From Porticoccaceae bacterium (GTDB taxonomy: Bacteria; Pseudomonadota; Gammaproteobacteria; Pseudomonadales; Porticoccaceae): 51,229 nucleotides of DNA. Location of the stretch: assembly GCA_018654575.1 (NCBI GenBank), contig JABILI010000018.1, positions 1-51,229 of the forward strand, read 5' to 3'. Shown here in pieces: positions 1-51,229 of the stretch (position 1 is the first letter of the stretch; each line of letters starts with the position of its first letter). The notes beneath the pieces are model-generated. The model had not been told where the DNA came from, did no database searches, and saw only the letters and a list, made by a program, of their open reading frames with translations. Position numbers and translations under genes: made by a program.

Positions 1-2
1 CT

Positions 3-224
3 GAAGAAGGTGATACAGGATTTTGGAAGAGCGAAGACTGTAAAAACGTTAGTGAGGCAGCAGGATTTTTCTTATACACGTCTGGAGAATTATTGAAAAC
101 CGCAGACAAAGAAAGAAAAGCAGGAAGCGAGAAAAAATCTGAAAAGTCATATTCAGCGGCATTGTTTTTTTCTGAGCTATCTGCGAATGCGGCAAAGAAT
201 TTTGAGGTATTCTGTAAGAAATAA
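3..224 (+). CDS. hypothetical protein, C-terminal part only (5' end outside window)
   Basis: An open frame enters from the left edge and ends at a TAA at 222-224, giving 73 residues rich in Lys, Glu, Ser and Ala (for example SEAAGFFLYTSGELL near the start and NFEVFCKK at the end). I recognise no family. The other plus frames close early, so this is the best coding candidate here, but no start codon is visible. It lies between the window edge and the 3' end of tRNA-Met and may belong to an integrated element. It could also be non-coding AT-rich sequence. Confidence 0.4.
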   Translation, partial: EEGDTGFWKSEDCKNVSEAAGFFLYTSGELLKTADKERKAGSEKKSEKSYSAALFFSELSANAAKNFEVFCKK

Positions 225-389
225 TGACAAATAACAAAACTGTTGGTGCTGAACTTAATTGACCATAGCTGAATACCCCATCCAGTCAAATCAGGGCTAG
301 AGTGAGGTGAGAAGTTTCTGATGCTTATAGAAAGGCTGGGTTTGCAGAGGTTTTGGAGCCTTCAAGCAGAGAGGTGTTTTCTTTCACTC

Positions 390-411
390 AGGTTGCCCAT
401 AGGTTGCCCTA
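390..411. repeat. 11-bp tandem direct repeat next to tRNA-Met
   Basis: AGGTTGCCCAT is followed directly by AGGTTGCCCTA, two units matching at nine of eleven positions. On the minus strand it reads as paired GGGCAACC motifs. Closely spaced direct repeats of this kind resemble arm-type integrase-binding sites near tRNA attachment sites. That function is inferred from position only; no integrase gene is visible. Confidence 0.4.
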
Positions 412-484
412 GCTGAATTTACGATTATGGGCCAACAAGAAATAATAAATTTAAAATATAAGTAACTGATTTTAATGAATATTA

Positions 485-561
485 TGGTAGCTACGGGTGG
501 ACTTGAACCACCGACCCCAGCATTATGAATGCTGTGCTCTAACCAGCTGAGCTACGTAGCC
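485..561 (-). tRNA. tRNA-Met (anticodon CAT)
   Basis: The minus strand folds as a 77-nt cloverleaf. The acceptor stem GGCTACG pairs with CGTAGCT (one G-U pair at the first position). The D arm is AGCTCAGCTGGTTAGAGCA, the anticodon stem-loop is CAGCA-TTCATAA-TGCTG with anticodon CAT, and the T arm carries GGTTCAAGTCC. CCA is encoded. It resembles the E. coli elongator tRNA-Met (D-arm and anticodon-stem sequence) rather than the initiator. The 3' end faces the anonymous sequence at 1-484. Confidence 0.95.
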
Positions 562-605
562 ATCGATTTTAACCGGTCAGATCGACCTGTTGTTCGGGAG
601 GCGAG

Positions 606-634
606 AAGTTACACTTGCCGCCGCCTCTAGTCAA
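606..634 (-). promoter_or_regulatory. promoter of tRNA-Met
   Basis: On the minus strand TTGACT (629-634) and TAACTT (606-611) are separated by exactly 17 bp. A G+C-rich discriminator (CTCGCCTCCCG) follows, typical of stringently controlled tRNA promoters. Transcription would start near 599, about 38 nt before the mature tRNA. The remainder of the 562-823 gap shows no gene. Confidence 0.6.
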
Positions 635-823
635 GTCTCTGTGCCACCTTTTTAGTAGAATTCGTTGCTCTCTCTTCAACACTGCAATAGGATATGCCTT
701 CAGTTTTGTTTGGCGGTCCTGATATTTGGTATAAAGGGTTATTCTTTATCGTCAAGTTAGGCTGCACAAAAAATGATAAAGGTGACAAAAGCCACCGCAA
801 GCTATTAAAAGGGAGATCAAATT

Positions 824-2443
824 TTGGGTCAGTTAGAGCCGAACGCTAGTGAAGTAGCCGTTGCTATTAGCACCGAAAAATCTGGGTTTTATGAGGGTTT
901 TAATCGAGTTGTGGCCGTGGTGCCAAAGCTACTTGTTGGAGCACTTATTTTGTGGGTGGGGTTATCACCCTCTACTGCCGGAGAAGTTTTGTTGAGTGTA
1001 CAGAACTGGTCGACGGCTAGTTTTGGTGGCTGGTATATTTATGTCACTGCTTTTTATACTGCCGTCTGTTTAGCCTTGGGTATATGGCCTCGCACTGCGC
1101 ACGTCAAGTTGGGTAAGCCGGATGAAAAACCTGAATTTTCAATGTTTACCTGGCTGTCAATGATGTTTGGTGCGGGTATTGGTATTGGTATGTTGACTTA
1201 TTCAACAGCCGAGCCAATTTTTCATTTTGCTAACAACCCCGACACTATTAAGGGCATTACTACAGGTCTAGATGAAGACAATGTTCGCAATGCCTATAAG
1301 TGGGCGATGCTGCACTATGGTTTTACCCCCTGGGCCTGTTATGGCGTGATAGGTATTTCTTTAGGTTATCTCTCGTACAACCGCGGTTTACCGCTGACAA
1401 TTCGCAGCGCACTGCAACCTCTTTTTGGCCGTGCCATGTCAGGTACTGCAGGACATGTGGTGGATATAGTGGCTATCTTAGCGACCATCGTTGGCCTCAG
1501 TGTGACCATTGGTTATGGTGTGTCGCAGTTTGCGGCTGGCTTATTTAATATTAGCGGAGCGCAATGGCTAGTGGGGGAGGGCGGCAAGCCGACGTTGCTG
1601 GCTCAGCTATTTGGTCTAACTCTGATTATTAGTGCCTCCTGCTTGTCTGCGATGTCTGGCTTAAACAAGGGGATCAAGTGGTTGTCGAACATCAACATGG
1701 GGCTTTCAATATTTCTGATCGCATTCTTTATTTTGTTTGGCGCTACCTTCTTTGCTTTGCAAACTTTTGCCTACGCTATTTGGGATTATCTAATCGCGTT
1801 GCCAGCGATGTCGTCGACGGTATGGACTGATAACGGCGTTGAACCCTCTGCCGCACTGCAAGGTTGGCAGAGCGCTTGGACTATTTTCTATTGGGCCTGG
1901 TGGATAGCTTTTGCACCCTTTGTAGGGTTGTTTTTGGCTCGAGTATCGCGTGGCCGTACTATCCGTGAATACGTCATTGGGGCTATGGTCATTCCTTCTG
2001 TTATTTGTCTGGTTTGGTTTGCCTTTATTGGCGCTACGGCCATTGATCTTGAATTATCTGGTGTCGCCCAGGGGTCGATCGTTAATGCGGATATTTCTGC
2101 CCAGTTATTTGAAACGATTAATTTAATCTTGTCGCCAGAGCTCGCGGTTGCTCTCTCAGTGGCCATCGTCATTTTACTATTGACATTTTTGGTCACATCA
2201 GCAGATTCCGGGATATTGATCATTAATACGCTTGCGTCTGGCGGTAACCAGAGTCAAAAACATACCAAGCATGTGGTGATCTGGGGTGTGATATTTTCGC
2301 TATTGATTGGGGTGCTATTGTCCGCTGGGGGAATGGATGCGCTGCGGTCGGTGATGATAATTGGTGCATTGCCGTTTTCAGTGGTCATGGCTCTGATGGC
2401 CATTTCTTTAGTGAAGACGTTGTTAACTGAAGAAAAAACCTAA
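824..2443 (+). CDS. BCCT family (betaine/carnitine/choline-type) transporter
   Basis: A 539-residue polytopic inner-membrane protein of the BCCT family, which imports quaternary-amine or related zwitterionic solutes with Na+ or H+. Visible family marks are the Gly-rich GAGIGIG segment in TM3 (about 116-122), the AEP motif, and the TM8 signature WAWW...PFVG with ARVSRGR (357-378). Of the aromatic substrate box known from BetP, W170, Y173, W359 and W360 are kept, but the equivalents of BetP W189 and W377 are Y165 and F363, so the substrate may not be glycine betaine. Translation starts at TTG behind AGGGAG with 8-nt spacing; no ATG fits. The C-terminal tail is short, without a long osmosensing extension. 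Confidence 0.9.
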   Translation: MGQLEPNASEVAVAISTEKSGFYEGFNRVVAVVPKLLVGALILWVGLSPSTAGEVLLSVQNWSTASFGGWYIYVTAFYTAVCLALGIWPRTAHVKLGKPDEKPEFSMFTWLSMMFGAGIGIGMLTYSTAEPIFHFANNPDTIKGITTGLDEDNVRNAYKWAMLHYGFTPWACYGVIGISLGYLSYNRGLPLTIRSALQPLFGRAMSGTAGHVVDIVAILATIVGLSVTIGYGVSQFAAGLFNISGAQWLVGEGGKPTLLAQLFGLTLIISASCLSAMSGLNKGIKWLSNINMGLSIFLIAFFILFGATFFALQTFAYAIWDYLIALPAMSSTVWTDNGVEPSAALQGWQSAWTIFYWAWWIAFAPFVGLFLARVSRGRTIREYVIGAMVIPSVICLVWFAFIGATAIDLELSGVAQGSIVNADISAQLFETINLILSPELAVALSVAIVILLLTFLVTSADSGILIINTLASGGNQSQKHTKHVVIWGVIFSLLIGVLLSAGGMDALRSVMIIGALPFSVVMALMAISLVKTLLTEEKT

Positions 2444-2472
2444 TTAGTCGAGGTTTAATCGTCTAATTAGGT
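2433..2472 (-). terminator. ilvC terminator embedded in the 3' end of the BCCT gene
   Basis: On the minus strand ACCTAATTAG (2463-2472) pairs with CTAATTAGGT (2438-2447), a 10-bp stem extended by three further pairs inside the loop. Six T residues (2433-2438) follow. The hairpin lies 50 bp past the ilvC stop and includes the BCCT stop codon at 2441-2443. In the plus direction there is no T run, so it should mainly stop ilvC transcription. Confidence 0.65.
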
Positions 2473-2521
2473 CAGTAGGTAGCAGGTGTTAGTGCCTTCT
2501 CGCTCGAGCGGGCAATCTAAA

Positions 2522-4009
2522 TCAAGCGTTAGCTGATTCCACAATACGTTTCATGTCTGTCATATAGCCGCGTAATTCGTGGCCAATAAGCTCTACATCA
2601 TGGTCGCGAATAGCATCGTTGACTTCAATAAGGCGAATATTATCAACGGCATTAGAAGGGTCGGTTAAACCGCCGCCTAGGTCTTCTAAGGTCAATGCAT
2701 CAGCGTGTGCTTGCAGTAGTGGCACAGCCGCATGGGTAAACAAATAGTTACCGTATTCAGCGGTATCAGAGATCACCACATTCATTTCATAAAGCTTGTT
2801 ACGAGCAATACAGTTAGCAATGAGCGGTGTTTCGTGCAGTGACTCATAGTAGGCCGACTCTTCGATAATGCCTGAGGAAACCATGGTGTCAAAGGCCAGC
2901 TCAACGCCTGCTTTGATCATGGCCACCAAATAAATGCCTTTGTCATAAAACTCTTGCTCGGTTATCTCAGTATCGCAGTCGGCGGCTTGCTCAAAGCTGG
3001 TGTCTGCGGTTTGGGCACGCCACTTTAAGAGGTTGGCGTCATCGTTAGCCCAGTCAACCATCATGGTGCGAGAGAATTCACCTTCAATAATGTCGTCCAT
3101 GTGCTTTTGGAACAATGGCGCCAAGATGCCTTTTAGCTCTTCTGCCATATCGAATGCTTTGATTTTAGCGGGATTGCTCAGTCGATCCATCATGTTGGTA
3201 ATGCCGCCGTGCTTAAGCCCTTCAGTGACTGTTTCCCAGCCGTACTGAATTAACTTACGAGCATAGGCTGCATCAACACCAAGGTTCAGCAACTGTTGGT
3301 GGCCCAAGATAGCGCCAGTCTGCAACATTCCGCAAAGAATGGTTTGCTCACCCATCAAGTCGGACTTAACTTCAGCGATAAACGATGATTCCAAAACACC
3401 GGCACGATCACCACCAGTGGCCGAAGCATAGGCCTTAGCAATAGCATGGCCATTGCCTCTGGGGTCATTTTCTGGGTGCACAGCAATGAGTGTCGGTACG
3501 CCAAAGCCGCGCTTGTACTCTTCACGTACTTCTGTGCCAGGACATTTAGGAGCAACCATAATCACTGTCAGGTCAGGACGGATTTGCATGCCTTCTTCAA
3601 CAATATTAAAGCCATGAGAGTAGGCAAGGGTAGCGTCTTGCTTCATTAGCGGCATGACCGCAGTAACCGCGGCGGTGTGCTGCTTGTCTGGGGTTAAGTT
3701 CAGTACCAAATCAGCGTTAGGAACGAGCTCTTCAGCAGTGCCCACGGTAAACCCATTTTCTGATGCCCATTGAAAGGACTGACGTTTCTCAGCGATTGCC
3801 TGTTCGCGAAGGGCATAAGAAATATTTAGTCCAGAGTCGCGCATGTTGAGACCTTGATTGAGCCCTTGGGCGCCACAGCCAATAATGACAATGTTCCAAT
3901 CTTTGATCAGGTCGCAACCATCGGTAAATTCGCCACGTTCCATGAAGCGACATTTGCCGAGTTGGCTCAATTTGTTGCTAAGGCTGAGAGTATTAAAATA
4001 ATTTGCCAT
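2522..4009 (-). CDS. ilvC: ketol-acid reductoisomerase (NADP+)
   Basis: IlvC (495 aa) converts acetolactate or acetohydroxybutyrate to the dihydroxy acid in valine and isoleucine synthesis, using NADPH and Mg2+ in the cytosol. The Rossmann motif [10 protein letters not shown] lies near residue 45, and the [15 protein letters not shown] segment is typical of the family. The length fits the long class II form of E. coli (491 aa), not the ~330-aa class I form. ATG is preceded by GGAG with 7-nt spacing. The gene is divergent from the LysR regulator IlvY, with an operator-like palindrome between them, the same arrangement as in E. coli. It ends in a terminator that overlaps the BCCT gene. Confidence 0.97.
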
Positions 4010-4136
4010 TGTTGTTCTCCAATAACCGCTATACGGATAGTTTCTAAATAGGGCGTCATCTTTTTATTAAAGGATGCGGGCGCGCAGTGTACCTAAATCG
4101 AGCTGTTGCTGAAAACGATATGTATTCACTATAACG

Positions 4137-4151
4137 TTGCATATTTTGCAA
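4137..4151. promoter_or_regulatory. LysR-type operator between ilvC and ilvY
   Basis: A perfect inverted repeat, TTGCA-TATTT-TGCAA, contains the LysR consensus T-N11-A (T4138 to A4150). It lies in the divergent ilvC/ilvY gap, 128 bp from the ilvC start and 30 bp from the preferred ilvY start. E. coli IlvY binds tandem operators in the equivalent gap and activates ilvC when acetolactate is present. Here only one clear box can be seen; a weaker neighbour may lie upstream of it. Confidence 0.6.
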
Positions 4152-4180
4152 TAATGATAAATATTCAGTACCATTTGGCT

Positions 4181-5062
4181 ATGGATATTCGGTCACTAAC
4201 ACTTTTTCAGCACCTTGCGAACACTTTGCACTTTGGCAAAACGGCTGCGGCCTGTCATGTTAGCCCCTCAACCTTGAGTCGGGCTATTCAGAGACTTGAA
4301 GAGCAACTGGGGAGTCAGTTATTGATTCGTGATAATCGCTCCGTCATTCTTACCAAGGAAGGAAAAAAATTATTATCCTACGCTGAACAACAAATTGAGC
4401 AATATGCGTCTCTAAAGCAGTCTCTTAATGAGTCACAGCAACAATTATCAGGATCATTGAATATTTATTGTTCTGTGACCGCGTCCTACGCCTATTTACC
4501 GCCTCTTCTTGAAAAATTTAGGCAGGCTCATCCTCAGATTGAAATTAACTTGGACACTGGAGATGCTGCGGAAGGTATTGACCAGATTAAAGGTAAGCGA
4601 GTCGATCTTGCGATAGCTGCGAGGCCGGACGATTTACCCAGTAGCATTCACTTTCAAACCATTGCCTCAGTACCCTTGGCGATTGTTGTGCCGACCATGA
4701 ATTGTGCGGTTAAAAAGGCGCTTCAGACCGATGTAATTGATTGGGAAAACTTGCCCATTATTCTTCCTGAGCACGGGGTTGCCAGAAGGCGCTTTGAACA
4801 TTGGTTTCGTCAGAAACATGCGGGGCGGCCGAATGTCTATGCGCAGGTGTCAGGGCAGGAGGCTTTGGTGAGTATGGTGGCCTTAGGCTTTGGGATTGGA
4901 CTATCACCAATTGTGGTGGCAGATAACAGTCCAGTAAAAGATCTCGTGGACTTACTGCCTGATACGCAAATTACACCCTTTGATTTGGGCCTTTGCTGTT
5001 TTAAAAGGAATTTAGAGGATCCTGTTGTTGCAGCATTTTTGTCGATGGCACCCAATAATTAG
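4181..5062 (+). CDS. ilvY: LysR-family activator of ilvC
   Basis: A 293-residue LysR regulator. The N-terminal winged helix-turn-helix includes HFGKTAAACHVSPSTLSRAIQ (about residues 17-37 from this start), nearly the E. coli IlvY sequence, with the RDNRSV stretch after it. The rest is the periplasmic-binding-like effector domain, expected to sense acetolactate or acetohydroxybutyrate. Start chosen at the ATG of MDIRSL, which matches the family. An in-frame upstream ATG at 4106 would add 25 residues, but those codons run through the operator palindrome. It is divergent from ilvC, and its 3' end converges on the DMT permease gene. Confidence 0.93.
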   Translation: MDIRSLTLFQHLANTLHFGKTAAACHVSPSTLSRAIQRLEEQLGSQLLIRDNRSVILTKEGKKLLSYAEQQIEQYASLKQSLNESQQQLSGSLNIYCSVTASYAYLPPLLEKFRQAHPQIEINLDTGDAAEGIDQIKGKRVDLAIAARPDDLPSSIHFQTIASVPLAIVVPTMNCAVKKALQTDVIDWENLPIILPEHGVARRRFEHWFRQKHAGRPNVYAQVSGQEALVSMVALGFGIGLSPIVVADNSPVKDLVDLLPDTQITPFDLGLCCFKRNLEDPVVAAFLSMAPNN

Positions 5063-5099
5063 TCTTAATAACTCGCCTCTTCATGCTCTTAGTCAGTGG

Positions 5100-6029
5100 T
5101 TACTTGATAGTTTCTAAGGCTTTTAGTTTGGCAGTTGCGGTGAGAACCGAGCCACCGACAACGCAGAGAGCTCCAATTAGAGAAACCAGAAAGAGAGGCT
5201 CTGCGATAATGCCAGGTATTGGAATAAGCTGGACAATAGAGACGGTCACTAATGGTGTTATCGCGATTACTGCGCTCACTCTAGAGGCCTCGACATGCAC
5301 CATCGATTCAGAGAAACAGCCGTAAGCTATAAGCGTATTAAAGCCACAAAGAAGCAATAGTAGCCATTGAAGTGAGGTTAACTGATCTAAGCTGTCAAAA
5401 CTTGAGAAAGGCAAAAACACAATGGCGCCAATCCAGTAGAACACTAACATCGTTTCTTCGGCATTAAATTCCCGCAGCAACACTTTTTGAATAATCGCGT
5501 AACCCACCCAACTCACTGCGGCGCCCATAAGCATTAATAATCCGATACCGTAGTCGCTAAGCGAGATAAAAACATCATCAAATCGAGGGCTGAAAAACAT
5601 AATTAGCCCACTGGAAAATATAATAAAGCCACACCATTGTAGAGGAGAAAACTGTTCTTTAAAGACCCAAACACCCGCTAGCAGAAGCAGTACCGGGGAT
5701 ATCTGCATCATTACCTGAGACGCTTCTGCAGAAGTTTTTTCAAGACCAAGAATATAAAGAGCGTAGTTAATGGTCAGGAATAATCCGGCGAATAAAAGTT
5801 GTCTCACCAAATTAAAGGAGGCCATTTTGTGGCGGTTGACCAGTTTTCCCCGAAGAATAAGATAGGGAGTAATAAGAATAGCTGCCACAAAAAATCGAAA
5901 GAAGGTGGTGGTAATAGGATCTAGAGTGTTCAATAAACCCGACAACATAACGGGTAGAACACCCCACATCAATGCGGTGCTTGCGGCCAACAATAAGCCG
6001 AGCTTCCAGCGGCCTGAGAGCTGGCTCAC
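5100..6029 (-). CDS. DMT superfamily (EamA-type) permease
   Basis: A 309-residue inner-membrane protein with about ten hydrophobic segments arranged as two EamA halves (roughly 12-145 and 158-300). The second half begins with an LLMLMGAAVSWVGYAIIQK-like stretch. EamA proteins export or import small metabolites, often amino acids or nucleosides; the substrate cannot be told from sequence. GTG start, 18 bp after the ychF stop, so it is probably the last gene of the prs-rplY-pth-ychF transcription unit. No clear Shine-Dalgarno is seen, which suggests translation depends on the upstream gene. Confidence 0.8.
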   Translation of the reverse strand: MSQLSGRWKLGLLLAASTALMWGVLPVMLSGLLNTLDPITTTFFRFFVAAILITPYLILRGKLVNRHKMASFNLVRQLLFAGLFLTINYALYILGLEKTSAEASQVMMQISPVLLLLAGVWVFKEQFSPLQWCGFIIFSSGLIMFFSPRFDDVFISLSDYGIGLLMLMGAAVSWVGYAIIQKVLLREFNAEETMLVFYWIGAIVFLPFSSFDSLDQLTSLQWLLLLLCGFNTLIAYGCFSESMVHVEASRVSAVIAITPLVTVSIVQLIPIPGIIAEPLFLVSLIGALCVVGGSVLTATAKLKALETIK

Positions 6030-6047
6030 TTAAAAGCTGCCACGGGA

Positions 6048-7139
6048 CTAAACATTGAACCGAAAATGGATCACATCACCATCTTTGACGATATAGTCTT
6101 TTCCTTCAAGACGCCATTTTCCTGCATCTTTGGCGCCCTGTTCACCGTTACCAGCAATATAGTCATCGTAGCCAACGATTTCAGCGCGAATAAAACCTTT
6201 TTCAAAATCCGTGTGAATTTTACCTGCAGCTTGAGGCGCGCTAGCACCTACAGGTATCGTCCAAGCGCGTACTTCTTTCACCCCTGCGGTAAAGTAGGTT
6301 TGTAGGTCTAATAGGCTGTATCCAGCTCGAATCACGCGATTAAGGCCAGGTTCTTCCATGCCTAGCTCTTCAAGGAACTCGCCACGCTCGTCATCTTCAA
6401 GCTCACCAATTTCCGCTTCGAGTTTATTGCATATAGGAACTACCACCGCACCTTCTTGTTCAGCGATTACTCTAACTGCATCAAGAAGAGGATTGTTTTC
6501 AAAACCGTCTTCATCGACATTAGCAATATACATGGTCGGCTTTAGTGTCAGAGGACTTAGAGGCTTGAGCAACTTTAGTTCGTCCTCAGTGAGGCCGAAA
6601 GAGCGTAGTGGTTTTGCCTCGTTGAGATGCGGCAAAATCTTCTCTAGGAGCTCTTGCAGAGCAACTGAGTCTTTGTCCTTTCCTTTAGCTGCTTTGGCAA
6701 CTCTTAATAAGGCTTTTTCGATACTCTCAAGGTCTGCTAGGGCGAGTTCCGTGTTTATAACGTCGATATCATCCGGTGGACTAATTTTACCTTCAACATG
6801 AATAACATTTTCATCTTCAAAACAACGCACAACATGCGCAATAGCATCGGTCTCGCGAATATTAGCAAGAAACTGATTGCCTAGCCCTTCGCCTTTTGAT
6901 GCTCCGGCAACCAACCCAGCAATATCCACAAATTCCATGCTCGTAGGGACTACACGCTCAGGATTAACGATTACAGAAATTTTATCTTGGCGCGCATCTG
7001 GTATGGGAACCACGCCAGTATTGGGCTCGATGGTGCAAAAGGGAAAATTTTCCGCACTAATGCCCGCCTTGGTTAGGGCGTTAAACAGGGTTGACTTACC
7101 AACGTTGGGTAGGCCGACAATGCCACAGTTAAATCCCAT
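6048..7139 (-). CDS. ychF: redox-regulated ATPase YchF (OLA1 family)
   Basis: YchF (363 aa) is a cytosolic P-loop protein of the Obg family that binds ribosomes and hydrolyses ATP rather than GTP. The P loop GLPNVGKST is at residues 9-17. The usual NKxD guanine-specificity motif is replaced by NVDE, the known cause of ATP preference in this family. A C-terminal TGS domain occupies about the last 85 residues. The neighbouring gene pth is the standard gammaproteobacterial partner. ATG start, 50 bp downstream of pth. Confidence 0.97.
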
Positions 7140-7189
7140 TCTAAAATCCTTGTGCTTGTTTGGTGTATTCGATACGACTCGGGTACGGT

Positions 7190-7774
7190 TTAATCAGCAG
7201 AGTGAAGACCATTCATGGCTTTTTCCCATTGGCCTGTTACTGCTAGCGGTAGAGAACGAATAGCATCATCCATACTGTTGTTAATGAGATCTTGGTCCTT
7301 AGGAGAGGCCTTTTTTAATACATAGTCTGCAACTTGTTTGGCATTTCCTGGATGACCTATACCTATCCTAAGGCGAGCAAAGTCACTATTATTTCCAAGA
7401 CACTTGATCGTATCTCGTAATCCATTATGCCCGCCATGACCACCAGCTTTTTTAAACCGAGCAATGCCAGGTGGTAGGTCTAACTCGTCATGGACGATTA
7501 GAATACGTTCACAAGGAATCTGATAAAACCGAGATACTGCCGCCACTGATTGACCGTTGCGGTTCATAAAAGTGCTTGGAATTAGGAGTCTTAGAGATTG
7601 TCCATCCAAGGTAACTTTAGCTGTATAGCCAAAGAACTTTGACTCTATTTTGAGTTCGGCATTAAGTGATTTTGCCAAATCCAGAACCAAGTCGGCCCCA
7701 GCATTGTGACGCGTTCGTTCGTAGGTAGGACCGGGGTTTCCCAGTCCTACAATTAACTCAACGGGTGTATCCAA
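7190..7774 (-). CDS. pth: peptidyl-tRNA hydrolase
   Basis: Pth (194 aa) cleaves peptidyl-tRNAs released from stalled ribosomes. Family marks are GLGNPG near residue 10-15, catalytic His23 in TRHNAG, the FMNRNGQSV asparagine region and [10 protein letters not shown]. The start codon is TTG with GAGG 8 nt upstream; this start gives the standard N-terminus. It sits between rplY and ychF, the same order as in Pseudomonas and many other gammaproteobacteria. Confidence 0.96.
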
Positions 7775-7806
7775 TGTCAGGGCCTCATGGTGGGCAAGAC
7801 GGAAGC

Positions 7807-8520
7807 TTACTCTTCGCTTGCACCCTTATCACTATCATCACTGCCTTCGGTAGCATCACCATCACCATCACCATCACCATCACCATCAGCATCAGCATCA
7901 GCATCAACTGCCGGAACATCTTCGTCAACTGGAGCTGCTTTGGGCTTATGAATTGAAGCAACTGATAGATCATGATCAGAACCGTAGCTTAATGCAACAC
8001 TCTCAACACCTTTAGGTAGCTTAATGTCTGAGATGTGCACAATCTGGCCAAGATCGATATCTGCCATATCAACTTCGATATATTCAGGCAGATCTTTTGG
8101 TAGACACATAATGTCGAGTTCGGTCATCGTATGCGCAACAATACCACCGCCCGTTTTAACACCAATACTGATGTCTTCATTAATGAAGTGCAGAGGAACT
8201 TTCGTATGCAATTTAGTTGATTTACTAACGCGTAAGAAATCCAAGTGCAGAATTTGTTTCTTAGCAGGATGACGTTGTACGTCTTTTAAAATAACATCTT
8301 CAGATGAACCATCAATATCTAATGTGACAATGTGTGAGTAAAAGGCTTCGTTTTCCAAGGCCCTAGCCACATCTTTATGTAACAGAGTCAACATTGCTGG
8401 ATCTTTCTTTCCGCCATAGACAATAGCGGGTATTTCTCCGGCCAGACGACGCAGGCGGCGGCTCGCACCTTTCCCTGTATCCTCGCGACCTTTCGCGTGT
8501 AGAGTAAAATCAGTAGACAT
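7807..8520 (-). CDS. rplY: 50S ribosomal protein L25/CTC with long acidic repeat tail
   Basis: A CTC-type L25 (237 aa) that binds 5S rRNA. The N-terminal L25 domain covers about residues 1-95 (RRLAGEIPAIVYGG, PAKKQILHLDFLRV). The C-terminal TL5 domain follows to about 190. The tail is Asp-rich: a DADADADG stretch then five DG repeats, then SDDSDKGASEE. ATG at 8520 has GGAG 6 nt upstream; an in-frame TTG four codons earlier overlaps that Shine-Dalgarno and is not used here. It lies downstream of prs, with a hairpin in the leader. The DG/DA tract is encoded by a hexanucleotide microsatellite. Confidence 0.95.
   Translation of the reverse strand: MSTDFTLHAKGREDTGKGASRRLRRLAGEIPAIVYGGKKDPAMLTLLHKDVARALENEAFYSHIVTLDIDGSSEDVILKDVQRHPAKKQILHLDFLRVSKSTKLHTKVPLHFINEDISIGVKTGGGIVAHTMTELDIMCLPKDLPEYIEVDMADIDLGQIVHISDIKLPKGVESVALSYGSDHDLSVASIHKPKAAPVDEDVPAVDADADADGDGDGDGDGDATEGSDDSDKGASEE
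7854..7907. repeat. hexanucleotide microsatellite inside rplY
   Basis: Nine uninterrupted 6-bp units on the plus strand: five CATCAC, three CATCAG and one CATCAA. Read on the coding (minus) strand they give alternating Asp-Ala and Asp-Gly dipeptides. Because the unit is 6 bp, gain or loss by slippage keeps the frame and only changes tail length. Confidence 0.9.
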
Positions 8521-8539
8521 AATAGTCTCCAAAGTTATG

Positions 8540-8570
8540 CCATTGCAGACCGCGACCAGACCTGTAATGG
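8540..8570 (-). promoter_or_regulatory. hairpin in the rplY leader
   Basis: In the prs-rplY gap the minus strand has CCATT-A-CAG, a 13-nt loop, then CTG-C-AATGG: eight base pairs around one mismatch. It ends about 12 nt before the Shine-Dalgarno of rplY. Ribosomal-protein genes often carry leader structures for autogenous control; that role here is inference. Confidence 0.35.
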
Positions 8571-8611
8571 AGTTTAAAAGCCTCTTTATGAGGTGGTTAC
8601 ATCAAAACCTG

Positions 8612-9553
8612 TTATAAAAACATGGCACTGATAGATTCTTTATTGCTAATACGACGTATTGATTCAGCGAGAAGTGGTCCTATAGGAAGCACTTTAATTT
8701 TACTGCACTGTTTGGCTTCCTCACTGAGAGGAACACTATTAGTGACAATTAATTCGTCGAGTTTTGAATTTGTAATATTATCGATTGCAGCACCCGATAG
8801 TACGGCATGTGTTGCATAGGCAACGACTTTATTGGCGCCTTTTTCTTTAAGTGCTTGTGCTGCTTTACATAACGTGCCGGCAGTATCGACCATGTCATCA
8901 ACCAGCACACAGGTACGGTCAGCAACCTCACCGATGAGGTTCATCACTTCACTTTCATTGGCTGAGGGACGACGTTTATCAATAATGGCTAAGTCACAAC
9001 CTAATTGTTTGGCGACAGCACGAGCTCGAACAACACCACCAATATCAGGTGATACAACCTGTAAATTTTTATGATTTTGACGTTCAATATGGTCCAGTAG
9101 AACAGGAGCGCCATAGATATTATCTACGGTACAGTTAAAGAACCCTTGTATTTGCTCAGCATGCAAATCTACAGTGAGGACATGGTCCACACCTGCGTTT
9201 GAAAGCATATCAGCCACTACCTTAGCGCTAATAGGGACTCGCACTGACCTTACCCGGCGATCTTGGCGAGCATAACCGAAGTAGGGTACTACTGCAGTGA
9301 TTCGTCCCGCTGACGCACGTCGCAGAGCGTCAATCATAAGTACCAATTCCATCAGATTTCTGTTGGTCGGAGCACAGATAGGTTGCACAATAAACACATC
9401 ATGTCCGCGAACATTCTCGCGAATTTCCACATTGATTTCGCCGTCTGAGAAGAGCCCAACTAGTGCATTACTTGGAGTCACTCCCAGCGATCGAGCAATT
9501 TCATTTCCTAAATCCGGATTTGCGTTTCCGGTAAACACCATTAATCTAGCCAC
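8612..9553 (-). CDS. prs: ribose-phosphate pyrophosphokinase
   Basis: PrsA (313 aa) makes PRPP from ribose 5-phosphate and ATP for purine, pyrimidine, His, Trp and NAD synthesis. The N-terminus [13 protein letters not shown] matches the family. The PRPP loop appears as [14 protein letters not shown] (about residues 216-229), and the RQDRRVR segment is the ATP-binding loop. The start chosen is GTG at 9553, with AGGA 8 nt upstream, giving nearly the E. coli length (315). The frame stays open upstream to 9730, but that stretch is tRNA-Gln in another guise and is not part of the protein. It is followed by rplY. Confidence 0.95.
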
Positions 9554-9586
9554 GTCAGTATTCCTATTGCTCGTGATAGTTAAAAA

Positions 9587-9661
9587 TGGCTGGGGCGGGA
9601 GGGATCGAACCTCCGATGACGGGATCAAAACCCGTTGCCTTAACCGCTTGGCCACGCCCCA
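9587..9661 (-). tRNA. tRNA-Gln (anticodon TTG)
   Basis: A 75-nt minus-strand cloverleaf. The acceptor stem TGGGGCG pairs with CGCCCCA, the anticodon stem-loop is ACGGG-TTTTGAT-CCCGT with anticodon TTG, the T loop contains GGTTCGATCCC, and CCA is encoded. U1-A72 is typical of tRNA-Gln. It lies between ispE and prs, as in Pseudomonas. Its first 22 nt overlap the end of ispE, so a single transcript cannot both give full-length ispE mRNA and have this tRNA excised. Confidence 0.95.
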
Positions 9662-10515
9662 GTAAAAAATTTCCTCATTTGTTGATGCAATGGGGAGTGA
9701 TTTACTCCCTGGGCCGCGAATGCTTTCCATTGCTTTGGTACCTGACTGAGAGCCTCTTCGGCCTCTAGTTGGTTATCAAAGCTACAAAATACGCTAGCAC
9801 CAGTCCCTGTCATCAACGGGGTAGCAAAGTCTTCCATCCATTTCAGTACTTGCTTGACTGCTGGATAGAGTTCTAAAACCATACTTTGGCAGTCATTCCT
9901 GTACTGCTTCCCTGCGAGGGCGCGTATTTTGATCGGTGAAGAGTTCCTTGTCAATTGAGGATTTGAAAAAATTTCAGCGGTTGGGACATGACAATCGGGA
10001 GTTACCACTAAAAACCAACGTTTAGGTAGTTTTGTTGGGGTTAATAGATCGCCAATTCCTTCGCCAAAGGCGCTTTCACCGAGAACAAAAACGGGGACAT
10101 CAGCGCCCAATTTACGGCCTAATTTTGCCAGCTCAATCAAGGGGAGACCGCAGTGCCAAAGGGAATTCAAGGCAACGAGCGTAGTTGCTGCATTGCTACT
10201 GCCGCCGCCTAAACCTGCTCCCATAGGCAGTTTTTTGTTGAGCGAAATAGTACAGCCGTGCTTGGTGTTGACATGCTGTTGCAATATAAGTGCCGCACGA
10301 AAAATTAAATTATCTTTTGTAGCAATACCGGCTAATTCTGAGTCGATTGTAATTTCCTCTGAAGAATTAGATGTAAAACTCAGGGTGTCTCCGAAATCCA
10401 GTAGTTGAAATAGCGTTTGAAGATTATGATAGCCATCTGGGCGTCGGCCAGTGATTCGTAAAAACAAATTGATTTTTGCCGGCGAAGGTAAGGTCAGGGT
10501 CGATATGGTTTTCAC
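9640..10515 (-). CDS. ispE: 4-diphosphocytidyl-2-C-methyl-D-erythritol kinase
   Basis: IspE (291 aa) is the GHMP-family kinase of the non-mevalonate isoprenoid pathway. It phosphorylates CDP-methylerythritol at the 2-hydroxyl. Seen: [11 protein letters not shown] at the N-terminus with the catalytic Lys, DGYH, and the ATP loop [15 protein letters not shown] near residue 97. GTG start. The last codons, GGGGCGTGGCCAAGCGGTTAA, are the acceptor stem and D arm of tRNA-Gln, so the final six or seven residues (GAWPSG) are dictated by the tRNA. It follows lolB, the usual gammaproteobacterial pair for outer-membrane lipoprotein insertion and isoprenoid synthesis. Confidence 0.95.
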
Positions 10516-10537
10516 GGTAATTATCTTTGCTCTTGTG

Positions 10538-11152
10538 TTAGTTACTTGGAAAACGCCAGCTTGATATGACTAGTGTAAAGCTTTGCTGTCCTCGTTGACC
10601 GATTATTTTGTTAGGCAGGTTGCCTTGGCCGGTAACTTGGTATCTGGAAAAAATGAGTTGCCAACCATCTTGCTCGAACTCAGTCGCAACACCATTTGGT
10701 GTAAGTTTTAAGTTTTTAATTAAAGGCTGATGCGGTGAGGGTATCCCTTTTGCCCACCAAACAAGATCATTCACGGGCAGTGAAAGGCCTGTTAGCTTTA
10801 AAGCGAGATCCTGTGGAGCATCACTATAGTATTGCTTTCCGCGTTGCATTTGGGCGACCCGTTCATCACCTTTTATAGTCGCACGACCCGAGGCAAAAGG
10901 GCCGCTCATGGAAATTTGATATTGCTTTTCGCGTTGAACCCAATCGATACTGGCACTGCCTCCTTGATTAGAGGACTTAAATCCCAACTTACCTTTAATA
11001 TGCCAGTTTACTATTTCCTGGGCTTTCACTTGGTGTTCTTGCCATGTCTGCCTGGTTGAATCGATATTTGGAATAGTGGAGCAGCCACTGACAAACAATA
11101 AAATACAAAGTCCTCGCCCTAGCCAGCGACTCGGACTCAAGGATGAATTCAT
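10538..11152 (-). CDS. lolB: outer-membrane lipoprotein receptor LolB
   Basis: LolB (204 aa) takes lipoproteins from the periplasmic carrier LolA and inserts them into the outer membrane. It has a short basic N-region, a hydrophobic core, and the lipobox VSGC with lipidated Cys24. The mature part shows LolB features such as WHIKGKLGFKS and GWQLIFSRYQ. Its ATG overlaps the stop of the upstream TPR gene in ATGA, indicating translational coupling. ispE follows 22 bp downstream. Confidence 0.92.
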   Translation of the reverse strand: MNSSLSPSRWLGRGLCILLFVSGCSTIPNIDSTRQTWQEHQVKAQEIVNWHIKGKLGFKSSNQGGSASIDWVQREKQYQISMSGPFASGRATIKGDERVAQMQRGKQYYSDAPQDLALKLTGLSLPVNDLVWWAKGIPSPHQPLIKNLKLTPNGVATEFEQDGWQLIFSRYQVTGQGNLPNKIIGQRGQQSFTLVISSWRFPSN

Positions 11153-12894
11153 TGCTCGATCGCCTTAGGAACGCTGAGGCGCAGCATCGTATTAATGATA
11201 CCTTTGTGGTCTGGTGCCGATTGCAGGCCCTGCTGCCATATTGTGGAAGCGGCTCTGCGATTATCTAGCGTCCAATGAACCTCACCGAGATGAGCGGCAA
11301 TTTCAGGGTCAGGCATTATCTCAAAGGCTTGTTTGAGAAAGTCTAGGGCCTGTTCCGTTTTGCCCAGTTTAAATAACGCCCAGCCCATGCTGTCAATAAT
11401 GGAGGGATCCTTAGGCTCTAGTTGGTAGGCTTTAGTGATTAGTTCGAACGCCTCTTCACGACGATTCGTATGCAAGATCATCGTGTAGCCCAATGCGTTT
11501 AAAACTGTGGCGTTGTTTTGGTCTTGCGCTAATATCGCACGCAAGTCCTGTTCGGCTAAGGCAAAATCATCCTGTTGCTCAGCGACCATCGAACGCGCAT
11601 AAAGTAGTTGAGGATCATTAGGGAAATAATCCAGTCCTGAGGATAGAACGACTAACGCTTGAGATGGTTTTTGAGCGTTGAGCAGTAAGTTGGATTCGAC
11701 TTGGAACAGTATTACCGCCTGCGTGGGTTGGCTGGAGCGCATGCGTTGCAGGTACTGTTGTGCTTGACTCATGCTTCGATGTTTAGCTAGCAGTGCACTT
11801 AAACGCGATGCCGCGGCAACGTAGTTGCGACCAAAACGAACCTGAGTGTAATGACTCATTGCGCCAGCTATATCTTCTTTTTGTTCAGAGATGACTCCCA
11901 AATGATATTGCGCATCGGACCGTAAACTTGGCTTGGCAGATGCTTGTTCAAGTAATTCTTCAGCAGCAGTAATGTTACCGTCGCTAAGCTGCATTAATGC
12001 GAGTAAAAAGTTTACTTCCTGATCTTTCGGGTTGTCGGCGCGCAAAATTTCAAATTGTGCGATCGCTTTATCGGGGGTATTGGCGGCCAAAAAGCGTGCA
12101 TATTGGAGACGGAGTGGCCTATTTTTTGGTTTATCTTTTAGTGCTTTGCTTAGTAATTTGATGCTTTCTTCGCTGCGGTTCTGCTGATGTAGTAGTTGAG
12201 ATAGCAACAGTAGTCCGCGTTGATCGGCGGGTACTGCGGCTAAAAATGCCCTAGTCTCGCGCTCTGATTCTTTAAGTTGACCGTTTTTCTGCTCAAGTAC
12301 AGCGGTTAGAAGGCGAGTGTAAGCTTGTTTTTCAGGACTAAAAGGCAACTTTTTCACGGAATCAATCAGACTGACTATTTGGTTTGGCGAGTCGAAGGTG
12401 GTGGTCGTGACTAATAGTAAGGAATCTAAATCATCGTGATATTGATAAAGCCAACTAGCGTGCGTGAGTGCAGACTCCGCATTTCCTTGGTTTAGATAAG
12501 CTTGAAGAGCAGCCTTATGCGCCTCGGGGTCATTCGGAGAAGTGTCTACCCATAAAAGAGCCATCTCCATCAGCAGAGTTTGGTTACGTACATATTCGGC
12601 AATTCGATGGGCTAGTGCAATGACCTCTTTATCAGAGGTTAGTCGTGCCTGACGGCTATAATTATCAAGTGCTATGTCAAATTGATTGCGGCCTAGAGCA
12701 ACATCGCCGACTAAGAGGTCGTAAAGAGTATCAATGGCAATGGATTTGATCTGTTGCTCGACGGATTCAGGCTGGGTTTCATTCGACTGTACGCTAACAA
12801 TCGTTAACGTGTCGTCGATGGACGGGGTCGTCGCAGCGCAGCTTGCGATGGCAAAGGAGAGCAGTATTAAGGTGACTCTAGATAAGTTATTCAT
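11149..12894 (-). CDS. TPR-repeat lipoprotein (Pseudomonas PA4667-like)
   Basis: A 581-residue protein. The N-terminal hydrophobic signal ends in IASC, predicting lipidation at Cys19. The rest is a chain of tetratricopeptide repeats; the clearest run from about 440 to 560 (for example ALGYTMILHTNRREEAFELI and SMGWALFKLGKTEQALDFLK). The orthologous position between hemA and lolB is held by a TPR protein in Pseudomonas. Its molecular role is not known to me; a scaffold in the periplasmic leaflet is likely. It overlaps lolB by 4 bp and is divergent from hemA. Confidence 0.8.
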   Translation of the reverse strand: MNNLSRVTLILLSFAIASCAATTPSIDDTLTIVSVQSNETQPESVEQQIKSIAIDTLYDLLVGDVALGRNQFDIALDNYSRQARLTSDKEVIALAHRIAEYVRNQTLLMEMALLWVDTSPNDPEAHKAALQAYLNQGNAESALTHASWLYQYHDDLDSLLLVTTTTFDSPNQIVSLIDSVKKLPFSPEKQAYTRLLTAVLEQKNGQLKESERETRAFLAAVPADQRGLLLLSQLLHQQNRSEESIKLLSKALKDKPKNRPLRLQYARFLAANTPDKAIAQFEILRADNPKDQEVNFLLALMQLSDGNITAAEELLEQASAKPSLRSDAQYHLGVISEQKEDIAGAMSHYTQVRFGRNYVAAASRLSALLAKHRSMSQAQQYLQRMRSSQPTQAVILFQVESNLLLNAQKPSQALVVLSSGLDYFPNDPQLLYARSMVAEQQDDFALAEQDLRAILAQDQNNATVLNALGYTMILHTNRREEAFELITKAYQLEPKDPSIIDSMGWALFKLGKTEQALDFLKQAFEIMPDPEIAAHLGEVHWTLDNRRAASTIWQQGLQSAPDHKGIINTMLRLSVPKAIEQ

Positions 12895-13094
12895 ACTGCT
12901 ATTCTCTTAGATAACAGAGTCTAAAACAATTGCTAGTATCAAAGTTTCTTTAATTTAGCTTATTGCTGATAAAACATTGTTCTATAAATTCCTATCCAAC
13001 AAGATAGTCGTGTAAAATTAGCATCTCGCAACGATAACGTTAATGGGGCTTAATAAGCCTTACGCTTGCAAAAAAGGAACGTTTTCTGACTGCT

Positions 13095-14354
13095 ATGGGT
13101 ATTTTGGCTTTCGGCATCAATCATAAATCGGCATCTGTGGATCTCCGCGGCCAGATTGCGTTCGCCCCTGAAATAGTGGTTTCGTCTTTGCAAGATGCTC
13201 GTTCTAAATTAGACGTCCAGGAAATAGCACTTTTATCAACCTGTAATCGCACTGAGGTTTATCTGCAAGGCGATTGCAGCGATGAGCAGTTACTGGATTG
13301 GCTGGCGGTCACGAAGGGTGTTGAGCTAAATCAACTCCAAGAGTGCTATTACTGCCATAGAGATAATCAGGCCATCAGCCATATGATGCGTGTCGCTAGT
13401 GGGCTGGACTCGCTTGTACTGGGTGAACCTCAAATATTTGGACAGATAAAATCGGCCTATGCCGTGGGGCGTGAAGCAGGCACCGTATCCACATCGCTTA
13501 ATCAGGCCTTTCAGCAATCTTTTTTAGCGGCCAAACGAGTGCGATCTGAAACTGCCATCGGCAAAAATCCGGTTTCTGTTGCCTATGCCTCGGTCAGTTT
13601 GGCCGCGCAAATATTTAGTAACCTCAGTGATGCTCATGCGTTACTAATCGGTGCTGGAGAAACCATCGATCTTGTTGCAAAACATCTTAAAGAAAAGAAT
13701 ATTGGGCGTATGACTGTGGCCAATAGGACGTTAAGTCGAGCTCAACAATTGGGTGAAGATTATTCTGCTGACGTTATTTTGTTGTCTGACATACATGACT
13801 TTTTACCCAAAGCCGATATTATCATTTCTTCCACCGCTAGCCAGTTACCTATACTGGGCAAAGGTGCGGTGGAATCGGCCCTGAGACATCGCAAATATAA
13901 GCCGATGTTTTTGGTTGATATAGCGGTGCCAAGAGATATAGAACCCGAAGTTGAAGAGTTGCCAGATGTTTACCTGTATACAGTGGACGATTTGGAAGAG
14001 GTAGTTCAGGATAATATTCGTGCGAGAAGCTCAGCTGCTGACTTAGCTCAGCAAATTATTGATGAAGAAGTTGAGAGTTGGTCTAGGCAGAATCGCGCGT
14101 TGGCTGCGGTGGATACAATCCGTGCATTTCGTAGCAGTGTCGAAACTATTCGTGATGATGAGGTAGAAAGAGCTCTTGCGTCACTAAAAAAAGGCCAGGA
14201 TTCAGTGGAAGTAATTAATACCTTGGCGCGCAATTTGACCAATAAACTACTACACAAACCCACCAAGCGACTAGCGAAGGCCGGTGAAGAGGGTCGTGAA
14301 GACGCCATTCATGTGACCAATGAGCTGTTTGACTTAAGCAAGAAGAAACATTGA
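13095..14354 (+). CDS. hemA: glutamyl-tRNA reductase
   Basis: HemA (419 aa) reduces glutamyl-tRNA(Glu) with NADPH to glutamate-1-semialdehyde, the first committed step of tetrapyrrole synthesis by the C5 pathway. Catalytic Cys50 lies in STCNRTEVY. SGLDSLVLGEPQIFGQ follows near residue 103. The NADPH domain shows a GAGETIDLVAKHL-type loop, and the C-terminal dimerisation helices end the protein. It is the first gene of hemA-prfA-prmC, a conserved gammaproteobacterial unit. No obvious Shine-Dalgarno is seen at normal spacing; AAGGA lies 17 nt upstream. Confidence 0.96.
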   Translation: MGILAFGINHKSASVDLRGQIAFAPEIVVSSLQDARSKLDVQEIALLSTCNRTEVYLQGDCSDEQLLDWLAVTKGVELNQLQECYYCHRDNQAISHMMRVASGLDSLVLGEPQIFGQIKSAYAVGREAGTVSTSLNQAFQQSFLAAKRVRSETAIGKNPVSVAYASVSLAAQIFSNLSDAHALLIGAGETIDLVAKHLKEKNIGRMTVANRTLSRAQQLGEDYSADVILLSDIHDFLPKADIIISSTASQLPILGKGAVESALRHRKYKPMFLVDIAVPRDIEPEVEELPDVYLYTVDDLEEVVQDNIRARSSAADLAQQIIDEEVESWSRQNRALAAVDTIRAFRSSVETIRDDEVERALASLKKGQDSVEVINTLARNLTNKLLHKPTKRLAKAGEEGREDAIHVTNELFDLSKKKH

Positions 14355-14405
14355 GGCGCCATCAGTGACTCAATTGATTAATCATAACCAAGGCTTTAAA
14401 ACTGA

Positions 14406-15488
14406 ATGAAAGCATCAATTTTAGGTAAGCTAGATTTGCTTGCTCAGCGGCATGAAGAAGTTGGCGCGCTGTTAAGCGATGCTGAAACTATCGCAAATCA
14501 AGATAAGTATAGAGAACTGTCTAAAGAATATGCCGAGCTTGAACCGGTAGTAAAGACCTACCTTAGTTTTCAGCAGGTTATGTCTGATATCAACGAAGCT
14601 AAGAACCTACTCAAAGACAGCGATGCTGATATGCGAGAGATGGCGAACGAAGAAGTACGTGAGAGCCAAGCACAATTGGAATTGCTAGAGCTTGATTTAC
14701 AGCGTCTGCTTTTACCAAAAGATCCCAACGACGGTAAAAATGTCTTTTTGGAAATTAGAGCTGGCACCGGTGGTGATGAGGCAGCTATTTTTTCTGGCGA
14801 TTTGTTTCGTATGTATAGCAAGTTCGCAGAATCTAATCGCTGGAAGGTTGAGGTGATCAGTGAAAATCAGGGCGATCATGGTGGTTATAAGGAAATTATT
14901 GTCAGGGTGGTTGGTCAGGGCGTTTACTCCAAGCTTAAGTTTGAATCTGGAGCCCATCGCGTACAGCGAGTTCCCGACACAGAGTCGCAGGGGCGAATCC
15001 ATACCTCAGCCTGCACTGTAGCGATTATGGCAGAAGCCGATGAGAAAGATGCTATTGAAATCAATAAGGGTGACCTGCGCGTTGATACTTTCCGAGCCTC
15101 TGGCTCTGGGGGCCAGCATGTTAACAAAACCGACTCAGCCATTCGCTTAACGCACTTACCAACAGGGTTAGTGGTTGAGTGTCAGGACGAGCGCTCACAA
15201 CATAAAAACCGAGCTAAAGCGATGTCAGTATTGCAAGCTCGGTTAACCGCAGCACAGGATGATGCGACTGCTCAAGAACAGTCAGATCAACGTAAAAATT
15301 TGGTCGGCAGTGGTGATCGTTCAGAGCGAATTCGGACCTATAACTTCCCTCAAGGAAGAGTAACGGACCATCGAATAAACCTTACTTTATATAAGCTGAA
15401 TGAGATTATGGAAGGCTCTCTCAGCGAAATTGTGGAGCCTTTGGTTAATGAATTTCAGGCAGAACAGTTAGCGCAACTGGCCCAGTAA
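14406..15488 (+). CDS. prfA: peptide chain release factor 1
   Basis: RF1 (360 aa) ends translation at UAA and UAG. The catalytic GGQ is at 235-237 ([14 protein letters not shown]), with Gln237 the target of PrmC. The codon-recognition tripeptide is PDT at 190-192 (PAT in E. coli), followed by the usual [11 protein letters not shown]. It sits 51 bp after hemA and 10 bp before prmC, whose product methylates it. Confidence 0.97.
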
Positions 15489-15498
15489 TGGTGGGTCA

Positions 15499-16362
15499 AT
15501 GTCTCTTATAAATTCTGTTACTGGGCTTTTACAGTACAGTGATCAACTGCAAAGTGTGAGTGACACAGCTCTGCTGGATACTGAGTTGTTACTTAGTTTT
15601 GCGCTGGATGTTGATAGGACCTGGCTTAAAACTTGGCCTGATCATAAACCTGAAGCAGCTCAGATTAAACAGTTCGAAACCCTTTTTGCACGTCGACTGA
15701 CAGGTGAACCGATTGCCTTTATTATTGGTCGCCAAGGATTTTGGACATTAGACTTAAAAGTCACGCCAGGTACTCTAATTCCTCGGCCTGAAACTGAGTT
15801 ATTAGTTGAAATCGCACTAGGGTTGAATGTCCCTGACGCTGCCCGTGTTCTTGATTTAGGCACGGGTACGGGTGCAATAGCCCTAGCATTGGCTAGTGAG
15901 CGCAATGATTGGCAGCTGACTGCGGTAGATTCACAAATAGCGGCCGTGAATTTAGCCGAGATTAATCGACAGCATTGTCAGTTAGACAATGTCAGTATCT
16001 ATCAGAGTGATTGGTTTAGTCAGGTTCCCGGATCGATCTCCGCACCGCAATACCATTTAATTATTAGTAATCCGCCCTATATCGAACTCGATGATCCCCA
16101 TCTCTCCGAGGGGGATGTGCGTTTTGAGCCTGCTACCGCGCTGGTTTCTGGCCATGATGGATTAAATGATTTGAAAATAGTGATTGGGCAAAGCCCGAGG
16201 TACTTGAGGTCTAATGGCTGGCTTTTGGTAGAGCATGGTTATCAGCAGGGAGCCGCAGTACGGAATTTATTCGCTACGGCGGGATTTACAGCCATAGGAA
16301 CCCATATTGATCACAACGACCTTGAGCGCCTTACACTGGGTTGTCTTCCTCAGACTGACTAA
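15499..16362 (+). CDS. prmC: release factor glutamine methyltransferase
   Basis: PrmC/HemK (287 aa) transfers a methyl group from S-adenosylmethionine to the Gln of the GGQ motif in release factors. The helical N-terminal domain ends with GEPIAFIIGRQGFW (about 69-91). The SAM loop is VLDLGTGTGAIALAL (117-131), and the substrate-binding NPPY is at 191-194. Directly downstream of prfA, 10 bp apart. Its 3' end overlaps the convergent MATE gene by 32 bp. Confidence 0.96.
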   Translation: MSLINSVTGLLQYSDQLQSVSDTALLDTELLLSFALDVDRTWLKTWPDHKPEAAQIKQFETLFARRLTGEPIAFIIGRQGFWTLDLKVTPGTLIPRPETELLVEIALGLNVPDAARVLDLGTGTGAIALALASERNDWQLTAVDSQIAAVNLAEINRQHCQLDNVSIYQSDWFSQVPGSISAPQYHLIISNPPYIELDDPHLSEGDVRFEPATALVSGHDGLNDLKIVIGQSPRYLRSNGWLLVEHGYQQGAAVRNLFATAGFTAIGTHIDHNDLERLTLGCLPQTD

Positions 16363-17743
16363 GTTTACGTATTTCATTTTTCGATACTAGATTCCATCTG
16401 TAAATTAAGCAGGTGGCAGCAATAGACGCCGCAATAACCGTGCCTATCCAAAAGCCATAGATACCTAATGGTGGCCCCCAAAAGTCGGTTAACGCAATAC
16501 TGTAAGCGATAGGAAATGCAATCACCCAAAAGGCGATGACTTGAATAACCAGAGGTATTCTAGCGTCCTTATAACCGCGCAGCGCACCACTGCAAGCCAT
16601 TTGTAGGCAGTCTACTAAGCCGAGGGTAGCGGCAAAGAAAAACAAGTTGGCTGCAATGATTTGTACGCCTGGATCTGCGCTGAAAAGTGAGGCTATATCG
16701 TTGCGCAGTAAAACCTTTAAAGAGCTGGTTATAAGGGCAAGCATTAAAACCAGTTTAAACCCCACTAAACATATCATTCTCGCCTCATGGGGGTTTCCTC
16801 CTCCTTGTGCGTGAGCAATTTTAATAGTGAGCGCTTGGGCAATACCTAGTGGCACCATAAAGGCGAGTGAGTCAATATTAGTCGTGATAGCATGAGCCGC
16901 CAACATTTCCGAACCTAGGTGAGCGATCATAAACGGAATAACGGCAAAAAAACTAAATTCTGCTGCTATGTTAAGGGCAATAGGGATTCCTAAGCGTAGC
17001 GTATCTGCCATAGCTTTAAGATTAGGTGCGGCAAATTTCTGATAGAGGTGGAGGCTCTTCAGGGTTGTTGAATGGCGAGCATAGAGCGCCATACAGGTTA
17101 TTAAAAAGATCATAACGACGACCGTTGCCCAAGCGGCGCCTATGCCGCCTAAGGCGGGGAGTCCAAACTTACCAAAGACTAGGGCGTAATCAAGGACACC
17201 ATTCAAAATAAAAGCTGCGCTATTAAAGACAACTACTGGCCTGGTATCACCTATACCCTCGAACGTGGTGCGGAATGCAAAGAACGCAGGAAATATAAAG
17301 CCAGTGATTAAAAAAGGATAAAGATAGCCAACAGTTATGCGGTACACATTTGCAGAAATATCTAGCTGACTGACCAAGCGGACACCCAATAAAACAGCAC
17401 TAATGACCGCTATACCCAGCGGCAGGGATAACCAGAGAACTTGCTGAAACTGAAAGCGTATTTTCTCCGGTTGCCCAGCACCCCAAAAGTTCCCTATGAT
17501 AGGGCTATTGGCAATCATAATGCCGATCACCATCAAATTGATCATTGACCAGACGCTTCCGCCGAGTTGCAATGCGGCTAAGGTATCTGCATCCACCTGA
17601 CCACCCATATAGATATCGGTGACGGTCATCCCAACCACCGCTATCTGGCCCATTATTAAAGGCGCGGCCAATCGCAATAGTATTCGTGCATTATCACTAA
17701 ACCTTGGCTGAGATATTACTGAATGGGGTGCTAGAGTGGACAT
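16331..17743 (-). CDS. MATE family multidrug/Na+ antiporter (NorM-like)
   Basis: A 470-residue inner-membrane protein with about twelve hydrophobic segments in two pseudo-symmetric halves. Features include MGQIAVVGMTVTDIYMGGQ in TM1-TM2 and a matching MVPLGIAQALTIKIAHAQGG in the second half. MATE proteins of this type extrude cationic compounds in exchange for Na+ or H+; the drug range cannot be read from sequence. It converges on prmC, with the two coding ends overlapping by 32 bp. ATG start. Confidence 0.87.
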   Translation of the reverse strand: MSTLAPHSVISQPRFSDNARILLRLAAPLIMGQIAVVGMTVTDIYMGGQVDADTLAALQLGGSVWSMINLMVIGIMIANSPIIGNFWGAGQPEKIRFQFQQVLWLSLPLGIAVISAVLLGVRLVSQLDISANVYRITVGYLYPFLITGFIFPAFFAFRTTFEGIGDTRPVVVFNSAAFILNGVLDYALVFGKFGLPALGGIGAAWATVVVMIFLITCMALYARHSTTLKSLHLYQKFAAPNLKAMADTLRLGIPIALNIAAEFSFFAVIPFMIAHLGSEMLAAHAITTNIDSLAFMVPLGIAQALTIKIAHAQGGGNPHEARMICLVGFKLVLMLALITSSLKVLLRNDIASLFSADPGVQIIAANLFFFAATLGLVDCLQMACSGALRGYKDARIPLVIQVIAFWVIAFPIAYSIALTDFWGPPLGIYGFWIGTVIAASIAATCLIYRWNLVSKNEIRKLSQSEEDNPV

Positions 17744-17964
17744 TGAGGTATCTTTTTCTATGTAAGGGTCTATCTTCCTTGAATGATCAATTCAAAGAAA
17801 GTTAAATTTCCAGCTTTGCCGCAATTAAGAGACGCGCGGCAAGTCTCGATAGGGATGATATTTATTATCAGCGAGTAAATAACAATTCTGCTACACTCCG
17901 CGACCGCGAAAGGCTGAATTATTAATAGCCTAATAAATTTCTGTAAATTACAGTGTAAATAACC

Positions 17965-19443
17965 TTGACTGAACAAAAACTAGAAACACCTATTGCTGAG
18001 ACAGCTGATGTTGCTGTTGAGCAGAAAAAGAAGCCAACTACTCGAGGTCGAGATCGCAACAGCAAACCTTGGGATCTTGCGCAGTTTAAAGTTTCACCTG
18101 AAAAAGGTAAGGCTCGATTCCACGATTTCGACTTACCCAATGACTTGATGCGAGGCATTCAAGATGCGGGTTTTGAATACTGCACGCCTATCCAGGCCGC
18201 CTCGCTGCCGCATACGCTTAATGGCCATGACATTGTGGGTAAAGCACAAACTGGTACCGGTAAAACGGCAGCATTTTTAATCAATATTATTACTGATTTA
18301 ATCAATCATCCCGTAGAAGACCTGCGTTTTCTCGGTGAAGCTAGAACCCTAATTTTGGCACCAACAAGAGAACTCGCCATCCAAATTGGCGATGACGCCA
18401 CGCAACTGTTAAAACATACCAAGCTAACCGCACACACACTGGTCGGCGGTATGGACTATGGTAAGCAGCTGCAAAAAATGCAGAAGCATGACTGCGATAT
18501 TTTGGTGGGCACCCCTGGTAGGTTGCTAGACTTTGCTAATAACCGAGATATCTATCTTGATCGCGTTGAGGTGTTGGTCATCGACGAAGCAGATCGCATG
18601 CTTGATATGGGCTTTATTCCGCAGGTGCGTCGTCTAGTCAACTTAACGCCCAAGCGCGAAGATCGTCAGTCGCTGTTATTTTCGGCAACCTTTACGCCCG
18701 AAGTGCTGCGGCTGTCTGAAACCTGGACAGACAAACCAGTGACTGTTGAAATTGGTGCTGACCGAGTCGCTACTGATACCGTTGACCAGCAGGTATTAAT
18801 TACCACTGCCAAAGAAAAATTCACCGTCTTGAACAACATATTATTGGGCGACAATGTTGAAAGCGTCATGGTTTTTGCCAATCGAAGAGACATTTGCCGC
18901 ACCCTTCATGAAAAGCTCAAAAGGCAGGGTTTCAAAGTAGGACTGTTATCCGGTGATGTACCTCAAAACCGTCGCATGAGAGCACTCGACTCGTTCAAGT
19001 CTGGTGCTTTAAAAGTCATGGTTGCAACCGACGTTGCAGGCCGTGGTATTCATGTAGATGGTGTCAGTCATGTTATTAACTATACCCTGCCAGAAGAGCC
19101 GGAAGATTACGTGCATCGTATTGGTCGCACAGGCCGCGCCGGTAAGACTGGTATCTCAATTAGTTTTGCCTGCGAAGATGATGCTTTTCTGTTAGAGCCC
19201 ATAGAAAAACTATTAGACATGAAATTGCCATGCACCATGCCTGAAGAAAGCCTGATTCAGCCAGTGGTAACAGCCAGGCCCCCGGTCAAGAAAAAGCCTG
19301 CGAGTGATCCTAAATCAGATGTGCCGAAAGTCGAAGCCTCTAAAATAAAAGCGCAGACAGAAACTGCAGCAAAAGCGCTGAAAGAAACTAAATCTAAAGG
19401 AGACGCAGCTGTAAAAGACGCGCCAGAAGAAACCGCGCTCTAA
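17965..19443 (+). CDS. rhlB: DEAD-box RNA helicase RhlB
   Basis: A 492-residue ATP-dependent RNA helicase, the degradosome partner of RNase E in gammaproteobacteria. The Q-motif region GFEYCTPIQ is at 69-77, Walker A AQTGTGKT at 94-101, PTREL at 133-137, DEAD at 207-210, SAT in LLFSATF, and HRIGRTGRAG near 385. The core resembles RhlB more than other DEAD proteins. It has a basic N-terminal extension of about 50 residues and a Lys/Ala-rich C-terminal tail. The start is TTG without a clear Shine-Dalgarno, so the exact N-terminus is uncertain. Its stop overlaps that of cysZ by 4 bp. Confidence 0.9.
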   Translation: MTEQKLETPIAETADVAVEQKKKPTTRGRDRNSKPWDLAQFKVSPEKGKARFHDFDLPNDLMRGIQDAGFEYCTPIQAASLPHTLNGHDIVGKAQTGTGKTAAFLINIITDLINHPVEDLRFLGEARTLILAPTRELAIQIGDDATQLLKHTKLTAHTLVGGMDYGKQLQKMQKHDCDILVGTPGRLLDFANNRDIYLDRVEVLVIDEADRMLDMGFIPQVRRLVNLTPKREDRQSLLFSATFTPEVLRLSETWTDKPVTVEIGADRVATDTVDQQVLITTAKEKFTVLNNILLGDNVESVMVFANRRDICRTLHEKLKRQGFKVGLLSGDVPQNRRMRALDSFKSGALKVMVATDVAGRGIHVDGVSHVINYTLPEEPEDYVHRIGRTGRAGKTGISISFACEDDAFLLEPIEKLLDMKLPCTMPEESLIQPVVTARPPVKKKPASDPKSDVPKVEASKIKAQTETAAKALKETKSKGDAAVKDAPEETAL

Positions 19444-20195
19444 CCAATATCGCGATGCTGTCGGCACCATAATAGGCTGCCGGCAACCACCGATGCTGGC
19501 AATATTACCAGATTAACCACCGGCACCGCAGATGCTACCATGGTGGAAACTCCAAAACCCATTGAACTTAGCCGATTTGCGCTAACCTTATTTCGTAAAT
19601 CTACAAAGGCAACGCCTTCACTGTCCGCAGCATAATCTAAATACTGTAAACACAAGCACCAAGCCGCCCAGCTTGCCGCAATGATTGGCGCTAGTAAATT
19701 TACCACTGGGATAAAACTCAGGATTAAAGCAACAACCCCAACTCCCAGCGTTCGCGGCACAAAATAGACAATCAACTGCACCTCTCTAACCACACTCTGC
19801 CACGCAGACGCGGCAGCGCTAGTAGACCCTACGGTGCTGTTAGCCTCCGTAGCTATCACTCGCTGGGCAATTACCCCATAAAAGGGTGAACCAATTAAGT
19901 TGGCTAAAAGAGTAAAGCTAAAGGCATAAATAGCCATCGCCAAGATCGCAAATAAAAACCAAATTATCCACGCCAGCCACTGCAACCATTCTGGAATAGA
20001 CGTAGTGATGGTAGTTATCCAGTCTTGTAGCCACTGCGTCGCAAACCCTGTGGCAGACAAAAATAATATAATATTTATCAGCAACGGCATAATTACCAAC
20101 CAGCGAATATCTGGGCGCCAGAGCATCCTCAGGCCCTCAAGTATGAGAGCAGGACCATCGGTTGCGGTATTTGTTAATCTGGGTTGTTTGTTGAT
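19440..20195 (-). CDS. cysZ: CysZ-family sulfate permease (EI24 domain), likely AUC start
   Basis: An inner-membrane protein of the CysZ/EI24 family, which in E. coli imports sulfate for cysteine synthesis. Motifs fit: LVIMPLLINI, then IPEWLQWLAWIIW and LIGSPFYG. The first canonical start (ATG 20126) would lack the N-terminal segment that E. coli CysZ has before its PLLVN motif. The frame stays open upstream and encodes ALILEGLRMLWRP there, but without any ATG, GTG or TTG. An ATC at 20193-20195 is preceded by AAGGAT at proper spacing and gives 251 residues (E. coli 253). The start is therefore inferred, not certain. Convergent with rhlB, downstream of smpB. Confidence 0.75.
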   Translation of the reverse strand: MNKQPRLTNTATDGPALILEGLRMLWRPDIRWLVIMPLLINIILFLSATGFATQWLQDWITTITTSIPEWLQWLAWIIWFLFAILAMAIYAFSFTLLANLIGSPFYGVIAQRVIATEANSTVGSTSAAASAWQSVVREVQLIVYFVPRTLGVGVVALILSFIPVVNLLAPIIAASWAAWCLCLQYLDYAADSEGVAFVDLRNKVSANRLSSMGFGVSTMVASAVPVVNLVILPASVVAGSLLWCRQHRDIG

Positions 20196-20265
20196 GTTTT
20201 TATCCTTTAACAGCTTTAAATATAGCAGCTCCGGCGGATGGGCATCTTTTGACTGCGTCAGTCGT

Positions 20266-20739
20266 TCAGGAGTGGCGCATTAGACGCTGTTTTTGGCGAT
20301 TCCAGTCACGTTCCTTGTCGTCCATGCGTTTGTCATAGGACGCCTTGCCCTTGGCAAGAGCGATCTCACACTTAATTAGGTGGTTTTTCCAATACAGTGC
20401 AGTGCAAACAGCGGTGTGGCCTTTTTGATTAACGCCCTCTTCAAGTTTTTGCAGCTCACGATGATTAAGTAATAACTTGCGCGTTCGCTTAGCATCAGTA
20501 ACAAAGTGAGTGGAGGCTGACAAAAGGGGTGTGATGTTTGTGCCGATTAACCAGGCTTCGCCATTGCGGATAAATACGTAGGTGTCGGTGAGGTTAACTT
20601 TGCTTTCACGTAGGCTTTTGACTTCCCAACCCAGCAGCACTAGACCGGCCTCGAATTTCTCTTCGATAAAGTAGTCGTGCTTCACTTTTCTGTTTAGCGC
20701 GATGGTGCTTGATTTTTGCTTGGGCGTTTTTTTAGTCAT
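20266..20739 (-). CDS. smpB: SsrA-binding protein SmpB
   Basis: SmpB (157 aa) binds tmRNA and delivers it to stalled ribosomes for trans-translation. Family features: [25 protein letters not shown] (residues 20-44 region), [13 protein letters not shown], and the basic tail [16 protein letters not shown] that acts as the codon-anticodon mimic. The ATG of MTKK is chosen by family alignment. A GTG seven codons upstream exists, but a -10 element lies between the two. It is next to ratA/rnfH/bamE, as in other gammaproteobacteria, but with an NSS carrier gene inserted between. Confidence 0.95.
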
Positions 20740-20746
20740 GGGATGA

Positions 20747-20774
20747 ATTATACGTTGCACCTGTCTTTTGTCAT
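20747..20774 (-). promoter_or_regulatory. promoter of smpB
   Basis: On the minus strand ATGACA (20769-20774) and a perfect TATAAT (20747-20752) are 16 bp apart. The start point 6-7 nt downstream falls at or next to the A of the smpB ATG at 20739, predicting a leaderless or nearly leaderless message. No Shine-Dalgarno precedes that ATG, which agrees. Confidence 0.55.
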
Positions 20775-20877
20775 GAATTATTGCTAATTGCCCCTAAATA
20801 ACAAATAGATGGGTCAAGGATTAGGTTAGTTGGTGGCGAGTGAGTACAATTTCGTTTGGTCTAATGGAGATACTCTT

Positions 20878-22251
20878 ATGGGATTGCAGCAAAAAGGAAT
20901 GCATGGGGCTTGGGCTAGTCGCTGGACATTCATCATGGCAGCTACTGGATCCGCAGTTGGACTTGGGAATATGTGGAAATTTCCCTATGTTGCTGGCAGT
21001 AATGGCGGTGGCGCATTTGTTCTGGTTTATTTGGGGTGCATCTTATTAATTGGCGTTCCTGTGATGATGGCAGAGGTTTTAATTGGACGACATGGGCGTC
21101 AGAGTCCCATTAATTCTATGCGTGAGGCGGTTAGCGACAGTGGCGCCAATGCTCAGTGGCAAGTCGTCGGATGGCTTGGTGTGCTCGCGGGTATGCTCAT
21201 ATTGTCATTCTATTCTGTTATTGCTGGTTGGGCTTTAGATTACATTTTCCTCATTTCCTCTGGCGATTTACAGGGTATTAATGGTGCTGCGGCCAGCGCT
21301 AAATTTTCAGAGTTGCGGTCTGACCCAAGTCGATTGATCATGTGGCAATCTGTCTTTATGGTTCTTTGTGTGGCTGTCGTTGTGGGTGGTGTTAAAAAGG
21401 GCCTTGGAATCGCCGTTGAGACTTTGATGCCGTTGTTGTTTGTGATGCTCTTATTACTGTTGGTGTTTAGTATTTTAAAGGGTAATTTTAGCGCCGCCGT
21501 AAACTTTCTGTTTAGTTTTGACTTAGATGCATTGACCTGGCGCGGTATTTTAGAAGCCATGGGTCAAGCTTTCTTCACGCTAAGTATCGGTATGGGGGCA
21601 ATTATGGCCTATGGCGCTTATATGCCGCAGAATGCCAATATTGGTAAGACCATTTTGATTGTGGCTTTGTTCGACAGTTTGGTGGCTATTATCTCTGGCC
21701 TTATTATCTTCTCCATTGTCTTTGCTACCCCTGGAATTGAGCCTACCGAGGGCCCAGGCTTGATGTTTATTAGTCTGCCGGTCGCCTTTGGCAGCATGCC
21801 TGGAGGACTCTTAATTGGGGCGATTTTCTTTGTCTTAGTATCAATCGCAGCATGGAGCTCGGCTATATCGCTGCTAGAGCCCTGCGTCGCTTGGTTAATG
21901 GAAGCAAAAAGTATAGGACGAGCTCGCGCTAATATTGTCATCGCTGGTACGGCATGGGTGTTGGGTTTAGGGAGTGTGTTCTCGTTCAACATTTGGGCGG
22001 ACTACAAGGTAGCTGGGTTTAATTTTTTCGATTTTCTAGACTTTCTTACCGCTAATATTATGCTACCGATAAGCGGGTTACTTATTACTTTGTTTGTGGG
22101 TTATGTGCTTAAAAAGGATGTAATTAATGTTGAGATGGAGGGCACGTCGCCGCAATTGTTAGCGTTGTGGCAGATGACCATCAGGTATATTGCTCCGGTT
22201 GCCATTGCAGTAGTATTTATGATGGGTGTTTACGATAAATTTTTCGTCTGA
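20878..22251 (+). CDS. Na+-dependent transporter, NSS (SNF) family
   Basis: A 457-residue LeuT-fold carrier with about twelve membrane segments. TM1 carries the Na+/substrate signature ATGSAVGLGNMWKFPYVAGSNGGGAF. Such bacterial carriers import amino acids with Na+; the substrate is unknown. The ATG of MGLQQK is preceded by GGAG at 8-nt spacing; an upstream in-frame start at 20830 would add 16 residues without homology. It lies between divergent smpB and co-directional ratA, 13 bp upstream of the latter. Confidence 0.9.
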   Translation: MGLQQKGMHGAWASRWTFIMAATGSAVGLGNMWKFPYVAGSNGGGAFVLVYLGCILLIGVPVMMAEVLIGRHGRQSPINSMREAVSDSGANAQWQVVGWLGVLAGMLILSFYSVIAGWALDYIFLISSGDLQGINGAAASAKFSELRSDPSRLIMWQSVFMVLCVAVVVGGVKKGLGIAVETLMPLLFVMLLLLLVFSILKGNFSAAVNFLFSFDLDALTWRGILEAMGQAFFTLSIGMGAIMAYGAYMPQNANIGKTILIVALFDSLVAIISGLIIFSIVFATPGIEPTEGPGLMFISLPVAFGSMPGGLLIGAIFFVLVSIAAWSSAISLLEPCVAWLMEAKSIGRARANIVIAGTAWVLGLGSVFSFNIWADYKVAGFNFFDFLDFLTANIMLPISGLLITLFVGYVLKKDVINVEMEGTSPQLLALWQMTIRYIAPVAIAVVFMMGVYDKFFV

Positions 22252-22264
22252 TAGGGGTTATTAG

Positions 22265-22708
22265 GTGCCTAGAATTAAGCGGTCGGCATTAGTATCTCAC
22301 TCTGATCGTGCAATGTATGATCTAGTCAATGACGTGTCTAATTATCCCTCTTTTATGAATGGCTGTTGCGGCGTAGAGGTGTTTGAACATACAGGCCTGA
22401 CGATGCTTGCGCGGCTGGATTTAAAAAAAGCAGGGGTGAGTCTTAGTCTAATGACGCGTAATCAGTTACAGGAGCCTTCGCACATAAAAATGACGCTGGA
22501 AGATGGGCCTTTTAAAACCTTTCGAGGCGACTGGGTATTTACGGCGCTAACAGAAAGTGCCTGTAAAGTGGAGCTAGATTTAGAATTTGATTTCAAAAGC
22601 AGGGGATTAAGTTTTGCGGCATCCAATCTTTTTTCGGGGGTTGCAAACAATTTGGTAGATTCTTTGTGTCAGCGAGCTAACCAAGTCTATGGTGCTAAAA
22701 ATGACTGA
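22265..22708 (+). CDS. ratA: RatA/PasT family (START-like, COQ10-type) protein
   Basis: A 147-residue SRPBCC/START-fold protein. The N-terminus PRIKRSALVSHSDRAMYDLV and DVSNYPSFMNGCCGVEV match RatA. E. coli RatA has been described as binding 50S subunits and blocking 70S assembly, and homologues as ubiquinone-binding COQ10-like proteins; which applies here is open. GTG start with AGGGG 7 nt upstream. rnfH follows with an overlap, and bamE and fur are next, as in E. coli and Pseudomonas. Confidence 0.9.
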   Translation: MPRIKRSALVSHSDRAMYDLVNDVSNYPSFMNGCCGVEVFEHTGLTMLARLDLKKAGVSLSLMTRNQLQEPSHIKMTLEDGPFKTFRGDWVFTALTESACKVELDLEFDFKSRGLSFAASNLFSGVANNLVDSLCQRANQVYGAKND

Positions 22709-23030
22709 AGATTCGCCCATGATGACTGTCGAAGTTGCCTACGCATTGCCTAACGGGCAGGTTTTGCTTGAGATTGCAGTATCTCAGGGCACCACCGCTA
22801 TGGACGCTATAAGACAATCTGGTGTGTTGGATAAATTTCCTGAAATCGATCTGGCGACAAGTAAGGTGGGAATATTTTCGCAGGTATTAGGAGCCAAAGG
22901 GCTCGCCAGTGCAGATACGTATGAACTTAAGGCATTAGATAGGGTAGAGATCTACCGGCCCTTACTATTAGACCCAAAAGAAATTCGCCGCCGCCGAGCC
23001 GAGCAAGCTAAAAGCAAGCAAAAGGTTTGA
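22701..23030 (+). CDS. rnfH: RnfH family (RatB, ubiquitin-like) protein
   Basis: A small beta-grasp protein of the RnfH/RatB family. VEVAYALPNGQ, the VGIFSQ segment and DRVEIYRPLLLDPKEIRRRRAEQ near the end are characteristic. Its biochemical role is not established. The ATG at 22701 gives 109 residues and overlaps the ratA stop (22706-22708), indicating coupling. Another in-frame ATG at 22689 would add four residues. The end converges on bamE. Confidence 0.9.
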   Translation: MTEDSPMMTVEVAYALPNGQVLLEIAVSQGTTAMDAIRQSGVLDKFPEIDLATSKVGIFSQVLGAKGLASADTYELKALDRVEIYRPLLLDPKEIRRRRAEQAKSKQKV

Positions 23031-23060
23031 TTTTTTATAGAAATGCTGTTTCTGTGGTGG

Positions 23061-23408
23061 TCATTCTAACGATGAATTTGTTGGTGTATAGTCGCCAGTA
23101 AGGCGTTCTAGGTTACCTTCGTTGTCAAAGTAAATAGTCACGTTCTCTTCGGTTTTCTCTCCAGATGGAGAGACTCGGCGATAAATGTAATCCCACCGAC
23201 CTTGATTAAATGTATCCGAAATTAAAGGCGTGCCTAGGACAAACCTGACCTGCGATTTAGTCATACCTGGCAATAGCTTATCAATCATGCCTTGGTCGAG
23301 AATATTACCTTGCTGAATATCTACTTTATGCACGCCAGGAAATTTAATCCAACTACAGCCAGAGCTAAGTGCAGACAATAAGATTAGGCTGAGGGTAAGT
23401 TTTCGCAT
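23061..23408 (-). CDS. bamE: outer-membrane assembly lipoprotein BamE
   Basis: BamE (115 aa; SmpA/OmlA) is a small lipoprotein of the beta-barrel assembly machine at the outer membrane. The signal peptide ends in the lipobox SSGC (Cys18). The mature domain shows QGNILDQGMIDKLLPGMTKSQVRFVLGTP and DTFNQGRWDYIYR, which are typical. Divergent from fur with a 69-bp gap, as in Pseudomonas (omlA-fur). Confidence 0.95.
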   Translation of the reverse strand: MRKLTLSLILLSALSSGCSWIKFPGVHKVDIQQGNILDQGMIDKLLPGMTKSQVRFVLGTPLISDTFNQGRWDYIYRRVSPSGEKTEENVTIYFDNEGNLERLTGDYTPTNSSLE

Positions 23409-23477
23409 TGACGGGCTTCCAGTTAGTGTCGGTAAGGGTGATAATAACCAATTAGCGCACTATAAAGAAGAGCAAAC

Positions 23478-23891
23478 ATGAATCAAAAAGATCAAGAACT
23501 AAAAAAGGTTGGGCTCAAGGTTACATTGCCCAGAATAAAGATCTTACAGATTTTAGAGGACTGCCCTGATTGGCATATGACCGCCGAGGATATCTACCAA
23601 ACTTTACGTGATGCTCAGGAAGATGTTGGCATAGCGACGGTATATCGGGTTTTAACTCAGTTTGAAGCGGCTGGACTCATCACACGACATAATTTCGATA
23701 GTGGCCCTGCCATTTATGAGCTAGATAAGGGTGATGGCCATGATCATATGGTTTGCACAGAAACGGGGAAAGTTGTCGAGTTCCATGACCATGAAATCCA
23801 CAAGAGGCAAGAGCAAATTGCCCGGGAAAATGGATTTCAAGTGATAGGTCATAGCTTAGTATTGTACGTGAAGCCGCTTAAGCAAGACTAA
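23478..23891 (+). CDS. fur: ferric uptake regulator Fur
   Basis: Fur (137 aa) is an Fe2+-dependent repressor. It has a winged-helix N-terminal half (LKVTLPRIKILQILE, VGIATVYRVLTQFEAAGLI) and a dimerisation half with metal-ligand residues DGHDHMVC and EFHDHEIHKRQEQI. The CxxC structural zinc site of E. coli Fur is incomplete (CTET); Pseudomonas Fur has the same change, so this is family variation. A promoter-like GTGATA-N17-TATAAA lies at 23438-23466, placing the start of the message only a few nucleotides before the ATG. Confidence 0.95.
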   Translation: MNQKDQELKKVGLKVTLPRIKILQILEDCPDWHMTAEDIYQTLRDAQEDVGIATVYRVLTQFEAAGLITRHNFDSGPAIYELDKGDGHDHMVCTETGKVVEFHDHEIHKRQEQIARENGFQVIGHSLVLYVKPLKQD

Positions 23892-23934
23892 TTCTCAATA
23901 AAAAAACGCAAATGGATGAGCTAAATTCACGCTT

Positions 23935-25320
23935 ATGGTAACTCTGCAGCAGCTAGAAGACTTTTTTAACGCGTGGGCCGATATAATGTGGAGTACGCCA
24001 TTGGTGGTGTTACTTGTCGGCGGCGGCCTATTCTTTATGGTGTATTCGCGCTTTCAACCCTACCGTTACTTCGGTCATGCGATTGATCTTTTGCGTGGCA
24101 AATACAGTGATCTCAATGATCCTGGGCACATCCCTCATTCTCAAGCGCTCTCCACTGCACTATCAGGCACCTTGGGGCTAGGTAATATTGCTGGCGTAGC
24201 TATTGCTATCAGTATTGGTGGTCCGGGGGCCGTATTTTGGATGTGGGTAACCGCTATTGTGGGTGTAGCAACAAAGTTTTATACCGCGTCTCTTGCCGTG
24301 ATGTATCGGGGAAAAGATTCCTCAGGAATATTACATGGCGGACCCATGTACGTAATCATGGAGGGTATGGGTAAACGCTGGTACCCTTTGGCAGCCTTGT
24401 TTGCTGGTGCCTGTCTCATTGGCGCATTGCCTATTTTTCAAGCTAATCAATTTATTCAATTATTGCGCGACGTCGTTGCAATTCCAGCTGGCTGGGCGAG
24501 TCCTGATCAACACTTCACGTTTGACCTTGTGGCCAGCTCAATGGTGGCAATTTTGGTCAGTCTAGTGATTATTGGTCGCATAGAGCGAATTGGTCGTCTA
24601 ACCGTGCGTTTGGTTCCTTCAATGGTGCTGTTGTACCTCTTTATGACTGTCTCTGTATTGTATGCCTTTGCCGCTGATATTCCGGCAACGTTGTTATTGA
24701 TAGTGACCGATGCCTTTACCGGCGAGGCTGCTGCCGGAGGCTCCATAGGCGCAGTTATTTTGATTGGCGTGCGTCGTGGTGCATTCTCCAATGAGGCAGG
24801 CATTGGCACTGAGTCGTTGGCTCATGGCGCGGCAAAGACAGCGGAGCCTATTCGTGAAGGAATAGTTGCGATGGTTGGGCCGGTGATTGATACCCTGGTG
24901 GTCTGCACCTGCACTGCTTTAATTATTTTGCTTACCGGTGTCTGGGAAACCGACGCTGGGGTTCAGGGCGTGACGCTAACGGCTCGAGCGATCGAGCAGG
25001 TCTTTCCAGTGACAGGTACATACCTGTTGTTGGTTATGGTCGGTTTACTGAGTTTTAGCACCATGGTTACCATGTGGTTCTATGGAGTGAAATGCATGGG
25101 TTTCTTGTTCGGATCGAAACGTCAGTATTGGTATTCCCCAATCTATATAGCTTTGCTTGTGGGTGGTGCGGTTGTGTCTATGGATATAGTCAACGGTTTG
25201 ATCTTGGCGACCTACGCGACAATGGCAATTCCCACCATGATCTCTGCGCTTTATTTGTCACCTAAGGTTAATCGTGCGGCAAAAGCCTACTTCGCTAAAT
25301 TAGATAATCTAGACAAGTAA
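23935..25320 (+). CDS. Na+:alanine/glycine symporter, AGCS family
   Basis: A 461-residue inner-membrane carrier of the AGCS family, which imports alanine or glycine with Na+. Typical features are SGTLGLGNIAGVAIAISIGGPGAVFWMWV (about residues 80-110), the FYTASLAVMYR segment, and GVRRGAFSNEAGIGTESLAHGAAKT near 283-305. About eleven membrane segments. Follows fur by 43 bp; the start is ATG with only a weak upstream purine tract. Converges on gpx. Confidence 0.92.
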   Translation: MVTLQQLEDFFNAWADIMWSTPLVVLLVGGGLFFMVYSRFQPYRYFGHAIDLLRGKYSDLNDPGHIPHSQALSTALSGTLGLGNIAGVAIAISIGGPGAVFWMWVTAIVGVATKFYTASLAVMYRGKDSSGILHGGPMYVIMEGMGKRWYPLAALFAGACLIGALPIFQANQFIQLLRDVVAIPAGWASPDQHFTFDLVASSMVAILVSLVIIGRIERIGRLTVRLVPSMVLLYLFMTVSVLYAFAADIPATLLLIVTDAFTGEAAAGGSIGAVILIGVRRGAFSNEAGIGTESLAHGAAKTAEPIREGIVAMVGPVIDTLVVCTCTALIILLTGVWETDAGVQGVTLTARAIEQVFPVTGTYLLLVMVGLLSFSTMVTMWFYGVKCMGFLFGSKRQYWYSPIYIALLVGGAVVSMDIVNGLILATYATMAIPTMISALYLSPKVNRAAKAYFAKLDNLDK

Positions 25321-25335
25321 GAGTTTAGGTGTTTG

Positions 25336-25821
25336 CTAAAGCAAATTCTCGATATGCTTTTCAATGGCGTTAGGTTTGGTTGTCGGTGCAAACCGTTCTT
25401 TGACATTGCCCTCTCGGTCTACTAGAAACTTGGTGAAGTTCCATTTAATACTGTCAGTTATCAAACCTCCAGCTTGTTTGGTTAGGTAGCGATAAAGAGG
25501 GTGCTGGTCACTTCCGTTGACATCCACTTTTGCCATGACAGGAAAACTCAGCCCGTAGTTAAGTTGACAGAATTCTTGAATAGTGGAATCACTGCCTGGT
25601 TCCTGAGCGCCAAATTGGTTGCAGGGCATGGCAATGGTAACTAGGCCTTGCTCATAGTATTTATCATGAAGCGCCTGCAAGCCAGTATATTGCGGAGTAA
25701 AGCCGCATTTGCTAGCGGTATTAACAATAAGCAATACCTTTCCGCGATAGTCATCCAGCGCTTTAGTCTCTCCATCACTGGTCTTAATGCCAAAGTCATA
25801 GATCGAATTATTTTGACTCAT
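25336..25821 (-). CDS. glutathione peroxidase family protein (thiol peroxidase)
   Basis: A 161-residue GPx-family enzyme of the BtuE type that reduces hydroperoxides, in bacteria usually at the expense of thioredoxin. The peroxidatic Cys39 is in NTASKCGFTPQY. The catalytic Gln lies in MPCNQFGAQEPG and the Trp in IKWNFTKFLVDREG. A Cys in place of selenocysteine is normal for bacteria. It lies 14 bp downstream of panB, where panC is often found, and is probably the last gene of the pcnB-folK-panB unit. Confidence 0.93.
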   Translation of the reverse strand: MSQNNSIYDFGIKTSDGETKALDDYRGKVLLIVNTASKCGFTPQYTGLQALHDKYYEQGLVTIAMPCNQFGAQEPGSDSTIQEFCQLNYGLSFPVMAKVDVNGSDQHPLYRYLTKQAGGLITDSIKWNFTKFLVDREGNVKERFAPTTKPNAIEKHIENLL

Positions 25822-25835
25822 ATAGAATATCCTTG

Positions 25836-26627
25836 CTATTTAAAGCAATGTTCTTTTGATGGGAAGGTGCCCTCTCTTACTTCATTGCCATAGGCGGTGA
25901 TAGCTTCTTGAATAGTATTATTGTCATCAAGAAAGTTTTTAGTAAAGCGAGGGAGTCGCTGAGAAATACCCAACATATCATGTAATACCAGCACCTGCCC
26001 GTCGGTATCGGGACCTGCACCAATGCCAATCACTGGAATAGACAGCGCCGCAGATAGATTAGCACCGAGTTTAGACGGCACGCATTCGACAACAATCAAA
26101 TCAGCGCCGGCTTCTTCTAGAATTTGAGCGTCTTCGATCATCTGATTAGCGGCTTGGTCTTCTTTACCCTGCACTTTGTAGCCACCAAGTTTATGGACAG
26201 ACTGAGGCGTTAGGCCCACATGGCCACAAACAGGGATCCCTCTTTCACTTAATAAGTAAATCGTATCAGCGAGCCATTCTCCGCCCTCTACCTTAACCAT
26301 CTGGGCTCCGGCCTGCATTAATATAGCGGCATTATCTAGTGCTTTAACTTCGGTGGAATAGGACATAAAAGGCATGTCGGCAATGAGTAAAGATCGATTA
26401 TTGCCTCGTTTTACAGCTGCTGTGTGGTAGGCCATTTCATCAACCGTTACGGGTATGGTGCTATCTCTCCCTTGGATCACATTACCCAATGAATCACCAA
26501 CCAGTGATACTTCAATGCCTGAATTTTCGATAAGCCGTGAAAAGGTATAGTCGTAAGCAGTAATGGCGGCGAATTTTTCGCCGTCCATTTTCATTCCATT
26601 TAAACTACTGATGGAGATCGTTTTCAT
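25836..26627 (-). CDS. panB: 3-methyl-2-oxobutanoate hydroxymethyltransferase
   Basis: PanB (263 aa) adds a hydroxymethyl group from 5,10-methylene-THF to ketoisovalerate, the first step of pantothenate synthesis. Seen: AITAYDYTFSRLIE, VSLVGDSLGNVIQG with a metal-binding Asp, and GHVGLTPQSVHKLGGYKVQG. The start is the ATG at 26627; a GTG directly before it is in frame. Downstream of the deoxynucleoside kinase. panC is not beside it. Confidence 0.96.
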   Translation of the reverse strand: MKTISISSLNGMKMDGEKFAAITAYDYTFSRLIENSGIEVSLVGDSLGNVIQGRDSTIPVTVDEMAYHTAAVKRGNNRSLLIADMPFMSYSTEVKALDNAAILMQAGAQMVKVEGGEWLADTIYLLSERGIPVCGHVGLTPQSVHKLGGYKVQGKEDQAANQMIEDAQILEEAGADLIVVECVPSKLGANLSAALSIPVIGIGAGPDTDGQVLVLHDMLGISQRLPRFTKNFLDDNNTIQEAITAYGNEVREGTFPSKEHCFK

Positions 26628-26679
26628 CACTTACTAACTCCTCTGGCTTGGTAGGGTCGGCAACAGTACTTAGTTTCGG

Positions 26680-27387
26680 CTACGATGACAAGGCGAGTTT
26701 CCCTTCAAGGGAATGCGGATTGTAGTAGTGCCGACCCGATTTAGTCTGCAATATATATCTCACCAGATTTTGGTAGTCATCTTCGCCCTTCGATAAATTG
26801 ATAACGGAGGTATTAACAATTAATAAGGGAGTATCATCATAATGATAGAAAAATTGAGTATAGGCATCATTGAGTTGTTGTAAGTAGGATTGTTCAATGG
26901 GTTTTTCAATGGCATTACCGCGCTTTTGAACACGTTTGTAAAGAGTAGAGGTGGGCGCTTGTAAGTAAATAACGAGGTCTGGTTTTGGGAGGTCAGTAAT
27001 AATATTATCGTAAACCGTTTGGTAAAGACGATATTCATCGTCATCCAAGGTCACTCTAGCAAATAAGGGGTCTTTTTCGATTAAAAAATCCGATACACGA
27101 ACTTGCTGAAAGATATCGCCTTGGCGCAGGGCTTGTAGTTTTTGCATTCTTTGAAACAAAAAATGTAACTGAACGGGTAGTGCATGAGTGCGACGGTCTC
27201 GGTAAAACCGCTCGAGAAATGGATTTGTTTCTGCCTCTTCAAGCAATGTTTCATAATTAAATGAAGTGGCTAGGCGTTTTGCTAAAGTTGTTTTGCCAAC
27301 GCCAATAGGGCCTTCAACAGCTATATAACTAGGTAGCGACGCAGCCGAAATTTCAATATCTAGATTCTTAAACAGACTCTCTTCCAC
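26680..27387 (-). CDS. deoxynucleoside kinase (dNK/dCK family)
   Basis: A 235-residue P-loop kinase with EGPIGVGKTTLAKRL near residue 25-40, the ERFYRDRR segment with the DR pair, and a lid-like RVQKRG. Enzymes of this family phosphorylate deoxyadenosine, deoxyguanosine or deoxycytidine for salvage; specificity cannot be read here. GTG start with GAGG 6 nt upstream. It sits between folK and panB, a position seen in a number of gammaproteobacteria. Confidence 0.88.
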   Translation of the reverse strand: MEESLFKNLDIEISAASLPSYIAVEGPIGVGKTTLAKRLATSFNYETLLEEAETNPFLERFYRDRRTHALPVQLHFLFQRMQKLQALRQGDIFQQVRVSDFLIEKDPLFARVTLDDDEYRLYQTVYDNIITDLPKPDLVIYLQAPTSTLYKRVQKRGNAIEKPIEQSYLQQLNDAYTQFFYHYDDTPLLIVNTSVINLSKGEDDYQNLVRYILQTKSGRHYYNPHSLEGKLALSS

Positions 27388-27418
27388 GGTTAACCTCAGA
27401 TACTCTTAGGATAAAAAC

Positions 27419-27907
27419 CTACAGCTTAAAGATACCCTGCTCAGGACAGTTTGCCAAGAGTTTGGCGATACTTTGGCCTTCAGGGAGCGATAAATTTGGA
27501 TCAAGGTCTAAAAGAGGCGCCAAGACAAAGGCGCGATCTCTTATTCTGGGGTGGGGGATGGTAAGTCTTGGCATTTCTATCGTCAGAGTACCGTACATAA
27601 GCATGTCCAGATCAAGGGTTCTTGCGCCCCAGTGAATAGATCGCTCTCTCTCATGTTTTTGCTCGATAAGCTGTAACTGATCTAGTAACGCTAGTGGTTC
27701 AAGCTGTGTCTTTATCAGCGCTGCAGCATTGATATAGTCAGGTTGAGACCCAGGACCAATGGCTTTAGTTTTATAGTTAGAAGAAACGTTCACCAGTGTT
27801 ATTTGGCTATGATTTTCTAGGGCTTTGAGGGCTTGCTCAAGTTGCTCTTTTGGTTCACCCATCGTTCCACTAAGGTTACTACCCAAACCAATGTAGACCA
27901 TTTGCAT
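27419..27907 (-). CDS. folK: 2-amino-4-hydroxy-6-hydroxymethyldihydropteridine pyrophosphokinase
   Basis: FolK/HPPK (162 aa) transfers pyrophosphate from ATP to the pterin alcohol in folate synthesis. Features: VYIGLGSNL at the start, RTLDLDMLMYG with the Mg2+-binding Asp pair (about 93-103), and IPHPRIRDRAFVLAPL. Its ATG overlaps the pcnB stop by one base (TAATG), implying coupled translation. pcnB-folK is a widely conserved pair. Confidence 0.96.
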   Translation of the reverse strand: MQMVYIGLGSNLSGTMGEPKEQLEQALKALENHSQITLVNVSSNYKTKAIGPGSQPDYINAAALIKTQLEPLALLDQLQLIEQKHERERSIHWGARTLDLDMLMYGTLTIEMPRLTIPHPRIRDRAFVLAPLLDLDPNLSLPEGQSIAKLLANCPEQGIFKL

Positions 27908-29271
27908 TAGTCTTTGGAATCCTTTTTATGTCGCGGGCGTCTGCTGCGGCGCCTTCTATTGCCGGTATTACTTATTAACTCGGACATTTTCAGTTTCTGC
28001 TCTTCGTCAGCTTCTTGATACTGGGTCCACCAATCACCGAGCCCGGCTAAATCTTCCCCAGCCTGCTCACGCAATAAAATAAAGTCATAGGCTGCACGAA
28101 AACGTGGATTTTCTGATAAGCGTTTGGCGCGATGTCCACCACGCCGTGGCAGCTGTAACTGTAAGTCCCATATTTCGCGCATTGGCATAGTAAAACGACG
28201 AGGAATCGCCGTCACCGAGATTTGCTTAGCGATCACTTCACCTGCAGCTTTGCTTAGGGCGTAAGTCGGAGAACTACCTCGATCAGTATAATATGCTGCG
28301 AGCTTTTCAACAGCTGGCCATAGTAAGGCGGCATAGATAAATGCAGGGGTCACTCTTTTGTTCGAGCTAATACGAATATCAGTATTAATAAAAGCTTGTT
28401 CTATTAACTTAGCAGCATTATTGCTGCCATCTTTGATTAAATGAGCAACTTGAGGAACAAGTTGATCGAACAGTTGGTGATCGCAAAGCAGCTTATATGT
28501 TGAGGCACCATTGCCACTCATGAAGAGTTTAAGCGTTTCGTCAAAAAATCGTGGTGGGGAGATATGAGCAAGATCACGGGCACGCTTACTCATTGGTTTA
28601 GCTGTGCGTGGTTCGATACTGAATCCAAGCTTTGCGGTAAATCTCGCTACACGAAGAAGGCGCACTGGGTCTTCTCGAAAGCGTGTTGCGGGGTCGCCAA
28701 TCATACGTATGGTACGTTTATTTATATCCTTTAGGCCGTCAGTGAAATCGTGAATAGTATTGTCACTGGGATCGTAATAAAGCGCATTAACTGTAAGGTC
28801 TCTTCGCTCTGCATCGTCGGTGACTGAGCCAAACACGTTGTCTCGCGTTAACATACCGCTCTTACTTTGCTGTCGAAGGGGTGCGTTCTTTTTCGATGCT
28901 TTAATATCGCTATCTTGATTTGAGCGAAAGGTTGTAACCTCGATTAGCTCGCGGCTGAATTGAACATGGACTATCTGGAATCGTCGGCCGATGATTCTGG
29001 AGCGCCGAAATAGTGATTTAATCTCAGTTGGTTCTGCATTGGTGGCGACATCAAAATCTTTTGGTTTTAACCCCAACAAAAGATCGCGGACGGAACCACC
29101 GACAACATAGGCCTCAAACCCAGCATTTTGAAGTGTTTCCACCACTTGATGCGCATTGCGACTAATCATTTTAGGCGTGAGACCATATTGTCTAGCGTCG
29201 AAGACAGTTCGATCTGAAAAATCAGATTGAGATTGTTTTTTGTCAAAAAATTTAATAATGCGTTCAAGCAT
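27907..29271 (-). CDS. pcnB: poly(A) polymerase I
   Basis: PcnB (454 aa) adds 3' poly(A) tails that mark RNAs for decay. The nucleotidyltransferase head shows VVGGSVRDLLLG and the DxD pair in KDFDVAT (about residues 58-78), then RRFQIVHV and VNALYYDP. A basic, Arg-rich C-terminus (NTGNRRRRSRRPRHKK) is typical of bacterial PAP rather than CCA-adding enzyme. It starts with a plain ATG, unlike E. coli pcnB, which uses AUU. It heads the minus-strand unit folK-dNK-panB-gpx, downstream of the cbrB terminator. Confidence 0.94.
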   Translation of the reverse strand: MLERIIKFFDKKQSQSDFSDRTVFDARQYGLTPKMISRNAHQVVETLQNAGFEAYVVGGSVRDLLLGLKPKDFDVATNAEPTEIKSLFRRSRIIGRRFQIVHVQFSRELIEVTTFRSNQDSDIKASKKNAPLRQQSKSGMLTRDNVFGSVTDDAERRDLTVNALYYDPSDNTIHDFTDGLKDINKRTIRMIGDPATRFREDPVRLLRVARFTAKLGFSIEPRTAKPMSKRARDLAHISPPRFFDETLKLFMSGNGASTYKLLCDHQLFDQLVPQVAHLIKDGSNNAAKLIEQAFINTDIRISSNKRVTPAFIYAALLWPAVEKLAAYYTDRGSSPTYALSKAAGEVIAKQISVTAIPRRFTMPMREIWDLQLQLPRRGGHRAKRLSENPRFRAAYDFILLREQAGEDLAGLGDWWTQYQEADEEQKLKMSELISNTGNRRRRSRRPRHKKDSKD

Positions 29272-29389
29272 TTATGGTTTACCAGTGGGCTACTTTAAAG
29301 CAAGAGTTTAGCAGATGATGGCAAGATAGATGCGACTTATTGGCAAGAGGGTGCATCTCGGCAGCTCTATCAGTGATTGATCAGGTAGT

Positions 29390-29419
29390 AAAAAGGGAAT
29401 GCCTTTCGACATTCCCTTT
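29390..29419 (-). terminator. rho-independent terminator between cbrB and pcnB
   Basis: On the minus strand AAAGGGAATG (29410-29419) and CATTCCCTTT (29392-29401) form a perfect 10-bp stem with an 8-nt loop. The stem runs directly into TTTTT (29390-29394). It ends transcription after cbrB, or the small RNA unit described here, and before pcnB. Confidence 0.85.
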
Positions 29420-29506
29420 CAATGAGCCTTAAGGCCTGAGCCTATCGAACCCTCGCAATCAAATATTATTATTTATTGTTATTATTATCCAGGCAATTGG
29501 CCTAGT
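29390..29506 (-). ncRNA. candidate CrcZ-like small RNA between cbrB and pcnB
   Basis: The 362-bp cbrB-pcnB gap holds no coding frame. It does hold a small transcription unit on the minus strand: a promoter at 29513-29540, a 5' hairpin (29491-29503), an A-rich single-stranded tract (29461-29490, ATAATAATAACAATAAATAA) with several AAnAAn units, a palindromic GCCTTAAGGC (29426-29435) and a strong terminator. In Pseudomonas the same gap encodes CrcZ, an RNA that titrates Hfq/Crc through AAnAAnAA motifs under CbrB control. Location and motif agree; sequence homology could not be tested. Length would be about 117 nt, shorter than CrcZ. Confidence 0.5.
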
Positions 29507-29512
29507 AGGGCC

Positions 29513-29540
29513 ATTTTAAGTAAAAATGAAATTACATCAA
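29513..29540 (-). promoter_or_regulatory. putative promoter of the small RNA
   Basis: Minus strand TTGATG (29535-29540), 16-bp spacer, TAAAAT (29513-29518): a sigma-70-type promoter with start near 29506. No TGGCAC-N5-TTGC sigma-54 site with correct spacing is seen in the gap. Confidence 0.45.
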
Positions 29541-29633
29541 GTGATTACTGAACTATTTACCCTTGAACGAGGCACCAGTGGTTATTGTGTGAGGTCAAGC
29601 TTGAAATTCAGTCTTCAAAAATCACGCATGTGA

Positions 29634-30893
29634 TCACGCCTTGCTCCTGCTTATGCCCAATTTTCTGCGGCGTTGCCAAAGACTCTTGCGGCTAATACCT
29701 AGTTTTTCCGCTAGTGCTGTTTCGCACATATGAGCCTGATTATCTAATACAAAGTTAATAAAATAATCTTCCAAAGATAAATGCGTAGCGGCCGGGATTA
29801 CGGAACCATTTTTATGCACGACCTGAGTATCAGTGCGATCTTCAGAGGCCAAGCCTAGCATAGCTGCGGAAATCAGGGTCTCAGGGTCCACCAATATAGA
29901 TGCTTGATAGAGTGTATTTTTAAGTTCGCGAACATTTCCAGGCCAATCGTAATATATGAGTGCGTTCATGCCCTCAGGGGAAATCTCCACCTGAATCCCA
30001 AGTTCCGCTGAAAAACGGTCCAAAAAGTAGTCTGTAAGTTGGGGGATATCAGAGCTACGCTCACGCAGAGCAGGCACCTTAATGGTAACGACGCTGATGG
30101 CAAATAAAAGGTCTTCACGAAATTCATCTTGCTCGCAACGCTCTTTTAAATCAGTCTTTGCCGAGGCAACGCAGCGCAATGATTTGTCTTTGACTAAGTT
30201 GCACATCGTTTTTTGGAGAACCATAGGTAGCTCGTCAATGTTACTCAGAAACAAGCTGCCGATGTTGCCCTCTTCGGCCAAGCGATGAGTTTTTTTGAGT
30301 TGATCTTCACCAGTAGTAGCGCAGTTAATGGTGATGAAAGGCTTATCTGATGATGCACCAGCATTATGGATGGTCTTGGCAATGACCCGTTTTCCACAGC
30401 CACTGGCACCTAAAATAAGTATTGGAGCAGCAGTAGGGGCCGACTTACGGATTGTTTTAAGAATATGAAGAATATCAGGACTATTGCCAAGCAAAGGCTG
30501 GTCATCCTCAATAGTGGCCAATTTTTTTCGTTGATGATCACCGATAATACGATTGATCGATTGCACTAATTCTTCGTGATCAAAAGGTTTAGAAATATAA
30601 TCTACGGCCCCTTGTCGCATGATATCAACGGCGGAGCGCAGGCTCGCATAGCTCGTCATGATAAGAACAGGAACTGCTCCTGCCAGATTAATAAGCTCCG
30701 CGCCAGAACCTCCAGGCAATCTAAGATCACTAATAATTAAGTCAAATTCGTTGAGATTGAATCTAGTGATTGCCGCCTTTACGCTGACCGCCTCGGCAAC
30801 TTTGTAGCCATGCCTTTCCAGTAATTTGGTCAATGAACCACGAATAATAGCTTCATCCTCGACCAACAAGATTCTTTTACTAAGCGTTGTCAT
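29634..30893 (-). CDS. cbrB: CbrB-like response regulator with degenerate AAA+ domain
   Basis: A 419-residue regulator. The receiver domain (1-120) is intact: acidic pocket VEDE, phospho-acceptor D56 in SDLRLPG, Thr80 and Lys in SKPF. A DNA-binding Fis-type HTH ends the protein (about 385-417). The AAA+ module between them is eroded. Walker A is kept (GASGCGK 162-168). The GAFTGA loop that contacts sigma-54 is absent, Walker B has S217-N218 where the family has D-E, and the second arginine of the finger motif is lost (A265). It is thus unlikely to hydrolyse ATP or activate sigma-54. Position next to cbrA and pcnB and the 4-bp overlap with cbrA identify it as the CbrB orthologue (478 aa in Pseudomonas). 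Confidence 0.85.
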   Translation of the reverse strand: MTTLSKRILLVEDEAIIRGSLTKLLERHGYKVAEAVSVKAAITRFNLNEFDLIISDLRLPGGSGAELINLAGAVPVLIMTSYASLRSAVDIMRQGAVDYISKPFDHEELVQSINRIIGDHQRKKLATIEDDQPLLGNSPDILHILKTIRKSAPTAAPILILGASGCGKRVIAKTIHNAGASSDKPFITINCATTGEDQLKKTHRLAEEGNIGSLFLSNIDELPMVLQKTMCNLVKDKSLRCVASAKTDLKERCEQDEFREDLLFAISVVTIKVPALRERSSDIPQLTDYFLDRFSAELGIQVEISPEGMNALIYYDWPGNVRELKNTLYQASILVDPETLISAAMLGLASEDRTDTQVVHKNGSVIPAATHLSLEDYFINFVLDNQAHMCETALAEKLGISRKSLWQRRRKLGISRSKA

Positions 30894-33781
30894 AAAGCAT
30901 CCTCAACCGCGTCAGAAGTGTAGGCTTTGAAATTGAGGGCTACTGTTGTGCCGCATGTGCTATTTTCGGCTGGACTTGATATTGAAATATTAGCCCCAAG
31001 ATCCTTGACGAGTTTAAATACTATCCAGAGACCTAGACCTGTTCCTTGCCCTGGCTCCTTGTTGGTTACGAAGGGCTCGTATAACCGCGATTGAAGCTCT
31101 TGATCTATGCCTGTTCCTGAATCATTGACGGTAACTCTAATGTTCTGTGAGTCACGCTCGGCTAAAATGGTCACCTGGCTACTTGAGGGTGACGCATCGC
31201 GACTATTACTGAGCAAATTGAGGAAGATTTGGACCAGTTGGTGGTAATCACCTAAAACGTCCATATCAGGGCTAATATCAGCTGTAAAGATGACCTTAGG
31301 CTCGATATCTCCAAGAGTTAAAAGTTTGATAGCCTCTTCGATGACTTTGCGTAAGTTAACTGGATAAAATAATCCTTCCTTTGATTTATCACCCTTGGAA
31401 AAATTGATTAAGGACTCTACGATCCGATTAATACGATCAGTCTGGGATAAAATATGTTGCGCAGACTCAAGGATTTGGCTGGGCTCACTTTCATGCTGTA
31501 AGTTTTGAGCAAGACACGCAATACCAGTAACGGGATTTCCTATTTCATGGGCTACACCCGCTGCCAAGCGCCCAATAGAGGCTAATCTTTCGTTGTCGAT
31601 GGACTTTTGTGTTAGCAATACAGCTTGAGTTTGTTCTTCTATGAGCAATATAACGTCGTTATTAAGATCTTCAAGCATCCCTTCAGTTGATTTCTGAAAA
31701 CTAAACCACCTGACACTATTTGCGATTTCTAAGCGGACATTATCTCTAGCTTTGTCGTCACTAGTTAGGAAGTCTCTAATATTATATTTCCACGGTTCAG
31801 GGAAATCTGTAATCGAACTTCCTAGTGCAGCGTTTTTATCAATACCTGTGTATCGCGATATGGCAGCATTCCATTTCAAAATTTCGCCATTTTGATCAAG
31901 GGAAATAATTCCTATGGGCAACTTATCCAACATTTCACGATGATGCACCCTCAATTTATTTAACTCACTTGCGATGCCAGTCAATTGATCTCCGTGAACA
32001 GCAAGGACTGACTCAAGAAGATAAATATCCTCAGGATCGGAGTGATTCGAAATTGTACTCGGCAGAGAGTGGCTCATAATCCGTTCTGCGGCGAGAACAC
32101 CAAAGCGTAAATTTAAAGACGCATTAATGGCGTCGCGTAGCTGTCGTAAAGAGGCAGGCCTAATTTCTCGGTTATCAAATCCTAATAACATTAGAGCTGA
32201 TTCAATTTCGACGTGGGCTTCGTCGCCCAAGGATAATGCAAGTCTCTCGGTTAACTCTGCAACGGTTTTTTGTCTAATCTCGACGCGAACAGGAATATAA
32301 ACATTGTCGGCCATGCAAATAGCCGCAAAGGTTTTTTGCTGCGCATCCATTTTGCCAAAAAGGGAAATGAGAGTACAAAGTGTAATGTTCAGAAGTAGTG
32401 CCTCAATAGACCAAACTTCCCAGGTCTGCATGCCAAAAAGAAGCGTTTTGTCTATCAGCGGTATATACCAACTCCAATCACCAAATAGCATCGGCAACGC
32501 TAAAGTCACCAACCAAACAAGTAGACCGCCAGCAAGTCCTGCGATGAAGGCATGGCGCGATACCTTGGGCAAATACATTGCCGCAATGATGCCTGGCGCT
32601 AGTTGTGCCAGACCGGTAAAACCAACTAGATACAGATCGGTTATGCTGTGGCTTTTGATGTTCAAGTAAAGTGCAATGCTGAAAAAAATCAGGCTGAGTG
32701 AGACGATAAAGGTGCGCCGGTTGATCCACTGGGTTAGGTTTCTTTGTTGATATAGATTTTTATCGGGCAATACAATACTGTTAAGCACCATTTTTGCCGA
32801 CAAAACAGTCAAGCCACTACACAATGTAATGCCTAATAAGAGGATGCTGGCGACCCCCAGGCTTGAGACGAACGGGTGCCCGGTCAACATTGGCATGCTA
32901 TATAGATATTGTTGCAGCGAAGATGACGGTTGAAGCGCTAGTCCACTCCATAGCAAGGGAATTAGGGGGATACAGACTAATAGTATTAAAAGAGGATAAA
33001 CCCAAGATGACATGCTCGCTTGACGATCGGAGATACGTTCAGAGATTAGTATATTAAAATTTATAGGGTAAGAAAGACTGGCAGCGAGAAACACAATAGA
33101 CAGGCTGTAGGATGAGTTAAATCTCTTAATAATGTTTTGCTGGTTGCTGTCAACAGACCACTGATTCATTTCGCCGACGCCACCAAAGACTGTGTCTGTA
33201 ACAATCCAAGCGGATAAGCTCATGGCACAGATCAATAAGAGTCCTGCTGCAGCTAGCAACCACCTAAGGTGATTGCTAGCTGGAGAATGTATGGAGTTCC
33301 ACGATATTAGGCCAATGATTCCAACTGTTGCCAGCATGCCGGCAGTCTTCTTATCTGCACCGAAGATAAAATGGACCACCGATTCGATAGATAACAGCTG
33401 CGCTACTAGCAGTGGAATGATCGCTAAAATGGTTGCACCACAGGCCCAAATGGCAACACTTTTGCCGCGATAACGAAAGGTCAAGAAGTCCACTGAGGTG
33501 GCTAATCTAATCACGCCACTGAGACGCCGGATAGGAAACAAAATCAATGGTGCAATGACAAACACTAAAGAGAAAGCGAACAATGCAAAAATGGCGCTAT
33601 AGCCATAGCGTCCGGTCATTTCAATGGCGCTGGTGGCGAGTAAAACACCGGTACTAGCAAGCAACGCCAGAGATAAGATTGCATTTTGACTTAAGCGATC
33701 AGTACTAGACGCTATAGTTCTAGATAGAACGCACGCTGTGATCAGCGCTAAAAGAGTAAAAATACCTATATCACTACTCAT
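30890..33781 (-). CDS. cbrA: CbrA-like sensor kinase with SSS transporter domain
   Basis: A 963-residue hybrid. About 500 N-terminal residues form some thirteen membrane segments of the sodium/solute symporter fold. A STAC-like helical linker (about 525-600, LRQLRDAINASLNLRFGVLAAER), a PAS domain (about 635-730) and a histidine kinase follow. Its H box AAGVAHEIGNPVTGI lies near 745, with N box NLLSNSRDA and ATP-lid motifs VNDSGTG and GTGLGLWIV. The Pseudomonas CbrA, of similar length, transports histidine and controls carbon use through CbrB. The start is the ATG at 33781 (GGA 8 nt upstream), inside the end of cbrX; a TTG at 33817 is less likely. It overlaps cbrB in ATGA. Confidence 0.93.
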   Translation of the reverse strand: MSSDIGIFTLLALITACVLSRTIASSTDRLSQNAILSLALLASTGVLLATSAIEMTGRYGYSAIFALFAFSLVFVIAPLILFPIRRLSGVIRLATSVDFLTFRYRGKSVAIWACGATILAIIPLLVAQLLSIESVVHFIFGADKKTAGMLATVGIIGLISWNSIHSPASNHLRWLLAAAGLLLICAMSLSAWIVTDTVFGGVGEMNQWSVDSNQQNIIKRFNSSYSLSIVFLAASLSYPINFNILISERISDRQASMSSWVYPLLILLVCIPLIPLLWSGLALQPSSSLQQYLYSMPMLTGHPFVSSLGVASILLLGITLCSGLTVLSAKMVLNSIVLPDKNLYQQRNLTQWINRRTFIVSLSLIFFSIALYLNIKSHSITDLYLVGFTGLAQLAPGIIAAMYLPKVSRHAFIAGLAGGLLVWLVTLALPMLFGDWSWYIPLIDKTLLFGMQTWEVWSIEALLLNITLCTLISLFGKMDAQQKTFAAICMADNVYIPVRVEIRQKTVAELTERLALSLGDEAHVEIESALMLLGFDNREIRPASLRQLRDAINASLNLRFGVLAAERIMSHSLPSTISNHSDPEDIYLLESVLAVHGDQLTGIASELNKLRVHHREMLDKLPIGIISLDQNGEILKWNAAISRYTGIDKNAALGSSITDFPEPWKYNIRDFLTSDDKARDNVRLEIANSVRWFSFQKSTEGMLEDLNNDVILLIEEQTQAVLLTQKSIDNERLASIGRLAAGVAHEIGNPVTGIACLAQNLQHESEPSQILESAQHILSQTDRINRIVESLINFSKGDKSKEGLFYPVNLRKVIEEAIKLLTLGDIEPKVIFTADISPDMDVLGDYHQLVQIFLNLLSNSRDASPSSSQVTILAERDSQNIRVTVNDSGTGIDQELQSRLYEPFVTNKEPGQGTGLGLWIVFKLVKDLGANISISSPAENSTCGTTVALNFKAYTSDAVEDAL

Positions 33782-33947
33782 CAGTCGTCCGATCGCGCTG
33801 TAATATGTATGTGGCAAATATTAGTAATGCCCATACCAAGAAAGGCCTAAACCAGCTACCGTTAAGTTCCAGTGCCCACTGAGTGGCAAGAGGGAACACT
33901 ACGATGGAAAGCAAAAGTAGCGTTGCGACTAATCGATAATTAAACAT
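33774..33947 (-). CDS. CbrX-like small membrane protein
   Basis: A 57-residue frame not exceeding normal ORF cut-offs, starting ATG TTT AAT TAT and ending in GAG TAG. It predicts two hydrophobic helices (LVATLLLLSIVVFPLA and FLVWALLIFATYIL) with a Trp-containing turn between. Its stop lies 5 nt past the start of the cbrA ATG, an 8-bp overlap typical of translational coupling. Pseudomonas cbrA is preceded by a small overlapping membrane ORF named cbrX, so the position and topology agree. Function is unknown; a role in CbrA translation or membrane assembly is inference. Confidence 0.8.
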   Translation of the reverse strand: MFNYRLVATLLLLSIVVFPLATQWALELNGSWFRPFLVWALLIFATYILQRDRTTDE

Positions 33948-34054
33948 AAGCAGTGCATTCTAAAATTTGTGCCTGAAAGTGACAGAATTGTTGATGTTAT
34001 GCAAGGTGGCTTGGTAAAGCAAACTACCCATAGCGATATACAGAGACAACACGA

Positions 34055-34948
34055 TTAAAACCCTTCTGGCGCCGGCATGGTTAAAGAGCGTTTAATGTTG
34101 CTGGAGTCCCAGTGCGAAATAGCCCAGGTTAGAATTTCACTAACCGACCATTTTTGCAAGTCGTTGGGCGGAGATTGATTTAGCCAGTTTAGTGCAGACC
34201 AAATATTAAGAGTCTCTTGACCAGAGATCAGGCTTGAGGCGAGGCTTTGTTTACTTAATTTTTGACCTAAGGGGCTGGTAGCTACAGGTAAATGAGCATA
34301 TTGCGGCTGAGTGAAGCCCAAGCAATGTTGTAAATAAATTTGTCGTGGTGTGGAATCTAAGAGATCCGAACCTCGCATCACGTGAGTTACATTTTGGTAT
34401 TGATCATCAACGGTTACAGCTAGCTGATAAGAAAATAAATTATCTCTACGGCGAATAACAAAATCACCGACATCTTCAATCAATGATTGGACATGTCGGC
34501 CAGCGATTTTGTCGACGAATTCGACTAATTGATGAGGCTGATTCAACTGCAAGCGAGTGGCATTGTTTGTTGACGGCAGATGCGACGGTCGGCAACGATT
34601 ATCATAAATACCCTCTAGTGAATTGACACGCTGGCGTGAACATTCGCAATGATAGGCTAGGTTATGTTGTTTGAGTATATCTAATGAGTTTTGGTAAGCG
34701 TCTAGGCGAGTACTTTGAAATAGTACTTTATCATCCCAATACAAGCCGTGGTCTTCCAGTTGGCTTAAGATGCGGCTGCTCGCACCCTTAATCTCGCGAG
34801 GAGGGTCTATATCTTCAATTCGAACCAACCATTTTCCACCAAGATTTCTGACATCTAAGTAGCTCGCTAAGGCACACGATAAAGACCCAAAATGGAGTGG
34901 TCCCGTAGGAGAAGGCGCAAAGCGACCTACTATCTTTTCTGTTGACAT
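34055..34948 (-). CDS. gluQRS: glutamyl-Q tRNA(Asp) synthetase
   Basis: GluQ-RS (297 aa) is a truncated glutamyl-tRNA synthetase that attaches glutamate to the queuosine base of tRNA(Asp). It has the class I signature in the form HFGS (GRFAPSPTGPLHFGSLSCAL, residues 8-27), a zinc site with Cys pairs (HCECSRQ, CRP), and KLSKQ for KMSKS. It lacks an anticodon-binding domain, as the family does. dksA-gluQRS is a conserved pair; cbrX follows 107 bp on. Confidence 0.95.
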   Translation of the reverse strand: MSTEKIVGRFAPSPTGPLHFGSLSCALASYLDVRNLGGKWLVRIEDIDPPREIKGASSRILSQLEDHGLYWDDKVLFQSTRLDAYQNSLDILKQHNLAYHCECSRQRVNSLEGIYDNRCRPSHLPSTNNATRLQLNQPHQLVEFVDKIAGRHVQSLIEDVGDFVIRRRDNLFSYQLAVTVDDQYQNVTHVMRGSDLLDSTPRQIYLQHCLGFTQPQYAHLPVATSPLGQKLSKQSLASSLISGQETLNIWSALNWLNQSPPNDLQKWSVSEILTWAISHWDSSNIKRSLTMPAPEGF

Positions 34949-35008
34949 AGTCTAGGCCTGCTAGCCTTAGTTCAAGAGGGCTTGCACTGAGCGCTAGACT
35001 GCCCAGCA

Positions 35009-35494
35009 TCAATGCCCGGTTAGCTGCTTTTCTTTAATTTCATCAAGGGTTTTACAGTCAACGCAAAGGTCTGCTGTTGGTCGAGCTTCTAGTCTTCTAA
35101 TGCCTATATCGATACCACACTGATCACAAAAGCCGTAATCATCGTCTTCGACTCGGATCAAAGTCTTATCGATTTTCTTGATGAGTTTGCGTTCGCGATC
35201 TCTGGTTCGAAGCTCTAGACTAAACTCCTCTTCCTGGGTTGCTCGATCGGCAGGGTCAGGAAAGTTGGCAGCTTCGTCTTTCATGTGGGTTACGGTGCGG
35301 TCTACTTCTTCCATTAATTCATGACGCCACGCCTTCAAAATAAGCTTGAAGTGCTTGCGCTGATTTTGGTTCATGAATTCTTCGTTTTTCTTTTCCACAT
35401 ACGGGCTCAACCCGTGAAGAGTTGCTGATCCGAGAGCTTTTCCCTTAGACTTATTAGTGTTCTTTGTAGTAACTTTTGCTTTTGCCGTAGCCAT
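35009..35494 (-). CDS. dksA: RNA polymerase-binding transcription factor DksA
   Basis: DksA (161 aa) binds the secondary channel of RNA polymerase and with ppGpp represses rRNA promoters. The coiled coil carries NFPDPADRA, including the tip Asp-Asp-Ala residues (DPADRA) needed for function. The zinc finger has all four cysteines, CDQCG and CVDC. It has about ten more basic N-terminal residues than E. coli DksA (151 aa). A strong promoter with a G+C-rich discriminator lies upstream. Confidence 0.97.
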
Positions 35495-35538
35495 GAATTA
35501 GATCCGCTGTTGAAATTTACTAAAATTCGCGAGCCGCG

Positions 35539-35567
35539 TTTATAGAGAAATTTGCATCATTTATCAA
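35539..35567 (-). promoter_or_regulatory. promoter of dksA
   Basis: Minus strand TTGATA (35562-35567), 17-bp spacer, TATAAA (35539-35544), followed by the G+C-rich discriminator CGCGGC. This discriminator type marks promoters inhibited by DksA and ppGpp, so autoregulation is plausible. The start would be near 35532, about 38 nt before the ATG. Confidence 0.6.
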
Positions 35568-35581
35568 GGAAAACTTTCCTT
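35566..35581. repeat. perfect 16-bp palindrome at the dksA -35 edge
   Basis: AAGGAAA-AC-TTTCCTT, seven paired bases around two central ones, touching the -35 box of dksA by two bases. It could be an operator or part of an upstream element for dksA or for divergent sfsA. No known regulator site is recognised. Confidence 0.5.
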
Positions 35582-35724
35582 TTAAGTATATATTTTGATT
35601 AAAAAGTACTTATTGGAACTTTAGTAATAGTAGACCATGGTGGCAATAACAGTTTAATTATCCGTACTGGACCATTATCCTATGGTTTGAGTATGACCGA
35701 ACCTAATAAGTGAGCCTAGACTTG

Positions 35725-36465
35725 ATGCAAACATTCCCAACTCTATTTCCAGCAACTTTCGTGAAGCGCTATAAGCGTTTCTTTACTGATGTTATTGATC
35801 TTCAGGGTGATCTTTTGACGGTGCATTGTCCCAACACTGGGTCAATGAAGTATTGCCAGGTCGAGGGCTCACCTTGCTGGTTTTCGTTATCCGATAATCC
35901 TAAACGTAAATTACCAGGAACCTTGGAGATAGTAACAACTAGCCATGGTAATTTAGCCGGCGTGAATACTGTGAGGGCGAATCATTTAGTGCGACAGGCT
36001 ATAGATAGCCGGCTCATCGAAGAATTATCATGCTATGACCAAGTGACAGCAGAAGTGCCTTACGGAGAAGAGAAAAGTCGTATTGATTTTTTACTTAAGG
36101 ATAGTGCCGGCGGTCTTCGGGATTGTTATGTGGAGGTTAAGAATGTGACGATGGATAGAGGGAAGGGTCTTGCAACCTTTCCTGACTCAGTCACTAGTCG
36201 TGGTACGAAGCATCTACGTGAATTGATTTCAATGGTAGAGTCTGGACATCGTTCTGTGTTGTTTTTCTGTGTTCAGTTAACCAATGTTGAACGAATAGAG
36301 GTGGCGGCAGATATCGATCCGGTCTATGCACAGACGCTGACGCTCGCAATATCTAGAGGTGTTGAAGTAATGGCTTTGGGGGCCAAGATAAGCGCAGAAG
36401 AAATAGTATTACATAAGCCGATTAACTGTCTTCAAGATCTGCCAATGCTTGAGCGCGAAGATTAA
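35725..36465 (+). CDS. sfsA: SfsA family protein (DNA-binding/sugar fermentation stimulation)
   Basis: SfsA (246 aa), named for stimulation of maltose genes in E. coli and related to nucleases. Family motifs: RYKRFF, HCPNTGSMKYC, the EVPYGEEKSRIDFLL stretch and CYVEVKNVTM, which resembles a PD-(D/E)xK nuclease active site, then SRGTKHLRELI. The start is the ATG that leaves 14 residues before RYKRF, as in E. coli; a GTG at 35710 is in frame. Divergent from dksA; its end overlaps the Rieske gene by 44 bp. Confidence 0.92.
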   Translation: MQTFPTLFPATFVKRYKRFFTDVIDLQGDLLTVHCPNTGSMKYCQVEGSPCWFSLSDNPKRKLPGTLEIVTTSHGNLAGVNTVRANHLVRQAIDSRLIEELSCYDQVTAEVPYGEEKSRIDFLLKDSAGGLRDCYVEVKNVTMDRGKGLATFPDSVTSRGTKHLRELISMVESGHRSVLFFCVQLTNVERIEVAADIDPVYAQTLTLAISRGVEVMALGAKISAEEIVLHKPINCLQDLPMLERED

Positions 36466-36817
36466 TAGATGGATTGGGTAGCTTTTGGCCAGCGGTGAGA
36501 TAAAAATCATTGTCTTTTTGTTTTAAGACAACAGGGCTTAGATGATCACCTACGCAGGGCCCCGCAACACATTTACCAGTATCAATGCCGAATATCGCGC
36601 CGTGGGATGAACATTGGATAAAACGTTTATCTATGTCGAGAAATTTTCCGGGCATCCAATTCAGAGGCACACCTACATGTGGGCAGCTGTTCCAGTAGGC
36701 ATAAAGGTTATCGTTATGGCGCACGGCAAATAGGGGGCACTGTTCGACGTTGAGTTCAGTGGCCTCTTGCTCGGCAAGGTCGTCTAAATTACAAAGAAAA
36801 ATATCTTGTTTAAGCAT
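36422..36817 (-). CDS. small Rieske [2Fe-2S] protein
   Basis: A 131-residue soluble Rieske protein, of the type seen as nitrite reductase small subunits or ferredoxin components of oxygenases. The cluster ligands are clear: CPHVG (Cys, His) and CSSHG (Cys, His), followed by GAIFGIDTGKCVAGPC. No partner oxygenase or reductase gene is adjacent, so its role is unknown. The ATG of MLKQD is preferred; an upstream in-frame start at 36859 adds 14 residues without match. Convergent with sfsA and overlapping it. Confidence 0.88.
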   Translation of the reverse strand: MLKQDIFLCNLDDLAEQEATELNVEQCPLFAVRHNDNLYAYWNSCPHVGVPLNWMPGKFLDIDKRFIQCSSHGAIFGIDTGKCVAGPCVGDHLSPVVLKQKDNDFYLTAGQKLPNPSINLRAQALADLEDS

Positions 36818-36949
36818 AAACTTTAATGTTGATCCTGAGTTTCTCGCATCATGCCGCATAGTGACTTTGTGTAAAAGACTTTATTTAGGCAAAGATTAAC
36901 CGCTGGCAGTGAAATTGGCGTTACTAATCGATCGATTTTGACTCAGATT

Positions 36950-36978
36950 TTGATTATTTATGCTCATAGAGGTATAAA
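36950..36978 (+). promoter_or_regulatory. promoter of the M15 peptidase-cysE-dgkA unit
   Basis: TTGATT (36950-36955), 17-bp spacer, TATAAA (36973-36978). The start would be near 36985, leaving about 35 nt before the peptidase ATG. The three plus-strand genes that follow are spaced by 11 and 12 bp and are probably one transcript. Confidence 0.5.
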
Positions 36979-37019
36979 CTCAGGATTCCATTACTTTATC
37001 CATAAGGTCTACCCCTAAT

Positions 37020-37757
37020 ATGGCTGAGTTAGAGAAAATTGCTGCTGATATTTTGACCGGCCTCACCGATCGGCATTTGGTAGATGTTGCTCTTAGTCAG
37101 AATTCACGAGCCCAAAACAGTGTTTTGGTCCATCAAAAGGCACTTACACCTTTTTTAGACTTAAAGACCGAAGCGGCAAAGCAAGGCTTTGACCTGTGTA
37201 TTTGCAGCGGATTTCGGTCCTTTGAGAGACAAATGCTGATTTGGAACCAAAAACTATTGGGCGAAAGACCGGTTATAGATGAGTTAGGTGATCCAATTAA
37301 TATGTCTCAGCTCGATTCGTGGCAACAAATTCAGGCAGTACTGCGATGGTCAGCCTTGCCGGGCACATCGCGTCATCATTGGGGTAGTGACTTTGATATT
37401 TATGATGCTAACGCCATGCCTGAGGGGTACCAGATCCAGCTGACAACGAATGAGTGCGAGGGAGAAGGGGTGTTTGCACCCATGCATGAATGGCTAAGCG
37501 GCGTGTTTATTAAGGGGCAAGAGCGTTCCAAGGGCTTCTATCGCCCATACGCCATTGATCGCGGAGGAGTATCTCCAGAGCCTTGGCATATTAGCTATGC
37601 CCCTATCTCAAATAGTTACGCTCGGCAGCTAACCACGGAAATTATTAAGCAGCAATTATTAAATAATTTGGAATTAGTTAGTCTTGATACCGTGTTAAAA
37701 TACCTTGATGAGATTATTCGCCGATTTGTGGACGTCTCAGTCGATGATAATGTATAG
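37020..37757 (+). CDS. M15 family D-alanyl-D-alanine carboxypeptidase-like peptidase
   Basis: A 245-residue zinc peptidase of the VanY/LdcB (M15B) type. Seen: SGFRSFERQMLIW, the zinc ligands in GTSRHHWGSDFDIYD (His and Asp), and EPWHISY carrying the catalytic and third ligand. These enzymes trim the D-Ala ends of peptidoglycan stems. No signal peptide is visible at this start, so a cytosolic recycling role or an unrecognised export route is possible. Leads a probable operon with cysE and dgkA. Confidence 0.87.
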   Translation: MAELEKIAADILTGLTDRHLVDVALSQNSRAQNSVLVHQKALTPFLDLKTEAAKQGFDLCICSGFRSFERQMLIWNQKLLGERPVIDELGDPINMSQLDSWQQIQAVLRWSALPGTSRHHWGSDFDIYDANAMPEGYQIQLTTNECEGEGVFAPMHEWLSGVFIKGQERSKGFYRPYAIDRGGVSPEPWHISYAPISNSYARQLTTEIIKQQLLNNLELVSLDTVLKYLDEIIRRFVDVSVDDNV

Positions 37758-37768
37758 GTAGTTTATTC

Positions 37769-38551
37769 ATGATATCTGATGATCCAGTTTGGTTGCTTAT
37801 TACCGAAGAAGCTAATGTATCAATTGCTGAAGAGTCATTGTTATCAGAGTTTTATCAGAGCGCTATTCTTGATCACTCAGACCTCGCTTCAGCTCTTAGC
37901 TATAATTTAGCCAATCAATTTAGCGGCTCTGCGATACCTTCTGCCGCTATTGAAAAACTTATTCTTGACGTTCTTAAAGTTGATCCGAGCATCACGGTTA
38001 GTGCACGGCTGGACATTATGGCGAGCTTTAAACGTGATCCAGCATGCGACAAGCACCTTATCCCTCTACTTTATTTTAAGGGATTTCAGGCGATACAGCT
38101 CCACCGAGTTGCGCATTGGTACTGGTGTAATAATCGCACGGCTCTAGCACTTTTTCTGCAAAACCAAGTCGCCGAAGTGTTTGCAGTAGACATTCATCCT
38201 GGGGCTCGAATAGGCTCCGGTATTATGATTGACCATGCAACCGGGTTGGTCGTTGGGGAGACAGCCATTATCGGAGATAACGTCTCTATTTTGCATTCGG
38301 TGACTCTCGGGGGTAGCGGTAGCGGAGAAGGTAATCGTCACCCTGAAGTGGGCAGTGGCGTAATGATTGCGGCCGGAGCAAAAATTATCGGCAACGTTAA
38401 GATCGGAGATGGGGTCAAAGTGGGTGCAGGGAGTTTAGTTATCGAATCTATCCCTCCGCACGCAACGGTTGTTGGCGTTCCAGCAAGAATAGTCGGCGCG
38501 CCACTTGAGGGTAGTCCTAGCTTTGAAATGAATCAACATTTAGACGTTTAG
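37769..38551 (+). CDS. cysE: serine O-acetyltransferase (first of two CysE paralogues)
   Basis: CysE (260 aa) makes O-acetylserine from serine and acetyl-CoA. The N-terminal helical domain (about 1-140) is followed by the left-handed hexapeptide beta-helix: HPGARIGSGIMIDHATG with the catalytic His, GETAIIGDNVSILHSVTLGG, and VGVPARIVG. Compared with E. coli the segment GDRHPK reads GNRHPE, a charge change near the active site. The C-terminal tail (MNQHLDV) resembles the E. coli tail used in cysteine feedback and cysteine-synthase binding. 11 bp after the peptidase, 12 bp before dgkA. A second cysE is at 43173-43970. Confidence 0.93.
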   Translation: MISDDPVWLLITEEANVSIAEESLLSEFYQSAILDHSDLASALSYNLANQFSGSAIPSAAIEKLILDVLKVDPSITVSARLDIMASFKRDPACDKHLIPLLYFKGFQAIQLHRVAHWYWCNNRTALALFLQNQVAEVFAVDIHPGARIGSGIMIDHATGLVVGETAIIGDNVSILHSVTLGGSGSGEGNRHPEVGSGVMIAAGAKIIGNVKIGDGVKVGAGSLVIESIPPHATVVGVPARIVGAPLEGSPSFEMNQHLDV

Positions 38552-38563
38552 GGGCAGCAGATA

Positions 38564-38944
38564 ATGTTTGATAAAGGTATTTTAGGGCTCCTCTATCGGC
38601 GCTTAGTGCTAACGACGAAACATTCTATTCAGGGGCTAGAGTCAGCCTTGAAAACTCAGGAAGCATTCCGGTGCGAAATGCTGGCTTCGTTGATTCTAAT
38701 ACCTCTTGCGTTCTACTTAGCTAATGGTTATTTGCAGCTAATACTGTTGATTGGAGCGGTATTAATGGTACTAATTGTTGAGTTGCTGAACACTGGAATT
38801 GAGGTAGTTGTAGATCGAATAGGACTAGAGTTTCATGAGCTATCTGGTCGTGCGAAAGATGTGGGCTCGGCAGCTGTTCTTATATCGTTAATATTGTTTT
38901 TGTCAGTGTGGGGTCTCATTCTTAATGAGAACTACTGTAGCTAA
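38564..38944 (+). CDS. dgkA: diacylglycerol kinase
   Basis: DgkA (126 aa) is a small three-helix inner-membrane enzyme that phosphorylates diacylglycerol for lipid recycling. The signature ELLNTGIEVVVDRIGLEFHELSGRAKDVGSAAV (about 68-100) contains the catalytic Glu, and the N-terminal amphipathic helix with SIQGLESALKTQEAFRCE is normal. It is the last gene of the peptidase-cysE unit and converges on the Smp-like gene. Confidence 0.95.
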   Translation: MFDKGILGLLYRRLVLTTKHSIQGLESALKTQEAFRCEMLASLILIPLAFYLANGYLQLILLIGAVLMVLIVELLNTGIEVVVDRIGLEFHELSGRAKDVGSAAVLISLILFLSVWGLILNENYCS

Positions 38945-38962
38945 TAACGATGTTGCTAAAGG

Positions 38963-40165
38963 CTAAAGGCATACCGAGGCTAAGTGTAGGATCTGCTTTT
39001 CAAGTAAAGCTTGCCGTTGCTCAGGGAACCCATGGAAAATATAACAATTTTCCTCAAAAGGGTTAAATCTAGCAATCGTAGCCAGCTGTTCTATATCATA
39101 TTCCGTGACGTGGAGCGCTATCACTCCTCCATCTATTCTTTCACTTATCGATTTTGATTTATGTTTTAGCGCAGACATTTTCTCGTGATAGCGAAGCACC
39201 GGAAGTGCGGATAGAGTGTCGCTGCAGAGTGTCCAGTTAATTTCGAGATCAATACCCAATTTAACTGACAGGCGATCGAGAAGTTTTTGTAATGAATAAA
39301 CAGCCATAAGACAGACAAGGAAATGCTGCTTTGAACACTCAGTAGAGCGAATATAAAAACAAACTCTACTATCACTACCTTCCGTACGCTTTGCACCATA
39401 AAGCTCGAGTGTGCGATCAATACAGTGATCGATGTTTTCAAAGAGTAACTCGAGATTTTCATGGTTAAGCTGGTCGCCTAAACTTTTCCGATTTTTAAGC
39501 GTGGCAGTTATGAGCGAGCAATAATAACCATTTTCAGTGTCGTTAGAAAACTGCCCAGATGTCGCAAGTAGCGGTTGTATTCTCGTTTCTAGAGCAAGGA
39601 TTTCGTCGATCATTGGATCGCTGCTGCCAGGCAGTCGATTGGTTAATATTCGCAATCGTCGCGCTAACTGCCCAGCGAATCGATAGTTAACATAAGTACA
39701 ACCGATGCTAAATATAAGCCAAATGACAGCCCACATAAAAAAGATATTAGAGTATTTCGCATAGATGGGCTGGCTTATAACTGATATTAGTAATGTGCCA
39801 GCTTGAGTATCTTCAAGCGCAATATTTTTCCTGAACTGTGTCAAGTTCAGCGGCAAAGCGCTAGATTGCGTACTTTGTGCGATCAGATTATCGTCGACAT
39901 CATATAAGCTTGCGCTAAAAATAGAGCGATCCATCGTCGCTTTGCGCAGGGCGAACTGCAAGCCGACCGTATCATTACTAAATAGGGGTGCACGCACAAG
40001 TTCGGCGAGTTGGTTAAGCGTGGCCGTACTTTTATCTTCAACCGCTTGCCGAGCCAACATTGAAGTTTGAGACACGATGACGACCCAACTCAAAAAGCCA
40101 AATAATAAACACGCAGACGCTATTATTACTGGCAACTTTATGGCCATCGAATATTGACGTCGCAT
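38963..40165 (-). CDS. Smp/AhpA (YtjB)-like membrane protein
   Basis: A 400-residue inner-membrane protein. TM1 (about 8-35) is followed by a periplasmic sensor-like domain (about 36-130, with LYDVDDNLIAQS), TM2 (about 140-160), and a large cytoplasmic part of about 240 residues with no family I recognise. E. coli Smp (YtjB) also lies divergent to serB and has the same periplasmic layout, but is only 214 aa, so the cytoplasmic part is extra. The ATG at 40165 has AAGGA 7 nt upstream; an earlier in-frame ATG at 40198 has none. Confidence 0.8.
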   Translation of the reverse strand: MRRQYSMAIKLPVIIASACLLFGFLSWVVIVSQTSMLARQAVEDKSTATLNQLAELVRAPLFSNDTVGLQFALRKATMDRSIFSASLYDVDDNLIAQSTQSSALPLNLTQFRKNIALEDTQAGTLLISVISQPIYAKYSNIFFMWAVIWLIFSIGCTYVNYRFAGQLARRLRILTNRLPGSSDPMIDEILALETRIQPLLATSGQFSNDTENGYYCSLITATLKNRKSLGDQLNHENLELLFENIDHCIDRTLELYGAKRTEGSDSRVCFYIRSTECSKQHFLVCLMAVYSLQKLLDRLSVKLGIDLEINWTLCSDTLSALPVLRYHEKMSALKHKSKSISERIDGGVIALHVTEYDIEQLATIARFNPFEENCYIFHGFPEQRQALLEKQILHLASVCL

Positions 40166-40259
40166 TCTCAGGTCCTTGGTAAAATAAATGATTTGCATTC
40201 TATCCTATTCTCTCAACTTTTATATAATAGGAGCCTAAACTCCAAAGAGACCTTCACCT

Positions 40260-41480
40260 GTGAAAGAAGTTTTGTTGATTAATGTGTCTGGGAAAGATAG
40301 GCCTGGGGTTACCAGTGCGGTAACTAATGTGTTGTCCCGGTTTGATAGCACTCTACTGGATATAGGTCAGGCAGTGATTCACGACCAGTTAAATATGGGT
40401 ATTTTGGCGTCAGTGCCATCAGATACTAAAACTTCGCAGGTGGTCGAAGAAGTATCTTTGACGCTTAAAAGCATGGACATGCAGGTCAAGTTCTTGCCCA
40501 TATCCCATGAACGTTATGATAATTGGGTAGCGCAACAGGGCAAGCAACGACATATTGTGACTCTGCTCGCGCGAAATATTGAAGCTTCTCATTTAGCCGC
40601 TGTAACCGCCGTCACGAGTCAGCAAGGTCTCAATATCGACAAAATAGTGCGGTTATCTGGCCGTTTGGGGCTCAATCAGAGTGAGCAACTTGGGCGTGCC
40701 TGCATTGAGTTATCTGCTCGAGGTGAACCGGCAGATGGTGAGGATTACCGTAATTCATTGCTCGAGTTAGCGGTGCATTACAATATTGACATCGCATGCC
40801 AAGAGGATAATATTTTTCGTCGTAGTCGACAGTTGGTTGTTTTTGATATGGACTCGACATTGATCAATGCAGAGGTCATTGATGAATTAGCCATAGAGGC
40901 TGGAGTCGGGAGTCAGGTGGCCACGATTACTGAAGCAGCAATGCGAGGAGAGATAGATTTCAAAGATAGCTTTAGGCAGCGAATGGCGCTTTTAGAGGGG
41001 CTAAGCTCAGATGTCTTACAGTCTGTTGCTGAGAGGCTAGTCTTAAATGAGGGGGCAGAACACTTAATTAAAACGCTTAAAAAGCTAGGGTTCACAACGG
41101 CCATTATTTCAGGTGGTTTTACCTATTTCGGACGCTACTTACAGTCTATTTTAGGTGTTGATCAAGTGTATGCTAATGAGCTTGATATTGTTGATGGAAA
41201 GGTTACCGGAAAGGTGGTGGGCGATATCATTGATGGCCAACGTAAAGCTGAAATACTACGAAATATAGCAAAAGAGCAAGGGCTCAATCTTGAACAGGTG
41301 ATCGCCGTTGGGGATGGCGCCAACGATCTACCAATGCTAAAGATTGCTGGTTTAGGCATAGCTTTTAGAGCGAAACCTCTGGTAAAAGCATCAGCTAAGC
41401 AGGCAATTTCTAACGTCGGGTTAGACGGTATTTTGTATTTACTCGGTTACAGTGACAAAGATATTCATGCATTAGATTAA
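40260..41480 (+). CDS. serB: phosphoserine phosphatase
   Basis: SerB (406 aa) does the last step of serine synthesis. Two ACT-type domains fill residues 1-180 (KDRPGVTSAVTNVLSRF at 12-28). The HAD phosphatase core follows with VFDMDSTLINAEVIDELA, where the first Asp is phosphorylated, then IISGGFTYFG and AVGDGANDLPMLKIAGLGIAF. The longer ACT-containing form is also found in Pseudomonas. GTG start; divergent from the Smp-like gene with a 94-bp gap. Confidence 0.95.
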   Translation: MKEVLLINVSGKDRPGVTSAVTNVLSRFDSTLLDIGQAVIHDQLNMGILASVPSDTKTSQVVEEVSLTLKSMDMQVKFLPISHERYDNWVAQQGKQRHIVTLLARNIEASHLAAVTAVTSQQGLNIDKIVRLSGRLGLNQSEQLGRACIELSARGEPADGEDYRNSLLELAVHYNIDIACQEDNIFRRSRQLVVFDMDSTLINAEVIDELAIEAGVGSQVATITEAAMRGEIDFKDSFRQRMALLEGLSSDVLQSVAERLVLNEGAEHLIKTLKKLGFTTAIISGGFTYFGRYLQSILGVDQVYANELDIVDGKVTGKVVGDIIDGQRKAEILRNIAKEQGLNLEQVIAVGDGANDLPMLKIAGLGIAFRAKPLVKASAKQAISNVGLDGILYLLGYSDKDIHALD

Positions 41481-41580
41481 TGTATGATCGATTAAATAAA
41501 CAGTTGACCGGCAAAACTAATTAAATAGGCCGATACTTCGGTTATCATGCATTCTTTGCAAACTTTCGGACACAACGATC

Positions 41581-42147
41581 ATGGCTAATTACTCTACTAA
41601 CGAATTTCGCTCTGGACTCAAGGTAATGCTGGATAATGATCCATGCTCAATCCTCGAAAACGAATTTGTTAAACCTGGCAAAGGTCAGGCGTTTAATCGC
41701 GTTAAGTTACGCAATTTAAAAACTGGCCGTGTGTTGGACAAAACGTTTAAGTCAGGTGAGTCCCTGGAGGGAGCTGACGTAATAGATATGGACATGCAGT
41801 ATCTCTACAGCGATGGAGACTTTTGGTGTTTCATGGAGCCCGATACATTTGAACAGCATCAAGCGGCCGTTAGTGCCGTTAGTGATGCCTTGGTTTGGCT
41901 TAGTGAGCAAGATATTTGCGTCGTTACTTTGTACAACGGGACACCCCTTTCGGTTACGCCACCAAATCACGTCGAGCTCGAAATTGTTGAGACAGATCCT
42001 GGGCTGCGTGGCGATACTGCACAGGGTGGGAGTAAGCCAGCTAGGCTATCTACTGGTGCAGTTGTTAAGGTACCTCTATTCTTGGATCAAGGAGATGTGG
42101 TTAAGGTGGACACCAGAACGGGTGAATATCAAGGCCGCGTTAAATAG
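41581..42147 (+). CDS. efp: elongation factor P
   Basis: EF-P (188 aa) relieves ribosome stalling at polyproline. Domain I carries the modification site Lys34 in VKPGKGQAF, and the C-terminal part has [22 protein letters not shown]. Lys34 with E. coli-like surroundings predicts beta-lysylation by EpmA, whose gene is directly downstream (41 bp). An Arg at this position would indicate the EarP pathway of Pseudomonas aeruginosa, so this organism uses the E. coli-type system. Confidence 0.97.
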
Positions 42148-42187
42148 TGAAAATTGATCATTCTCGCAAAATTAAAGACTATTTGTG

Positions 42188-43150
42188 ATGAGCGATTGGC
42201 AGCCAGGAACTAGTCTCCATTCCCTGCAACGGCGTGCCCAGATTATGTCGCTGGTACGGAATTTTTTCGCTAGTCAATCGGTAATGGAGGTTGATGTCCC
42301 CGTGCTGTCCAAGTCTGGGGTAATCGATCTCAATATCGACGGTATCTGCGCAACTCTGGCGGGCGCGCCGGCCTACCTGCAAACTTCTCCCGAATATTTC
42401 ATGAAGCGATTACTGGCGTCAGGTAGTGGGGACATCTACTATTTGGGCAAAGCTTTCCGTGATAGTGAGATTGGGCACAAACATAATCCAGAATTCACCT
42501 TACTTGAATGGTATCGATGCGGTTGGGATGAGCATCAATTAATGTGTGAATTAGGCGATTTAGCCTCTCAGTTGATCAATAGGCGTGGAGTATCAGATTT
42601 AAGGGTAACTAAGATTAGCTATGCTGATTGTTTTCAGGATAAATTTGGTATTGATCCCCACCAGACTAGTTTAAGTGACTTGCAGGGCTTAGCCGTTAAA
42701 GCAGGCTCTTCGAGTTGGGCTGGAGAAACTCGAGCTAATTGTTTGGATTTAATATTTAGTCTTGAAATCGAGCCCCATTTGCAAAAGGGGTTGGTTCTTG
42801 TTTACGACTACCCAGAGTGTCAGTCTGCATTAGCGGCGACAACTACTGCCGATAAGGGCTATAAAGTGAGTAGGCGATTTGAAGGATTTTTAAATGGTCT
42901 AGAAATTGCTAATGGATACTTTGAATTATGTGATCCGGTAGAGCAACGTCGCCGATTTAATCAAGATAATGTTGCTCGCCAAGCTACAGGTAAGCCAGTA
43001 TGGGATATTGATACTAAGTTGTTAGACGCAATGCGTTCTGGCCTGCCAGCTTGTGCAGGTGTTGCTCTTGGTTTAGATCGGTTGTTGATGAGCGATTTAG
43101 AGGTTGAGTCAATTGATCAGGTCATGCCTTTCAGTTGGTTACGATGCTAG
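42188..43150 (+). CDS. epmA: EF-P lysine-34 lysyltransferase
   Basis: EpmA/PoxA (about 320 aa) is a paralogue of class II lysyl-tRNA synthetase without an anticodon domain. It joins (R)-beta-lysine to Lys34 of EF-P. Motif 2 reads FRDSEIGHKHNPEFTLLEWYR (about 95-115), and motif 3 is GVALGLDRLLM near the end. The ATG at 42188 follows an in-frame GTG at 42185. It follows efp. The aminomutase gene epmB is not in the window. Confidence 0.96.
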   Translation: MSDWQPGTSLHSLQRRAQIMSLVRNFFASQSVMEVDVPVLSKSGVIDLNIDGICATLAGAPAYLQTSPEYFMKRLLASGSGDIYYLGKAFRDSEIGHKHNPEFTLLEWYRCGWDEHQLMCELGDLASQLINRRGVSDLRVTKISYADCFQDKFGIDPHQTSLSDLQGLAVKAGSSSWAGETRANCLDLIFSLEIEPHLQKGLVLVYDYPECQSALAATTTADKGYKVSRRFEGFLNGLEIANGYFELCDPVEQRRRFNQDNVARQATGKPVWDIDTKLLDAMRSGLPACAGVALGLDRLLMSDLEVESIDQVMPFSWLRC

Positions 43151-43172
43151 AAAAGTTGAGTCTCTACGCAAA

Positions 43173-43970
43173 TCAGTCCAACTTAAAGTAATGATCCATT
43201 ATTTTTGAGGGTTGGTCAAAACCGACCTGCCCCACTCGTTTAGCGGGTACTCCGGCAACAACATCATGAGCATGAACGTCCTTAAGTACGACGCTAGCTG
43301 CAGCCACCATAGCGCCTTCTCCTACTTCGATGTTGCCTAATATTTTAGCGCCGGGGCCGATGAGTACGCCCTTACGAATCTTTGGATGGCGATCGCCAGC
43401 TTCCTTTCCAGTACCGCCCAAGGTGACCGATTGCATAATGGATACAGAGTCTTCTACTACTGCGGTTTCCCCAATCACTAAGCCTGTTGCATGATCAATC
43501 ATGAGTCCACTACCGATTTTTGCCCCAGGGTGAATATCTACTGCGAAGGTCATTGATATCCTATGTTGGAGCAATAATGCGAGAGATGTTCTATCTTGAT
43601 TCCAAAGTTGGTGCGCTACACGATAGGCTTGAAGTGAAAGAAAGCCTTTAAAGTATAAAAAAGGTGAGCTATATAGTTTACAGGCAGAATCTCGATCCAT
43701 AGTAGCCTGTATGTCTCTTGCTGCTTGATCGACAATAGCAGGATCTTTAAAAGTATCATCCATAATATTCCTAATCATCGCTGCGGGGAAAGATGTACTA
43801 GCTAGCTTTTGTGACAGGTGAAAGCTAAGGGCGCTACCTAAGTTATCGTGATTTGTAATCGTGGATTTTAAATAGCTTTCCATCACAGGCTCGGCGCTTG
43901 TGGTCGCTTGCGCCTCGGCAAGAATATTTTGCCAAACTTTAGTGGCTAATAGGATGGTTTCAGATTTCAT
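43173..43970 (-). CDS. cysE: serine O-acetyltransferase (second CysE paralogue)
   Basis: A 265-residue CysE. The hexapeptide beta-helix has HPGAKIGSGLMIDHATG, TGKEAGDRHPKIRKGVLIGPGAKILGNIEVG and AGVPAKRVG. It keeps the GDRHPK sequence of E. coli and lies closer to E. coli CysE than the copy at 37769-38551. The tail ends KIMDHYFKLD. It converges on epmA. The comF remnant and zapG lie upstream. Which copy is the main cysteine-pathway enzyme cannot be settled from sequence. Confidence 0.92.
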   Translation of the reverse strand: MKSETILLATKVWQNILAEAQATTSAEPVMESYLKSTITNHDNLGSALSFHLSQKLASTSFPAAMIRNIMDDTFKDPAIVDQAARDIQATMDRDSACKLYSSPFLYFKGFLSLQAYRVAHQLWNQDRTSLALLLQHRISMTFAVDIHPGAKIGSGLMIDHATGLVIGETAVVEDSVSIMQSVTLGGTGKEAGDRHPKIRKGVLIGPGAKILGNIEVGEGAMVAAASVVLKDVHAHDVVAGVPAKRVGQVGFDQPSKIMDHYFKLD

Positions 43971-43984
43971 GGCGACATTTTCCG

Positions 43985-44260
43985 TTAGTCGGACATAATA
44001 TGCCAGCCCGTTCTAGCAATACACCAAATATCAACATGTTTAGCACCTGCTTTAATTAATATTGAGGCTAGCGATCTGGCAGTAGCGCCACTAGTAACAG
44101 CGTCATCAACAATAGCGACAGATTTGCCTCTGATAGGATTGTTTGTATGATCAATTTTTGTATCGGGGGTAGAGTAGGTTTGGCGCCTAAAGAGAGTTCC
44201 AAAACAAACCTCCTTGTTTGCACTCTGGCATTTAACTTTTAGACCTGCCAGTGATTCAGC
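43985..44260 (-). pseudogene. comF: comF remnant (C-terminal phosphoribosyltransferase half)
   Basis: An open minus-strand frame of 91 codons begins right after an in-frame TAA (44261-44263) and contains no ATG, GTG or TTG until two codons before its stop. Its translation ends with RGKSVAIVDDAVTSGATARSL and KHVDIWCIARTGWH, the PRPP-binding loop and C-terminus of ComF proteins. The N-terminal zinc-finger half of ComF is missing, replaced by the end of zapG. ComF is needed for DNA uptake in competent bacteria. It is best read as a decayed, 5'-truncated gene. Confidence 0.65.
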
Positions 44261-44801
44261 TTATTATTTCAGTAGGATCTCTGGACTCTTCATCTGTCGA
44301 TTCTGAGTCCTCAGTGAAATCATCAGTTTCATCATCACCATCAACCAAGCCATAAGCTTCACTGAGAATCCCTCCAGGCACCTTCGGAGCATAGTCGCGC
44401 GGTGCTTCAAGATCTTCAGCGCTAACGAGAGGGTTGCCATCTGCATCCACAAGCGACAAGGATGAGCCACCCGACTTTAGCAATTGTCGGCCTATTTCAG
44501 GACTAGCCAGTCGAATTGCACTGGTTGCCAAATGCTCATGAATTTGGCGATAACTTTGCGCCACATTAGTTGTTAAGTGGGATACGGCTATAAAGTGCTC
44601 AGACACTTCCTGTTGGTATCGCTTCAATCTTTGCTCACTTTTTTCTAGTTTTCTTTGTAAGTCACCCGTGCCCGACTCGTTATCCTCAAGGTGGCGAAGA
44701 TAGAAGAAAGTTGCTCCAGCTCCCGCCAAAAAGGCGATGACAGCGATAATTAGTGTGGTCAATAATGCCAACTTTAAAACCTCAATTGAATTAAACTTCA
44801 C
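44256..44801 (-). CDS. zapG: ZapG/YhcB family (DUF1043) division-associated membrane protein
   Basis: A 181-residue protein with one N-terminal membrane helix (about 12-32, TLIIAVIAFLAGAGATFFYL). A cytoplasmic coiled coil follows (LQRKLEKSEQRLKRYQQEVSEHF) with the DUF1043 core VAQSYRQIHEHLATSAIRLA. The C-terminal tail is acidic and disordered (DDETDDFTEDSESTDEES). E. coli YhcB (132 aa) links cell division and envelope growth; the acidic tail here makes the protein longer. Divergent from zapE, as in E. coli (yhcB-yhcM). Confidence 0.9.
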   Translation of the reverse strand: MKFNSIEVLKLALLTTLIIAVIAFLAGAGATFFYLRHLEDNESGTGDLQRKLEKSEQRLKRYQQEVSEHFIAVSHLTTNVAQSYRQIHEHLATSAIRLASPEIGRQLLKSGGSSLSLVDADGNPLVSAEDLEAPRDYAPKVPGGILSEAYGLVDGDDETDDFTEDSESTDEESRDPTEIIS

Positions 44802-44968
44802 ATAACTGGGAAGAACATTAGAGCCAAGTCACCTGCGGCGCAAGCTCTATTCACTTCAACCCATGCGATATTATAACGCAGATTTTAAATTTATGGCGCG
44901 AGGGAATTTTTGTTGTAACAAATTGCTTTGCTCGTTAAAGTTAATTCTAAATCATGGACGTCTAAATA

Positions 44969-46078
44969 ATGTCATCCCCTAGAGCGCGCTATCAAACTGA
45001 CCTTAATCAAGATGGATTCCTTGCCGACTCCTCTCAAGAGCTTGCGGTGACAGCATTTGAAGATCTTTATCAGTTGTTGCTAGTAAAGCGGCAACGCTCA
45101 GATGAGGGGATATGGTGGCGTGTGGCTCGAGGGTTTTTTCAAACACCGTTAGAATCACCTAAAGGGTTATATCTCTGGGGCGGTGTGGGGCGAGGAAAAA
45201 CCTATCTTATGGATACTTTTTATGAAAGCCTTCCGTTCGATAACAAAATGAGGGTCCATTTCCATCGCTTTATGCGCAGGGTTCATCAAGATCTAACGGT
45301 GCTAAAAGGTGAGATTAACCCGCTTCGGAAAGTTGCGGCGAAGATTGCCGATGAAACCTGTGTTATTTGTTTTGATGAGTTTTTCGTTAGTGACATTGCG
45401 GATGCAATGATTCTTGCTGGATTGTTGGATGAGTTATTTAGTCTAAACGTCTGTTTGGTTACGACTTCAAATATAGTGCCCGAATTACTCTATCGGGATG
45501 GGCTTCAAAGACAGCGCTTCTTGCCTGCTATTGACCTCCTTAAAAAGCACTGTCGGGTGATCAATCTTGACGGAGGCCAGGACTACCGACTCCGGGTGCT
45601 TAAAAAGGCACCACTTTATTGCAGTCCTCTCGGTCACGAGGCAGATACAGATATAGAGGCAATCTTCAGTCGTTTAGTTCCGGTGGAAGGTGAAATTAAA
45701 ATAGGGGTTGATTTAGAAGTTGAAGGCAGATCCATACCGGTAGTAAAACTGTCGGAAGATATCGTTTGGTTTCAGTTCGCCTCTCTTTGCGAGGGGCCGC
45801 GCAGCCAAAATGACTATATTGATATTGCCAGAGAGTTTCACGCAGTGATCATAGCGAATATTCCAATGATGGGAGACGATAATAATGATGCGACACGACG
45901 ATTCATTAACTTGATTGATGAATTTTATGATCGCAACGTAAAAGTCGCGCTATCGGCCGCTGAGAGCCTACCAAACCTCTATTCAGGTGAGCGTTTAGCC
46001 TTTGAATTTGAGCGAACTAAGAGTCGATTGTTAGAGATGCAGAGCCATGAATATTTAGCTCGACCTCATTGCCCATAG
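44969..46078 (+). CDS. zapE: cell-division ATPase ZapE (AFG1 family)
   Basis: ZapE/YhcM (369 aa) is an AFG1-type P-loop ATPase that acts on the FtsZ ring in E. coli. Walker A is GGVGRGKTYLMD (about 69-80), followed by the FHRFMRRVHQDL segment. Walker B is VICFDEFFVSDIADAMIL near 131-148. The order zapE-rplM-rpsI-pet-sspAB follows the usual gammaproteobacterial arrangement. ATG start. Confidence 0.95.
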   Translation: MSSPRARYQTDLNQDGFLADSSQELAVTAFEDLYQLLLVKRQRSDEGIWWRVARGFFQTPLESPKGLYLWGGVGRGKTYLMDTFYESLPFDNKMRVHFHRFMRRVHQDLTVLKGEINPLRKVAAKIADETCVICFDEFFVSDIADAMILAGLLDELFSLNVCLVTTSNIVPELLYRDGLQRQRFLPAIDLLKKHCRVINLDGGQDYRLRVLKKAPLYCSPLGHEADTDIEAIFSRLVPVEGEIKIGVDLEVEGRSIPVVKLSEDIVWFQFASLCEGPRSQNDYIDIAREFHAVIIANIPMMGDDNNDATRRFINLIDEFYDRNVKVALSAAESLPNLYSGERLAFEFERTKSRLLEMQSHEYLARPHCP

Positions 46079-46158
46079 ATTCTTAGATAAAAAAGTTAAA
46101 CTTTGGGGCAAACAAGCCTTGTATTAGGGCACGCTGATCATTACAATTCGCACCCTTT

Positions 46159-46173
46159 TTGGGGATGTCCCAA
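46159..46173 (+). promoter_or_regulatory. hairpin in the rplM leader
   Basis: TTGGG-GATGT-CCCAA forms a perfect 5-bp stem in the rplM leader, 16 nt before the ATG. Autogenous control of rplM-rpsI by L13 through its leader is known in E. coli; whether this hairpin is the target is a guess. Confidence 0.35.
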
Positions 46174-46189
46174 TTCCAGGTAGGAAATG

Positions 46190-46618
46190 ATGAAAACATT
46201 TAGTGCAAAAGCAGAAACAGTAGAACGCGATTGGTTTGTGGTTGACGCGGACGGAAAGACCTTAGGGCGCTTGGCGACCGAAGTTGCTTCACGTCTTCGT
46301 GGAAAGCATAAACCAGAATTTACCCCTCATGTTGATACCGGCGATTACATTGTCATTGTGAACGCTGAGAAAATCACCGTTACCGGTAACAAGGCTAAGG
46401 GTAAAATTTATTATTCCTACACTGGATACCCAGGCGGAATTAAAGACATCACTTTTGAAAAGTTGATTGAGAAGGCGCCTGAGCGTGTCTTTGAGAAAGC
46501 AGTTAAGGGCATGTTGCCTCGCGGCCCATTGGGTCGGGAAATGTTTAGAAAGCTGAAGGTCTATGTAGGCGCGGATCATCCGCATACTGCACAGCAGCCT
46601 CAGACACTCGACCTGTAA
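46190..46618 (+). CDS. rplM: 50S ribosomal protein L13
   Basis: L13 (142 aa) is an early-assembly 50S protein. The sequence is near the E. coli one: [46 protein letters not shown], and [20 protein letters not shown]. The second of two adjacent ATG codons gives the standard N-terminus MKTF. It is transcribed with rpsI, 12 bp downstream. Confidence 0.98.
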
Positions 46619-46630
46619 CGGAAAGCGATT

Positions 46631-47023
46631 ATGGCAGACACTCAATTTTATGGTACTGGACGTCGAAAGACATCCGCGGCGCGCGTTTTCATGACTTCTG
46701 GAAATGGTAATATTAAAATCAATGATCGCAGCATAGACGTGTACTTTGGTCGTGAAGTGGCTCGGATGATTGTCCGACAGCCGTTTGAAGTTGTCGACAT
46801 GGTTGAAAAGTTTGACTTAAACATCACCGTCGCCGGTGGTGGAAATTTTGGACAAGCTGGCGCAATTCGCCATGGTATTGCTCGAGCCTTGGTTAGCTAT
46901 GATGAAAATCTGCGTTCACCATTGCGTAAAGCAGGGTTCTTGACTCGAGATGCTAGACAGGTTGAGCGTAAGAAAGTCGGCTTGCATAAAGCTCGTAAGC
47001 GCCCGCAGTTCTCGAAGCGCTAA
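46631..47023 (+). CDS. rpsI: 30S ribosomal protein S9
   Basis: S9 (130 aa) sits in the head of the 30S subunit, with a C-terminal tail reaching the P-site tRNA. Features: [14 protein letters not shown] at the start, [12 protein letters not shown], and the conserved end [12 protein letters not shown]-like ([12 protein letters not shown]). Ends in a strong terminator. Confidence 0.98.
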
Positions 47024-47043
47024 TTAACAGTTTTATTGAAAAG

Positions 47044-47067
47044 CCCGGCTCATTGGCCGGGTTTTTT
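47044..47067 (+). terminator. terminator after rplM-rpsI
   Basis: CCCGGC (47044-47049), 6-nt loop, GCCGGG (47056-47061), then six T residues (47062-47067). A classic rho-independent terminator 20 bp past the rpsI stop. It separates the ribosomal genes from petA. Confidence 0.92.
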
Positions 47068-47215
47068 ATATAATAAAATCAATAACTTAGCGCTACATCT
47101 ATCTGCTGTCGGTTGCGTAAAAAACCGATTTCATTTACTATAGCGGCGTGAAAATTTGAGTGTCTATGTTCTGATTTTTTCTAATCATTAATCTATTTCT
47201 ATCTGGGGGAGCGCT

Positions 47216-47821
47216 ATGAGTGGTGACGTTGTGAATGAGAGCCGCCGAAAATTTTTATTAGGTGCAACCTCTGTAATCGGTGGAGCCGGGGTAGTAGGCG
47301 CGGCCGTACCTTTTGTAGCCTCTTGGCAGCCTAGTGCAAAAGCTAAAGCTGCAGGTGCACCTATAAAGGTTAATATCTCAAAGCTTGAAGTGGGCGCACG
47401 TATGGTTGTTGAGTGGCGAGGCAAGCCGGTTTATATCGTTCGTCGAACGCCAGAATCTCTTGCAGCAATTAACGCTATTGATAGTGATATTTTGAGGGAT
47501 GTTGATTCTGAAGAGGCATCACAGCCTGGCTATGTTAAAGGCAGTGCTCGTACCTTAGCCGGTAAAGAAGAGTATTTGATTTTGGTTGGACTTTGTACTC
47601 ACTTAGGTTGTGCTCCTTTGTATCGACCTGATGTTGGCGCCGCGGATCTTGGTGGCGATTCTTGGTTAGGCGGATTCTTCTGTCCCTGTCATGGTTCTAA
47701 GTTCGATCTCTCTGGCAGAGTCTTTGCGGGTGTTCCAGCCCCTACAAATCTAGAAGTCCCACCACACAGTTATGAGTCAGACAGTGTTCTTATCATTGGT
47801 ATTGACACGGAGGTTGCTTAG
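47216..47821 (+). CDS. petA: ubiquinol-cytochrome c reductase Rieske iron-sulfur subunit
   Basis: The bc1 Rieske subunit (201 aa). The N-terminus has a Tat-type signal anchor, SRRKFLLGATSVIGGAG (about 8-24), which stays as the membrane helix. The 2Fe-2S cluster motifs are CTHLGC and CPCHGSKFD, with the disulfide cysteines present. It is 2 bp upstream of petBC, so the two are co-transcribed and likely coupled. Confidence 0.97.
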   Translation: MSGDVVNESRRKFLLGATSVIGGAGVVGAAVPFVASWQPSAKAKAAGAPIKVNISKLEVGARMVVEWRGKPVYIVRRTPESLAAINAIDSDILRDVDSEEASQPGYVKGSARTLAGKEEYLILVGLCTHLGCAPLYRPDVGAADLGGDSWLGGFFCPCHGSKFDLSGRVFAGVPAPTNLEVPPHSYESDSVLIIGIDTEVA

Positions 47822-47823
47822 TT

Positions 47824-49857
47824 ATGAGTGAAGAAAAAGGTTTTGCAGCTTGGTTAGATTCAAGAATGCCTACGCTCAAACGTGAATGGAATCGTCACAT
47901 GGCGGAGTACTATGCGCCTAAAAACTTTAATTTCTGGTACTACTTTGGTGTACTAGCAATGGTGGTGTTGGTGATTCAGCTTGTTACTGGCGTCTGGCTG
48001 TTAATGAGTTATCAAGGCTCAGCAGAGCAGGCTTTTGCATCTGTGGAATATATCATGCGGGATGTGGAGCTTGGCTGGATTATTCGTTATGCGCACAGTA
48101 CGGGGGCTTCTGCCTTCTTTATTGTGGTCTATATGCACATGTTCCGTGGTCTTATGTATGGGTCTTACAAGCCGCCTCGCGAGCTTGTATGGATTTTTGG
48201 CATGACCATTTACGTGGCACTTATGGCTGAAGCTTTCTTGGGGTATGTGTTGCCTTGGGGGCAGATGTCTTATTGGGGTGCACAGGTCATCATCTCTCTG
48301 TTTGGCGCCATCCCAGTAGTGGGCGAAGATTTAGTTCAGTGGATTCGTGGCGATTACCTTATCTCTGGTATCACCCTAAACCGCTTTATGTCACTGCATG
48401 TGGTTGCTATTCCTATTATTCTTTTGGCGCTTGTCGTGATGCACATTATTGCGCTTCATGATGTTGGATCCAATAATCCTGACGGTGTCAGTATCAAAAA
48501 GTATAAAGATGCTAAAGGTAATCCTATTGATGGCATCCCATTCTTCCCTTATTTTGTTATTCATGATTTGGTACCGATTGTGGTGTTCCTTTTTGTCTTT
48601 TGCTCCATTCTCTTTTTTATGCCTGAGATGGGTGGCTTTTTCTTAGAGTATGCTAATTTTGAAATCGCTAATAACTTGAAGACTCCAGAGCACATTGCAC
48701 CGGTTTGGTATTTCACGCCATTTTATTCAATGTTACGCGCTGTTCCTGACAAGTTGGGAGGCTTTATTGTTATGGCTGCGGCAATAGCTATTTTGTTCGT
48801 GCTGCCTTGGTTAGATCGAAGTCCGGTGCGATCTATACGATATAAAGGAATGTTCAGTCGCGTCGCTATTTTGATGTTAGCTGCGGTATTTATTATTCTT
48901 GGTTATCTTGGTGTTAAAGCACCTACCGCTGCACGCACAGTTCTCACCCAAATCTGTACAGTATTATATTTCTCTTATTTTATTGGGATCTATTTCTGGA
49001 CCAGAATTGAAAGCACTAAGTTAGAGCCTGACCGTATCTCTATGGATGGCGGCATTGGGGCTTGGAAGACCATTGGAGCAATCTTGGCGGTTGCGACTAT
49101 GGTTATTTTACCCATTAAGGCCGTTGGCTCTGAAGGTAAATCCTGCGGCACTATCAACTGTGACCCTTTTGAGGCACAACTTAATAATGATGCCTCGCTT
49201 CAGCGGGGTGCTCAATTAGCGGTGAATTATTGCATGGGTTGTCACTCGTTTAAGTATTCTCGATGGGAGAGGGTCGCTGATGATCTCAATATTCCTCATC
49301 AGATGATGTTGGACAATATGGTTTTCAGTGGACAAAAGATTGGTGAGCTAATGGATATCGCAATGCCATCGGATAGGGCTAAAGAATGGTTTGGTGCTAC
49401 CCCACCTGATTTAACCCTAGTGGCAAGATCTCGGTCGTCAGAGTGGGTGTATACTTACCTACGCCATTTTTACGCGGATCCATCTCGACCGTTAGGCGTC
49501 AATAACAAAGTCTATAAAGATGTGGGTATGCCCCATGCGCTTCTTGATTTGCAGGGATTGCCTGAGTGTGTTCGAGGGTCCAGTTTAGCGACTAATGGTG
49601 GCGTTAAGCGTGATTTACTCACCGGTGAAGATGTCTTAGATAACCCTTGCGGTGGCTATGAAATAAATAAAGCGGGGAGCTTGTCGCCTGAGGAATACGA
49701 TGCAGCTATTTTTGATTTAGTAAATTTCCTAACCTATATTGCAGAACCTATGGCGGAACAACGTAAACATATAGGCAAGATGGTATTGTTGTTTCTTTTG
49801 TTATTAATGGTGCCAGTCATACTTTTAAATCGAGAATATTGGAAGGGTATCCACTAG
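47824..49857 (+). CDS. petB: fused cytochrome b / cytochrome c1 of the bc1 complex
   Basis: One uninterrupted frame of 677 codons holds both subunits. Residues 1-405 are cytochrome b: the haem-ligand helices RYAHSTGASAFFIVVYMHMFRG and SLHVVAIP...VMHIIALHD, and the Qo motif PVWY (PEWY in many others). Residues about 412-437 form a hydrophobic segment like a c1 signal peptide (AVATMVILPIKAVGS). Cytochrome c1 follows, with haem motif CMGCH at 470-474, the likely Met ligand in YKDVGMPHAL, and a C-terminal anchor helix. Bradyrhizobium fbcH is fused in the same order and cleaved after export; Pseudomonas has two genes. There is no stop or start codon break at the junction. Confidence 0.95.
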   Translation: MSEEKGFAAWLDSRMPTLKREWNRHMAEYYAPKNFNFWYYFGVLAMVVLVIQLVTGVWLLMSYQGSAEQAFASVEYIMRDVELGWIIRYAHSTGASAFFIVVYMHMFRGLMYGSYKPPRELVWIFGMTIYVALMAEAFLGYVLPWGQMSYWGAQVIISLFGAIPVVGEDLVQWIRGDYLISGITLNRFMSLHVVAIPIILLALVVMHIIALHDVGSNNPDGVSIKKYKDAKGNPIDGIPFFPYFVIHDLVPIVVFLFVFCSILFFMPEMGGFFLEYANFEIANNLKTPEHIAPVWYFTPFYSMLRAVPDKLGGFIVMAAAIAILFVLPWLDRSPVRSIRYKGMFSRVAILMLAAVFIILGYLGVKAPTAARTVLTQICTVLYFSYFIGIYFWTRIESTKLEPDRISMDGGIGAWKTIGAILAVATMVILPIKAVGSEGKSCGTINCDPFEAQLNNDASLQRGAQLAVNYCMGCHSFKYSRWERVADDLNIPHQMMLDNMVFSGQKIGELMDIAMPSDRAKEWFGATPPDLTLVARSRSSEWVYTYLRHFYADPSRPLGVNNKVYKDVGMPHALLDLQGLPECVRGSSLATNGGVKRDLLTGEDVLDNPCGGYEINKAGSLSPEEYDAAIFDLVNFLTYIAEPMAEQRKHIGKMVLLFLLLLMVPVILLNREYWKGIH

Positions 49858-49961
49858 TCTTTGTAGCTATTTTTTTGGTGGTAGATAGTCGTCTATTTAC
49901 CGCTTAGACGAGGAATAGATAATTCCTCAGTTAACTAATAATCATAAAATGAGAGGTGGTC

Positions 49962-50582
49962 GTGCGTAGATCTTCAATGACATTATTTTCGGACCCTACA
50001 AATCAGTACAGTCATCGTGTGCGGATTGTTCTTGCGGAAAAGGGTGTAACGGTTGATATCGAAGATATTGATCCAAAATCAGTGACCGAAGAGATTCTAG
50101 AGGCCAACCCTTATGGAACACTTCCCACATTGGTTGATCGCGATCTGGCTCTTTATGAGTCGAAAGTCGTGATGGAATATTTGGATGAGCGCTTTCCTCA
50201 TCCCCCTCTTTTGCCCGTGTATCCAGTGTCCCGAGCTGAGAGCCGTCTTTGGATATGCCGCGTTGAGCGGGATTGGTGTAGCCTCGTTGATAAGATTATC
50301 GCTAGTCCAGACAGTAAAGCGGCTGAAGCAGCGCGTAAAGAATTTCGAGAATCTTTACTGACGATTGCTAGTATTTTCGAAGAAGTTCCTTACTTCATGA
50401 GTGAAGAATTCACCTTGGTAGATTGTTGTTTGGCACCTATGCTATGGCGATTGCCAGAGTTGGGGATCGCTCTGCCAAATAACCGCCAGATAAAGCCTCT
50501 TCTTGACTATATGGACCGTTTATTTGAACGACCATCCTTTCAGGAGAGCTTAACAGATCTAGAGCGAGAAATTCGCGAGTGA
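49962..50582 (+). CDS. sspA: stringent starvation protein A
   Basis: SspA (206 aa) has a glutathione-S-transferase fold and binds RNA polymerase, changing transcription in stationary phase. Features: [24 protein letters not shown], the [29 protein letters not shown] stretch, and [11 protein letters not shown]. The GTG at 49962 has AGAGG at 5-nt spacing; another GTG (49956) and an ATG (49977) are in frame. Follows petBC, as in Pseudomonas, and precedes sspB by 14 bp. Confidence 0.95.
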
Positions 50583-50596
50583 CCAACTGAGACAAA

Positions 50597-51004
50597 ATGC
50601 GCTCTAATCGACCTTACCTTTTGCGAGCTTTCTTCGACTGGATAGTCGATAGCGACTGCACTCCTCACATTATCGTTGATGCACACTATCCGATGGTTGC
50701 AGTGCCGCAAGAATTTGTGAAGGACGGGCAAATTGTATTGAATATCGCTCCGAGGGCCGTAACTAATTTAAGTTTGGATGGTGATGATGTTCAGTTCTCG
50801 GCTAGGTTCAACGGTATGCCCGTAGATATTTATGTTCCGATTGCTGGTGTTCTTGGAATTTATGCCCAAGAAAATGGTGAGGGGATGGTGTTTGAACAAG
50901 AAGATAGCCCCGAACCTCCTCCTTCTGCGCCAAAGATGGTTAGAAGCTCTGACGCTAAAGATAAATCTATTAAGCCTCAACCCTCGCTACGAGTGGTGAA
51001 GTAG
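50597..51004 (+). CDS. sspB: ClpXP adaptor (stringent starvation protein) SspB
   Basis: SspB (135 aa) tethers SsrA-tagged proteins to ClpXP. The folded domain (about 1-105) has RPYLLRAFFDWIVDSDCTPHIIVDA and FSARFNGMPVDIYVPIAGVLGIYA. A flexible Pro-rich linker and the C-terminal ClpX-binding peptide PSLRVVK follow, matching the E. coli tail. Functionally tied to SmpB elsewhere in this window, because both act on tmRNA-tagged proteins. The region after it (51005-51229) shows no gene. Confidence 0.95.
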   Translation: MRSNRPYLLRAFFDWIVDSDCTPHIIVDAHYPMVAVPQEFVKDGQIVLNIAPRAVTNLSLDGDDVQFSARFNGMPVDIYVPIAGVLGIYAQENGEGMVFEQEDSPEPPPSAPKMVRSSDAKDKSIKPQPSLRVVK

Positions 51005-51207
51005 CTCAATTATAAACATCTCTGACATTGAAACGCGGCCTTGGATAAACTCCCAGTACGAGCAACGGTGTGCACGCAATAACTTGATTGAAAGAGCTGG
51101 TAACTGATAGTTTAACTTTATTAATTGATATAAAATTACAACTTGTTAAAAACAATATTTTCTTGCATTCTGCGCAATTGTCACTAAAAAACATCGTCAA
51201 AAATCAA

Positions 51208-51229
51208 GCGCAAAAGCGCAAAAGCGCAA
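51208..51229. repeat. 8-bp tandem repeat running off the right edge
   Basis: GCGCAAAA is present twice and then GCGCAA at the window end, so the array may continue. Nothing more can be said of its extent or role. Confidence 0.6.

Follow-up and report, generated by a model that had tools for sequence, protein, structure and literature searches.

A predicted CrcZ-derived small RNA gene between cbrB and pcnB in SAR92 bacteria, in whose genomes Crc was not found

A small RNA (sRNA) gene was found between a cbrB-like gene and pcnB in the window, that is, in the whole stretch of 51,229 nucleotides analysed, which belongs to a draft genome of 2.42 Mb (G000) as its contig C51. Comparison with relatives confirmed, as far as sequence can, that the gene is real and discrete, with a promoter and a terminator of its own. 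Our best explanation is that this sigma70-type sRNA of about 118 nt derives from a CrcZ-like ancestor activated by CbrB and sigma54 and would now work independently of Crc as an RNA with one Hfq site, a reading for and against which the balance appears to us about even. It draws on the conservation of the gene, promoter and structure, the constraint on the AAN tract, the core shared with sister genera, the loss of the GAFTGA loop and of Crc, and the presence of hfq. Transcription, Hfq binding, base pairing and targets of the sRNA are inferred. The features of the locus are collected in Table 1.

Table 1. Features of the cbrA-cbrB-sRNA-pcnB locus in the window
Feature	Position	Strand	Evidence
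Predicted sRNA, ~118 nt, CrcZ-derived, Hfq-binding type	29390..29507	(-)	Covariance models, same coordinates exactly; synteny; alignment
Sigma70-like promoter	29513..29540	(-)	-35 TTGATG 29540-29535, 16-bp spacer, -10 TAAAAT 29518-29513
5' hairpin H1, 6 pairs	29489..29505	(-)	Double changes in 6/6 pairs (36 sequences)
AAN-repeat tract AATAATAACAATAAATAATAAT, where one Hfq hexamer is predicted to dock by its distal face	29465..29486	(-)	
GATTGCG core	29454..29460	(-)	Alignment of 28 sequences
Middle hairpin H2, two helices	29424..29452	(-)	Double changes in 9/9 pairs; cells paired 79.0 and 96.1%
Terminator hairpin H3 and T tail	29390..29420	(-)	Double changes in 8/13 pairs; fold
pcnB, poly(A) polymerase	27907..29271	(-)	TIGR01942, E 1.2e-153
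CbrB-like response regulator, 419 aa, AAA+ without GAFTGA loop	29634..30893	(-)	Pfam; alignment
CbrA-like sensor kinase, 975 aa	30890..33817	(-)	HisKA, HATPase_c, PAS

The two flanking genes lie on the same strand as the sRNA and are separated by 362 nt. From 5' to 3', the sRNA comprises the 5' hairpin, the AAN-repeat tract, the GATTGCG core, the middle hairpin and the terminator, and its 5' end was inferred to lie at 29507, about 6 nt past the -10 element. The original prediction had described AAnAAn-type repeats, stem-loops and a perfect 10-bp terminator in the cbrB-pcnB gap, and all of them were recovered: the AAN tract is present at 29486-29465, the stem-loops are all on the (-) strand, and the perfect 10-bp block AAAGGGAATG/CATTCCCTTT lies inside the terminator hairpin, whose T run ends at 29390. 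This terminator is absent from the list produced by the terminator scan of the window, probably because its T run was counted as part of the stem. The predicted fold of a 141-nt region was more stable than 200 of 200 shuffles (z -4.09); the signal was weaker in a 261-nt slice (z -2.47, with 3 of 200 shuffles equally good). In the 141-nt region, the 5' part of the sRNA folds otherwise than in the shorter slice that gives the 5' and middle hairpins.

The presence of the RNA in relatives was followed in a PcnB-based set of 56 genomes, made up of 35 from the same genus (G000 included) and 21 others, one for each other family of the order. The genus was placed in the SAR92 clade of the Porticoccaceae through its named relatives HTCC2207, MOLA455, H231 and H921. 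A first covariance model, built from 16 sequences and run with strict filters, matched 29 of the 35 genus genomes, with one match apiece, and none of the 21 other families; the conservation of tract and hairpins for which the original prediction had called was found. Among the six misses, the gap is 89 nt in G001, G023 and G031, a contig ends inside the terminator in G028, and the genomes G012 and G034 are 71 and 78% complete. When these genomes were searched for the RNA elsewhere with a second model, G001, G028 and G012 gave weak matches only (E 0.019 or worse), and G023, G031 and G034 gave nothing. At named loci, 36 of 80 matched, all among the 44 of the SAR92 group (L088-L131), where the eight misses comprise five loci with an 89-nt gap, HTCC2207 and MOLA455 included, one with a 166-nt gap and two at which the contig ends. 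The strains H231 (L109) and H921 (L107), whose records are not labelled as MAG, carry the gene. Many named loci are contigs that also stand in the genome set, so that this count is not independent of the genome count. The second model matched 71 of 112 genomes of the family, in 7 of 14 genera, including 37 of the 50 listed genomes of the genus itself. In an order-wide draw of 293 genomes, 8 matched, of which 7 belong to the Porticoccaceae; the eighth, from another family (G138), has the match in the same cbrB-pcnB gap behind a sigma54-like promoter (by eye).

In HTCC2207, MOLA455 and their kin (L113-L116, L118, L122), no RNA was seen before pcnB and a CbrB without GAFTGA is retained; these loci occupy neighbouring rows in the PcnB tree. 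As this subclade is without the RNA at this place, the RNA is dispensable.

The structure was supported by compensatory changes. In an alignment of 36 sequences, which was fitted to the model and so leans towards the structure, 89.5% of the cells pair and 23 of the 28 pairs have changes on both sides. The double-change cells amounted to 155, compared to 43.8 after shuffling (0 of 500 shuffles as high), and to at most 31 when the partner was slid by 1-3 columns. In the unfitted alignment of 16 sequences, double changes were detected in 11 of the 28 pairs (1 of 500 shuffles as high) and in 38 cells compared to 13.8 after shuffling (0 of 500), and further pair types were not significant (62 of 500). 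An unguided consensus fold of 28 sequences recovered the terminator alone, H1 being missed because the 5' hairpin is misaligned in that alignment. It is the comparative evidence, 29 of 35 genus genomes together with 23 of 28 covarying pairs, that raises the feature above chance. The proposal of a small RNA gene at the Pseudomonas crcZ position is supported.

The promoter match of the window taken alone is not above chance, with 2 promoter-like sites compared to 1.6 expected. Among 28 aligned genus sequences, the -10 element agrees with TATAAT at five of six positions in 20, at four in 6 and at three in 2; the best -35 element agrees with its consensus at 3-4 of 6 positions, and the 16-bp spacer is kept in 20 of 28. 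Inspection of the window gap by eye revealed no sigma54-like TGGCA-N-TGC motif, and the single sigma54-like pattern among the 44 SAR92-group stretches is probably a chance match. The promoter is sigma70-like and not sigma54-like, as had been proposed, with TTGATG-16-TAAAAT mostly conserved in the genus. This conservation also bears on the possibility that there is no independent gene here and that the RNA is a cis element, either the 3' end of cbrB, a leader of pcnB or a processed fragment of cbrB read-through. The RNA does sit between two same-strand genes, and read-through from PcbrB into crcZ has been reported (PMC8871633). Nevertheless, we consider such an origin unlikely, given the mostly conserved promoter, the RNA's own terminator, its persistence at 11 sister-genus loci without a CbrB match and its doubling in 5 of 7 matching genomes of genus g32 (see below). 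With a conserved promoter of its own, a covarying fold and a terminator, the locus has what is expected of a terminated sRNA gene.

In many sequences, a short frame opened by ATGGATTGC was noticed by eye, and one could imagine it as a tiny translated ORF (ATGGATTGC...) with an A-rich enhancer ahead of it. However, the window's clade and L006-L010 have no ATG at this position, the frame and its length vary, and a Shine-Dalgarno sequence was not seen (all by eye); moreover, the sequence changes fit RNA pairing. As the start codon is not conserved, this mini-ORF was rejected, and we regard it as very improbable.

The CbrB of the locus had been described as degenerate, in agreement with which the GAFTGA loop is absent from the window protein and from all 36 CbrB proteins found at the 44 SAR92-group loci. 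Six of these 36 proteins are 183-191 aa long, without the AAA+ domain. The proteins that were aligned lack the GAFTGA loop and a segment further on, and those of full length have an altered Walker B acidic pair. At the non-SAR92 named loci, CbrB was found in 32 of 36, always with GAFTGA and followed by a TGGCA-N-TGC sigma54-like motif. CbrB proteins that have no AAA+ are scattered over the PcnB tree, in four or more separate positions. Neither the CbrA-like kinase of the window nor that of G117 (see below) matched a Pfam family of the SSF/SLC5 type at E values up to 5, and the transporter domain may be highly diverged.

The half-sites TGTTAC/GTAACA described for CbrB (PMC6296734) served as a model for a site resembling TGTTTCnAAAAGTAACA. 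In gaps from related loci, exact half-sites numbered 16 compared to 3.0 expected, and a spaced palindrome of this kind is present in 12 of 36 SAR92 gaps, in 10 of them 116-118 nt before the AAN tract. CbrB control may thus survive in some SAR92 members. As a general control of the SAR92 RNA it was discarded; the window's clade is without the palindrome, so that CbrB control of the window copy is unproved.

CrcZ, with CrcY and CrcX, of Pseudomonas and Azotobacter is the nearest comparison. The window RNA likewise follows cbrB and precedes pcnB on the same strand, is rich in AAN and ends in a terminator, and its sister genera show a CbrB/sigma54-type promoter. In contrast to the 407 nt and six A-rich stretches of P. 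aeruginosa CrcZ (PMC4063720), it has about 118 nt and one tract, together with a sigma70-like promoter, a conserved core and a middle hairpin, in a genome where Crc was not found. Compared with what defines CrcZ, it has the location and lacks the several A-rich stretches and the CbrB-activated sigma54 promoter; with Crc found in none of 35 SAR92 genomes, it would not sequester Hfq together with Crc.

Membership of the CrcZ family (RF01675) was set at a covariance-model match of at least 95 bits. The search with this family that the original prediction had suggested came out negative: RF01675 matched nothing in the window or the genome, nor anything up to E 10 in a 411-nt region. Rfam as a whole, at gathering and permissive thresholds, gave nothing credible on the window or on the tested sister-genus loci. 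In the control, RF01675 matched none of 14 control genomes but 5 of 20 loci (L034, L040, L136, L146, L148); it recognises Pseudomonas-type loci and, at 110.8 bits, L040. As it matches neither the window RNA nor the tested sister-genus loci, the RNA is not placed in the Rfam family; we file it outside that family, as a putative variant of CrcZ related by position, core and descent. Of the claim that it is a minimal analogue of CrcZ, the position and the AAN repeats stood, joined by the sister core behind a sigma54-like promoter; the Hfq/Crc sequestration did not.

The descent was approached through 20 loci, fetched from the 34 matching genomes of other Porticoccaceae genera and picked by model match. 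All 20 have pcnB nearby; 5 have a GAFTGA CbrB, 4 a CbrB lacking AAA+, and 11 no CbrB match, a GluQRS-like gene (FAPSPTG/FAPSPSG, by eye) lying upstream in 10 of these 11. A sigma54-like promoter was seen in six, the five GAFTGA loci and G117, and in all six GGATGGATTGC directly follows the AAN tract. This 11-mer form of the core is found at 15 of the 44 SAR92-group loci, and in none of 21 other-family gaps or 36 outgroup gaps. The second-model scores of the six loci were modest (E 3e-6 to 2e-4), and the link between the genera is built on these scores, the position and the one 11-mer. Picking loci by model match makes a common core in part a consequence of the selection, which does not apply to their shared location ahead of pcnB. 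We read the sigma54-driven RNAs of the sister genera as homologous to the sigma70-type SAR92 RNA. Since the SAR92-type core stands downstream of a sigma54-like promoter in these RNAs, and a GAFTGA CbrB lies next to five of them, descent of the SAR92 sRNA from a CrcZ-like RNA driven by CbrB and sigma54, relatives of which would persist in the sister genera, is the best reading. In the PcnB tree (50 rows), SAR92 and the neighbour genus g35 form one clade (100/100).

Two further arrangements were observed. In G117 (genus g33; L204/L279), CbrB has 210 aa and no AAA+, yet the sigma54-like promoter TGGCACAGAACCTGC remains, so that the genome represents either an intermediate stage of the uncoupling or a mistake in the assembly. 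At L197, L198, L200, L201 and L203 of genus g32, which have no CbrB match, two tandem copies of the RNA precede pcnB with starts 263-325 nt apart, which is the doubling mentioned above.

Crc was searched for with a Pseudomonas-type query (P0001) that matches the solved P. aeruginosa Crc (4jg3) at 3e-159. It was not found in any of the 35 SAR92 genomes, where the best matches (E 2e-16 at best, identities 24-31%) resemble the second, ExoIII-type matches of Crc-bearing genomes; that of G000 is ExoIII-like by eye. Among the 21 other families, 17 gave matches below 1e-55 and two others gave weaker ones, at 5e-36 and 3e-28. In the family survey, Crc was found at E 1e-20 or better in 38 of 112 genomes and 10 of 14 genera, none of the 38 belonging to SAR92 (g1), g35, g23 or g29. 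In the five SAR92 genomes examined, pyrE is adjoined by an rph-like gene (named by eye) with no crc beside it; in three relatives, a Crc-like gene lies beside pyrE. In 14 genomes (G061-G066, G083, G108-G114) of genera g26, g32 and g27, Crc is accompanied by another Crc-like protein that is more distant, with 27-32% identity and E values from 1e-29 to 1e-39. Both hfq and rpoN are present in G000, and each was found in 54 of the 56 genomes. As Crc was not found in the SAR92 genomes, the AAN tract is retained without it, and the sequestration of Hfq/Crc by AAN motifs, as originally proposed, cannot be the mechanism here. Phe25 of Hfq was considered as an explanation and dropped, as it occurs in 12 of 12 SAR92 proteins but also in 5 of 11 other-family proteins from genomes with Crc hits.

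Across 28 aligned sequences, the tract has 14 A positions, of which 12 are invariant and the other two are kept in 26 and 27 sequences; none of the seven N positions is invariant, their commonest letter accounting for 54 to 89%. The longest unbroken AAN chain has 5 units in the window RNA and 4 to 7 over the 28 sequences. Since an Hfq hexamer accommodates six ARN triplets (PMC6422490), the predicted capacity of the tract is about one hexamer, which would dock by its distal face. In partition-function calculations the mean unpaired probability of the tract was 0.83 over the 28 sequences and 0.57 in the window RNA. The core is retained as GATTGC in 22 of the 28 sequences and missing in 6. A free single-stranded core was not borne out: its mean unpaired probability was 0.54, and only 2 of the 28 sequences have it fully open in their best fold; in the predicted folds it is often paired with the AAN tract.

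If the window RNA titrates, it would share the decoy principle of RsmY/RsmZ and CsrB, which titrate RsmA/CsrA through GGA motifs, not Hfq. A minimal CrcZ of this sort, titrating Hfq by its AAN tract without base pairing, is a possible reading that falls somewhat short of probable. P. aeruginosa CrcZ titrates Hfq through the distal face (PMC4063720), and in the SAR92 RNA no part is as constrained as the A positions of the tract, the tract being mostly unpaired and the core not. However, one Hfq site per RNA would make a costly sponge, with no need of a conserved non-A core or a covarying middle hairpin. A regulon was looked for in samples of gene starts with crude gene calls (G000, G091, G018). 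There was a weak excess of AANAANAA in G018 (32 of 321 genes compared to 21.8 shuffled, 2 of 200 shuffles as high), and one of five G018 genes with the longer AANAANAANAA motif resembles a sugar transporter (by eye). The A-rich motif was not clearly enriched in G000 (21 of 252 genes compared to 15.7, 15 of 200 shuffles as high) or in Crc-bearing G091 (10 of 344 compared to 9.3), and neither were AANAANAANAA and (AAN)5 at the sampled gene starts, so that no clear A-rich regulon emerged in the G000 sample.

The class II sRNAs of enterics (MgrR, ChiX, CyaR, McaS) are similar in other respects: the window RNA is short and has an AAN tract, a U-tailed terminator and a possible pairing site. ChiX has an AAN motif. 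In class II binding, reported for MgrR and ChiX among others, the sRNA contacts both the distal and the proximal face of Hfq (PMC6239178), and the window RNA has in its sequence both the AAN/ARN motif and the U tail of the terminator that mark this class. Unlike them, it lies at a different locus and has a different origin, its Hfq docking is predicted only, and no class II family was among the Rfam matches of the region. With the tract on the distal face, the U tail could dock on the proximal face and give a two-face grip as in class II sRNAs. Bound in this manner, the RNA would block access of A-rich mRNAs to Hfq in the way of CrcZ, with no need of Crc, and the conserved core beside the tract may be a pairing site offered to target mRNAs. 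A class II sRNA accounts for the single AAN site, the U tail, the non-A core and the covarying middle hairpin somewhat better than a pure sponge would, but this fit is weakened by the half-paired state of the core. Tentatively, and with more doubt than belief, we suggest that in SAR92 the activator lost its contact with sigma54 and Crc disappeared, and that the RNA became shorter, passed to a sigma70 promoter and took on the role of a Crc-free class II base-pairing sRNA; in related genera, the RNA would have persisted even after CbrAB vanished from the locus.

According to PMC8871633, cbrA-cbrB-crcZ is known from Pseudomonas and Azotobacter only, and the CbrAB/CrcZ system is called exclusive to the Pseudomonadaceae in the literature. 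Among the papers listed on marine CrcZ, on CbrB in Halomonas and on SAR92 sRNAs, with subscription papers largely outside, none reports this RNA in its title or abstract opening. In the 21 other families (L033-L053), 17 of the stretches before pcnB hold six or more AAnAAnAA matches, and a sigma54-like motif precedes pcnB in 17, that of L053 being in apparent coding sequence and probably spurious. One of these genomes, G054, strongly matches the Pseudomonas CrcZ model. In another, L044 (G039) contains within one cbrB-pcnB gap two sigma54-like promoters, each followed by A-rich repeats (by eye), an apparent tandem CrcZ-like pair. CrcZ-like genes therefore seem to be widespread in the order.

Within this one marine lineage, a CrcZ-type system can be seen coming apart, with changes of activator, sigma dependence and partner while the RNA predicted to dock on Hfq stays. 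SAR92 offers a natural test of the role of CrcZ-type RNAs in the absence of Crc, and for some strains of these ocean bacteria the genome records are not labelled as MAGs.
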